NCBI GenBank assembly: GCA_015039465.1
Contig: MU130262.1
Coordinates: 43,219 to 107,218, forward strand
Source of the DNA: Phlegmacium glaucopus
Lineage: Eukaryota > Basidiomycota > Agaricomycetes > Agaricales > Cortinariaceae
Direction: 5' to 3'
DNA length: 64,000 bases
Position 1 is the stretch's first letter; every line of letters begins with the position of its first letter. The notes under the pieces were generated by a model, which saw nothing but the letters and a program-made list of their open reading frames with translations, had not been told where the DNA came from and did not search any database. Positions 1-64,000 of the stretch are shown here, one piece after another. The position numbers were made by a program, and so were the translations under genes.

Positions 1-320
1 TCGGGCATATAGGAGGAATGAAGTCTTAGTGTTCGAACGAATAAGTGAAGAAGATATAAATTTTTGTTAGTAAGATAAGAAGCCTGAGGCGATAGAGTCA
101 AGAATGAATTTGAGGACAAGTTTGAATCTATCGGGGGTCACTTTTATGTCTGGAATTGTGGTAGTATAGCAAAAGGGAGACACACGGTCCTGATGTGATG
201 ACTATGGATGGCCAGTGTCAACAGTGAGGACGATGTAGAAAAAACTGCTTGTTTCTTGAGAAGCTTTGTTGATGACGAATTGAGAATTTAGACGAGTCAG
301 CGAATCCTTGGTAAGCCGAA

Positions 321-776
321 CTAGTGGGCTTGGTTGGTCGTTGACTGTTCATTTTTTTTTCTTGCGATGCATAAGGAAAATTGACAAAAATTTGATTGTT
401 TACAGATGGTCTTGAATATTGGAAGCTCGAGCGTGGCCTTGACCATATCGATGGGTCGGGCCTCTCGGCAGACAACTTTATGGGGGTCGGGGACGTGGGT
501 ATGGAAACCTGGCACTCGAACGGTGAGCGCAATGCCCACATTTGGGGCGACGGCTATGATGGTGACAGGACGCTTGTATGTCACTGCACCAACGCAGCTC
601 TGGGGGAAGCGGTTCTTCCCTCTAGGGCCATAGAGCCAGACTTTCGGGACATTCCCAATAACTGCTCTGGCCTCGTGAAGTAGCAAGACGCTTGCTCTCT
701 TAATAGTCATTATTTCTATTACTCTTAACGAAACTCTTTCTATAGAGCTCACTACAATCACCAAGAGGGGTTTCAC
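321..776. other. Ambiguous open stretch, strand undecided
   Basis: Both strands are open here. The minus strand gives about 150 residues (776 to 321) with a run like VTIIAVAPNVGIALTVRVPG. The plus strand gives 95 residues (396-683) rich in Gly and Asp. Codon use is plausible on both and I recognise neither protein. The minus-strand frame has a possible donor (GTAAAC) near 402, so it could be an exon of a gene running towards position 1. I treat it as a possible exon of unknown function. Bases 800-1600 hold nothing I can support. Confidence 0.25.
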
Positions 777-1608
777 TCCTACTGGAGGGCACCTGATGTC
801 AATGGTTAATAGCCGGTTGGAAGAAAAGAAATAGGAGACAAAAAGAGGGGAGTAAAAATGAGGTAAGCATAGGTAAGAGTAAGCGGTTCGTTACACTACA
901 TTTCCTGGTAAGTAGAACAACATCTATTAACTCTGATCTACTAACATCATCAATCAGACCCATAAAGCCACAAAGTACGCTCCGATTCCTCGATGTCTTG
1001 TATCCACCGCATAATTTCTGTTAAGTCGGCCTTACGGGTATTTGGATGGCATTTTGGTGCGTCAAAACGTTCTCCGGAGTCATGAAAAGCGTCAGTCGCG
1101 ATATTTGCATAGAGAATCTTGAAGCCTGTTCGGCATCAGATACGAGTTGCACGTTACCTAAAGGTTAAATGAGTGGGAACTCGAACTGACCTTCTGATGT
1201 GGGTGGTACAATGGTTTGTACGAATGTGCCACCTTGGATGATGGTGTTTTGGAGCCGTGGAAACATGGTAGGAGTTGCGAAGAGCTTGAAGCTGAAGAAT
1301 AGGTTTATAGTAGAGAACGAATGTTGCAACGTTATTTCTAGTCCTGTCTGCCGCTAATCTACCTGGGTCCCGCAAACCATCCATTTTGGGTGGATCATGG
1401 TGAATGTAGCAGGATCAACTAGTGACAATGCTTAAAGTTACTTCATCTAGAATTATCATTACCCCACTTATCTTTACTTGTTTATATCTTCACATTTTTT
1501 TTAGTTATGACGTATGCTTATGAGCCGAGAACGGAAGGAGAGGTTATGATGTGAAACTTTTCCCATTGGGCCATTCAACGACGACGACGATTTTCGATCT
1601 GTCCTTTA

Positions 1609-1934
1609 ATGAGCATCGCTAGGACAGCCGAGATTGACAAAGCCCGTCAACGTATTTTAGTATTGGAAGCTGAGCTCGAAAAATGAAGTAAAGCCGCCTC
1701 GGTGTCGTTCCAAGAACTATCGAAAGAAAAACCGAGGAGTTCGGATTTGGAAAGCCGTATTGAGGGGTTGGTGGTTGGGATTGGAATTGGATAGGAAGAA
1801 GGTTTATGAGAACGATATCGAGTCGGTTCGGGACGCAGACGAATATAGGGGGAGGGTTGGTGGTTGCGAAAAAAGAGATAATGCGCGCTCTGGGTCTTGT
1901 TCACGAAATTCGCAAGTTGATGATCGAAAACTAG
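1609..1934 (+). pseudogene. Relic of a coiled-coil gene
   Basis: An ATG at 1609 opens a 25-codon coiled-coil-like start (MSIARTAEIDKARQRILVLE...) that ends at a TGA at 1684. In the same frame after the stop the text still looks coding (SKAASVSFQELSKEKPRSSD). About 200 bases on, a third frame ends at 1934 with KKEIMRALGLVHEIRKLMIE. Three coding-looking pieces in different frames, with stops between them and no clear splice signals, suggest a decayed gene. A multi-exon gene with unusual introns is the alternative. Family unknown. Bases 1940-2500 show no gene. Confidence 0.35.
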
Positions 1935-2503
1935 GATCGTATAATTAAACTTGCTGACTGTGGTTTCTGCCTGATTGTGTGACGAAAAGGGAGTGTTTTA
2001 CTTGGGAAATATTCCACCTTGATGGTGAACGTTGAACGTTGAACAGCAATGCTGTGATGGGTTACGACGGCGTCAGTAGCTTGCTCAGTGTATTAGGGAA
2101 CCACGGCAGGATTGAGCCTAAACTCTTCGAGCAAGGATTAAATGACTCTCGCCTTTGAAAGAGATTTCTCAACCAAAGAGTTACCAGTCAAGAGTTTATC
2201 AACTAACACCAGCCAGCCAGTGTTGAATATTCTGAGAGCATCATTAGTTTAATTTGAATATGAATAAGAATATTGTAGACGACCGTCATCTAGGGTAAAA
2301 GAACCAGCCTGCTGGAGTAAATAAGGACATAGCATCGTGGTGGTTCCTTTCTCCATCATCGGATTCTTCAAAGCCGACACATGTCTGTCAATGCCACGAG
2401 GGAGAAGGTAGAAAGATGTTAAGAGGGTCTCAAACGCTCTGTTTGCTCTAGATGACAGTGACATTATTGAACAAGGGAAGCGAGAACAAATGCTTACCCA
2501 AAA

Positions 2504-3089
2504 CTACATCCTTTTCTGATTCAATTTGGGTTTCCCACTAGACCTTTTCTTCCCACCAACCTTGCCCGCGCCGGGACGTCTCTTTTTCTTAACGACAGGT
2601 GAAGCGAGCCGTGCAGTCGGTTCAGGAAGTGCACCTCTTAATCGTACACGACCGTCTTTGAGGGTTTCAGTAATTACAGGACTTGCTGCCGGGCGGAACT
2701 TGTGATCCTTGGAATATCTTTCGTTGGTTTAGTCAACAATGTTTTTTTTTGATTAGCTAAAAGCACCGAAAAGAAGAGTCATTTCAGACCAACCTGGACG
2801 CATGAACGACGTTTGCTTTTCCCTTCGTATTTAAGACATTGGTGCACACAGAGTAGGCTATCCAGAATATGGAGGCGAGAAATAGTAAGAGAGATGTTCG
2901 TTTAATGCGAGACGCTGGGGGTTGGGTGGATCTAGGGTCTGTTGGTTCGGATTCGGACTTGGGCTCGGGGGAAAGTGAGCGAGACAAGGTAGTTGACGAG
3001 TTGGCGAGGACTTCTTTTTCCTCGCTGTTAGAATTGAGGTGGTCGTTCACGGATTCGGTCTTCTCGTCGTCGCCCGACATGGTGGTCAA
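2504..3089 (-). CDS. Small single-pass membrane protein, uncharacterised
   Basis: Exons 3089-2794 and 2717-2504, joined over a 76-nt intron (donor GTTGGT at 2793, branch TGACTAA, acceptor AAAG at 2718). The protein is about 169 residues. The N-terminal half is acidic and Ser/Pro-rich. One hydrophobic segment follows (TSLLLFLASIFWIAYSV), then a conserved-looking stretch (YSKDHKFRPAASPVITE) and a very basic tail rich in KKKRRPGAGK. The layout fits a tail-anchored or single-pass protein with the basic end on one face of an internal membrane. A second ATG at 3080 is an equally good start. I recognise the general pattern as one seen in basidiomycetes but know no function. The duplicated block starts just upstream, near 3105. 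Confidence 0.6.
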
Positions 3090-3222
3090 GGAATTTGTAG
3101 TCAGGTTTTGTTCAATCGGAGTTTGAATCCAATATCAAAGCCTCCTCGCTTAGGGTTCAAAGTTCAAAGTTAAGTTTAAGCTTTTAAGGATGAGGCGGCC
3201 TGTATCTCCTTTCCCCCATTCT

Positions 3223-4620
3223 CATGCCTCGCAATAGGTACAGTATAGCTGCCTTCTGTACTTCAACTACTTATTTATGACGCTGACGATCATGTAGGAC
3301 CGTGAATCCTCCGCCATACTCAAGTACCTCAACTCGGTGGGAAACAGTCGGCGGCGATAACAGCGAGAGGGATAACTTGCTCCCCCGATCCTCCTCACCT
3401 CCTCGCCCCAACTATGGCTCAGACAACCTGCCCCAACACCCCAACCACGCCCCAGTTGTTGCACCACCCCAACCACGACTATTTAACCCGTTAAACATCC
3501 TTGTGTGAGTAATGATAATCTTGAACATCACAGCTTTTTTCTATCCCAGTATGGTAAACGTCCGAAGTGAATGGGCTGCCGAAGGGCACCGTTATCAAGC
3601 GATGCGCAACGCTTGGAATTCGGAACGCAAGGCAATGGAAGTGGATAGGGAGGCGTGGCAAAAAGAACGGGCAGATTATCGTTTAGAACACGAGGCACTG
3701 ATAGCGGAGAAAGAGCAGTGGAGAAAGGATCAGGTTGATCAGGAGAATCGGGATCGCGAGGCACTGGCAGCGGAGAAGGCACAATGGAAAAAAGATCGGG
3801 TTGATCAGGAGAATCGGGATCGCGAGGCGCTAGCAGCGGAGAAGGCACAATGGAGAAAAGATCGGATTGATTATGAGAATCGGGAACGCGAGGTACTGGC
3901 AGCAGAGAAGGCGGAATGGCGAAAACAGCGTACTGCTCATGAGGATCGAAAACGCCAGGAAGAGGAGGAAAAACGGGCGAGTATTGTTTGGCAAGATCTA
4001 CAGCCGTCCAGCAGATGTTTGCGATATGGGACCAGAGAGTATTCTGCGAAGCTGGCTCAAGTTCCTATCGGGTTGGATCCATTGAAAGAATGCTGGAAAA
4101 AAAGTATTGATATTCATGGTCAACAACTTTTTCCTTCTCGCTGTGACACTCAGGTAAAAATTTATTATCTATTTTCGATTTTGAATTATTCTGATTTTTT
4201 CCCTCTCGTTCCAGGGAATGTGCGGGACCGTTGTAGGCCACTGGGTCGTCAACTTCAATGAAGCTGTGTGTGTTACATGGTGGGCTGGGTATGACAACAA
4301 GGTATTCATCGATATACATGTTTTGACTTCACACACTAATGACTACAACAGGGCTGCGTCGAACGAGGAATCCACGTTCGTCTTCATCGCTGTTAAACAA
4401 TTCCTGCACAGATAACTCAATGACTTTTACAGCGCTACGAATCCATCTTGATGAACCTCCAAAACGGCGACGATTGGCACGAAATGTGTGCTACTACTCC
4501 GGGACATGTGCAAGGCAGGGATTTCGATGGACCAACAAGTTGTGCAAGTTGGGTGAGTTCTGACAAGTCCCCAATTTCAAAAGATTTTTTGCTTATTTGA
4601 TATTCGGATGCTTTTCAGAG
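3223..4620 (+). CDS. Coiled-coil protein with conserved C-terminal domain (copy 1)
   Basis: The likely start is the ATG at 3223 (MPRN). A 14-nt first exon joins over an intron (GTACAG...CATGTAG, ending at 3299) to the Pro-rich exon NPPPYSSTSTRWETVGGD. After FNPLNIL comes either a TGA stop at 3505 or a short intron (GTGAGT...CACAG), then FYPSMVNVRSEW and a long charged coiled coil containing four 66-bp repeats. The C-terminal part is cut by introns and includes GLDPLKECWKKSIDIHGQQL, GTVVGHWVVNFNEAVCVTWW and MCATTPGHVQGRDFDGP, a pattern I associate with a repeated agaricomycete family of unknown function. The splice between 4400 and 4437 is unresolved: the best donor and acceptor differ in phase. 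The end near 4620 is approximate. The gene may be functional or recently damaged. Confidence 0.55.
3695..3958 (+). repeat. Four tandem 66-bp repeats encoding a 22-residue heptad-like unit
   Basis: Four in-frame units of exactly 66 bp run from 3695 to 3958. Each encodes a unit like REALAAEKAQWKKDRVDQEN plus two residues. Units 2 and 3 are the most alike; unit 4 is the most diverged. The length is a multiple of three, so unit number can change without frameshift. The inverted segment of copy 2 is about one unit shorter. Confidence 0.9.
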
Positions 4621-5173
4621 AAGTGGCATTAATGCGATATGGTTAGTTGAGGACGGAAACTGCCTTTAGAGAAATCAAATTGTATAATTATGTAGTATAG
4701 CGGCTAGTACGCATCGATTGCAAACAACTTCACCTTAACCAGCCATTCAATCCACTCATGCGTCAAGAGAGGCTGGATCTTCAACCGCTCGAGGTCCTTC
4801 CTTGTGATATCCTTATTATTCGACGAGAGTAATTGTGTGTGCGTCAGGAATATCTTCATCAGCTTTTTATGTAAGATTCACCCAAGATTCACCCATCACA
4901 GAGTCTAACGCCTCGTCATGGTCCTTCTCAATCACGTCTTCCTCGTTGATTGGTAAAAACGGGAAGGTAACCAGTCTTGTACCCATTCAAACTAACAAAT
5001 TTCTTCCAGGTACCATACTACAGGCAATATCAAAAATGAGCATGAGGAGCATAAGCATAAGAATGAGAATGTACTAATGCATGCTATAGTAAATACCAGT
5101 ATTTACCGACATACCTACGTAGTACTATACTATCGACGGTCCGCTTATATAACTGGTGGTATAGTATTCGCTA

Positions 5174-7020
5174 TCATAGATGAGGAATTAGTTGTGTCCA
5201 TGTTGGGGTTTGGTATGCCTCGATAGGAAGCTCCCTGATGCTAATAAAGGCTTCGACGACCAAATATGCTTGGCAGAAGACATAGCCGATCGTATTAAGT
5301 ACGAGGAGAACCCAAATGACGCAAGAAATGCAAAGAAGTAGTGTATAGTACCCCACGATCGCAGCTTTCACGGCCTTGTTAGTTTGTATGGCAGCTGAGC
5401 GATCCACTGACTTGCTATAGGAGATGAGAACTTCAGAACTGGCAAGCAAAAGTATGATCGTCGGCCCTGCTGCAACTACCACGACAGATGAAATCCTCCA
5501 CAAAAGACATTCTGGCCAACTTGGAAAGAAGTCATTCCATGTTGACGCATGCAGGCCTCCATATGCACCGGTAAAAAATACGACTGCAAACCGGAAAGCA
5601 GGACCTGGAAACAGGGATGGCATCTCATGATTTCCAACACTTCTTTTCACCACAGTATGGGCTAAAAGAAATTTTCAGATTCATCAGCAGGCCAAGAACT
5701 ACTTTCATGGGTACCTGGTTTGCGGTCAGGCATCCGCCAAAGATAACTTAAATCTACAAATTGGTTAATAAGACTGGTTTCGAGCTACACATATCTACTT
5801 ACTAGGATTTTTTTTGATCGCTTGACTAGCTAACCTCCATCTCCAGATATCTTCTCGACAGAGGGCCACTGTACGGCTGTCGGACATTGCAAGCTGTTGA
5901 TATCCGAATTTCCGCTTTAACATATGCCATTGAGCCAGGAATAAGCTAACCTTTGGTGGCGGGAAGACGTCCTTGATCCCGAAGCAAGTCCCCTTAAGAG
6001 TCTCCCCTTTTGCTAATTCAACCGACTCCTCGTCTGGAGCATCAGCTCTCTCCTCCACATTTGGTAGGTTATCCTCGGAGTAGAAAAGGTAAGACGTTTC
6101 GAAAGGAACCTTTTGTTCATTATTCCAAAGCCGCTCGCTGGCAGTGCTTGTCATCCACATAAACGCGCACAACGGGGGCACCCAATCACCAGATATGGTA
6201 TGCGGATTTCTGACTTCCAAAGGCTTCCGGAACCAAAACCCGTAGATGGCGAGTGCACAAAGTGCATGTCCTACGGTATTGACTTCTAGTAAAGTGATGG
6301 GAAGATTGATAGCCACTCGACTGATGGATTGCAGTATAAACCATCCTGCTTGAATGCAGAGCAAGGTCTTTGCTAGCGAGTCAGCTTTACTTTTGTCGAT
6401 AATGGATTCTTCAGAAATACGAATCTCTTCAATATGGCCCTGATCCGCAAGGAATACAACTCCTTTAGCTGTCAAAGGAACTTGAAGCGGGGAAGGGAGG
6501 TCCTGAATGAATGACCCTTCAGTTTTGAAGGCAAAACCTCCCATTCCTGCGTAGAAACCGTGCACTATCGTCCAGCGCCCGTTCTTGGGACTTTGCGGCT
6601 GTAGAAATTATCTGAGTATATGTTCGGCCACTCAAGGACCGAGAAACATACCACGCTGCAACCGTCCTGCTTATCAATGATATCGTTGATTTCCTTGGCG
6701 AGTGTTCTTGCGGAAAGCCATTGCCTCCAAGCAATATATGCGACAATTTCTGGGGCCAATAGAGTGATCAACGCCCACTTGAGCTTACGTGCCGTCCGAC
6801 CTATGGGGCCCTCATTCTGAGGGGGAACGTTCGGGTGCGGCGCAGTCCACATGCAAAGGATCAATGTGAGCACGCAGCTGGTAAGAATGTTAAGTGTTCC
6901 TCGGGTTGGGGGTGGTGAGACCCAGTGCACCGTTTCCAAGTTGCTGCCATACCCAACTGAAGCGGAGAGAACACGCATAAGATCGATATTGCATACTAGC
7001 AAAATAATGAAGGTTAACAT
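5174..7020 (-). CDS. Fungal multi-pass membrane protein, WVSPPPTRGT/HGFYA family (copy 1)
   Basis: Four exons: 7020-6652, 6598-5803, 5753-5715 and 5661-5174. Lengths sum to 1692 nt (563 residues) and all phases close. The start ATG at 7020 heads a hydrophobic leader (MLTFIILLVCNIDL). Then come HWVSPPPTRGT, two membrane segments (NILTSCVLTLILCMW, WALITLLAPEIVAYIAW), the WRQWL and HGFYAGMGGFAF motifs, a loop of about 200 residues, and C-terminal membrane segments including LLWRISSVVVVAAGPTIILL. This set of motifs marks a large family of fungal integral membrane proteins with no known role. Antisense ORFs over it are shadows. A paralog with the same exon structure lies at 14112-15967. The spacer 7080-7850 upstream holds no gene I can support. 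Confidence 0.85.
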
Positions 7021-7998
7021 GATTGTGATTGAAGTGAAAGGGTTGGCTTTGATATGCGGTGATTTTATATATCCACCGCGTTCCTGAAAGGAAACCTTAT
7101 ACAGGCCTATGACAGGGCTATTTATGTTGAGGCTGTGATGACAAGTCTGCCAGCAACGTTCCGCCTCAAGCCGAACTACGATGTCGACCACGTCTGTACC
7201 ACGACGAATGCGGTCTTTCCGACTACTCCGAGTCTGAGCACGACATCCGACCTCCCTGAAGACTGGCACATTAAAACAGGGACGAGTTTACGAACCTGAG
7301 CCAGTAGACGCAGAGAAAACCCCACAATACAATCGGATCATGGATTCATTAAGGCTGTAGCGGGGCAGTGTAGTAAGACAAGCACAACCCAGTTTGAATC
7401 AAGTCTGCCAACCTGATATAAACTTGTCAAAGCACTGAAATTTAGACCTGCCCACGAGTTCTACCGTTCGCTTCTTCCGACTTTGTCCATTTACTTATCC
7501 CATCTCTTTCGTCTACCGCCACCATCGGAGCGTTCGACTCTATGTGCGTCCCTCCGTTGCCATCCATGTTTCCAACACTTCCATACCTTGATTTATGACA
7601 AAAATTCGGGTGAAGATGTTACCTTAGGCTGAGCTGCAGCTCACATCCTGAAAATATTGAAGCCCAAGTCATGACCCATTCAAGCCTACTCAAGAGCCTG
7701 TGATGGCTTGGGTGACCACGGCTCGACTCAGCAATGTATGATGGTTAACCGTTACACCCTGCTCACCTACCTGGAAGTTGATATAGGGAATCCATTTTTT
7801 TGTACAGATGGGTTGGAAATTTCGAATGGTGTTTCCACAATGGATCAGTTTTTGTTCAATCGGAGTTTGAATACAGTACACTCCTTCTCTCTGATGCCCT
7901 CGTTACTTAGAGTTCAAACGTTCAAATGTTCAAAGTTAAAAGTTTCACTTTTCAAGGAAGGCCTGCATCTCCTTTCCCACATTGACAATGACCGTATT

Positions 7999-8713
7999 AG
8001 GGAGGTTCAAAGTTGAACGCAGCTCGCATTCGCATCTCGCATCTCGCAGCAGCATGTGCATCTGTGACCTTAAATAATATTGTTAGTGCCGGAAGAAACC
8101 TGTTGCCGACATCACGGAGATATTTCCGAGCTCCAAACATAGTTGATAAGATAACTGTTTGATGACTGCCAACTATTCTAAAGCCATCGGGTGCCATTTA
8201 AGCCTTTTATCCTGATAGATAAGTTGTATTTTGGCAGAATTTCGCAGAATCAGTACATTTTTGCCTCTACTACGGTCGAAGAGGCAATTTTTACAATCTA
8301 ATCTCATTTGTGTCAACCACGTAACACTCCTGGCACCCAAGTATATATTGCTTATGTAAATGATTGGAAAATTTTTTGATCATTGTTTAAATTTTTGAAA
8401 TGTCCTCTGTTACTGTAAATAATTTGTAAATAGTCACCAACTTCTAAATAAGTTAATTGAAATTAACTTATTTAGAAGTTGTCAGTGTCACACATTTTCA
8501 ATTTTTTTACAGTAACAGGGGACATTTCAAAAATTTAAACAATGAGCAAAAAAATTTCCAATCATTTACATAAGCAATATATACTTGGGTGCCAGGAGTG
8601 TAAGCAAGTTAAAAAATATTTAGATGGTGACGCGGCGTGTGATATTTTGTGACCAATGACAAATCCTCACGTGCTGCTGCGAATGCGAGCTGCGTTCAAC
8701 TTTGAACCTCCCT
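7999..8713. mobile_element. Non-autonomous inverted-repeat element
   Basis: The ends are inverted repeats starting AGGGAGGTTCAAAGTTGAAC. The left arm runs to about 8057; the right arm begins about 8668. The arms match over roughly 45-55 bases, with a short CATCTCG repeat expanded in the left arm. ATT flanks both ends (7996-7998 and 8714-8716). There is no coding capacity. A 276-bp hairpin element sits inside it, so this insertion is the older of the two. Confidence 0.75.
8325..8600. mobile_element. Hairpin MITE nested in the 7999-8713 element
   Basis: An almost complete palindrome of 276 bp with a 2-base centre at 8459-8460. The ends read CACTCCTGGCACCC on both strands. TAA flanks it at 8322-8324 and 8601-8603. 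Arms are AT-rich; the inner 21 bases match perfectly, and small mismatches lie between about 8410 and 8437. A 3-bp TAA duplication is the kind made by PIF/Harbinger transposases, so Tourist-like is the best guess. A TA target (Tc1/mariner) cannot be excluded. Confidence 0.8.
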
Positions 8714-8727
8714 ATTCTCATAATGTA

Positions 8728-9481
8728 GATGTCGTGCAAATACAGCAAGGTCATGTGCCGTGACTACTTGTGACACAGACCTTCAAATATATCAGGAAAT
8801 TAATTTTAAATACCTGGTTATCGCGGCTCACAAGTAAAATAGAGGAATCCGTTCAATAGGAACTCTTCAAATTATCACTCTTGACATGCCTGCAAATTTT
8901 CGTGCTTATCGGAAGGCTTGATCATGAGGAATTTCCCTCGGAATGTCAAACAACAGCAGCAACTGCCTAACTACCCACACGATGCCTTTGGTATATCCTC
9001 ATCGCTCCTGCTGTTCATTTAGGATCTTATGTAGCAGTTTTGGTGGGTTTTGAAAGATTTAAGATGTACAATCTCGTCGTCAGATGTTCTCCCATCCGAT
9101 AAATCTGATTCTGCTGGGGTGGATTTCCACCTTTTGTCTGGTTACTGGTAATGACCCTCTCGCAACTTGTAAGTTTCCTATATGTGCTTTAGAGGCTTTT
9201 TTCTTCCATCCCATAGCTGGAGGTGAGGTCGATGAGTGTCTTCAAAGAGATATTTAGTGGAGTCTTATTGTGGAAATTCCATCTTTATCTCTGGGACTAA
9301 AATAAAACTACAAAGGAATTTAGCTAACTAGGGCTATTTTCTACAATTGCTATTGACCCGATCAGTAATAACTCATTGATGAAGGTGTTTAAAGTGGCTT
9401 TCAGTCATATTGACTGCAAAATTGCCTTTTTAGAATGTGTCACACTGTGTGCACGTGACCTTGCTGTATTTGCACGACATC
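8728..9481. mobile_element. TA-flanked inverted-repeat element
   Basis: Inverted ends start GATGTCGTGCAAATACAGCA, followed by AGGTCA; the match is near perfect for about 27 bases. TA lies directly outside both ends (8726-8727, 9482-9483), as for Tc1/mariner-type insertions. The 754-bp interior has no convincing ORF. Its insertion separates copy 2 of the coiled-coil gene from its start codon region. Confidence 0.75.
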
Positions 9482-9883
9482 TACCTTACCTCGTATAGCT
9501 GCCTTCCGCTTAGTTATCATGCTGACGATCATGTAGGACCGTGAATCCTCCTCCATACTCAAGTACCTCAACTCTGTTGGGAACACCCGGCCGCGATAAC
9601 AGTGGGGGTCGGCAATGTCACATATAGCCGTGGCAATGTTTTGTCACATCATGTCACACAACCGGTCACAAAACCTGGTACAACATGTTTTCAATGAGTT
9701 CTGCACTGTTTCACAAGATTTTTTCACTGTATAAAGCATGATATGGTATAATTATAAACTGTACAACACTTTCAGATGCTCAGAGGTAGAAATAGTACCT
9801 AAAATATGGTTCAAAAATGAGAACAAGTAGAAATCTTCATCTAACTAGCATTATTTGATGACATAGTTTATAAACTATTTGCA

Positions 9884-10105
9884 TTATAGCAAGAGGATTT
9901 TACCTTCTGTTTTATCAAGCTCAAAGCCTAATTGTATACATGCTGAAATATACCCCTCCTGGATAATTTGAGCTACAGTACGAGGACTGATGTTTCCAAC
10001 TGTAGTTATTCCTGCAATACCTAAAACAGCCTTAATGACACCCATGATATTTTTAGCTGAGACACCAGCTTGAACAAGAATGTGGACAAGATTCCGAGTC
10101 TGTTC
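9884..10105 (-). CDS. C-terminal fragment of an element-encoded repeat-family protein
   Basis: Open on the minus strand from about 10105 to 9889: EQTRNLVHILVQAG, then IKAVLGIAGITTVGNISPRT and AQIIQEGYISACIQLGFELD. The run ends at a probable donor (GTAAAA) just after DKTEG, followed in frame by a stop at 9884. This looks like a repeated agaricomycete protein family of unknown function. There is no ATG of its own. Upstream of 10105 the minus strand is nonsense as written. The mirror-reversed block, read in its own sense, ends ...LLKKGV-Y and would lead straight into EQTRNLV. Downstream of 9884 no further exon is visible before the element ends. Confidence 0.6.
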   Translation of the reverse strand, partial: EQTRNLVHILVQAGVSAKNIMGVIKAVLGIAGITTVGNISPRTVAQIIQEGYISACIQLGFELDKTEGKILLL

Positions 10106-12008
10106 TCGGGTCGGACCCACCAAAATAATGTAGTATTCATAGTTTTGTTAAATTAAACTCCAAAATTTACAAACATCCTCCATATCTACAACGACTCACT
10201 GTCATTAGGGACGGTTTTCACGATTTAATTCTTTCGATTTTAACTTCGAAATATCTGAGACGTCATTCGGTGAATTTGTTGTTCGAGACCACTCTATTTT
10301 ACAAAGAATACATATCTTGAAATTAAGGAGAACTAATGAAAAAAATGTATTATTTAAAATCACTTCTATCGTCACATTAAAGGTATTTTCCTTCCAAATT
10401 TTTTATTCCTTTTTATAAAACTAGTTCTCTATAACAAGTCTAACTACTTTTTTACTATGAAACAATAACCTGACTTCGTGGTATAACTCAAGGACTATCA
10501 CAGATATTTGTTAAAGACAAAAACGACGGTTTAAGTCGGACTCTCGACGAAACATTCGTCGAGAGTAGGTGGTTAGACTGAAGGAAAGTGAGGATGGAGG
10601 TGGTATAACAAGAGAGTAGACAGGATCGATAGTTTATAACAAGTAAATCAGTATATCACAACCATTTGTTCGGATAAGATGGAGATTTAATATAATCGGA
10701 AGTTCTAAATCGAGACTAGAACTAGACTAGAACTAGACTAACCTGACCATAACGTCAAGAACTATAGATTTTTGTACATTCAAAATTAAAGGAATATCAT
10801 ATACTTTCGAGATTGACAAGTTTTGAAGTTAGATGTCAATGTTAAGTGGTTTAAAGGAGTGTAAAAATGGAAAACTGGTCAGTACGGGGGTTTTCCTCGA
10901 GTTCGGGTTTGTCGATTGGAACTTTTAGAGGTTTTCCGTTCTCTACGATTGGAAGATTTTTTAGGACGTCGAAATCGGAGTCGAAGACGAAGACTTTTCA
11001 AACTCTCACGTCATTAAGTTATAGTCGTCGTTGAACGTCTATACCTCCGAGTTTAATGAAGAGAACTTCAACTCGATCTTTTCAGAGTACTCGTCACAAA
11101 CAATGTTGAAGCTTGCCGAGTCTGCTCAGACCGGCATTTGTCAGCATATTTCAGCTAGCAGCAAGCCACTCGAGTTTTCTTATGGTTCTCATTTCAGAGT
11201 TCCGTCGCAGAATTCTCAAACTCTCTCAAACTCTCGCTCCATTGGTTCCAATTCTAGAGTTCTTAATCGATGGCAATGTAGGTCACATTGATGCCATAAA
11301 TATCATTTATTTTCCCTCAGCACGTATCTACTTTGTCCGCGTACAATCATCCATCCGTATACATATTTATTCACTTTGCTACTTCCTTTACTCCACTCGT
11401 ACACATTCTGCCTTCACTGTACCTCTTCCACCCTACGTACATCTACTTTGCTCGCGTACAAGCCACCTCTATCCTTTTTCTTTTCTTTCAAGCATTGTCA
11501 CAAGATTTAAGAGTCTCGAAGACCTCTTACGAGTTTTTATATAACTCGTCAATTCTAGACGTGAACTTCAACTTTTTCTAACAATGTTTCTAGAAATAGC
11601 GGTCAACGCTTTACTTACAACACGAGCCGTCGTACGGTCATTTCCGTTTCGACAAGAATTCCTTTGCCAACGACTCAACCACCTTATATTCGTCTTTTAT
11701 TACTTCCTCCGGTTCCTCGAGGTTTTCGTAAGACGAGAACTACGAGTTATACATCTACAAGATTTCAGTCTGTTACTTGTAAACGTCTTTCTCGAGAGTT
11801 CGTTAAGTCTTGTGATAAGTTTTCTCGAACGTATATGAACACTTTTCGACTTTAGTAGTGTTTCACGTAACTTTCCGAGATTCAGTCTCCATATGTTAGA
11901 TTTCGGTTTTACACGTTCCCGATGTCGTCAGTTCCTTTTACGACAAGTCTTTCGATCCAGAGTCCAAAATGACCTTTTTAGATGGGAGATAGAAAACTTC
12001 TTCCCCCA

Positions 12009-12011
<3 letters not shown>
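10106..12011. other. Mirror-reversed block: coding only when complemented but not reversed
   Basis: Take the base-by-base complement left to right, without reversing. An ATG appears at 10883-10885 and opens MPPKGAQAQTANLENLQKAR..., 95 codons of coiled-coil-like protein, with a likely donor or frame change near 11113. A spliced segment follows (KVSRQRLKSLREFESEVTKV). After an intron-like stretch, an open run of about 167 codons (11509 to 12010) includes ENAQKYIEQLRSALEVEKDC, KAVLKETVAELVEYKQKIMK and ARSQVLLEKSTLYLLKKGV. On the real plus and minus strands the same bases give only short, low-quality ORFs. The left 130 bases match 12041-12166 read backwards on the same strand. The block therefore has the base order of the element's minus-strand gene, string-reversed. 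Its biological or technical origin is undecided. Confidence 0.85.

Positions 12012-12039
<28 letters not shown>
12012..12039 (+). repeat. Run of 28 A at the right seam of the mirror block
   Basis: An uninterrupted A28 tract separates the end of the mirror-reversed block from the normally oriented right end of the element. It interrupts the protein read from the block right after GV-Y. Confidence 0.95.
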
Positions 12040-12316
12040 CACTTTTAGCTTTTTTAATTTAGCACTTTTGGCAGGGATTACTGTCACTCAGTAACATCTA
12101 TACCTCCTACAAACATGTAAAACCTCAAATTAAATTGTTTTGATACTTATGATGTAATAAAACCACCCAGGCTGGGCTGCAAGCCATTGTGGAAAGCACA
12201 ATTTCCGTGGGTCACTTATTTGAGGGTGACCGTGATGTCACTCTGTGATGTTACAGTACGTCACACTGCCTGAGATTGCCGACCCCCAATAACAGCGAGA
12301 GGGATAGCTTGCTCCC

Positions 12317-13540
12317 CCAACCTTGCCAAACAATATTCGCCCGTTTTTCCTCCTCTTCCTGGTGTTTACGATTCTCATCATTAGTACGCTGTTTTCGCCA
12401 TTCCTCCTTCTTTGTTACCAGTACCTCGCGTTCCAGATTCTCATAATCAATCCGATCTTTCCTCTATTGTGCCTTCGCCGCTGCCAGCGCCTCGCAATTG
12501 TGATTCTCCTGATCAACCCGATCTTTTCTCCACCGCTCTTTCTCCGCTATCAGTGCCTCGTGTTCTAAACGATAATTTCCTTGTTCTTTTTGCCACGCCT
12601 TCCTCCACTCCCACTGCATTGCGTTCCGAGTTCCAAGCGTTGCGCATCGCTTGGTAACGGTGCCCTTCGGCAGCCCATTCACTTCGGACGTTTACCATAT
12701 AGGGATAGAAAATAGCTGTGATGTTCAGGATTATCAGTACGCACACAAGGATGTTTAACGGGTTAAATGGTTGTGGTTGGGGTGGTGTAATAACTGGGAC
12801 GTGGTTGGGGTGTTGGGGCGGGTTGTCTGAGCCACAGTTAGGGTGAGGAGGTGAGGAGGATCTAAAGCCGTCCAGCGATATGGGACCAGAGAGTATTCTG
12901 CGAATCTGGCTCAAGTCCCTCTTGGGTTAGATCCCTTGAAAGAATGCTGGAATAAAAGTATTGATATTCATGGTCAACAACTTTTTCCTTCTCGTTGTGA
13001 CACTCAGGTAAACTTTCATTATCTATTTTCGATTTCGAAGTATCTTCATTTTTTTTGTCTCGTTCCAGGGAATGTGTGGGACTGTTGTAGGCCACTGGCT
13101 CGTCAGCTTCAATGAAGCTGTATGCGTTACATGGTGGGCTGGGTATGACAACAAGGTATTCATCGATATATATGCTTTGGCTTCTCCACACGCTAATGAC
13201 TACAACAGGGCTGCGTCGAACGAGGACTCCATGTTCGTTTTCATGGCTGTTAAACAATCCCGGTACAGATAACTATAATGACTTTCACAGCGCTACGAAT
13301 CCATCTTGATGAACCTCCAAAACGGCGACGATTGGCACGAAATGTGTGCTACTACTCCGGGACATGTGCAGGGCAGGGACTTCGATGGACCAACAAGTTG
13401 TGCAAGTTGGGTGAGTTTTGACAAGTTTCAAATGCTAAAGATTTTTTGCATCAACTTATTTGATACTCGGATGCTTTTTTCAGAGAAGCGGCATTAATGC
13501 GATATGGTTAGTCGAGGACGAAAACTGCCTTTAGAGAAAT
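12317..13540. pseudogene. Coiled-coil protein gene, copy 2, broken by inversion and insertions
   Basis: The homologue of the gene at 3223-4620. Its start exon is separated by the 8728-9481 element. The Pro-rich exon is split by the 2.7-kb element at 9603-12288. The segment 12317-12863 is inverted: its coiled coil and Pro-rich region read on the minus strand (FNPLNILVCVLIILNITAIF, then MVNVRSEWAAEGHRYQAMRN), while the C-terminal part (12863-13540) stays on the plus strand (ECWNKSIDIHG, then GTVVGHWLVSFNEAVCVTWW and MCATTPGHVQGRDFDGP). No single reading can give the full protein. It preserves an uninterrupted membrane helix where copy 1 has a TGA, which helps reconstruct the ancestor. Confidence 0.85.
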
Positions 13541-14111
13541 CAAATTTCATAGTTATTATGTAGTATAGCGGCTAGTACGCATCGATTGCAAAGACAAATA
13601 TTTCTGGGTTATCGACAACTTCAGTCCCTCCATCCTCACCTTCAACACCTTAACCAGCCATCCATCAAAAGAATCGTCAACGGCTTTAAAAGCCATAGCG
13701 ACACGCGTCATGCATCATGAGTGATAATAAATCCTTATTATTTATTCGACGAGAGTCATTGTAGTGTGCCTCCTTCAAACTTTTTATGTAAGATTCACTC
13801 GTCACGGACGGAAACTGCCTTTAGAGAAATCAAATTGTATAATTATGTAGTATAGCGGTTAGTACGCATCGATTGCAAAGAAATATTTCGGGATTAGCTA
13901 CAACTTCAGTCTCCTACCACCCGCACCTTAACCTTAACCAGTCATGCAGATCCACCATACTACAGGTAATATCAAATGAGCATGAGAAGCATAAGCATAA
14001 AGAATGAGAATTTAATGCATGCTATAGTAGATACCAGTATTTACCGACATACATACGTAGTACTATACTATCGACGGTCCGCTTATATAACTGGTGGTAT
14101 AGTATTCGCTA

Positions 14112-15967
14112 TCATAGATGAGGAATTAGTTGTGTCCATGTTGGGGTTTGGTATGCCTCGATAGGAAGCTCCCTGATGCTAATAAAGGCTTCGACGACCA
14201 AATATGCTCGGCAGAAGACATAGCCGATCGTAATAAATACACCCAGAACGAAAATAACGCAAGCAATGACACGAAGTAGTCCGGCCAAAACATCCATGGC
14301 TTTATTCGTTTGTATGGCAGCTGAGCGATCCACTGACTTGCTATAGGAGATGAGAACTTCAGAACTGTCAAACAAAAGTGGGATCGTCGCCCCTCCTGCA
14401 ACTACCACGACACATGAAATCCTCCACAAAAGACATTCTGGCCAACTTGGAAAGAAATCATTCCATTTCAACGCATGTAGGCCGCCATATGCACCGCTGA
14501 AAAGTGCAAATGCAAATTTGAAAGCAACTCTGATATCCGGGGCACCACCTGGATCCAGGGATGGCATATCATGATTTCCGACACTTCTTTTCACCACAAT
14601 ATGGGCTAAAAGAAATTATCAGATTCATCGGCAGGCCAAGAACTACTTTCATGGGTACCTGGTTTGCGGTCAGTGATCTGCCAAAAACCACTTAAATCTA
14701 CAAATTGGTTAATAAGACTGGTTTCGAGCTACACATATCCCCTACTTACTGGGATGTTTTTTGATCGCTTGACTAGCTAACCTCCATCTCCAGATATCTT
14801 CTCGACAGAGCGCCACTGTACGGCTGTCGGACGTTGCAAGCTGTTGATATCCGAATTTCCGCTTTAACATATGCCATTGAGCCAGGAATAGGCTAACCTT
14901 TGGTGGCGGGAAGACGTCCTTGATCACGAAGCAAGTCCCCTTGAGAGTCTCCCCTTTTGCTAATTCAACCGACTCCTCGTCTGGAGCATCGGCCCTCTCC
15001 TCCACATTTGGTAGGTTATCCTCGGAGTAGAAAAGGTAAGACATTTCGAAAGGAACCTTTTGTTCATTATTCCAAAGCCGCTCGCTGGCAGTGCTTGTCA
15101 TCCACATAAACGCGCACAAAGGGGGCGCCCAATCACTGGATATGGCATGCAGACTCCTGACTTCCAAAGGCTTCCGGAACCAAAACCCGTAGATGGCGAG
15201 TGCACAAAGTGCATGTCCTACGGTATTGACTTCTAGTAAGGTGACGGGAAGCTTGGTAGCCAGTCGAGAGATGCATTGCAGCACAAACCATCCTGCTTGA
15301 ATGCAGAGCAAGGCCTTTCTTAGCGAGTCAGCTTTACTTTTGTCGATAATGGATTCTTCAGAAATGCGAATCTCTTCAATATGGCCCATATTCGCAAGGA
15401 AGGAAACTCCTGCAGCTGTCAAAGGAACTTGAAGCGGGGAAGGGCGGCCCTGAATGAATGATTCTTCAATTTTGAAGGCAAAACCTCCCATTCCTGCGTA
15501 GAAACCGTGCACTATCGTCCAGCGCCTGTTCTGGGGACTTTGCGGCTGTCGAAATTACCTGAATATATGTTCGACCACTCAAAGATTGACGGACATACCA
15601 TGCCGTGACTGTCCTGCTTGTCAATGATATCGTTGATTTCCTTGGCGAGCGATTTTGCGGAAATCCATTGCCTCCAAGCAATATATGCGACAATTTCTGG
15701 GGCCAATAGAGCGATCAAAGTCCACATGAGCTTACGTGCCATCCGACTTATGGGGCTCTCGTCTTGAGGCGGAATGTTCATATGCATCGCAGTCCACATG
15801 CAAAGGATCAATGTGAGCACGCAGGTGGTAAGAATATTAAATGTTCCTCGAGTCGGGGGTGGTGAGACCCAGTGCACCGTTTCCAAGTTACTGCCGTGCC
15901 CAACTGGAGAGGAGAAAACATGCATAAGATCGATATTGCATGCTAGAACAATAATGAAGGTTAACAT
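14112..15967 (-). CDS. Fungal multi-pass membrane protein, WVSPPPTRGT/HGFYA family (copy 2)
   Basis: Exons 15967-15599, 15545-14750, 14697-14659 and 14605-14112. They total 1698 nt (565 residues) with all phases closed. The exon-intron structure is identical to the paralog at 5174-7020, and motifs are kept: HWVSPPPTRGT, WRQWI, HGFYAGMGGFAF and a C-terminal group of membrane segments. Differences cluster in the last exon, around two residues longer with a changed loop (DPGGAPDIRVAFKFAFALFS). An upstream in-frame ATG at 16012 would add 15 residues; I prefer 15967 because it aligns with the only ATG available in copy 1. It is intact although the neighbouring gene of the same duplicated block is destroyed, which suggests selection or a recent duplication. 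Confidence 0.85.
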
Positions 15968-16315
15968 GGTTGTGATTGAAGCGAAAGAGTTGGCAGTCAT
16001 TTTATATATCAACAGCTTTTCCTGTCTTGCGTTCGGGGTCTTGGCACTGACAGTATGCTCTCTCTTGTTCTTTCGTCCACCTTGTTCTCATTGCGGTTAT
16101 CCTTTTCAGGACAAGGGTGACCATCACTGGTTCAATATTGCATGCGTAGAAGAATACAAGAAGAATACGAAAAAAGATCTTAACGATGTACATCCCTGGG
16201 ATTTCAATGCTGATGAAAATGACACATTGCCTTATTGAGCTTACTTGGTCTTGTTTGTGTTTGTCTTATACCCTTGTCATCACCACCGCTACGAACAGAA
16301 AGCACGAATTGAAAA

Positions 16316-16672
16316 ATGCCCGCCAAATACGAACCCCTCCCTACAGAACCTCGGTTTTCTCCTCGGATATCCTCACCCTCGCCTTCCTATGCCGTATACC
16401 CACCACTATATCAGAGCGATTCACCTCATTCCAATGAAGACGTCGAACAAGAAGCACCCCGTCGATCTCGAGTTAGACGTGATCCACTACCTTCATTTGA
16501 TTCAGACCCACGTTTTCACCAACCAACGCCATCACCATATGTGAGAGCAGGGCTTTTATTATTTACGGCGTTCTTGTTTTGGCTGGCTTTTGATATGCGG
16601 AAAGCCATTTGGGTGGAATCGGGAATGGGAATGAGCAAGAACGTTATAGAAGAGGTGGATCCTTCGTATTAA
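16316..16672 (+). CDS. Small single-pass membrane protein, 118 residues
   Basis: One uninterrupted exon. The N-terminal 75 residues are Pro/Ser/Arg-rich and disordered-looking (MPAKYEPLPTEPRFSPRISS). A hydrophobic segment follows (AGLLLFTAFLFWLAFDM) and a short tail ends VDPSY. Composition and layout resemble the N-terminal Pro-rich plus one-helix design of the gene at 2504-3089, but I see no sequence identity. Unknown function. The region 16680-17920 downstream holds no gene I can support; short ORFs there look random. Confidence 0.6.
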   Translation: MPAKYEPLPTEPRFSPRISSPSPSYAVYPPLYQSDSPHSNEDVEQEAPRRSRVRRDPLPSFDSDPRFHQPTPSPYVRAGLLLFTAFLFWLAFDMRKAIWVESGMGMSKNVIEEVDPSY

Positions 16673-17920
16673 GAATAAATGGCGTGGATGAGTGTGGGGT
16701 ATTAGCTTGCTAGGTGACGCTGTGTTGTTATTGCTGATGATTGCTGAACTAATTGGTCTTTTATTCTTGGACGCTCTAGGAACGCGCTTAATTCGCACAT
16801 CGGCTTGAACGAGTCAACTGGATTGGCTATCCTGTCTCCTCGATTAATTCTTTTCTTCGAACGTGTCTGCGCACCCCAAGCGGCGGCTTCGCCTTTCCTT
16901 GTTCATTCTGCCATCTAAATTCTTCCATCACCGTCAGTTCCCCTCCTCCAAATTCAAGACTTCTCTCATCCAAAACCACATACCACTACGAAAATATCAT
17001 TATTCTGGAACTGCATCTTCAGAGAAATAGAATTGGTTATCATATATCATACCGAAATGACATCCGGACTTTTATAAACACATTCGTCCTGTACGAAGGT
17101 TGTATAACTACGTTTATTATATATTGTATCAGAACGTTTTTGCACTTACTTTTTAGGTCACATTTAACGCCATTGTCAAGCCAGGGAAGTATAATTTCGA
17201 CTGCTCAAAGAGACAGCGACAAAGGTCCTCTTGGGATATATAGATAAGGCACTGGCGTCCCCCGCGCTCGTCACTTCCTACCGATTTACAACAGTGTCAG
17301 GTTGGAAAAGATGTGGCGCTATGCCAAAACCTTTCAGGCAACGACTCGTGATCAAAAGATGGTCTCACTCCGTTCTTAAGTCTTTACTTCAATCGACAAA
17401 AACTTACATGTAAGTAATACCACTATTTTGATCCTTTCTTTCCAGCTCTTCAGTCATTACCTCCTCGACCAGATCGTCAAGCTAGCCTGGAAAAAAATTA
17501 GTGAGTGTTGGTACATTTTCCACATTCTGCGACCCCCTTGGGTTGACTTGTTGTATCATGATGGTACTATTTTCTTTTCCACAATATGCCTAGTTGAACA
17601 TCAATATCAACATTCCTCTCCTGATGCACAATACCAATACTTCCTGTTTCTGGAATTCGGATTGTCAGGTGCACAGCGTCGCCATCAGTAAAATCACCTC
17701 TTTGACTTTGGCTTTTTTCCCGCTTTTGCCGTTAGACACAGCGCAAAATCTGGAAAGATACTGCATGAATGTGGATGTCTCATCGTCCCATTTTTTGTGC
17801 TTGCTATTTCCCGAATTTAGGCGCAATATATGATGGATATTTACCGAGTTCAAATGCGATAATGTATAATCCTGAATTCGAAATTATCACAGTAGTCATA
17901 TACATAGGACGATCACTACA

Positions 17921-19657
17921 TTAATGGTCGACAGATTTTCCTTCAGGTTTTCGTGTCTTGAAAAGTCCTCGATGCCTCACGTTTATAAGTATCTCATAAA
18001 CATTTTCTAATGCTTGTCCTTGAGAGATTGAGGGCAAACGTCTCCTGCCTGGTTTCGAAAGCAAAGCGGATAGATGGTTAACCAAATAAATGGATCATAT
18101 TATCCGAAAGTGACATACCGATGATCGCCCAATTCCTCGTACTTGGTATCCTCAATGTCTCAGTCTCCACCTCCCAACCACAGTGTAAACTTAACGAGCC
18201 AAGCCAGATCCTATACATCGAATATGAACTGGAATTACTTCCATCCCCACCCAGATTCAAAGTACCAGCAAAGTCGGTATCTGGAACGTGATACAGTGGT
18301 GTTGAAGAGCGTTCAAATTTAGCATCGAAAGCCCATGAACAACATGGAATCGAGAAGTATCCAGAAGCGTTGTGCATTGTCGAAAGTACCGGAACCCACG
18401 GTGTCAACTCATCTGCATGGTTTCCGATGATGAAAACGCCAGGTTTGAAGTAATCGTCGGATAACTTGTCAGCGATGTTGTTGTCGGTAGTTGGATCGAG
18501 GGCGTGTACATGAAGTCGTGCTTGTGTAGGATCTGGATAATGACTCCAGGACATTCGTGCACGAAGATCGATTCCGTAGCCTTCGTATCCTTCTGCGGTC
18601 AGGATATGGGTCAACAGACCATTTCCACATCTAACAAAGAATGTGAGAATTGGACCATGCAAGGGCGGAAGACGCATACCCAAGATCCAGGAAGCCTCCA
18701 GGAGGGCGTGGCCATTCCTTCCAAGGTTCACTGAGATTCGATGAGAGATTGGTCGAAGTATCGGTATCTGATGAAAATGTATCTTTCCACAGAAGCATCA
18801 GATAAGTGGCGATCCCAATGTCCTGGAATTGCATCAAATACCATGAGATGCATGACAAACGGATGTATTTACCTCAAAAACATGCTTCAACGGATCTGTT
18901 ACTTCCTTCCAAGTATCGACCAACTGCTTGTGTCGTTCCCGCATGATGAGATACAGATCTTGATAGATTTCTCTAGGCACCAAACAATCATGGATGACCC
19001 GTTTCTTATAGTTCGTCATTGCCCCCCATCCATATCGATGCAAAGTTTCAAGCAGAGCCAGGCATGTCCGGTATAGTCTAGAATTCGGATCTGTTGGCGT
19101 ACCAGGCAGAGGTATGACTTCAATTCGCAACGTCGGTGGATCCGAGGCGAGGTAGCGAAATGCGAGGTGGGAAACGGCAGGGTGGTAATACGGCAAAGAG
19201 GATCCAGCTTCCACCAAGGGAGTCAAAACCAAAGTATCAGGCGGAGAGGTACGCTCCATGGTCAATCCATATAGAGTACAATACTGTTCCAAGGCTGCAT
19301 CACGTCCAGGTCTTCTGGGAAGTAACTTTCTATGGATGCACCGGATAGGTCGACGATCCCTCAGAGTCGGTAGGGAGGGTGAAAATTCGGAGGTGGTATC
19401 AACGATGACTTCTGACCGTAGAATCAGGGTTGAGTTGTATTCAGGATGGTGGATAAGTTGAGAGATGGCAATTTCAAACTAAGGAAGATCATTGAAGTAG
19501 ACGAAAATTTGACCGATCCCAGTGGAAAACGTACGATCTCAGGTGGAAACCCAGCCACGCACGATATCAGGGGTACCCAATTGACGTTTTTGTCTCCTGA
19601 CATTAACTCGTGGGCAGTGCATTGTACTGGATCAAACTTAGGGCGTTGGAAAGCCAT
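17921..19657 (-). CDS. TRM44: tRNA (uracil-2'-O)-methyltransferase Trm44
   Basis: Trm44 uses S-adenosylmethionine to methylate the 2'-OH of U44 in tRNA-Ser in the cytoplasm. Five exons: 19657-19535, 19478-18873, 18822-18680, 18630-18119 and 18048-17921. They total 1512 nt (503 residues) and every phase closes. Family landmarks are clear: HHPEYNSTLILRSEV near the N-terminus, KHVFEDIGIATYLMLLWKD, the SAM-binding PPGGFLDLGCGNGLLTHIL, YGIDLRARMSW, IGNHADELTPW, IPCCSWAFDAKF, LNLGGDGSNSSSYSMYRIWL, and the C-terminal RIPSTRNWAIIGRRR. The length is in the usual fungal range. A short gene starts divergently at 19751, leaving only about 90 bp between them, so a shared promoter is likely. Nothing suggests damage. 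Confidence 0.95.
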
Positions 19658-19750
19658 TTTACTAATTGTTAGGGTCATGGGCTCTGGGTTCTGACACGCG
19701 CAGCTTGAATCTGAGTTAGAAATGAGATCATTGCCGTGGAAATTTTCACA

Positions 19751-20149
19751 ATGCCGTCTCAAAAGAGGACCGCCCAGCGCATAACCCGACCTTGGATTTC
19801 AAACATGGTTCGTGTAATCTCTCCGCTTGGAACTACTCCATTGTTTTGACACTTTCTCAGAGAATCTCTCAGACGAAGACTCGAATGATGGTTCCGGTGC
19901 GAAAGTGATGGATCTCATGGTTATGGAATGGCAAGAGAGACCGATGAAGAGATGGCGAGGAAATCTATGGGTGTGTCAATACGTGCATATAGCTACTGTA
20001 TTTACTGCGAGCAATATATATTGAATTATGTGCAAACTATCGAGCAAGCACTTGCAAAAAGAAAGGAAAACGAAGATACAATTACGGCAACAGCTTCGAA
20101 TTTCGGGTTAGCTGCCTCTATTCGGCACAGGGCTGAGCGCCAAAGATAG
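19751..20149 (+). CDS. Small uncharacterised protein, divergent from TRM44
   Basis: The ATG at 19751 opens MPSQKRTAQRITRPWISNM and then meets a probable intron. Two downstream stretches look coding: SDEDSNDGSGAKVMDLMV (about 19866-19930) and EQALAKRKENEDTITATA...RHRAERQR, which ends at a stop at 20147. An alternative frame in between (MARETDEEMARKSMG) also looks real. I could not find one exon set that joins all pieces in phase, so the borders are approximate. The product would be a small charged protein without a membrane segment. Function unknown. The region 20150-22040 shows only AT-rich spacer and scraps that might be old repeats. Confidence 0.4.
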
Positions 20150-22043
20150 GATTCTACTTTTCAAAAGCTATTATGTATTTAATTTCTCGTTAACTTACCT
20201 CAATGCCTACCATGGCCCACCCCATCAGCAAACCCAAATCGCCGTCAAAAATATTTGTAGCTCATACATGATACATCCTTGAGTAGTCTATCACCGTAAC
20301 GGAAAGTTCAAGACACAAAAATACAGCTGTAGACCTATGGCCAACTACGGTTACGGTATGTGGGATTACTCACTGTAAATATGCCACTAGAGTTGAAATG
20401 AACCAGTTGAGTAACCAGACCCTAAGTCTGAACGTTGAACCCCTAACTGACTCTAAGAAACTGGGTTTCTTAGAGTTATTTGAGTCAACAGAAGTTATTT
20501 GACTAAATAATTAAATCTTACTAAAATATTTGAAAGTAAGCAAAGCCTAAGCCCGAATGTGAGATGGTATGGGTAAGTAAATGATTGTAAGTAAATCACG
20601 ATTCACAAGTAAATTTTTTTTTTTTTGGAATGTGGACATAAAACTTCCTTATATTTTGTCTTTAAACCTTTCTAGTATCATCCAAGTTGCATTTACCTTG
20701 AGCAGGTGCCCAATAGGTGGTTCTGCGATGCTTGTTCAACTTGTAGAGCGACATCATATTACATCATCATTAGTATTTCCTCATATGCCTGATCGGTTCA
20801 ACTACCAAGGTCCATTTTTCGATCCCGACACCGCTTTCTCTGTAATGTCGTGCTGACTACTACAGTGACTAGGCTGCGGAGACATCACTCCGGTGGGAAA
20901 TTCATACCATCTGTAGAATTGCCTACTGTATTCAAGTTGCCCACATCAAACTTGAATGCACGAATCCATTACTCGAAAAATAATTACCCATCAACTTGCT
21001 TACTATGACTGTACATTTACAGTTGAATCATTCGAGGTTGTCACATTGGATTTGAAATCGTATAGATATGGAGCCCTAGTCGCCCAATTACCAAGATTTC
21101 TAATTCGTCCATTTTATCCCACCAGAATCTCCGCGGCACCCTCCTCTCCAACGATTATCCCAGGAAATAGCAGCAAAAGCGCTATCCAGCAATTGGTACT
21201 TCTGCTAGGTAGTAGGCACCCATTTTTGTCCGAATTTCAGTTCGCAGAAAGTTTCGAAATTTGTCTGGACTTTGTTTTTGCGGCCAAATTTTGTGTGGAT
21301 TGGTGGATACGGCCTCCCAGGGCGAAAAAATGGCCTCTGTGCGCCAGGAGACTCCCCAAAATTTACTAGCACCCGAAACATGGGAATCCATTCAGACTTG
21401 ATTCAGACGGAAATAAAAAATTTCAACTTTATTAGTCACTCAAACATATCCATGATCGAAACCCACGGTCAATTTCTTTTTTCACTTTTGCCGCTCACGC
21501 CATTTATGTCCGTAAATCGGAGATGGCTGTCCCTTACAGTCCCTAATTACTGACCCCAAATTTGTCCAGGAGACTTGGGCCATACCTAAATTTTGGGCTA
21601 TTTCTGTCGGATTGGACATTGCCGAAACATCAAAATTCCAAAATTACGGATTGCCTTTTCTGCTATCTCCCGGGTCCTTTATCGTGGTGTTGAATTCGAC
21701 ATATAAGTAATTTACGGTTGCCGACGGTGTCCGTGAGGGCGAATTTAAACTCCGCAACCATCAGCCGGTCTCCATTAACGAACGGCATGCAAATGTTCAT
21801 ATCCGCAGACTCTGATTAAATAAAATGGGTTACTAATTCTCAGCTTAAATTCCTCATCAAGGAACATATTTCTTATCTGAAAAATGCAAAAGAATCATTT
21901 CAGGGACAAAACGGAACGGCAACCTCTGTTTAAAAGGGAAAACTACAAAAAGGGAACCTTCTAGGTCCATATCTGCTTCAACACTCCCTACTATCCAATA
22001 CGCTCCAACGCTATTTCCTGTAACTACCCAGACACACCCAGAT

Positions 22044-22877
22044 ATGTCTGCCCCAAGAGTCGCAATTATCATTTACTCGATGTTTGGTCACATCACACAG
22101 CGTTCGTTTCTCATATATCTCCGCATACTCATTCCATTTACTGATATCCTTATAGTTGCACAGGCAGAGAAAGCCGGTATTGAAAGTGCAGGCGGAACCG
22201 CTGACATATACCAGTACGAGGCCATTCCTTTGATTAGACATTCGTCTTATTCTGTCTCCCCGCGACTAGAATTGCCGAAACCCTTTCTCAAGAGACCCTC
22301 ACCGCGTTCGGCGCTCCACAAAAACCCGAGTATCCCATCATTACCCTTGATATCTTACTCAACTATGATGCTTATCTCTTTGGCATCCCTACCCGTTACG
22401 GAAACATGCCTGCTCAATGGAAGGTACAGTTGATAATATTCATAAAACTAATTGACCGGACTCACCTTCTACTCAGACTTTCTGGGATTCGACTGTCCAG
22501 CTTTGGGCTGGAGGAAAGCTCGCAGGAAAATATGCGGCATTCTTTGTTTCGACGAGTGTGCTAGGTGGAGGTCAAGAGTCCACCGCTTTGAGCAGCCTCT
22601 CGACTCTCGTACATCATGGAATCATCTATGTCCCTTTCGGTTATAGTTCCGCTTTCGGCCAACTTACCAACATCGACGAAGCTCATGGTGGTAAGTATTT
22701 TATTTTCAAGTTAATTGATGCACATCGCTTAATATGGACTTCCTTTCAGGATCTCCCTGGTGTGCCGGAACACTCGCTGGCGCAAAGGGAGACCGTACAC
22801 CCAGCGCGCTAGAGCTTGAGATTGCTCAGATTCAAGGGGAAAGCTTCTGGAAAACTGTTTCCAAGGTCAAATTTTAG
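22044..22877 (+). CDS. WrbA-type NAD(P)H:quinone oxidoreductase (flavodoxin-like)
   Basis: Five exons: 22044-22101, 22156-22213, 22270-22423, 22477-22690 and 22750-22877. They total 612 nt (203 residues), the normal family length, with all phases closed. The flavodoxin-like fold binds FMN and reduces quinones by two electrons; in wood and litter fungi such enzymes act on benzoquinones made during lignin breakdown and on oxidative stress products. Visible motifs: [15 protein letters not shown] (phosphate-binding loop), [38 protein letters not shown] and [20 protein letters not shown]. No signal peptide, so cytosolic. Bases 22880-23700 hold no gene I can support. Confidence 0.93.
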
Positions 22878-23705
22878 GGTAAAAAAAATTGACCTGTAAA
22901 ATTCTTCTACCTCTTCAAATACCTGATGTACCTAGCAAAATCCCGTTGTAAAACCCATCACTTGGATAAGAAGTTTTGAAGTATACTTCTATGGCGAGGC
23001 TTGAGGTAAATAAGGTTGATATTGTGGGTGTTCATACTACACCAGACTGGTTTACAGTTCTCTTACCGGCTTGGGAAAGGCCCGGGGAAAGCCAAATTTA
23101 GAAAAGCGGGCGCTTATAGGATGCAGATTCTCAGCTCTGGGATTGAAAGATTGTTTCCCTGAACGAAATGGGAAATTTATATATTAATTTGCTAGAATTT
23201 TTCCACCGCCGGGCGTTAATAAAACCATGGCATATCTAGGCGACCAGTTCCAGTGTTGTTGCACATCTTCATAACGCCGGCCGTGTCACAAACGTCACAA
23301 CAAATGGAGTTGATACAACACAACTGATCAAGCTTTTAAGCTCTTGACCGTTTTCTCGTAGAGTAGTCATATGGTAGGGTTTATATTATATGAATTTTAT
23401 ATTTAAATAATAAAAGAATGATTCAGAATGATGCAAGTTCAATATAACTGCATCCTACCCTGCTTCAAGGCTGCTTGTTATTTCATACCCAGAGATGAAA
23501 ACGTTAACAAACTGTCTACTTTTCAACCAAAGCTTACGATGAATGTAGCACGTTTAAACCCGCATATCCCATATTCCACACATTTAAACTCCTATTTTCA
23601 TTGTCAAAAGCCTAAGTACACTTCACAATCATGTATCGTCAATTAGGATCCCAAGCCCCAAAGGATATACTTCCTCAAGAAAGAGGTACACCTTCAAGGC
23701 TTTCC

Positions 23706-24745
23706 CTATTTATTTAAATTGCTCACGGCCACAGATAGATGGTTATACATGGCCTCTGACACTGCACCAGTATCTGTGGTGGCATTAATCTGGCATTAAT
23801 CGCACTGATTAGCCGTCCGTCAGCATCATCAATGAGAACAGATACAGACCATGTCAAATCCTTCCTGCGCGCGTTTAGCTGCCTGTGCTCCCGTGGAGCA
23901 AAATATGGCGCTAATGAATAGATATTTGATCCCGTGCTCGAGTTCAAGGTGTAGCAATCGCACTTACCACTTCTTTTGTGAATCATGAGCGGCTTTCAGA
24001 ATTTTTTGTATCACCTTCTCTACTTCAGGGTGCGGATCAGGGGATGGGGTTGGATAGCCAAGTGATATCGATAGATCGTAAGGTCCAATGAACAAAACAT
24101 CTTATAGTAGTGTAAGTCAATTAGTGTCTCAGAGAGGTCTGAGTACAGGAAATACTAACCAATTCCCTCCACTTCGGCGATTGCATGAACATTCTCCACC
24201 GCTTCCTTATTTTCTATCTGTACCATCACTAAGATGCCTCGATTCGCAGATTCCAGATATTCCGATGCGGTTACTCCCCATATTCCATGCGTGAATGGAC
24301 TCCCGAAACCACGTCTTCCGATTGGGGGAAATCGGCTATCCGCAACGACCTCCCTAGCTTTCTCAGCAGTGGACACCTAAATGGGTTAGCCGAGAAATAT
24401 GAGGTTATATGGCAGGTTTCATACCAGAGGCACCAAGACTCCGCGTGCACCACCGTCGAGAGCATGTTTGATCTGCCAACTAGAGCTTGCAGTGACACCC
24501 GTTGCTGGGATCCTGACGATCGCACTTGGACCTCCATTTGGTACCGCTCCTTGGATAGCTAAAACAGATTCAGTGGCTCCTGGGACCAGAGGTATTAATC
24601 CATGTTCGCAATCTATCATCACCCACGAGATATGGGGGCTGGCTTGCGCTACAGTACGTGCAAGAAAATTATTCGGGATCGTGAGCCAGGCCCCAAATGC
24701 TGGTTTATTGGCTTGGAAAGCCCTGAGGAGTGCGTTAGATGCCAT
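23706..24745 (-). CDS. HpcH/HpaI family aldolase
   Basis: Five exons: 24745-24425, 24376-24160, 24100-23968, 23910-23850 and 23789-23706. They total 816 nt (271 residues) and phases close throughout. Members are metal-dependent class II aldolases that split 2-oxo acids such as 4-hydroxy-2-oxoheptanedioate into pyruvate or a related acid and an aldehyde. Landmarks: FGAWLTIPN, the catalytic-site VMIDCEHGLIP, SAIVRIPA (substrate-binding Arg), KHALDGGARGVLVPLV, ILVMVQIENKEAVEN (metal-binding Glu), DVLFIGPYDLSISLGYP and GFDMINATTDTGAVSEAM. The last intron has donor GTCTGT, weaker than the others, but the joined protein matches the family. The exact substrate cannot be told. Bases 24790-25550 hold no gene I can support. 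Confidence 0.92.
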
Positions 24746-25499
24746 GGTAGATGAAGCTTTGAAGCCCGGGGGTTCACGACGATAGACGAAGCAATCCGTC
24801 GTTATCTGATTTGGTATGAAGAGATGATCTAATAATAAACTCGGCCCCTGGCAAGCGTTGTCGGACCGCTAGATTCATAAGTCACATAATCTTCCTCGTA
24901 TTCCCCCGTTGGACGCGTTAAATGGCTTTTGAAAGGTACAGATGCGGTGTCGAGAGTGACACCACTTAGATCTACATTTATTTAGAAGTACTGTAATACC
25001 GCACAAACAAGACTGCGTGGGGTGAGAAACTCATGCCTCACTCGGACTATGTCCTAGAACAGGGATGGAGCTTACCTAGCTTTCGAATCACGATTCCACA
25101 GGCAGGCGAAGGACGGGTCATTTGATGTATTATTTCTGTACTGTTTCCCAATTTTCCGATATTGCTGTATTTCACCCTTATAAACTGCGCCAAGTGTCAC
25201 TTCCTGCAAACATGTCAGACATGAGTTTAGAAATGGGATGGTTGAGATCATACCTTTCACATGATGCGAGGCTGTGAGGTCGTTGTATCGTATTAGAACA
25301 ACTTGGTGACAGAGACCAAGTAATGAATGGGAAAATGAAGACACGAGGAGATCGTCAGTATCCCGTGATCCCATACCTGGGAACCCTGGGTATTGAAATT
25401 AAAGCAGCTGACTTGATCCTTGTGAACACGTTCTTGAAACAAGTTACATTTGCGCGGGGATGGGTAAAAACCGGTAATTGAGGTTTGTGTTGCCGCTTG

Positions 25500-28075
25500 T
25501 TTATGAGATATCTACTACACGGCAGGAATCTATATCATCTTCCATTTATATCACTTTCTATTCGCAAGGGCTTTTTCCTTAATGAATAGAGAGGATATGA
25601 GACTAAATAGCGCCATCGTTGCGGAGAACCAGAATGTAGCATGGATAGCTTCTCGGTAAGAGCCCCGTACAGCAGCTTGAGTAGGTGGGTCGAGCTTTTC
25701 GATATAAGTCAAGGACTCTCGAACCTTTCGGATTATCTAATAATCATATGTTATCATATATCATGGACCGAGATCTTCACACGCACCTCTTCAACATTAG
25801 CACCAGAGAGCTTTCTGTGAAGCGCAGACCGCAGGGTACCTTGGACGAGTGTGCTTCCCACCGATAATCCAATGACAGAACCGAGAGAGCGGAAAAGGTA
25901 TGACACTGCGTGATTTCAATCAGATCGGACATCGGGATGACATGAGAGGAAAAAGAGACTACCAGCGGTTGCAATGGCTTGATCCTCTTGGCCTGCGTTT
26001 GCGATAAGAGATATAAGACTACTTGTGACCCCACTCGCTAAAATGCAGTGAGGAACCCATTAAGAAGCGAAAGTACATGGTGTGCTCACAATTGCCTAAG
26101 CTAGATAACACAATGCCTATGGGAAGAACAAATTGTTATGCTATCAAGTTTAAGAGAGTAAATACTTGCCTGTTACCATACCAATGGTCGACGAGATGAT
26201 GATACCTGTAGACAGGTTCACAATGACGGTACCCAGAAGTAGCGACATATAGGAGATGACAGTCAACTGGTAATATTTTCCAGTCGCTTGCATGATCAAA
26301 CCACTACCAAGAGAACCGAATAAACCAGTGAAAACGCCAATCAATAGCCATAGGCCAGCCTGAGAAGCGGTTTGTCCTAGTACCGCTTGTAGATAGAGGG
26401 GAAGATAGAAGAGTAAGGTGAAACCTGAGGCTATCCCGAAGAAATTGACCAAATAGCTGGCGATCAAGGTTCTATTTACGATAATCCGTTTGGGTGCGAA
26501 AGGTTCGCTGGCGAATTTCATCTCAATAGAGGCGAAAGCTATGAAACAGATTGGTAAAGCAGTAAGCGAATAAATGGTGAGACGATCGTTCCATGAAACG
26601 TTTCCACCTCTGTCCAAAGCGAACAAGAGGAAGAACACAGTTAAAATGAGAGATACGGCTCCAGCCCAATCCACACGCTTGAGCTTGGCCTTAAGATCTG
26701 AGGCTTCAACTTTTGGAAGATGTAATGCTAGAGTAACCGAAACTATCGCAGCGACCGTAACGGGTACCTGCAAGAGAAAGGCCCTAGGAAAGTGTAAGGA
26801 CAGTGCGATATGTAGGCTGTTCAATGACGAACCAGCGCCAACCAATAGTATCAGCAAGGAAGCCACCTAAAGAAGCTCCAACCGTACTCCCGGTGGCGAA
26901 GACGATGTTGAGGACACCTATTTATCCATTGTCAATCTGCGTGTTTATAATTCTAGAGGAAGTTTCGAACCTTGCCATGTGCCCCTGCTTCGCAGTGGGA
27001 CAACATCTGACACGATGATACTGACAATCCTGTGAAATAGAGGCATGATATAAGTTCAGAAGTAAGATGGCATGAAGTGAAGTTCACGTTTGCATGCCGC
27101 CGCCTCCAATACCAGATAAGGCCCTACTAGCGACTAGTTCCGCCATGTTTCGAGAAAGACCGCAGAGCAGGCAGCCCACGGCAAATACCGTATATGCAAA
27201 AAGCAAACAGGTTTTGCGACCAAAGATATCACTTAGTTTTCCGTAGAGCGGTCTGCGTGAATGCCTTGAGCTTTCCTGATTAATTAGAGGATTGTAAAAG
27301 ACTTACTGAATACTGGTAGTTGTTAATAAGTACGAGGTTGCAATCCAACTGGTATTTTGGAGTTCATTTAACTCGCTTCCAATAGCAGCATATGCTGTCA
27401 GGAAACAGTTTTGGTTTTAACTTCAACATCGCCTTTTGAAGAGCAGATTACACACAAGCCACGATAATCGTTTGGTCCATTGCACATAAGAATATCCCGA
27501 TCGCCATTGGTATCACCTTTTCCAGAGCAATAATGTGAGAAGTAGTACATATCCACAAAAATTGCCCAATCTCACCAGAGCCAAAAGTGAATTCTGGGGA
27601 GCCACGACAGTCTGCTGCTCAGCGTCCGTGACTCCATTAACTGCAACTTGCTCAGCCTCATTTGCGGTTGCCAAGTAATCTGTTTGACCGCCATGCTCTT
27701 CTCCGTTCTGAAGAAGAGGGGAACGCTCGGCTGCCATCTAGCAACGAGACCTTGCTGTAGAATGTGGAAAATTGAGGTTATTGGTGGGAATTTCAAAAAA
27801 AATTCCAAAGTTCGTCCCTGACTGCGACATCACAAAAAATATTATGTAATGAAAGTAAGCTTACTGAAACGCAGGCTGTCATTTTCGCCGAGGGCCGTTC
27901 CAAATCGCAATGTCTTGCTGCTGCTGTGGGACGTTTTAGAGCGAATTTTTGCGCCTTTAAATCATCCCGGTGGATTAAAAAAACAACATTCGATAGATAT
28001 TTGATTTTTTTGAAGACTAAGAAGAGTAAAAGAAGAGTCAACCTCAAGTGGTAGTCATGTTAACGAAAGTAACAC
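25500..28075. repeat. Inverted duplication containing the MFS transporter, copy 1
   Basis: This block is repeated in the opposite orientation at about 40185-42660. Similarity includes the complete MFS gene, its 5' flank (the CGTTTTAGAGCG...AATTTTTGCGCC region) and part of the 3' flank. The two copies lie about 12 kb apart. Confidence 0.85.
25551..27737 (-). CDS. MFS transporter, DHA2/Vba-like, intact copy
   Basis: Eleven exons: 27737-27576, 27516-27456, 27394-27307, 27252-27088, 27029-26971, 26917-26833, 26783-26170, 26116-26090, 26037-25963, 25905-25787 and 25736-25551. They total 1641 nt (546 residues) with every phase closed. Landmarks of 14-helix drug/H+ antiporters and vacuolar basic amino acid transporters: LCAMDQTIIVA in helix 1, SWIATSYLLT, PLYGKLSDIFGRK (motif A), ASRALSGIGGGG (motif B), VSDVVPLRSRGTWQG and LGGFLADTIGWRW. 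The long exon 7 carries the central helices. The donor after exon 7 is GC (ACAG|GCAAGT), matching the consensus for GC-AG introns. The N-terminus (MAAERSPLLQNGEEHG) has a dileucine-like sorting motif seen in vacuolar members. Substrate not inferable. Confidence 0.92.
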
Positions 28076-28410
28076 TGGTGACGAGAAGTGACAGGTGTGA
28101 TGAGGAGCCTTCTAACCATCCTAACTACGACGAGTCTTCTTTTAAGCACCGAGTAACACAGGGGCCACATCAGTAACTTTGCATCTGAGTTTCCAGAGGT
28201 TGCACAACATAGAAAACATGAGAAAACACACAGAAACTATGGAAACTCAGACATCAGGAAACTTATGTCCCTTTTCCAGGAAACACACCTGTTGGGTGGG
28301 GTGTGGGAACCTAGGAAACTTGTAGAAACTCGAATTTAACAATTTACATACATAATTACTCTAGTAAGACTACATATGATGAGCAGATGCTCATGGGAAT
28401 TGGGCGAAAA

Positions 28411-28560
28411 GTGGTGGCCTTTATATAAGTAAATGGGCTCAGGGTTAGTTCGCTAGAATATTCCATCAATTGCTTGACATTGACAACTGGAATTGATGGA
28501 ATATTCTGGTGATTTCTAGCGAGCTAACCCTGAGGCCAGTTACTTATATAAAGCCACCAC
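28411..28560. repeat. Imperfect foldback (hairpin) element
   Basis: Arms 28411-28481 and 28489-28560 are inverted repeats (GTGGTGGC.TTTATATAAGTAA..., then CTCAGGGTTAG.TCGCTAGAA). The right arm has an extra 11 bases. Weaker inverted similarity continues outwards, from about 28355 (TAGTAAGACTACA) to 28600 and possibly to CATCAGTAA motifs near 28167 and 28800. No ORF. It is probably a MITE-like element whose outer borders I could not fix. Confidence 0.6.
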
Positions 28561-28869
28561 TGCACAGTTAATTCCCCACTAGCATCAGCTAGTTGTAGTC
28601 TTACTAGTTACTAGTAACTAGTAGTATTACTTTGGTAGACTAAATTTCGTAGTGACTGAATACTTAGCATTTTTGTTGTCATACAATGTAAGAACTGCAG
28701 AGTTTCTGTGTTTCTGTGTTTCCAGGCTTCCGAAAACCCAGAATCATGTAGAAACAAATGAAAACTCTTGAAAACACGGAATCTGAAATGCTATTTTACT
28801 GATGCAGGTGCAAGTTGGGTGCAAGTTTGGTACAAGTCAAGTGTTAAGAAAAGGTTAATTGTAAGGGAA

Positions 28870-31270
28870 TTGGACTAGCTATCCAAGAATGATCCCAAGT
28901 ATGACTGTATAAGATAACTAGCGACAGATAATAGGTGGAAATTTGAAATAGACAGAGAATATTTGAGTACTGTAATGTATGTAGTCAAATATTTGCTGAC
29001 GAGAAATTCGGGTAAGAATTCCGTGTTTGTGCCTAGTAAGGGCCCTCGATTTGGATCCTTTTGGATCTCGAAGGCGAGCGTGATTGGCCAGATCTTGGGC
29101 CAGGCCCCAAACTGCCAATCGCACCTATTAGCTCCTATTAGCTAATCGCACTGATAGATTTGGCCAGACTTCTACTAGGTCCAATCATGCGATCCATTGA
29201 AAGGCACAATCTGAAGTTGGTAGCCAGGCAAAACCTGAGCGTCTGGAGAGCCCGATTATGGCAAAACATTGCTGAAAGCCAAGCTGCTGTACCAGGTGCT
29301 GAAGAGGATGGTGGGTCCGTGAGAGCCAAGAAACCTCTTTTGCCATGTCAGAATCAGATTCTGAGGATGAAGGCTTCATTATGTAAAATAATTTATTAAT
29401 CGTGTTTGTCTCTTGACATTATCTTATCCGATAATGAACATATACTGCCGTCTGATGGCCAGGAGGATATCAAAAGATAAAAGATATCATGGGACGACAT
29501 GGTCTGCCGCAGTGTGATTCACTTGTGTGAACGTCAGTGGGTCATTCCACAGGTTTACAAAAGCATTCCGAGGTTACGCCCAAGTTACGCCATTACAGTA
29601 CCAATAACAACCTAACGGTAGTATAATTTATACGATATCGATGTTATCATTATGACTTCTTACAATCTTGGAAATGGCCATTGATAAATCTTTACGGTCC
29701 CAATCCCCATTGACGAGACTTGAAATCAGACCGTCGAGGTGACGGTTCGAAATTTTGGCTAAGAAAAACAGAACTACAGGAATACCTAGCTGAGCCGAAG
29801 CACTTGAACAATACGTTCGAGTAGTTAAAAGTTGCCCATAACCGCAGTCTGCGCATTCCAGGCTAATCGCGGCTGCTCCCAGGATGAAATATTGCATGCC
29901 ATAATTTACGTATCTCGTATGTATGACCTGCGTGGTGGATGAGACCGGAGTTGAAGAAGTATGGGAACAGTTTGGAGCATGCGGTGGTATATAGGCTTAT
30001 GAAATAGTTGTTATCTCAACGAAATAGGCTAAAGGTAACTCACATCACGCATGATTTAAACGAAGATTTAGACCAAAGACCCATATGATTGATCGAGGGA
30101 ATGATACTTACTACTGCCCCCTTTACAGAAAAAACCATTGCAGATCGAGCGCATGATCGGCTACTCAGGGGAGAATCGCCAAGATGGCTCTCTGAAACCA
30201 CTAAGAAAAGGCACATAAAATCATCCAATTGTTGCATTGATAGACTTACAATGGTTACAAAGCACTTTAATTGCAGTCACAAAGAATTTTGATAGTGTAG
30301 TGTCGAATTTGACTTCCAACAAATAAGCATTGAAAGAATCATTTACCTTCATTAATTGCATCATGCCAAACAACTTTTGGTTATTGATAGGGCAATCACT
30401 TGACTAGCTTGTTGGGGAACCAACGTCATATCATCAGGAAAGTAGTCGAACAAAGAGAACGGCCACAGGATGGACATCAATGAATGGGCTGAAGGTGAAG
30501 TTCGCACGTTCCCAAACCTGGTTGTTTGCTTGTGTTGCAGTTTATTCCAAGTACATTCAGAGGTTCATCAAAACTCCCACCCTGTGAGGGTTCTTCCTCG
30601 AAACTGGGTACTGACCAGCCCTCTTAATAGATTACTTAAAGTTTATTCAAGGTATTGGGTATGGTGGACGCTAAAATTTTATCACTTTCGGAGCTTGACA
30701 TCCCTGCTTTGCACTCATCATACCTCCTTCGGTTCAAAATGATGCCAATTCACCACATGGGTGTGTACTATTTTAATCAGACATACCTCGGCTAATGACT
30801 GTGTCTCTAAGGTTCCCCAAAGGCAGACGCCGATAGTGCGCACAGGGCTGGGGTCATGCATTCGAAGTCCTTGTGATGATGATTTCAAACTCTCGCGGTG
30901 ACTCGGATTCATTTTGAGGATGGGAGGGACTAACCTGGTAGTAACCAAAAGCACACAAGATAAACCGCCCACTTGTTCATCAACACCGACCACAGATCTA
31001 TTAACCGGCGGCATGTATACTTCCGTCCGACGACCGGAGGTACATATGCCATTCTGATTCTATATTCCTTGACTTGATATAACGTACTCGGAAGTAGTAC
31101 CATATAATCTCGGTGTGTGTGGGCAAGAACGGAACATTTTTATAGGAATGCCCTGCATGTTCCTGTCTCCTCACCTATTCCCTCCTTTCTCTATACTAGC
31201 ACCTATTTCTTCTTGTTGGCTGGAAAGATCCATCCTTGGATTACTATCGACCCAGCCGGGTTTTCATTGG
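28870..31270. other. Poorly resolved region with scattered exon-like pieces
   Basis: I could not assemble a gene here. On the minus strand, MAYVPPVVGRKYTCRRLIDL starts at about 31050 and is followed by a donor-like GTTAGT. Another open piece (LRMHDPSPVRTIGVCLWGTL) lies near 30880-30790, and an open stretch ends at 29628 (HLDGLISSLVNGDWDRKDLS). They may be parts of one multi-exon gene, but the frames are not joined convincingly. The plus-strand piece 29160-29399 (RHNLKLVARQNLSVWRARLW) resembles a repeat remnant. Functions unknown. Confidence 0.25.
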
Positions 31271-31277
31271 GTTTTCA

Positions 31278-33174
31278 ATGGATATTGCGTCGCTCCGCAA
31301 GGCTATAATAACTGGAATTCAAGATATTGAATCTACTCGCTATGGTCAGCGTAAGTAAACGATTTTTCCAACAACCCTCACCCTATCTCAGCTTAATTTA
31401 ATCAAACAGTCAGCTCTAGTTCTATCGTCCTCTTCGACCACCGTGAGCTTCACTACATGTGCATAAGTGGGACTAGTTTCTAATGCATGTGTTACCCAGT
31501 TATGACATTCGACGACGAGGTATGTTGTCCTAATGTTAAATTAACAACGGTTGATGACGCCCAGAGAATTAGGTGTCACTAATATGGGTATTACAAAAAT
31601 TTATCTATTTTTTAAAACTTGGAGTTGAGAGATGATCCAAAGAATAGCTCTTGGTCCTTGGGAAAAATTCTTTTTCTCGTCGTGAGTCCATGATCAACCT
31701 CCTAACTATCTGCCCTAACCAGAGTAATTGGCGCAAGAATCGTTATTATACGTTGGCTTCCGCGATGTGAGCCCCAACCCCATCAGGTTTATATGTGTCA
31801 ACTTGCTCACAATTTTTTTGGTTTCAGATTCAATGGTTACGGTACCTGTTTGTTTTCCGCAGCTTTTGAGCGGACTTTCTAACCCCGGAAACATAGCGCT
31901 TTTCTCATCCACGCTGACGGATCAGGTGCGTCACGGTCTAACCTCAGGAAAATAGGTCATATTGGCATTGATGATGCCTCCTTTATTTTTGGCAGTTGTA
32001 AGTGTAATCACATAAACTCTTGGGAAACCCTGTTCTGATTGGTCTCCTTATTGAATGATAGCTGTATGTAACCGCCCTTTGTGTGTATATTAGTCGCGCT
32101 GAGTTGATGATGATAAGGCCATCGCATGTTTCAATGGGAAGGATGGACTGGGTTGGTTGCGTGTATGATAGGAGAAGGTCTGTAGATTCTTCTTCTTCCT
32201 CTCAAGAAACTTCGTTTCTCAACGGGTATCTATCTATAGCCATCCTACAGATTCGAATCTACGCACTTTATTCGTTGAACAAGAAAGTGCTTGCATTAAT
32301 GTTGATCTCCTTTATCCTTTGCTCTGCCGCTTCAGGATGGATACTAGGTACTCAGTTAGCCTCGATTTCAGGTATGACTTCCCATCTTGCCGGTTTACTC
32401 TCATCATCGAGAACCTTTCAGTTCTAATTATTTTTTCTTTTCCCCTAAAAGTAACTGCCTTAGCCACACCCAGAGGCAGATTCTGCGTACCCATCGACAT
32501 TCCTCATCGATTTTTCACATTTTGGATTCCTACACTTGCGTGTGAATCCTTCCTCTGCTCTTTGGCACTTTTCCAAGGACTTCGAACGTTTAGATTGGAT
32601 GGCTCAATGTTTAGTAGTGGCAGGAAACTTATGAGAATTCTCATTAGAGACTCTATCCTCTATTTCCTTGTGTACGTACCATCATTCCATCATTCATCTA
32701 CCCTGATGGGTTTCCCCTTGTCTATCCTTGCACTCACGTTCTCCCCCTTCCCCGGACATCGTGTAGCATTTGCGCCACTTACCTGACATGTTTACTCGTC
32801 TGGGCCCTCGCACGCGTAAGTCCAAAAAAATTCCCTCCATATCCCCAATCCCCCCACCTCCCATCATTCGTTTCTTTTTTTTGCGTTGCCTTGACGAAAT
32901 CATTTCAATTGACATTTCATGGGAAAAAATAAATTAGAACACTCTCCGTGGGGTCCCCGTCGGGTTTTCGGTCGCAATGTCGTGTGTATTAGCTAATCGG
33001 GCCGTGTTGAATGCCCGCAAGATGGGTAAAAGCATTTCAAGATCTAGGATTATCGAGGACTCTGCTGAGCGATACGATACCATCAAGAGCTTTGGTGTAT
33101 CTGGGACTTTGAATGTACTCGAGCTGGATCAGTTACGCACGATGCGGTCGGAAAAACATTTTGATGAGGCGTAG
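31278..33174 (+). CDS. DUF6533-type seven-helix membrane protein
   Basis: The start ATG at 31278 gives MDIASLRKAIITGIQDIEST. The first exons are 31278-31350, 31410-31442 and 31500-31519, and they join in phase to SSSSIVLFDHLMTFDDE, the hallmark start of DUF6533. Further on, SSWSLGKILFLVSNWRKNRY matches the next family motif. The exons between about 31560 and 32200 are not resolved and may contain a lesion. The C-terminal part is clear: LQIRIYALYSLNKKVLALML, RILIRDSILYFLV, TCLLVWALAR, then VGFSVAMSCVLANRAVLNAR and a hydrophilic tail ending HFDEA. This family, common in agaricomycetes, has receptor-like topology but no proven role. Confidence 0.75.
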
Positions 33175-33961
33175 AAGGCAAGGAGAGTTTTTTTTTTGAG
33201 GAGCCATTGATTGGCTTTATCGTAAACCATTTCTTTATTTACCTTAATCATTCGTTCCGTTCTTTTTTTTAAATTTTTATTTATGTAACAAAAGAGAAGC
33301 AATCATATTTTTATGATATGTATTTTCACAAGACTTTTTTTTTTATTTTTTTTACAAGTCTACATACATGACACTCCCAGTATTTCAAAAAAAAAAATGT
33401 AACATGGGCGACCGCTGCGGCGCTGTTAGACGGTATAGAAATGGAACTTCCCGAGTCACCCGACATTGAAAGGCGTCAATTTCAGTCCGTCAGACTGAAA
33501 CCCAAGGTAAAAAAAATCGCGTGGATAGGAATACGAGCAATGGGATATATTTGTACGGTTGAGCCCACGCAGCCCACGGCTTCCGATTCCGAATAACACG
33601 AACCTGAATGCCGAGATGTCTACTTCACGTTTTGAAATGGCATCGGATCTGTCGAACGTCGAACGTTGAAATTGAAAGTTGATCATCAATGATATGAATT
33701 CGACAGACGTCATTTACAAGAAGGTACCTGTCTAGATCTGATGTACGAAAACTCAAGATAAAAGTACAGAATAATGATAAGGGTGAAAACAACAAACATA
33801 GTATATTCATGGCCAACTATGTAGACTATATACTGTACGTATTGAGGTTTCTAAAAAAAACAAGTGATATACGTGTACGTATTACAAAACTAAAATAAGT
33901 GAGAGGAAATTTAGGGGGCTAACAAGTGAAAAGAAAAGAAATTATATCTGTAGAAACGAAA

Positions 33962-35965
33962 TCAAACCTCGATCTTCTCCGAACGTGCATCATCAACACT
34001 GCTAGCTGTAACTTCAATTTCTTTTTCCGTCGCATCTTTTTCAGCTCTCCCTTGCTGATGTTGTTGCTGTTCGTGGTGATTGTGGTGGTGCTCCGGCTCC
34101 CTCCCCCCACCCACAGTGCCAATTGGATCCAAGGTATGCCCAATCTCTTGCTCCAAACCAACATAATCGTAGGCAAACTCTCCCATCTCTGCGTCATCTA
34201 TACCCAAAATCTCAGCTTCTTCACTTGCCCGTAAAGATAAACCAGGGATGTAATGCATTATCCAAACAATGATGGTCTATTTTCGAAAAAGGAGACGAGT
34301 TTGTCAGAGAAGACAAGAGACAAGAGACAAGACAGATGCCAGCATATATGCTGCGGAAGAAAGGACTCACAGTCATAACAAATGAATAACTCATGCCAGC
34401 AGTTGAATCAGCCAATTGATACGCCAATTGGATGTAATGATGGTCTAACCATCCTCCCGGGATATTGGTAATGCCATCGAAACCTGCCACACTCGATTGG
34501 GCAAATATGCCTGTCAGGAGGTTACCAACGACTCCACCGATAGCATGTGTGGCGAATATCTGTGAGAAGAGGGAAGGTTTGGTTAGTCCCAAGGGGAATA
34601 GAAGAAGAACGGCATTAATTACATCAAGAGCATCATCATAACCGAGTAAAAACTTGAGTTGAGTGGCGAAATTACATATGGTGCCACCCAAAACACCGAA
34701 TAACACAGCCGCGGCTACAGCGAGTTGATTTGTAAATGAATAGTTGGACGTGAGTGGTATTGATACAACTTACGAGTACCAACGAAACCAGACGCTGGGG
34801 TGATGGCAACTAAACCTGAAATAGCGCCAGAACAGAAACCGACTGCACTCCATTTTCGCTCTATGCGGTAATCCTAGTACCACATCGTTCAATTTACAGA
34901 AGGATTCAGAGAGGCATAAAGACTTACCCAAAGCATCCAAGTCAAACCCCCAACGGAAGCTGCCATGTTTGTGACAATGCAAGCCTGGACAGCTCTCAAG
35001 TTGGCCGAAAGAGCTGAACCTCCATTGAACCCAAACCATCCAAACCAAAGCAACACAGTACCAAGAATGACATAACTTGTATTCTGAGGTTTATAAGCCA
35101 GTCTGTCTGTACCATATCCACGTCGTTTGCCTAGATAAATCGAAATGGCCAAGGCGGCGGTACCGGAACTGATGTGTACAGGGGTGCCACCTGCAAAGTC
35201 GAGACCGCCGAGGACGAATGACCAGCCTGAGGGGTTCCAAGTCCAGCAGGCAATGGGGTCATAGACGAGAGTGCTCCAGACGAAGATGAACACGAGTAAG
35301 GGACCGAGACGGCCACGTTCTGCGATGGCACCAACGGCGAGGGCAGGGCTTTGTTTGATTTAGACCAAAGTCTCAACTTTGGAGGGAAAGAAAGACATAC
35401 GTGATGGCTGCGAACATTAATTGATATACACAGAATAAGATAGCTGGAATTCTTGAACTCCCAACCGAGGGTTGGTCAAGGACTCCTTTGAGCCCGAAAT
35501 ACTCTGTGTGAAGTTAGTAATTTTTAGCATTGAAAAGAAGCGGATCAGGCAAAAAAGGCTCACTGAGATTGCCAATGTAACGACCACCCGTGTCGCTAAA
35601 TGCTAATGAGTAACCCCAGAAGAACCACTAGTAGTTGGTTGATTAAGGGTTCATAGAACGAAGTTGTAAAGAACATACCTGGAAACTAACAACAGCGACC
35701 GAGGCCATAGAAGTATAGATCATGGATAATGCATTCTTTCGCCTGAGGAGACCAGAATAGAAGAAGCCAACCCCAGGAATCATAACCCATACAAGAGCCA
35801 TGGCACAGATGACGAATGATATGTCACCCAGGTTGTACAAGATAGGGGTGCCATCCGGGGCGTAGGCCACGAGGTCCCCAGCTGGACATGATTGAAATGA
35901 GAACTAGGCGTCATGGATACTAGAAATATGGCTGACTCACACGTATCGTAGGTGACGTTTACCAT
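33962..35965 (-). CDS. Ammonium transporter (AMT/MEP family)
   Basis: Imports ammonium across the plasma membrane; some MEP members also act as sensors for filamentous growth. Nine exons: 35965-35941, 35881-35679, 35627-35564, 35503-35401, 35348-34928, 34873-34774, 34714-34623, 34559-34371 and 34276-33962. They total 1512 nt (503 residues) and all phases close. Landmarks: PGVGFFYSGLLRRKNALSMI, QWFFWGYSLAFSDTGG, the signature DFAGGTPVHISSGTAALAIS with the first pore His, LLWFGWFGFNGGSA, and ATHAIGGVVGNLLTGIFA with the second pore His. The cytoplasmic tail of about 90 residues contains a His/Gln-rich run (HHHNHHEQQQHQQG) and the conserved LGIDDAEMGEFAYDY. Complete and undamaged. Confidence 0.96.
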
Positions 35966-36035
35966 GGGTCAGTTGAAGAGGGGTTATTCTGGAGGGGGAG
36001 GAAGGGAGGCGAGATAGGCAAAAGAGGGTTAGTGT

Positions 36036-36345
36036 CGACTTATATATTGACTGGTTCTTTGGCGCATTCCACTTGTCCAACGGGTAAAAACTGACTCGGA
36101 GTTTGAAATCTCATATTTTTATTCTGAAAATCGTTTACATAAATGATGAATCGATGACTTTTGTCAGGCAAAGAAAATGGATTGAATTCTCGCGATCGAG
36201 TTACTTGGTATCGTCCAATCAACGTCTAGTTTCACCTATATCTTGAACTTTTTACTCCATATGTCTTGCCAAGATTTGCCTCCGTTGCCCGCAGCGGCCT
36301 TTATAATCCTACGGCAACGCGGCTCGGCGGATATCTTATCTACAG
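36036..36345 (-). promoter_or_regulatory. Possible promoter of the ammonium transporter
   Basis: Upstream of the minus-strand start at 35965 lie a TATATA at 36041-36046 and a GATAAG (plus-strand CTTATC at 36335-36340). GATA factors switch on ammonium transporter genes under nitrogen limitation in fungi. A six-base motif can occur by chance, so this is only suggestive. Bases 36350-40180 otherwise hold no gene I can support. Confidence 0.3.
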
Positions 36346-39300
36346 GAGACACCCGTCTTTCGCCTTGCACTTGCAAAATACAGCAGGTGCAATCTACATT
36401 CAACACTAGAAAGAAGAAGTAACATTTAAATTCAATTCGAAATCGTCTCGATGATAACTTTTCACTTTTCACCCCGCCTTGGCACGACAAAAACATTGTA
36501 GATCTTCAAAACCAGGTACGCAGAACTCAAATCAAATTGCTGCATCTAGAAACAGGAAACGATATGGATTTCGCTCAAACACAATCCTCCATCGCAGCTA
36601 TTCGGCCGGGGCAATATCAGGCATTTACCTCCCACGTTCAACGCGAGTCGTCCTACAAATGGATGTCTTATCTCTGCCGTTCTGGACCCAGCGGACCGGT
36701 CCTCAAGAACAACATCGTTCCTTATTGATGAGGACCTTAACAGACCTTAACATGGCGGGTTTGCGTTGACATTTCTGCTCCATTAAGATTTCGCCTAATC
36801 TCCTTGGAGCTTCGAAACGTCTCTTTTGGTCCAACTTGAATCTAACTTGATAAGAATCTCTTAGTCGTTATTCGTGTAAAGACTCAAGCTATTACACTCA
36901 GAACAACTTCTCCACTGATTTTCTTATACCAAGACCATGCTTTGCCCAAAACCGTTCAGGAGTGAGCGCTGAGCGCTTATTTGTTGCCACACCCTTTCAA
37001 TTTTCACTGGCAGACGGTTCCGCAGACCCTGTGATGCGACTGAATCCCGCTTCATTGCTATATAATTCTATTCCAACTTGAAATATGAGATCAGGGACAA
37101 CCTTCTCCCTTTTCTTATAATATTGGAAGACTTTCCGTAAAGCTTTCAATATCGAAGGCTTCGGAGTTTAAATGTCAAGTTTAAGTATTCCAATGGTTCT
37201 GTCATCTGTCAGTCATCTTTATATCGTGGAGAACTACATGTGATATTTGTCTCCAAAAAACACGACACAAGAAACGAGATCAATTGTTGGAGTTGGTTGT
37301 ACCCGTGTTCCTGAAAGATGTTCCGCCGTTTTATCACATTTGGTGGTTGCAGCATCGTCAATCTGTAACACCAGAACAGTGATGGATGGAACAGTGATGG
37401 ACGGTATGTATCGAGTTTCCTTCAGATTCATTGATGTCTTCTTTGAATTGAGCCATGGAAGTTAGAAAGGTGTCTTTCAATGTCAACACCTTCGCGTCTC
37501 GCAACTTGGCATATTCGCAATGCGCACGTCATCTTTCAGTAGTTATCCCCTGTGGGCGGTCCTTGACATAAAGCTACCGAACGAGTAGTAGGCTCCCCCA
37601 AACCTCCTTTCCATGGTTGATCAATGACCAACCCTACTAGAATGCAGCATCCGTCTCAACCAAGGAGCCGCCAGCCTTTCGATCATTGAATGATGCAAAA
37701 CTCTGAGTCTAAGTGTCTAAATCCTGTCGGGATCAGTAGGAGTCAGACCCTTTTGTTTGCGGGGATATTTTATTCCCTGGATCAAATGCTTACGGAACGC
37801 TACGGAACGTCATCAATGAGTGGCATATCAAATTGAATTTTTTTTTTGATGAGCACTGGTGAGCACTGCCCCTTCTGGGGTGAGCCTGGGCAAAACCAGG
37901 CAAAACCACAAGTCCCTGCAGGTACCCCTGATAAGCAGTTTAACCGCAAAAGCTTACCCCTAATTATGCAAGTCAATTGCAAACGACTGCCTTACGATAG
38001 TTTTTGGTGGCGTAGACAGAGATAAGAAAACTGAACAGACGCTGATCATCAGTTCCACATGGGTGGCTGTCGGCTCAATCACTCTACATCAAGATTCAAA
38101 AGGCTGAGGCTGTGGCAAGAACTTCAGCTTTTTGATTAATGGCAGATGGAATGATGTGAAGGTGAACTTTGATTTTTACCACTTTTCAAAATGATTGTTG
38201 ACCTCATCGTTTACGGCTACCTGCCACGCTTTGCTGCCCCCCTTTAACTTAGAGGAGTACATGAAACTTGCTTCCAAAAAAGTACTAGTATAACAGCTGT
38301 TGTGCCTTTCATGAGCGTTCGTGAGTTGAAGTACCTTGACGTTCGAACCAGCAAGTAACGACCTCATTATAACGCCTCAATTGCTATTACCTACTTACTG
38401 TAGTACTACTGTAATCGCTCGAATTCGAGCAACAACTGGGTAGCGGCCCGTGATACCTAAAGACAAGTCATTCCATATAGCAAGCGATGTCACTTTTAAC
38501 ATGCTCTGAACGAAAATAATCGAAACCCAGATCATCATTCCTCCGACTTCGAGGGGTCGAGAAAGTCATTGATGACTTGCAGGCTGAAAATCATATTTAT
38601 CTTGTATGGCGTCAAGGTTGGAAGCCTTGGTAGATTTCAGTAGAATCAGTTATATAGCACAAAAACTTCACTGTTCAGCGCTGTGAGAACTTGACCTGAT
38701 CCGAAAAACCCCTCGTTGTGACGTGACATTTTGGCGCCGGGAGCGAAACATGTTCTCAGGCTGTTAGGCTGATCCGTCATGCTCGGGAGTGGCCTTCCTT
38801 GCTTGAGTACTTTCTTAAATCCCTGATGGGCACCAGCGCCAATTATCTTAAACAGGCATGCTTTTAAACGCTTAAATACCAATTAAATAGATGACTTTGG
38901 CATGAACATAATGTGTCCTTGGTCCGGAAATTAAATATAGAGATCTTGGGAGTAAAAAAAGTTCGTTTTTTCCATCTATGTATCGCGCCTGTAAAAAATT
39001 CTCATGTCGCGTGTTAAAGATAGAACCACTGTTAGAGGGTGGATTAAACTACATAGATATCAGCGTCAGCGTTTATCGAAGACTTAGATTTTGGAAGGGA
39101 GATCTGGGATACATTCCGAAGCTATAATCTGAAGTCGAGGTCTCGTGAGGTTACGGGAGTTAACGAATCTATAGTAGTGATTATGGTATGATTCAACCAC
39201 TGAATATGTGCACAAACATCACATATCGCCGCTGAAGGAGAGTGATACGATTTGGACCGCACTCTTGCCAATACCGAGAGAAATGAAACCTAAATGTCCA

Positions 39301-40184
39301 TCTCCTGGGGGAAGGTCGGATCAATGGCAATGGGAGCTGTATCGGTGTTGCGTTAAAACTTAGGGTTAAATTTAGCAAGTAGCTGAGATTGTTTCCTTTT
39401 CCGTTATCTAGGGCCGTGTTATCTAGTTCGCTAATTTTAGGGGGGCTTGGTTGAGTTGAGTTTAGCCAGAAACTACATGCGCAATACTGCGCTTGGGTTG
39501 CATTCCAGGTGATTCCACCGTATGCGCTCGTTCAACCAGTGGACGACGATCAATCTGAGATGTTCCAATGCCAAAAAATGGGTTGAAAGCAGCAAGGTTT
39601 AGGCTGAGTTGTAACTTGTGTAATGCCGAAAGCGCAAAATTGTTAGCGATTGTGTTCAGTTTCCATTCTTCCCCTGAGAATACAGTTTTCTTATCTTATC
39701 TTATCTTTTGATTCCTTTATCTATGGCCGCTATCTCCATTCCATTTATTTATCACATGCATGAAGCATTTATTACATTAGCCTACTTTCTGGAATGGCGG
39801 AATCATTCTGCGTGCGAGCTGCGGGTATAGCAAGCGTTTGTGATGGGTGGTATTTTTCAGTTGGGCAGACGCACATTTAAGCCATTTAGAGTCCAACGAC
39901 TTAACGTTTACAGCTGGTCGAACATGATGAAAAGAACTTCCTGGCTAAAAATAGCCCTGGGTCCACTTGTTTTTTGGGGGGGGTTCGGCCGGACCTACCC
40001 TATGCTCGGCATCTCCGTTGCACCTTCGTTACTTCTTTCATATGGTTATTTTGATATCCTCCTTGCCCAATCCTGGCCATTCAGACGGCAGTATTACTCG
40101 ACTTGGACCATTCTTTGGATAGCCGGTCCAATTCCCTTCACAATTCCTTGGACCTTACGAAGGAATTCATCACCTCTCGTCACC

Positions 40185-42660
40185 GGTGTTACTTTCGTTA
40201 CAAACGACGCTCAGCGAGGTTGACTCTTCTCTTGGTCTTCAAAAAATCAAGGCGCAAAATCCCGCTCTAAAACGTCCCAAGGCAGGGGGAGCGAGATATT
40301 GCGATTTGGAACAGCCCTCGGCGAACATGACAGCTTGCGTTCTAGCTTACTTGCATTACATAACATTTTATCAGTCAAGAACGACCGTTGGAATTCATTT
40401 GAAATGGAGTTCCACCCATAACTTCAATTTTCCACATTCTACAGCAAGGTCTCGTTGCTAGATGGCAGCCGAGCGTTCCCCTCTTCTTCAGAACGGAGAA
40501 GAGCATGGCGGTCAAACAGATTACTTGGCAACCGCAAATGAGGCTGAGCAAGTCGCAGTTAATGGAGTCACGGACGCTGAGCAGCAGACTGTCATGGCTC
40601 CGGAGAATTCACTTATGACGCTGGTGAGATTGGGCAATTTTTGTGGATATATTCGACTTCCCAGATTGTTCTGGAAAAGGTGATACCAATGGCGATGGGA
40701 GTGCAATGGACCAAACGATTATCGTGGCTTGTGTGTAATCTGCCCTTCAAATGGTGATGTTGAAGTTGAAAGCCAAAATTGTTTCTTGACTGCTATTGGA
40801 AGCGAATTAAATGAACTCCATAATACCAGTTGGATTGCGACGTCGCATTTATTAACGACTACCAGCGTTCAGGGAAGCCTTTTACAATCCTTTAGTTGAT
40901 CTGGAAAGCTCAAGACATTCACGCAGGCCGCTCTACGGAAAACTAAGTGATATCTTTGGTCGCAAAACGTGTTTGCTTTTTGCATATACCGTATTTACTG
41001 TGGGTTGCCTGCTCTGCGGTCTTTCTCGAAACATGGCGGAACTAGTCGCTAGCAGGGCTTTATCTGGTATTGGGGGCAGTGGCATGCAAACTTCACTTCA
41101 TGCCATCTTATTTCTGAACTTATATCACACCTCCGTTTTACAGACCTGTCAATATCATCATGTCAGATGTTGTCCCACTGCGAAGCAGGGGCACATGGCA
41201 AGGTTTGAAAGTTCCTCTAGAATTATAAACACGCAGGCTGACAATGGATAAATAGGTATCCTCAACATCGTCTTCGCCACCGGGAGTACGGTTGGAGCTT
41301 CTTTAGGTGGCTATTTTGCTGATACTATCGGCTGGCGTTGGTTCGTCATTGAACAGCCTACATATCTCAATGTCCTTGCTCTTTCCTAGGGCCTTTCTCT
41401 TGCAGGTACCCGTTACGATCGCTGTGATAGTTTCGGTTACTCTAGCATTACATCTTCCAAAAGTTGAAGCCTCAGATCTTACGGCCAAGCTCAAGCGCGT
41501 GGATTGGGCTGGAGCCGTATCTCTCATTTTAACGCTCTTCCTCTTGTTCGCTTTAGGCAGAGGTGGAAACGTCTCATGGAACGATCGTCTCACCGTTTAT
41601 TCGCTTGCTGCTTTACCAATCTGTTTCATAGCCTTCGCCTCTATTGAGATGAAATTCGCTAGGGAACCTTTCGCACCCAAACGGATTATCGTAAATAGAA
41701 CCTTGATCGCCAGTTATTTGGTCAATTTATTTGGGATGGCCTCAGGTTTTACCTTTGTATTCTATCTTTCCCTCTATCTATAAGCGGTGCTCGGACGAAC
41801 CGCTTCTCAAGCTGGCCTATGGCTATTAATCGGCGTTTTCACTGGTTTATTAGGCTCTCTCGGTAGTGGCTTGATGATGCAAGCGACTGGAAAATATTAC
41901 CGGTTGACTGTCATCTCATATTTTTCGCTACCTCTGGGTACCGTCATTGTGAGTCTGTCTACAGGCATCATCGTCTCGTCGACCAGTGGTATGGTAACAG
42001 ACAAGTATTTACTCTCTTAAACTTGATAGGCATTATGTTATCTAGCCTGGGCAATTGTGAGCACATCCTGTACTTTCGCTTCTTAACGTGTTCCTCACTG
42101 CATTTAGCGAGTGGGATCACAAGTAGCCTTATATCTCTCATCGCAAACGCAGGCCAAGAAGACCAAGCCATTGCAACCGCTGGTAGTGTCTTTTTCCCCC
42201 TCATGCCATCCTGATGTTCGATCTGACTGAAATCACGCAGTGTCATACCTTTTCCGCTCTCTCGGTTCTGTCATTGGATTATCGGTCGGGAGCACACTCG
42301 TACAAGGTACCCTGCGGTCTACGCTTCACAGAAAGCTCTCTGGTGCTGATGTTGAAGAGGTACATACGTGTCGATCCATGATTTATAACAATAACATATG
42401 ATTACTAGATAATCCGAAAGGTTCGAGAGTCCTTGACTTATATCGAAAAGCTCGACCCACCTACTCAAGCTGCTGTACGGGGCTCCCAAGAAGCTATCCA
42501 TGTTACATTCTGGTTCTCCGCAACGATGGCGCTATTTAGTCTCATATCCTCTCGATTCATTAAGGAAATGGCCCTTGCGAATAGAAAGTGATATTAATAA
42601 AAGTTGATATACCATGATGCTATTGCTGTGTAGTAGATACCCACAAAACAAGCCACAACA
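40185..42660. repeat. Inverted duplication containing the MFS transporter, copy 2 (decayed)
   Basis: The opposite-orientation copy of 25500-28075, including the 5' flank and the whole gene with scattered deletions and substitutions. Confidence 0.85.
40462..42591 (+). pseudogene. MFS transporter pseudogene, paralog of 25551-27737
   Basis: The start (MAAERSPLLQNGEEHGGQTD) and much of the body match the intact copy. It is dead for at least four reasons. A 10-base deletion in helix 1 near 40700 removes most of GIFLCAM and shifts the frame. The acceptor before exon 3 (about 40791) is deleted. The donor after exon 3 is changed (CAGGGAAG instead of CAGTAAGT). A CAA-to-TAA change puts a stop after FYLSLYL, near 41781. 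The GC donor of the long exon's 3' intron has become ACAAGT. Remaining homology runs to the same C-terminal end. Confidence 0.9.
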
Positions 42661-42834
42661 CCAAACGTCAATTACATAAAATGCCCTGCCGTTGCCGATG
42701 GACTCCAAGTGGGTTCTGTTAGGCCTCGGCAACTGACTCTTCAATGCGCCGCCGAGCGTCGTCACCATCCCGAAACAGTTATTTTAAAAGAGCGATGAAA
42801 TATTGACCAGCAATATTACCTGCGATAAATTCCA

Positions 42835-43823
42835 ATGCCTGCTCTCTCCTTAGTTCGCGCTTCCAATGCCACTTTCCACTCGTCGTACTCCCCGGTCGCT
42901 GTTTTCGTAGGGGGAACCTCTGGAATTGGCCAAGCAATGGTTGAACGCTTCGCTCGTCTCACCAAGGGGAACAGCAATATCATAATCGTAGGCCGAAACC
43001 GTACGGCTGCAGAAACCATATTCGCCTCTCTTCCCCCTGCGCCCTCTCCTGGCACATATGCACGTGAATTCATCCAATGTGACGCAACGCTTATGTCCAA
43101 CGTCCACACTGCCTCTCAAGAAATCCTGAGCCGTTATACGAAGATCAACTACCTCATTCTCTCACCTGGTATCTTAACCTTGAAAGGGAGAGAGGAAACT
43201 TCAGAAGGGATTGACAAGAAACTGGCATTACATTACTATGCTCGGTGGAAGTTCATTCATGATTTGCTACCCTCTTTGGAACGAGCTAAGGAAGCAGGCG
43301 AAGAAGCTAAAGCCATGAGTGTATTAGCAGCAGGTAAAGGTGGGGAGATAGATATGGAGGATCTAGGGTTGAAAAAAACCTTTTCGTTGTCAAAGGCAGG
43401 CTTGACCGCACCGACATACAATGATCTCATGCTCAAGGTAATTATTTCCCTCCTCCCTAGCATGATTATGTTACTCATCAACACACCTTGACACAGATGT
43501 ATGCATCCCTCCATCCCAAGCTTTCTTTCGTTCACGCCTTCCCCGGGCTCGTACGCACCCCTATTCTCTCATCCTCGTCTTCCGCTCTTCTCTCCCTCAC
43601 TTCGTCTCTCGTCATGGGTTTGGTGTATCCGTTTTCCTACTCTGTTGAGGACTGTGGAGAGAACATGTGGTATGCCTTGCTGGGAGCCAAGGACGGTTTC
43701 ACAAGGACAGATCAGAAAGGAGATGATATAGGGATGAAACGGTACTTTGGTAATGAAGTTCAAATAAAGAAACTCTGGGAACATACCAAAGAGACGACGG
43801 GAGTCAAGGACGACGCAGATTGA
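42835..43823 (+). CDS. Short-chain dehydrogenase/reductase (SDR)
   Basis: Two exons, 42835-43437 and 43497-43823, giving 930 nt (309 residues) with the phase closed. NAD(P)-dependent oxidoreductase with a Rossmann fold. Landmarks: VFVGGTSGIGQAM (the Gly-rich cofactor loop), IIIVGRNRTAAE with an Arg in the position that favours NADP, NYLILSPGILT in place of the NAG motif, and HYYARWKFIHDLLP, which contains the catalytic YxxxK. The C-terminal half has FVHAFPGLVRTPILSS and a hydrophobic stretch SLVMGLVYPFSYSV. It belongs to the fungal group of 'NAD(P)-binding' SDRs with unknown substrates. Bases 43830-46700 downstream hold no gene I can support. Confidence 0.9.
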
Positions 43824-45675
43824 AAATTTCATCTTCTTTAATGTATTTCGAACGTAATATCCAGTCAAACTTGAATATTTGAATCTACAAAGGGGCTCAT
43901 CGGCGCTGCACAGCCGCGTATTGTGACCAAAGCCTTAGCCGGCAAATGCCGCCTTATTGCACTCGGGGTCCTGGCACTACACCTTACTAGGATCCTCTTC
44001 GTCTATGCTGACTCTTGGTATGTTGGATGAAGTTTGACTTGTAGAGGTGATGTTGTTCTTTATGCACCGGGAATGCGTTATTACAATTCACAAACAGCAA
44101 GAAAAGGAACTCATATCCACCGCGTGCCTCTGGCGCGATAGCCCTCACTGACACATGAGGTGAGCGTAAATTCCCGCCGGAGTTCAAACGTTCATCGCCA
44201 GAATTGACGCTTGAGTTTCCAACTTAAGTCTCTTTTTCCCGCATTGACAGTTCCAAAACGAGGCAAAAATGATACGTGAACGTTTTCACGGCGTGACCCT
44301 CCAGACCCAGGTGAACAGACGGCTGTACATCCACTTGCCGTCTGCCCTATTATTCACCAGCTGTCCCCCTCAGTTCCACATAAGGCCCGACAATGGTCAG
44401 CGCAGAGTCATTCGGCGTGGGCCACCTCTATCCTTAAAGATAGAAGCTGGCGCATCCAACTTCCACCACTGTTGTATTTGGGTCAAGCCAGGGCCAGGCC
44501 GGAAACATTACATTACGGTATATTTTGACGGCAAGTTGACGCGTCCGCGTCAATTTCCACTTGATGTGAAATGAAGAACCACTGGGAGTCAGCAGGTTCT
44601 GGCGCCGCGATTTCAACTCAGTTCAAAACTGAAACTGCGTATTGGAAGGATCTCGTAGAAGGATCTAGTGAATAGTAGAGAAAGAGACAGCCTCAGACGG
44701 TGCTCCACCCACTGCACAGAACATAACTCTGACGACGAGCTCCAACCACGTCCAGCCTAACTCAATGCTGTCGGTCACACATAGTAACTGCGGACATTCA
44801 GCAGCGAGGGGGTCGGAGTGGGTCTGATCAATCGGCTAAGCTTTGGTGCGGGCACAGACTTTGCAGCCGTGAGCTAAACATACGACTCAGCATAACAGTG
44901 TTACATAAATGGACAGCAGGGCGTGGGATTCAGCCGTACATGTTACGGTGGGTGAGAATGAGCGGACGGCTACGGGTCTTACCCGAGGGTTACCCGGGTT
45001 ATTAATTTATTCGGTGGTCCAGGCTCGTCATAATCAGGCACATTGGACGGATTAGATAATCCTGACTCTATTATCGTAACTACTATGGCGCACCAGACTC
45101 ACCGCTACTTTTGGACAGCGGACAAATTGGCCACGGAATTTTTTTGGAATTTAGATATCCAATTTCAGGCAAACTGATGGTCAAAATGCACATGTAAATA
45201 CCTTGAAAAACCAATTAGAGCTATGTAGCACAAAGTATTAGGGTTTTTAGTGGACTATTTCTATGTTCCCTCCGTAATGCCAAAGTGCAAAAACCACTCA
45301 ATACCGAATCCGGCACTGACAATACTTCCAATTCAGACTCGGATATTGAAGTGACGGTGTGGACAGGTGTGAATAGCAGTTCAGCTTGGGGAGATACACG
45401 TCTCACCAACAAGCGCTCACAACTGATTAGCTACTATTATCTTACCTTATCTTGTCCATATATGTACATACCTTCCATATATATCGATATTATATAAGCC
45501 GGCAAATCGGTAGTAATGCAATATTTTATCTCCATCAGTTTTGAAGCAAATAAAAATCTGTGTGATAGTTTTGATCAGCTGGTCAAAAGAAACATTTATA
45601 TCAGACAGATAAGAAAAAGGAGGATTTTTTGGGCCTGCAAATTTCATTGTCCAAAAGTAGTGGTGAGTCTGGTGA

Positions 45676-46063
45676 CTAGGTCTGGTGCACCATAAGACGC
45701 ATGGACTGGAGACGTACCAGCCTATCTACGAATCTAGGAACGTTGGTGGGCTGTGCTCTTTGTTCTCCAGTTGGAGTAAATGTGCGAGTCTTTGTAGGAA
45801 CGGGGATAGGGCTTGTTGATGCCGAATATTTCGTTAGCATATGTTCCGTAACTTCCGTTTGGAGAGTGTAATAGGAAGGACTGCCAATGTAGGTATGTCC
45901 TTTCCTGCATTGGGTTAAGGCTCGGCCGTACAGCTCCCGTTTTCCATCTGGCTTTCGGAAGTGAGGTGTGGAGTTGTAAGGAGGGGGGTAAATTGTAATC
46001 CTGACACTTTTGAAATCCGCGAATCGTGGTACCGGCATACGGGGGATCAGTATAAAAAGGCAA
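45676..46063 (-). other. Possible small gene, unrecognised
   Basis: Two overlapping minus-strand frames are open here (about 110-120 codons). One reads ADFKSVRITIYPPPYNSTPH...TYIGSPSYYTLQTEVTEHML. A TATAAA-like sequence lies at 46051-46056 on the plus strand only. I do not recognise the product and cannot decide between frames. It may be non-coding. Confidence 0.2.
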
Positions 46064-46625
46064 AATCAGAGGTCAAGCGAAATTATTATTAGGCCGGGAG
46101 ACAGACCAAAATAAATCTGATTCTCACTACGCTGGAAAGGCCTGTCGAGGAGAGTTCAGTCAGCAGCATTGTCTCCAGGAAACGGCCTTGAAAGCGAGTC
46201 ATGCATCCCGTGTGCTTGATATTGTGGCGTAAAAGATGAGCCTCTGAGGGCGATTTTTGGCGGTACTCACACTCTTAGAATAAATTTTCGTAGATTTTCC
46301 TCCGCCTTTCTACCGACCATGAGCATTGTGTTTTCTTCTCTCGCTCTATATAGCAGTCGGCTAGGTTGGAATAATGCCCCCTCACAAATCGGGGTTGTAC
46401 ACGAATATATCAGGTGAGCGAATTTACATTTAACAGTGTAAGCAATAAGGCCATCTTGGGAATCTGGAACTCATATCGGCTCAGACTTATATTCTCTTTA
46501 CCGAGATGAGAGGAAGGGGATTGGAAGAAATTTCTCACTATGATATAGTTAGTCATTGAAGACCCCTGTATTCCTATGCTAACTCTGGTTAACTACATCA
46601 TGATCCTCCAGTGGACCACCTGAAC

Positions 46626-46633
46626 TATAAAAG
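46626..46633 (+). promoter_or_regulatory. TATA box of the cupin gene
   Basis: TATAAAAG lies 84 bp upstream of the ATG at 46717, a usual distance for a fungal core promoter. Confidence 0.55.
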
Positions 46634-46716
46634 CCGAACGTTGTCTCCTTCTGCAGCTTCCCACACCGCCCCTACATAAACCTCTTCAGTGTTTTTGTAA
46701 GCCTTCAGCATTCCGA

Positions 46717-48033
46717 ATGGCCGCCTCCCCGAATGACGCACTTGTAGCGAAGCTCATTACTGCCCCCAACCAGTCAGAGCGAGTGGCTGACTTGGTATGA
46801 CTCCCCTGGTCATTCATGCCTACTATTTCTCTAAACATCCAATGCAGACTGACACTGATTTTGTATTCAATTTCCTGAATGCGACCCATTCTGCTCAAGG
46901 AGATGACGGTGAGTAGGGAATTCCACACCTGATCGGTTCAGCTATAATACTAATACATTGTAGGTTTCATTATCGTCATCAATCCAGCCACGTTTCCTGC
47001 ACTCATGACAGGCGGTGGAGCTCTTGGTCTTGGTGTAAGTTATCATGACTAACGGCACCGCTCGGCGCTTACTGACGGATCAAACCTTTCCACAACAGTT
47101 AATCGGCCCTTGCGGACTAAATCTTCCCCACGTTCATCCTCGAGCCAACGAGATTCAACTCAACATTGGTGGAGGGGACTTGATGGCTCAATTCATCCAA
47201 GAGAATGGTGGTCGCGTGATCACCAACACCCTTTCCCCGGGCATGGCGACCATATTCCCGTAAGCGTAAGCAACCTCACCAGCTGTGAATAAGTAACTGA
47301 TCATGGTCCCTAAACACTTTAGCAAAGGATCGATGCACTTTCAACAAAACCTCGGATGCGACCCGGTCACCTTTATTGCAAGTTTCGACTTTGTCGATGC
47401 GGGAGTCTCACAGATTACAAAGAACTTCGCCATGCTAGATCAAGAAGTCGTTAGTGCGAGCTTGGGAAATCTAGGAATCAAGGTAGTGAGTAATTTGATG
47501 ATCCCCGAGAACATCGCTCTTGGTAAGATCGCAACCCTATCACCTTCCCCATCATATTAATGATTGATTTTGACAGGTGCTCAGTCATGTCTGGATAAAT
47601 GTGGCATAGACCGGTCGAAATTCCAGTTTAAGTATGTCCAGGTTTGATGACAGAGATGAGAGTGGACATTGAAATTCTGCTTCCTTGTAGCGGCACATTC
47701 GACAACTTTATTACCTCATCTGCAGGCTCCTCTTCGGTGGCCCCCCCCAAACCAAGCGCATCTTCCACTGCGGTACCAAGTATTTCCAGCATGGTCAGCA
47801 GGTCATTTAAGAGTCAACCTCAGGACGTATATGCGTCAGAGTCCAACGGCATTTCATTCCAGAACAATCCGTTGGCGTCCACTGTGATCGGCTTGAGTGC
47901 TGCTCTCCTGGCTATGATTGTATGGACGATATACAACACCATCATTGGGCGCCGTCAACGTTCCCGATCCAAAATAATTGCTGGGAACTTCAAAGATACG
48001 GTTGGTGATATGGGTTTTGTGTCATACAACTAG
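46717..48033 (+). CDS. Spherulin-like cupin with a C-terminal membrane anchor
   Basis: Seven exons: 46717-46794, 46848-46908, 46964-47034, 47099-47259, 47323-47522, 47577-47631 and 47691-48033. They total 969 nt (322 residues) with all phases closed. The central part is a single cupin barrel: LIGPCGLNLPHVHPRANEI (metal-binding His-x-His), GGGDLMAQFIQENGG, GMATIFPKGSMHFQQNLGCD (second metal-binding His) and FDFVDAGVSQITKNFAML. This matches the germin/spherulin 1-like group of fungi. The C-terminal 120 residues are unusual: a Ser/Pro/Ala-rich linker, then one membrane segment (STVIGLSAALLAMIVWTIYN) and a basic RRQRSRSK stop-transfer sequence. No signal peptide is visible after the chosen start; the relatives I know are secreted, so a short upstream exon may be missing. 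Confidence 0.88.
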
Positions 48034-48039
48034 CGTACC

Positions 48040-49700
48040 GAGCTAGTTCGAGGAAGGTTTTTTATTATCTAAACCTTATCTCCTTATCTTATCTTTGTCT
48101 TCGATTTCTGTGGCTTGATCGTTTATATTGCTTGTTGACCTTTTTTTTTCCTATGTTGAAACTTATTGACTTTGCTGTATACTTTCTGGTACTGGCATAA
48201 ACGAGCACCGAATGTATTTAGCTACCCAGTGAAACTTGTAAAGTTGTTTAACCTATCGATGTGACAAAATAAAAACTCAGTCGCTTACTTCTTTTTGACC
48301 TTCTCGAAGTTAGACGCTGTGGATATCTTTTGGTCTGATCAACCGAAAATTCCCACTTCTCGCGGCCACCTCGCTTACAAAAAATCAGTACCGAAGAAAT
48401 AACGCTACATATCTTTTTGAATATCAGAATCACTAAAAATATGTCTACTCCGTGAGTGTGGATGGTGGTCATGGGACCATGGCTTTCGATGTCATCCATT
48501 CATTTCAAGAAACGGAACTCCGAGTCCAACTCTATATTCAGATCGACATTCGGGTACTGTTGACAACGACGCCAAGCCACAGCCTCAGACAGGTATCACC
48601 CATCTTGACCTCATCGCCACTTACCGGTGCAGATCGTATGGAAGCCTTTTGTTTTTATTTGAGATGTTTGCTAATATATCCTAATAGCTGCGCAGACCTG
48701 CCACACCTGGACCCTAGACTCATAATTCATTCGTTCCGATCTTTGAATTGCTTGATCCCAAGTTCGTGTTGGATAAGAACGCCTATGCAGGTTCCTATTA
48801 TCTCAGTAGATTGATAATGCGATTGATAATGCTGATGTTAAGTCATGTATCCACAAAGATCATCAGCACCCGACCTTTTTTTCATTTTTGACCACCCTAA
48901 TCCACAAAGCGCCTTCTCTTGAAAATATAACTCTTGGTCCAGGCCGATTTCCACTGAAGTCCTTGCTGGCCATCCTAAATTTCGCGTGTGGTCTGAAGAA
49001 TGGTTTTGTGTCATTCTACGTCGTATCCACCACCCAGTTGACCCTCTGCCGTTGTCCTTGATTCCTGAGGCACTGGAGGGAATGGAGCACAGGGGTATGA
49101 ACATGGAGTGCAAGCGCTCCATCCGCTCACCTGGCTTAGAGAATCCTGTGACCAGGTTCAAAAGGAGGAGGTTGTAATCCAGGCGACTATAGCCACAATT
49201 TGTACTGGTTTGAGTAGGCCATTGCCTTCAGCATGGCAGATCCGAGTTCATTCTGCGGTGGACTCCCTCTCGAGATCGTAAACAGCTTTTGTTGCTTCCA
49301 AACCAAGAGACCACCACCAACTACTACAGATTCTCAGCACAGGATGCAATTTGACGCTTAGTAAGCCACTACTAGGGGTGGCGGAATTCAAGTCGAATGT
49401 TTTAATTTCTCCCTCAATTTTGAAGCTACACACAAATGGCCAATTTGTTTAGATTATAAATAAAATCATTTTGGATAGAGGAATAAGAAATCGGATTAAT
49501 TTTGAGTGCTGACTTTCCGTTGTACTTGACTGTGATAAGACTGTGACCAAAATGTGACCCCCACCTGCAAGCATTCCCTGTTTATCTCCGCGACTCTCAG
49601 GTCAAAGCTTCAATCAGTCTTCAAGGCTTCAAGGCCTCATCTCTGGCCTGCGAAATATTGCAGTTGTCAAACATCTGCACGACATACATAGATCATTCAA
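48040..49700. other. Spacer with unresolved exon-like fragments
   Basis: A plus-strand open stretch near 48452-48814 (MAFDVIHSFQETELRVQLYI) and both strands of 48838-49177 are open but match nothing I recognise. Donor-like and acceptor-like signals are not in consistent phase. I annotate no gene here. Confidence 0.25.
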
Positions 49701-49713
49701 ATTTCGTGGTGGG

Positions 49714-52404
49714 ATGGCAATGTTTTCGGGTGCAAAGGGCATATCGATTACAGGCGGAAATTATTCAGTAGTACAAAATGCTACCCAGGATGGTAGTAAA
49801 GGTACGACTTAGCAGTGGATCTCCGTGCATGGACAATAAACGAGCAGATATTTTCTCATCATCGTGTCTGTGTAGGAATCAAACGTCTGTACAAAAAGGT
49901 TGCTCCCGGAGCATTTCATAACTCTTCCGAAAGATATGACCCTCCGAAATGTCATCCGGGAACCCGAGAAATTATTATCCGAGAGATCATGGACTGGATA
50001 GAAACGATTGGCCAAGACCAATTTTTCTTGTGGTTGTACGGACCAGCTGGTGCAGGAAAATCAGCCATCGCTCAAACTATTGCAGAGTTGTGTCATAAGG
50101 CTGGTCTTCTCGCCGCCAGTTTCTTTTTCTCGAGAACAGCCTCTGGTCGTAACGATGCCACTCTTCTAATCCCAACCCTTTCATATCAACTCACGATTTC
50201 GATCCCAGAGATAGTCGATCATATATCTTTGGCCATCGAGAGAGATCCTCTGATTTTCGACCGCTCCCTTGAGGCTCAATTTGAAGATTTGATACTTAAG
50301 CCTCTATCCGCATTACCATCCAAGCATAATCGTACAAGCAAGGAATCGAAGTGTTATCCCAGACTCATCATAATAGACGGCTTGGATGAATGCAACAACG
50401 ATCAAAATTCTCACCGTTCCATCTTGTCAACTTTTTCATCTTCTCTTCAACATTCTTCTGTTCCCCTTATCTTTCTCATAGCCAGTCGACCAGAGCAAGA
50501 TATTCGCAGTATCTTCAATCAAAAAAAGATGAATTCGATGACACTTCGACTCGTGTTGGACGACCACTACCAACCTGATGAGGATATCCGCCTGTTTCTC
50601 ATATCAAAATTCGAGGAGATAAAGGCGAATCATCCACTTGGATTACACCTTCCCCCGTCATGGCCTTCTGCCTCAGAGGTAGAAAATTTGGTTCAAAAAT
50701 CTTCCGGGCAGTTCATATACGCATCAACTGTGATAAAATTCGTGGAATCTCCTCGGCATCGTCCAACTGACAGATTGGATATCATATTCGGACAGAAAAT
50801 ACTGGAAAAGCAAGTTCCATTTGCCGAGCTGGATGCTCTATATCGGCTGATATTTTTGTCTGCCGAAAACATCGAAGCAGCGCTCGAGGTGTTCGCATTC
50901 TGTCTTCTCTTTCGAAATAGCCTCCACAGCACCCAGGAACTCGGAATATATACACCTTATATTGTTGAAAAGTTTTTTGGCTATCAGTTTGGAGAATTAC
51001 AGATTATATTGGCGGACCTTCATTCCGTCATCTTTGTCCCGTCGCCATCGCCGAATAGCAACTCACAGAAAGATCAATTTCAGATATTTCATGCGTCACT
51101 TGGGGACTTTTTGTTGGACAGATCACGTTCCGATGATTTTTTCATTGACGCCTCGAAAGCGCATGCTCGAATGGCCGAAATTTGTGTCCAGCATACGATA
51201 CCGATTTTTGAAATGGGCGGCAAATTGAAGAGTACGTGCACTACAACCCCTAATTTCATCTAAGCACTCACCTACATTACTACTTACTAGTAGTTGATCG
51301 CTAAACCCGGCACCTTGACATTGCTTACAAAAATTTGATGACGCAATGTACGAACGCATATCCAACCAAGGAGCTTCTTCACCAGTTGAGCTCTTATAGA
51401 TTTGATAAACATCTTTTTTTCGCATCTGAATATATCAGCGTCGGCGAACCGTGGCATTTCATCGCAGAAAGTGTACCTGGTTTCTTTCGCTGGCTACAAC
51501 AACAGGTTGTTACGCAGTTATTTATATTTATCAAATGTTGGTAATGCTAATTGCTTTCTATTTGCAGTGTCCTGGCACATCCCCTACCGAGAGATGCCTC
51601 TGTAAATGCTATATGGCGCACTTTGACAACTTCCTCCTCAAGAAGCTTTCAGTTTTACCGCCATTAAACCCCACCTTCCAGTGCATGCTCACCATTCTTA
51701 GTTGTGATTTATTCAACGACGAAGATGCCGATTTTTTAGTGTCAAATATTTGTATACGGCCTGACCCTGTCGTCCGGCGTCAGCTAAATGAACTTCAAGA
51801 TACTATACTCCTTGGCCGTACCTCGTACCGAGAGTACCGAAAAATGACACGAGATTTTTTCACTGACCAAGCCCGGTCCAAGAGCTATTACAGGGATAAA
51901 TCGAAATATACGGAACTTGCTGTGATGCTCCTGCAATATTTAGCACGGCATCGTAGTCTGTGAGTATTCCTTCATTTAAATTTAAATGTGAGCAGGACTC
52001 CAACTAGTTAACGGTTATATTTCTATAGTGGACTAGAGCGGGATTCTTCGACAATTGTGCAGGAAATCTTTTCACGTTGTCCTAGGGAGCCTCGACTGGT
52101 GACGTTCTTACGCAGCAATCAAGTCCCAGACGATTTAAAGGACCGACAGAACATAGTGCTGGCCATCAAAGCGTACATCAAGGTAAATTTATCGAACTTC
52201 ATAATAAAATCTTCTTTTTTTCTTTCTCATCTCTCTCTATGAGAAACATTCACTTACTAAACTTCGCTTTTATTCAAGGAGTATGAACTGGGCAACACGG
52301 AGGCTCCTCTTCCTGAAAGTGTCACGCCCATAGGTTCCAAAAAGAATTGGATACGTAAATGGTTCAAAAGGTCGGCTCACATTTCCGTAGTCCGTCGTTT
52401 ATAA
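49714..52404 (+). CDS. NACHT-type P-loop NTPase
   Basis: Exon 1 (49714-49801) encodes MAMFSGAKGISITGGNYSVV, the typical start of agaricomycete NACHT proteins. It joins in phase to 49876-51231, which carries GAFHNSSERYDPPKCHPGTR, Walker A LYGPAGAGKSAIAQTIAE, the SFFFSRTASGRND motif and Walker B LIIIDGLDEC. Later exons encode AYPTKELLHQLSSYRFDKHL and EPWHFIAESVPGFFRWLQQQ (to about 51506), then 51569-51960 and two more (to AYIK at 52181, and 52280-52404), ending HISVVRRL. Such STAND NTPases are candidates for fungal non-self recognition, but no effector domain is visible. The junction between 51231 and about 51325 has no usable AG acceptor, so the gene may be disrupted there or use an unusual splice. 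Confidence 0.85.
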
Positions 52405-52893
52405 GGTGAATTCTGATGATTGAGCAAAGGCATTAAAATTTAGTTCCTGTAATTTATCTAAATACGAGTCGCTTTTGTTAGTGTCGTGAGCACAGGTGCT
52501 CTGGCCTGAGAAAAAAAAAGTTACTTTTTCCACATTCCGCCACCCCCTTGTGGCTAGGGATAGATGGATATATTTCAGTGAGAATAGAAGAGTTTTATAG
52601 CAGGAAAAGTCGGACTGGTTGAATAACTTACCCAAATTCATCCATATTGACCGCTCTAAAGAAAGGTCCTCCAGCCAAAGACTACATCCCCGTCCGTTCA
52701 AAACTATGAAAGCTATTTGTTCAAAGCGACGCGTATGTAGACTGTGAACGACATGTGCTGAGAAATATTAGCCATTGGCTGCATACAGGCACAATATTTG
52801 TCAGTATTATCCATCAATGCATCACAAACAACACAACCAAATATTCTGTTCGTTGTGACGGATAGCACTTCCTCAAGCTCAAGGCACAAAGCT

Positions 52894-54005
52894 ATGGCCA
52901 GCTTGATCTTTAAACATTCAATTAATAACCTGAAACGTTTTCCTTGCGGTTCATCGCTTTCAGGGAGGCGCGCCATCCATTTTACGTCAGTCGGTGCGTA
53001 GTTCTCATTTACTTGCAAAAAAAAACAACCAGGGAATAATTAATTTCGACTTGGGACATATAGTGCATAAAAAAAAGGCCAAAGTTGACATTGATGATCT
53101 CTTTGGAGACGAGGCTACTTTTGAACATGATCTTTTCGCTGAATCCACTGTTGAAAAAACAGTAGGAACAGCAGAAGCCGAGGGAACGTCTACTGCGCAA
53201 ATAAAACGCTCCAGTACGACCAAGAGACATGTATCGGCGCCTTCGAAATCTTTCAAACGATCCGCGATGATTAATAAACACATTGCCTTTATGCAACCTC
53301 GGTTGGGCTCTTCACCATCCAAAACGCAACCCAAGATTCGTTCACGGACTTGGTTGACCATGATGCAACTCGCGAAGGATGGGGAGGATATGAGGAAGGT
53401 TGTAGATCTGATTCCTAAATTACATGAAGGTGGTGGTGCGTTACCGGGTCTTTTTGCGGAGGAATTCGTTCGTGAGTTGTCTCCTCTTATCCGTTTACCC
53501 TCAAATCAACTTATGTCACCACAAACCCTTGTGATTTACAGGTCGTTGCGAACAACTAGGCTGCCAACCTCTTGCCCTAGAGGTATTCGGCAATTATGCA
53601 AAATACAATATTACCCTAACCCCGAACGCGGGACGCTGGCTCATCCATTCCATCCACGTCAACTACCCATTCAGCGACCTCCTCATTGCTGCCTCACTAT
53701 TCTCTGTATACGACATCTCCCTTGCTGAAGACTTGGTATCATTGTCTATGATCACTGCAGCATGTCTCAAGCATAATACACCACAGTCCAAAGCGATGGC
53801 TGATCTTTTGTTACCAAAGATCAAAAGGATGGCCAAGGAGAAGAAGTTGACGACGCCATTGAGTGATGTGGAGATGAAGAGGCAGTTGAAGTGGGTGGAT
53901 TGGTCATTGACGAAGATCAATAAGTTTGTGAAGAAGGCGTCAGGGGAACCATTGGTGCCACTTCCTGCGGTTCAGAAGCTTCAACCTTCGGTTGTTCAGC
54001 CATAA
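52894..54005 (+). CDS. Probable mitochondrial helical-repeat-like protein
   Basis: ATG at 52894 gives MASLIFKHSINNLKRFPCGS then LSGRRAIHFTS, an Arg-rich presequence of the mitochondrial kind. The reading frame of the body (LAKKNNQGIINFDLGHIVHK, DDLFGDEATFEHDLFAES) starts one base out of phase near 52990, and I find no intron that fixes this. The body exon ends at 53471 (donor GTGAGT), and the next is 53542-54005: RRCEQLGCQPLALEVFGNYA, then NAGRWLIHSIHVNYPFSDLL and a basic C-terminus. The spacing of helices recalls TPR/PPR-type organellar RNA-binding proteins, but I cannot name a family. A single-base error or recent frameshift at the presequence junction is possible. Confidence 0.6.
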
Positions 54006-54043
54006 TAATAATTATGCAGGTCGGTATGCTAATTATTTCTGCC

Positions 54044-54058
54044 CCCGCGCGCGCGCGC
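54044..54058. repeat. CG dinucleotide repeat
   Basis: A short alternating CG tract (CGCGCGCGCGCG) just after the stop codon of the mitochondrial-protein gene, the only such tract noticed in the window. Confidence 0.8.
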
Positions 54059-54653
54059 CTGAACATGAGCAATTCCTGTAATCCATTGGGAAAAACATAT
54101 CTCCCCATCTCGTCGAAAACAGCATACAACCGTGATTAATTAACGATGAATGAAAACAAGAACAATAAGGGAGATTTCGATCACGAGTTTGTCAGGCTTT
54201 GCTTCTGGAAGCGTTCTTTATTACTGTCAGTTTGAAGAATGAAATTTATGGACCAGGATTTTGGTCTCAGGGACGACATCCATGCCCGCCGGATGCCGTC
54301 TTTATTGCATACTTGTCCAACTGGGCTACGTATGAGTTACACTCCACCCGGCTCAATGGCCTATTCAATAGTGAGGGCGTTAGCTTTAAGACTGAGTACT
54401 GTTATACCGAACATATAGCTTGCAGCTGAAAGGCTATCTCGCCTACGTAGTAACCATTTGTGCCGATCTTACCCCACACTTTCCCCGCATCCGGAAGTCA
54501 AACTCAGCTGAAATTCCCACCAATATAAACCAAGCTTCCTTCAAGTTCCTTTCCACCACCATCCCCTCCACCATCTCCAGAGGGTTCTCCCTTCCCTGTA
54601 CAAGTTTTAAATCGTTTCTTTCTCCAAATAACCTCCTGTAAAAGCTATCAACT

Positions 54654-55177
54654 ATGGCTGAGACACAGACCACTCCCGCTACCGTTGAGATCAACGACGC
54701 TATCTTCTGCACTCATTACAAGGAAGTTGTACGTTCTCTGATTCCTCACAATCGCCAAGATATATCTTTCTGAGTCATCTGATTGCTTTACAGTGTACCG
54801 ATTGTTCCTTCGATGGAAGAGAAGAGAATGATTCGTTCTTTGGGGTGGGTTTCCTCGCCATATAAAATGCGAGCACGTCGATGGCGGCGGGAGTGCTGAT
54901 GAAACCATCATTTTCGTACTTGTCAACCGACTTTTCTTAGTTTGAATTCATCGATCGTGAGGGGATTACTTGTCCTGCTTCGGCTCAAAATAAAGATGGG
55001 GTATATCAGTGCAAGAAGCATGGGTCTGCTGGTATGCCGAAATCATCGCTTCTCTCTCATTTTCATGTTCTGATACGACCAAATTTGTCCTTATCTGTAG
55101 CTTGCAACCAATGCTACGGATGGAAGAAACAGATAACGAGAGCACGCGCTCAAGCTAAGAAAGCTGGTCGGAAGTGA
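54654..55177 (+). CDS. Small Cys/His-rich protein, possible zinc binder
   Basis: Four exons: 54654-54728, 54794-54844, 54941-55031 and 55101-55177. They total 294 nt (97 residues) with all phases closed. The protein starts MAETQTTPATVEINDAIFCT. Cys and His are paired as in zinc-binding domains: FCTHYKEVCTDC, then ITCPASA, YQCKKHG and ACNQCYGWKKQ. The tail is basic (RARAQAKKAGRK). No signal or membrane segment. I recognise the layout from other basidiomycete genomes but know no function; a small nucleic-acid or protein-binding module is the natural guess. Confidence 0.75.
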
Positions 55178-55546
55178 AACTTCTTTTGAGCAAATCGACT
55201 GGAATGAACCTGTGTGTTCAGCTGTTTCACCCCTCAATTTCATTGTAGAAATACTTTTGTATCTATGTCTTCTGTAGGAGATAAATGTTGGAAAGCCGTA
55301 TTTGTGAAGAGATGTGACTCGGATCATATCCAGATTCCAATGGTCCTGCAGAGCGTAGCCGTAATTTCATTGTACAGTAAGCCTGCATAGATGTCGTGAA
55401 CTATCATTGATATCTGTCAATACCTGGAAACAAGCTAGTTCTAAATAGTAAAATATCTAAAGAACAAACTTTAGAGTATGTATGATAAGATGTGAGCCAT
55501 GTAAAATCAAAGAAACCAAGGCCGTGCCAGCCTCATATTTGACGAT

Positions 55547-55628
55547 GTCGGTAGCTGGAATCGAACCAGCGGCTCTTCGGAATGATTAAAACCACAACGA
55601 AGTGATTTAACCCCTAATCGATACCAAC
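55547..55628 (-). tRNA. tRNA-His(GTG) with an 11-nt intron
   Basis: The minus strand folds as a tRNA. Acceptor GTTGGTA pairs with TACCGAC (one U-G wobble). D-stem GATT/AATC. Anticodon stem CTTCG/CGAAG with loop TTGTGG...C, giving anticodon GTG. The intron TTTTAATCATT sits after position 37, the canonical place. T-arm GCTGG TTCGATT CCAGC. Mature length 71 nt before CCA and the added G-1. Confidence 0.9.
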
Positions 55629-56275
55629 GATACAAGAAGGTAGACAGAGTGACACTATATGTCCCTGGTAGCCTCCGGTTGGCACGCAACCGGCTCTCCT
55701 TTACGCACAGACCAATTATTCATATCTCTATATACTTACTAGCACCCATTTTAGTTCTCAACAAGACGCGCTGAGGGTCTGCATCTTATAGTGACTCATG
55801 TCGCCGATTGGGACTTGGAACCTGAGGTGGACTTCGTGGAAGGAAAGGAGGGGCTAAACACGAACGCCGGGGGCCTCACCGCCGAGCTCAAGGTTGTTGA
55901 TCATCACGGAAATCCATATTGAATGTGTATACTTTTAATGCATTAGAATGACATTGATAGAATCCCGAGCGGAAGGGAAGGCGGAAGTAATTCCCAAGAC
56001 ACATGAATTTGAATTTGAATTTGAAATTCGAAATGTTAATAGGATTATAAAACATTTTGGACCCACAACGTTTGACTTTGCCAAATTAAAGTTGCGTTTG
56101 GTTCTAATACTTTACCCATTGTCTGAAATAAAATAAAAAATTACACGAAAACAGATTCACAATTACCTTACTGTAAAAGATCCCCCCGGGCCCCAATAAA
56201 TTCTTTCAAGTTTCGTGATATTGAAAAAAAAAACTCAGACAACAACATACCAAAACCAATCGAGCACATACACAT

Positions 56276-56358
56276 GTCGGTAGCTGGAATCGAACCAGCG
56301 GCTCTTCGGAATGAGAAAAGACCACAACGAAGTGATTTAACCCCTAATCGATACCGAC
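56276..56358 (-). tRNA. tRNA-His(GTG) with a 12-nt intron
   Basis: Near-identical to the copy at 55547-55628. Acceptor GTCGGTA/TACCGAC is fully paired. D-stem GATT/AATC, anticodon stem CTTCG/CGAAG, anticodon GTG, and a 12-nt intron (TCTTTTCTCATT) after position 37. The two genes share orientation and lie about 650 bp apart; only the exon sequences and close flanks are alike, and the introns differ. Bases 55180-55540 and 56360-57100 otherwise hold no gene I can support. Confidence 0.92.
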
Positions 56359-57113
56359 CCTTCTAAGGAAGTTGGTTGGCGTTCTACCTTTTTACTCTGA
56401 TGAGGAACCAACTTGAAAAATGGATTCGAACTTCGAAGTGCTTTCAGGTAGCTTGTGTATTATACCGTGACCTTCACAAATTGAACTTGTATGTGATCTT
56501 TGGCAGCAAAAGCGGCCACAACTAAGTAATGCTCAGACTGATCAAAACTGTGTGACAGAGCAGGTTGCTTTAATTTACTGACCTGTATACCACTGTGTTT
56601 ACAATGCGGGGTAGGACATTTACCCTCCCAGGTTTCAATAGACCCTCGCTATATTTATGCTCATCTCTAAAAGTCCTGGATCCATAGGCAAATATAAATC
56701 ACACGTGACTGGGATCATTTATCCGTTCAACCGTTCAACCAACAACCAACACGATTACACTTCATTCATTTCGTTCAGTCATTAGCCCCTAGATCTTGAG
56801 ACCCACGAAGTGGGTGTGGTTTGGAAATGGTACGCAAGTCTTTGTTTTAAACAGGATTTAATAATTCTTATATACAAGTAGATCACTCTTCGCTCACAGA
56901 CAGAATGCAGCCCTTGCAATATTCTAAAACGCGATCGTCGTTATAGAGAGGGCTGACTATTTCTTTTCACGATGCAAACTCACATTCGTCAGAACTATAC
57001 ATTGACCCTCGGCCAGATTCACAATCCACCGTTTTAAACTTCAGCGGCGTTCCTGCTTTTCATTTATTCCTCGTTCGCTAGCTTTGAGCTCTTCGCTTTC
57101 GTACTTTGCCAAC

Positions 57114-59642
57114 ATGCTTTGCTTTTCTCTTAACTTTACTTTATCAAATACTTCGCGACAGCCATCGGTATCCAAGGTGCCGGCTCCGCTTGCGGGGTTC
57201 AGGTTCTCAGTCGGTCGCTTTTTGGAGAAGCGGAGAAAGAGGAAGAAGGTACGTTATTCGGGGACCTCTGTTTTGTCCGGGAGTTTGATTGCTTCCAATA
57301 AAGGACAACTCGGATGCCAATGTTCTAGGGTTTACTATCTCTGTCAAATGTCAGCCACAAGTGCAGACCATCGTGAACTTCTTTCTATTTCGGAAAGAAG
57401 CTGCATGTCTAATTCGCACTGCTTCAGGACGCCGAAGACCTCAAGGCTCTGCAAATGCTTTGCGATGCCTTGCACCATCCCTCCATACTCGACGCCAAGA
57501 GACACTTTCGCTTCGGCCTATCTCCCTTTGTCGCTAAAACGCCGCCATCAGTCAGTTTCACACCCACGTCTAATCTTCTATACGTTCGATGTTCTAATGA
57601 CATTTTTAGGCCATCACCCTCATTGCCCGTCCACGTTGTAGCCGCACCGTCCTCACTTCGTTCTTCTATTCCACACAAGTTTCTCCTGCCACTAAGCACC
57701 CCTCAACTACTCACACTCGACTCACTGCTGGAGTGCCCCATGCTTTGAGAGTAATGAACGCTGCCGACCTCCAAGTCTTACGCTTCTTGGGAGAAGGGAC
57801 GAGCGGGAAGGTGTACCTTGTCAAAGATCGTATACCCAAGATCAACCTTGCGCTCAAAGTCATCCCAAAGAAGGGTAGAAACGATTACGCTCAGAAAGCT
57901 ATCCTCAAGGAGCGCGACATATCAGTAAAATTGGCAGATTCACCCTGGTTTGTGAATATATGGGCTGCTTGGCATGACCAACTTCATTTCTACATTGCTA
58001 TGGTCTGTTGTCGTTTCTCTTCCGGAGTCTAGTTTTGGCTAACATTTCCTAGACTGTCTATCCGACCGACTTAGATAGTGAGATCATTAGGTGCGGGGTC
58101 ATTGATCCCAGCCGAGCTCGATTCTACATGGCCGAAATTGTGAGGCTTGTCCCATGTTTTCACGCTTCTGTTGGACTTACCTTCGACCCAGATCATCGCC
58201 CTTACGGAACTTCATTCTCGAGGTGTCATCCATCGAGATATCAAAGCACCCAATATCCTCATAGATCAAGACGGACACATCGTACTTGCGGATTTTGGAC
58301 TGTCAAAAGACTTCCATAAGATACCCACTATAGCGGAAAGGGTCTACCAACCGTATTGGCCATACTTTTCGGGTGAGAATCCTACCTCAGAGTCCGAACC
58401 GAGGGATCCGGAAGATCTACATTTCGTAGCTTGGAACTACCGCGGTTCCGACATGGAGATGGCCCCTGAGATCCATTTACGGATGCCGTATTCATTTGGT
58501 ATTGACTTTTGGTCGGCTTCCGTCATTTTGTATTGGATGCTGACGGGAAGAGTGAGTTTCGTTTGAGTTGCATAATACTCCGTCTGACTTGTTTGTCTGG
58601 TTGTTTAGCCACCATTCTATGAGGATGAAGCTGCTTATGAGGACGGAGGAGAAGAAGATTGTAAACCACTGATGTATAAGATTGCCGAGGATGACTTGTA
58701 CTGGGATGAGTCGGATAACGTCGATGACATCACCAAGGATTTCTTGGAACGGGTACATCTAACGTCACTTGGAGGATACAGTCATCCTTATTACACTTTC
58801 AGATGATGGCCAAGGATCCAAAGCAACGATTGATGATATCCTTTGATATGCCAGCTCATCCATATTTCGCTGGAGTGTGAGTATGGATTGCGGTTGTTCT
58901 GAGCATAAGTGTGTTAATTGATTCCTACAGAAACTGGACCTTAATGGAAGAACGACTGGTTCCTCCTCCTTGGATTCCTGGTTCGAAGATAAGCCACGTC
59001 TGTGAAAAAATGTCTCCTACTGTCATCTCCGGAGAAGCGTATCTTGAGGGTGAAGACCCTTTCCCTAACTTCTTTTTTCGCTCGAAACGTCTTGAAAGTG
59101 GGGCCATGCTCGATGACGGTGACAGTATGGATGGACAAGAACGCTCAGAGGCAGAAACCGTGCATGGCGAAGAATTATCCCGACATGAGCTGCAAGACGA
59201 CTTTATGAACGAAAACGACGATCAAGATCGTACTTCAAAGCACGATTGTGACGATTTTGACACAATGACGACTACTTGGGACATCTCAATCATCAGTCCG
59301 CCTGCAACCAAACCATGTGGACCAGGACCAAAATCTTGGATCCATGGCTTGGATCTTCTCAAGTTTCGTTCTGCAACACATCCCGACGCAGTAGATTTCC
59401 CCAACACCGTTGCGCTACACGCCGCGCAGTATTCGACGACCCGGCCCGCCCGCAGCTCTGACCTCATATCCCATGATTTCGACCCTTCTTCGGCCACTAC
59501 CCGATGCCCTAACCAAACTAGTCATGTGGTTAATGGTGTGGGCTTCATGTTCAAAATCAAAGTCTGGATTTGGAAGATTTGGAGTTCGAAACCCAAGCTC
59601 AAAATAAACGACAAGTGGAAAAGTCTCTCGGTTCTGAGTTGA
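57114..59642 (+). CDS. Serine/threonine protein kinase
   Basis: The kinase domain is complete. Gly loop [15 protein letters not shown] at about 57784, the ATP-binding Lys in [37 protein letters not shown], and [20 protein letters not shown] then WMLTGRPPFYEDE. The N-terminal exons are tentative: 57114-57248 ([20 protein letters not shown]...), 57428-57550 ([20 protein letters not shown]) and one from about 57610 running into [16 protein letters not shown]. Introns inside the domain (for example 58142-58191) join in phase. The C-terminal 250 residues are acidic, without a recognised domain. A different frame beyond 59560 ([11 protein letters not shown]...) stays open to 59791, so the true C-terminus may differ. 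The kinase group looks AGC-like; substrates unknown. Confidence 0.8.
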
Positions 59643-60287
59643 CGTCAGTACTACCTACCCACTGGTTCAATGGCGACCCAGGCCATGGGATAATTGGAGC
59701 CCCTCACAAAGCATTGCGGTCTCTCTTCCCATTCTACATGCGACACGTCATAGAGATTGCGTCAAGGAAGTTGTATTTCTCAATCATATAAACAGCTCCC
59801 CCCCTTCGCTGGCCGACAAGAAGGGAACCCGCAGGTCGCCAGATAGAACGATTGCGAAATGTTTGATTTCTAGCTATTTATTCCGTTGTCGTAGTAATTT
59901 TACTCATCTAGCTTCGTCCCTTCTTTACGTTAGTCTCCAAGCTGGTCCCTGCTCTGACGACACAGTGAAAGTTTTTATTTTCGAGCTAACTCCCTGACAC
60001 AAGTCAAAAAACATAATCCACATCATCATTAAGGAGACCGGTTCAGGTTTGGTCACGCCTCAATTGACCTGCATGTGAAGTGTCGGTGGTAAGGGGGAAA
60101 GTACGCTCTTTATTATGTTCCTGCACGTCAAAATTTATAGCGTGTATTATCTTCTGCTCGCTCCTAGCAATATGATTGGTTGGTGATAGGTCCTCACGAC
60201 AGAACCGTAAAATCAGGTTTTTCTTTCTAGATTGGGATTCAATATTCAATTTCCACACACCCTCTTTTAACGATGGACGTCCTTCTT

Positions 60288-60296
60288 TTATATAAG
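60288..60296 (+). promoter_or_regulatory. TATA box of the P450 gene
   Basis: TTATATAAG, about 120 bp upstream of the ATG at 60417. Confidence 0.5.
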
Positions 60297-60416
60297 TCGG
60301 CCCATTTGAAGCAATTCTTGCTCGGTGATAGATAACAACTACTGCCTTCACCCATTGATATAACATAACGCATCCTCTCTTCGAAAACCCCCTACGAATC
60401 ACCAAACCACATCGCT

Positions 60417-62626
60417 ATGATACTGAATTATACCGATATACTTGTCATTTTGTTCAATTTTGGATTGATAGTCTATTTCCGATACTTTAGGAACAAATTC
60501 TCCTCGTTACCTTTACCTCCCGGTCCCAAGAAGCTTCCCCTCCTAGGAAATTTATTCGACCTTCCCACAAGCCACGAATGGCTGAAGTATGCCGAGTGGA
60601 GTAAACAATACAGTATGTTTCTAGTACCTCTAATATTTTTGCAATTTCAGCGAAACAAGCTACTTGGTTCACCACCTAATAGATTCGAACATCATACATG
60701 TTTATGCTGTTGGATATGATATGATCATCCTCAATTCATTTGAGGCGGCAATCGAGCTATGCGATAAAAGATCATCCATTTATTCCAGTCGGTAAGTATC
60801 GGGATTCTTTTCCAGAAAAGATGGGGATAATTCTAAATTTCTCTCCAAAAGACCGGTATTTCCAATGCTCAGTGATCTGTAAGCTAGATAGGTTTCTGCT
60901 ATCAAGAAACAAACTTTTTTTTTCTTATCAGAATAAACATTTCACAAACAGGATGGGCTGGGGATGGCTCATGTCAGCTATGGTTTATGGAAATCCTTGG
61001 AGAGAACGTCGACGCATGTTTCAAAAGTATTTTCATACGTCAAATACGCAGCTCTATCGACCCACACAGATGGAATTCATCCGGAAAATGTTGCCCCGTC
61101 TCCTCGATGCACCAAACGAGCTTTTGAACATATCCAGGCAGTAAGTTATTTTTCCTTCGTCACTTCTCGATTTGGGAAATTCACCATTAACCCCTCGTTT
61201 CTACTCAGCGCCATGGGTGGCATGGGTCTATCTCTGTCATATGGCATTGAGATAAAGGAAAACGATGATCCTTTCATCGACCTCGCAGAAACGGCTGTCA
61301 AAAGTATTTCAGCGGCTGCAAGTTTTGGAGCATTCCTCGTTGACGTGATTCCGATCCTCAAATACGTTCCAGAGTTCGTACCCGGGGCTGGCTTCCAGAA
61401 AAAAGCTCGGGAATGGCGAAAACTACAGGAAGATTTTAGAGAACGACCGTATTCAGCATCGATTGAAGCCATCGTATGTTCACATATATGCATATTTCTT
61501 CAACGATTTGCACGCTATTTTTTTGTTGTTTAGGCAGCCGGTCAGGCTCGAGCTTCATTCACATCAATGGCTATGGCGGAAATCGACGAAAGTCGTGATT
61601 TTAATCACCAACAAGAGGTAATACAGGACACTGCGGCCATGGTATTCGGAGGTATAACCTTTACATTAATTATCACACGTCACTTTGAATTACTGAATTC
61701 ACCACAGCTGGGTCCGATACGACTGTTTCGGCGATCCACACATTCTTCCTTGCCATGGTCTGCTTCCCTGAAATCCAAATGAAGGCTCAGGCGGAGCTAG
61801 ACCGTGTTATTGGCGGGAGGCTTCCTGACTTTGGCGATATGGAGGACTTACCATATTTGTCCGCAATTATCAAAGAGGTCCTTCGGTCGGTTGCTTAGCT
61901 CTGAAAAGAAAATGTCCACAATTGAATTTCCCATCCTTTACTCAGATGGCAACCGATCACGCCGAATGGTAGTTCACACTGACCTCTTGTATTCTTTCTT
62001 GAAGCTGAGCAATAATTCTGTCTCAGGTGTCGCTCACTGTGCGACTGAAGACGACGTTTACGAAGGATATTACATTCCCAATGGGTCCATCGTGATCTGC
62101 AATTCTTGGTATGAGCGATGTTTCCACTATAATGATGCAAGATAATGATCGATGTAGGGCGATGCTTTACAATGAAGATGAATATCCCGACCCATACGCT
62201 TTCAAACCTGAAAGATTTATCAAGAACGGACAACTTGATCCAAATATCCGAGATCCTGCCCTGATAGTTTTTGGATTTGGTCGAAGGTGGAAATGACTAG
62301 TTCCTATTGATGAGGTTGTAGAACTGATCAGAGAGAAACATAGATTATGCCCTGGCCATCACGTAGCCATCTCGACGATTTGGCTTACTGCAGCTAGTAT
62401 TCTGGCGACTTTCACGCTTTCCAAACCTGTGGATAAGGACGGTAGAGTTATTGAGCCTTCTCGTGAATACTATGCTGGCTTGATGCGGTGAGTCAAGCCA
62501 TAATCGGTTAAACTCGAGTAGGCTGATCATTCTTGAATCAGTTGCCCTTTGCCCTTTGAGTGTAATGTCAAACCACGCTCTAAAATAGCTGAGGGGCTCA
62601 TTCGATCTGCGGTAGATTCTTACTGA
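60417..62626 (+). CDS. Cytochrome P450 monooxygenase
   Basis: Twelve exons: 60417-60612, 60683-60791, 60852-60878, 60952-61140, 61209-61473, 61534-61651, 61708-61885, 61946-61968, 62027-62108, 62158-62286, 62344-62487 and 62542-62626. They total 1545 nt (514 residues), the usual length, and every phase closes. An N-terminal membrane anchor (DILVILFNFGLIVYF) precedes the hinge LPLPPGPKKLPLLGN. Then GWGWLMSAMVYGNPWRERRR (C-helix), AGSDTT (I-helix oxygen-binding), KEVLRWQPITP (ExxR), FKPERF and the heme loop FGFGRRLCPGHH with the ligand Cys. ER-bound, using electrons from P450 reductase. The pattern fits the large basidiomycete families grouped with CYP64-like enzymes; the substrate is unknown. 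No biosynthetic neighbours, so not an obvious cluster. Confidence 0.95.
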
Positions 62627-62845
62627 GCAATTTCGTCAATTAGAGGTTATTGTAGATGCGGCTATGAGATGCTTACTCAAGATCACATTCAAACCAATCG
62701 ATATATTTGTTTAGAGTTCTCAAGTTAGTCATCCTGTTCGGAGAAAGTTTGATTTGACTCCCAAGGACGATTGATGGTAAAACATTGATATATGGCCAGA
62801 AGAGATACAGCAAAAAAGGGAAGCAAGGACCAAATACTGAAATTT

Positions 62846-63988
62846 CTACCTTCCGTCAGGCCGCGGTTCTGTTTGGAAAATCTCCATGAGAAAGAGCGCA
62901 TAGTGACGGGATATGGACAATGAACTTACGACTCCATTGCACGCTCAAAATTAGATTATCGTAACCCCTCCCATTCACTTTGTCAATCGCTTTCTGTGCC
63001 GCCACCTTATCCTCAAAGCTGACAAAGGCGAAGCCCTTTCCGGCACCAGTCTCCCTATCTCTGCCCACGTACACACGGGCCACCCTACCGAAAGCACCGA
63101 ACAATTCTCTAAGGTCGTTTTCTTGAGTATCTTCTGAGATATTAGTGACTCGTAGCGTCGGAAGATCATCTCGGTTCCCCGCCCCACGCATCGATTCTCC
63201 GGGGGCACGTACACCGCCCGCTCCGCGCATTGATGGAGGCACGTACTTGCCACCTGTGGCAGCAGCGGGTGCCGATGGTTCTGGACCCGTCCCGGCATCA
63301 TCGTCTGGGCCAGTGTCTGGTGAAATTTTCGTTAGAGCCCGCCACACAGGTCAAAAATGAATCGAATAATGAACCGGTGCTTCCAAGAGTATCTTTGTAT
63401 GGACACTTGGCAGTGAAATGGTCGCCTTTACAAAGTCGGCAAGAAACCTTGCCTGCCCCTGCAGCTTTGACCCGGGTTTTCATCGAGTCTTCCGGAGATT
63501 GTTCGACTTCTGCTACCTGTCAATAGATATATAAGTTCAAGTTTGTTTCAGAAGAGTAAAGGGATGCGTACTTTATTACCGACACTAAGTTTCAAGGTAA
63601 CGTTCTCTCCGACAGTCGTTGTTGCTCGATCGGGCCCTGCTTTGTTGCCCTTCTCCTGTCCAAACTTTGCCCATTTCTGTCTTTCTGCAACAGCGTGATC
63701 AACAACAGATTTTTGCAATGTTCTCTTGATGCGACGGGTAATCTGTCGGCATCATATCATTAGTGAGGAAAAACTTTTAACGTGTGTCCTGCAGCCAATA
63801 CCTTGACCTTTTTGCCCTCATCGTTCAGCGTATATTCGATAGTTGTCCGGATTCCGTTTTCATCAACAAATTCTTCGTTTTTTGGTAGCTCTAAAACGAT
63901 ATTGATTTAGATGTTGTGATTCGACTTGGCTAATGTTGAATGCCTACCAAGTTCATCGACATCGTCTGCCCAGGATGTTTTAGGTGCT
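62846..63988 (-). CDS. TIF35: Translation initiation factor eIF3 subunit G, 5' end outside the window
   Basis: eIF3g binds the 40S subunit and mRNA and helps scanning. Exons seen: 63988-63948, 63890-63802, 63742-63572, 63516-63375, 63316-62930 and 62868-62846; the first coding exon lies beyond 64000. Landmarks in order: PKTSWADDVDELELPKNEEF, TIEYTLNDEGKKVKITRRIK, RQKWAKFGQEKG, the CCHC-like zinc knuckle CRLCKGDHFTAKCPYKD, the linker GGKYVPPSMRG, then the RRM with LRVTNISEDTQENDLRELFG (RNP2) and GKGFAFVSFED (RNP1). It ends SVQWSQPRPDGR. All joins are in phase. Tail-to-tail with the P450 gene, about 220 bp apart. Confidence 0.95.
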
Positions 63989-64000
63989 CTGTGAATTCAT

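Follow-up and report, generated by a model that had tools for sequence, protein, structure and literature searches.

The window, a stretch of 64,000 nucleotides from the assembly of the agaric Phlegmacium (Cortinarius) glaucopus (60.5 Mb, 259 contigs), contains a TIR DNA transposon with TGGGGGTCGGCAAT at both of its ends, in inverted orientation, and with a target-site duplication on either side (Table 1). Similar to TIR DNA transposons with 7-bp target-site duplications, the element has inverted ends, a duplication of 7 bp, many copies and internally deleted copies. The copy in the window is itself internally deleted: between 9853 and 9858 it is short of 2,093 bp, the distance by which the two flanking matches are separated in contig C148. 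The missing segment of approximately 2.1 kb is present in the intact copy L023, where it holds most of the 603-codon frame of that copy.

The 316-aa protein used as reference is encoded in L023 at 4994-5941 on the minus strand, and its best relatives are hypothetical proteins of Phlegmacium glaucopus. Because neither the 602-aa nor the 316-aa protein of L023 matches a Pfam family above the cut-off, no superfamily was assigned to the transposon. As a transposon copy of ordinary type, the DNA is biologically nothing new.

Table 1. Features of the transposon copy and of the gap inside it (positions in the window)
Feature	Position	Strand	Basis
Left target-site duplication, ATAACAG	9596..9602	.	Similarity to 3270-3363 likewise ends at 9602
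TIR DNA transposon copy, internally deleted; the gap fell inside it	9603..12288	-	Inverted ends TGGGGGTCGGCAAT; copies elsewhere
End of first exon of the element's gene, correctly written (EQTRNLVHILVQAG...)	9858..10105	-	Left contig end at 10105
Gap fill (very probable), string-reversed, uncomplemented	10106..12014	.	Match of the reversed string to intact copies; junction letters; composition test
Nested 397-bp insertion in the reversed fill	11100..11496	.	No counterpart in L021 and L023
25-base gap placeholder (best reading), reads A	12015..12039	.	28-A run at 12012-12039; one-stranded 25-A runs
Right contig start, equal to 10106-10244 backwards	12040..12178	.	136 bp at 97.8%, 139 bp at 97.1%
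Right target-site duplication, ATAACAG	12289..12295	.	

Reading direction of the block and the adjoining gap

The first-pass annotation had described positions 10106-12011 as a block which codes only when complemented without reversal, that is, as the element's own gene with the base order reversed and the bases uncomplemented. Two open segments are present in the block when it is read in this way. The first segment, of 97 codons, contains the ATG at 10883 (MPPKGAQAQTANLENL...), for which 95 open codons had been claimed; the second, previously given as about 167 open codons at 11509-12010, was found to comprise 171 codons at approximately 11497-12009 and ends in ...YLLKKGV. Two separate open stretches are seen because the nested insertion, which has AACACTG on either side when the block is reversed, interrupts the gene inside the block. 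From 10105 the true minus strand reads EQTRNLVHILVQAG, into which the protein had been expected to continue. The observation was confirmed, but the right boundary of the block required correction, since the inserted unit is 10106-12039, with the A run included.

The string-reversed block contains the coiled-coil gene of the intact copies and matches the 316-aa protein of L023 with 89.9% identity over 188 aa (E 1.7e-110) and, in a second alignment, with 88.9% over 72 aa (E 1e-33), whereas the deposited block, searched on both strands, gave a single match with E 6.6. In the normal flank (9601-10105), residues 244-317 of this protein are represented with 93% identity. The statement that neither true strand offers anything comparable proved slightly too strong, as the plus strand of the block, as deposited, contains an open segment of 144 codons; this segment does not match the protein of the element.

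A homology-free test of the block was based on an order-5 Markov model, fitted to the window outside the block and scored on held-out parts, in which negative values are mirror-like. The block scored -18.7, while all 32 segments of equal length elsewhere in the window scored above +11.3 (mean 43.6, sd 18.5); the test is weaker in 500-bp windows, 9.5% of the 612 located outside the block also being below zero. Chance reading frames are ruled out by the best match to the protein of the intact copy together with this composition test.

A search of the assembly with positions 9000-10105 gave 47 matches, and 17 regions around some of these were compared with the block. In these regions, 34 stretches matching the reversed block string were found, versus four matching the deposited string (in L028, L036 and L037), each of which lies beside an N run. 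Intact copies of the element, the lack of which the first-pass annotation had named as evidence against its reading, are present and match the reversed string at 95-99% identity: L021 (99.0% over 515 bp without gaps, 95.7% over 675 bp), L023 (98.6% over 515 bp, 95.1% over 1009 bp) and L026 (96.9% over 484 bp, 96.0% over 1003 bp). An ordinary inversion was rejected, because blastn searches both strands and an inverted copy would match as deposited; no such match was found at the intact copies. Judged from these comparisons, the block can be regarded with certainty as mirror sequence.

The block is adjoined by a run of 28 A at 12012-12039. A comparison with L021, which reads AAATATACCC there, assigns three of these bases (12012-12014) to the fill, and the run is best read as three fill bases and a gap placeholder of 25 bases. 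The assembly has 157 runs of exactly 25 A on the plus strand and one on the minus strand; for exactly 26 A the counts are 72 and one, and for exactly 22 A they are five and three. The longer gaps of the assembly read N. Since genuine poly(A) should show no such strand bias where the orientation of the scaffolds is arbitrary, nearly all runs of 25 and 26 A are taken to be gap placeholders. A real poly(A) tail was considered for the run in the window and is ruled out by the same strand ratio of the 25-A runs.

In a comparison of the string-reversed window with the window (E up to 1e-3), the only matching pair, besides the A run, is 10106-10244 and 12040-12178, which represents an unrecognised overlap of the fill and the right contig. 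In L023 the left flank, the reversed fill (minus the nested insertion) and the right flank are contiguous, with four bases between the left flank and the fill, and the stretch corresponding to the 139-bp mirror overlap occurs a single time. Given this single occurrence and the contiguity, the fill would continue the left contig, would have entered the right contig and would have been reversed in place.

Recurrence of mirrored sequence beside further gaps

Comparison of the deposited sequence 10106-12039 with the assembly gave 14 matches, namely, the window and 13 matches at 11 other sites. At all 11 sites an N run or, in the case of C144, a 25-A run is located 0-1087 bp from the match, and at eight of them the distance is 33 bp or less; distances beyond approximately 1.5 kb could not be counted, because the loci extend about that far past the match. 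Among the 19 control loci (L002-L020), taken from normal matches to 9000-10105 and having a comparable flank length, an N or 25-A run was found at one. Three of the 11 sites (C167, C105 and C216) match via the element itself, and eight match only via the nested 397-bp insertion, with 75-90% identity and in some cases over 42-89 bp. The deposited direction of the nested insertion is the mirrored one, because reversed matches to it were found in L022, L027 and L031, loci without an N run.

The arrangement of the fill relative to the contig ends can be followed at two loci (b, block position). In L037 the fill runs from b1814 back to b129 and lies between a normal contig end (b1-129) and, after it, 248 N; in L036 a run of 675 N is followed by b62-680 and then by normal contig from b66 down to b1. 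In L036 and L037 alike, the fill is an extension of a contig that was reversed where it stood, next to N. The left side of the N run at 5848-6522 in L036 (G000:C105:899000-907000) is strongly mirror-like as well, with a score of -107 over 950 bp, and contains in the reversed reading a 244-codon frame that looks, on visual comparison, like the second protein of the element in L023. Reversed extensions thus seem to be present on either side of this gap.

A mirror-blind sample was composed of the first 15 listed 25-A runs with approximately 1 kb on each side, of which sides of 950 bp were scored. A side below -10 was found at seven of these sites (L052, L053, L060, L062, L063, L064 and L065), compared with none of 61 held-out segments of the window; a further control consisted of 54 segments from L002-L019, loci that partly overlap the training set, and contained a single segment below zero, at -45.7. 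At the other eight sampled sites and at the 25-A runs in L023 and L028 no side scored below -10, and not every gap is therefore affected.

Of 13 negative-scoring sides examined further, ten have a longer maximum open segment when reversed and three (L063, L052 and L043) when read as deposited. Four of the 13 sides were covered by a Pfam scan, in which only L053 exceeded the cut-off: the sequence to the right of its 25-A run (991-1015), read backwards, encodes 228 aa of ankyrin repeats (E 6.8e-48). When this side is read as deposited (226 aa), none of the 7,992 scored candidates qualifies as a relative at E 0.001. No Pfam family above the cut-off was detected for the reversed pieces of L051, L036 and L060 or for 166 aa of the block.

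Overlaps across the 25-A runs were searched for at the 15 sampled sites and in the window, L023, L028 and L051. The mirror overlap of the window and a direct overlap of 34 bp at L055 were found, and L059 and L066 gave short matches that do not adjoin the gap; no overlap was detected at the remaining sites of this set.

The first-pass annotation had allowed for a real and unprecedented structure, for which no support was found. Copying of DNA in parallel orientation by a biological process, resulting in a true mirror-image insertion, would account for the mirror sequence, which is itself certain, yet its probability is vanishingly small: the mirrored sites detected are located at gaps and placeholders of 25 A, and they include an ankyrin-repeat gene besides transposons. 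DNA strands are antiparallel, and we know of no polymerase or recombination route that yields a parallel mirror copy.

Origin of the fill and consequences for the assembly

Positions 10106-12039 almost certainly represent a gap in the scaffold, filled after the contigs had been assembled and with the fill written reversed and uncomplemented, which would make the block an artefact and not a product of biology. An assembly or data-handling error had been named as the most likely cause in the first-pass annotation, and it is supported by the gap scar, comprising the 28-A run and the mirror overlap, and by the mirrored sequence at other gaps. It is highly improbable that the reversal arose in the analysed copy of the assembly and is absent from the deposited record; placeholders reading A in place of N could stem from a storage format, but the reversal tracks contig ends and N runs site by site, to which a storage fault would be blind, and the long N runs are intact.

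The reversed gap fill can be explained by the following series of steps. The left contig, ending at 10105, would have been extended across the transposon and beyond the start of the right contig (12040) by 139 bp; the overlap of this extension with the right contig would have gone unrecognised, and a 25-base gap placeholder would have been left; the extension would then have been entered in the scaffold reversed and uncomplemented, i.e., as its reverse complement complemented without reversal. The reversal was most likely made by gap-filling software, possibly by PBJelly or by a script around it, through a programming slip such as complementing without reversing or reversing without complementing, and the N of the placeholder would have been turned into A.

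PBJelly would presumably set an overfilled gap back to 25 N. According to the paper on this program, gaps are stretches of 25 or more N, reads extend the contig flanks, and gaps may be overfilled by extensions without an identifiable overlap (PMC3504050). The locus is similar to such an overfilled gap in the extended flank, the extension longer than the gap, the unrecognised overlap and the 25-base gap unit; unlike the overfilled gap as described there, the extension in the window is reversed without complement (PMC3504050). JGI hybrid assemblies, described in a paper with Cortinarius glaucopus among its genomes, were obtained with ALLPATHS-LG and patched with PBJelly (PMC7550596), and the assembly of Phlegmacium glaucopus may be one of these hybrids. 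Another mushroom was also assembled with PBJelly (PMC6211417).

An artefact of the same kind may, with a rather low probability, have come from a gap filler or an in-house patching script other than PBJelly. This would agree with the cleanness of the fill, whose gapless 515-bp match to L021 is better than expected of uncorrected long reads, but the 25-base unit and the layout of extension and overfill fit PBJelly (PMC3504050), and PBJelly is the program named for the hybrids in the paper that names Cortinarius glaucopus (PMC7550596). The accuracy of gap fillers is treated in PMC8848313; in the titles and abstract openings of the literature searched, no description of a reversed, uncomplemented fill error was found.

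The chances appear evenly balanced that reversed, uncomplemented gap fills form a systematic and perhaps undescribed class of error, in this assembly and in public assemblies from the same pipeline. In that case, reversed fills would be present at a considerable proportion of the 25-base gaps, for which the runs of 25-26 A give a minimum of 157 + 72 in this assembly, and of the partly filled N gaps, and false open frames and false orphan sequence would be produced. Mirrored stretches pass for unique or orphan sequence because normal homology searches miss them; they also disrupt genes and repeats adjoining gaps, which is of importance for users of genome data. A simple screen could consist of a comparison of the string-reversed assembly with itself or of a composition model sensitive to mirroring.

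Other features of the window

Repeats in the window are represented by a direct duplication of approximately 2 kb with 90% identity and related ORFs (5012-7047 and 13954-15994), around which more matching pieces are located, some of them inverted (3387-3882 versus 12862-12369), and by a pair of inverted repeats of approximately 2.5 kb with 88.6% identity (25474-27957 and 42675-40249). In a protein search, 10 relatives with uninformative names were found for 14742-15512. A 66-bp tandem repeat is present at 3691-3959 within a frame of 249 codons, and its two-unit version is located at 12436-12560. At 18078-19292, two adjacent ORFs on the minus strand show matches to complementary portions of PF07757, a methyltransferase family, and, accordingly, probably belong to a single gene split by an intron.
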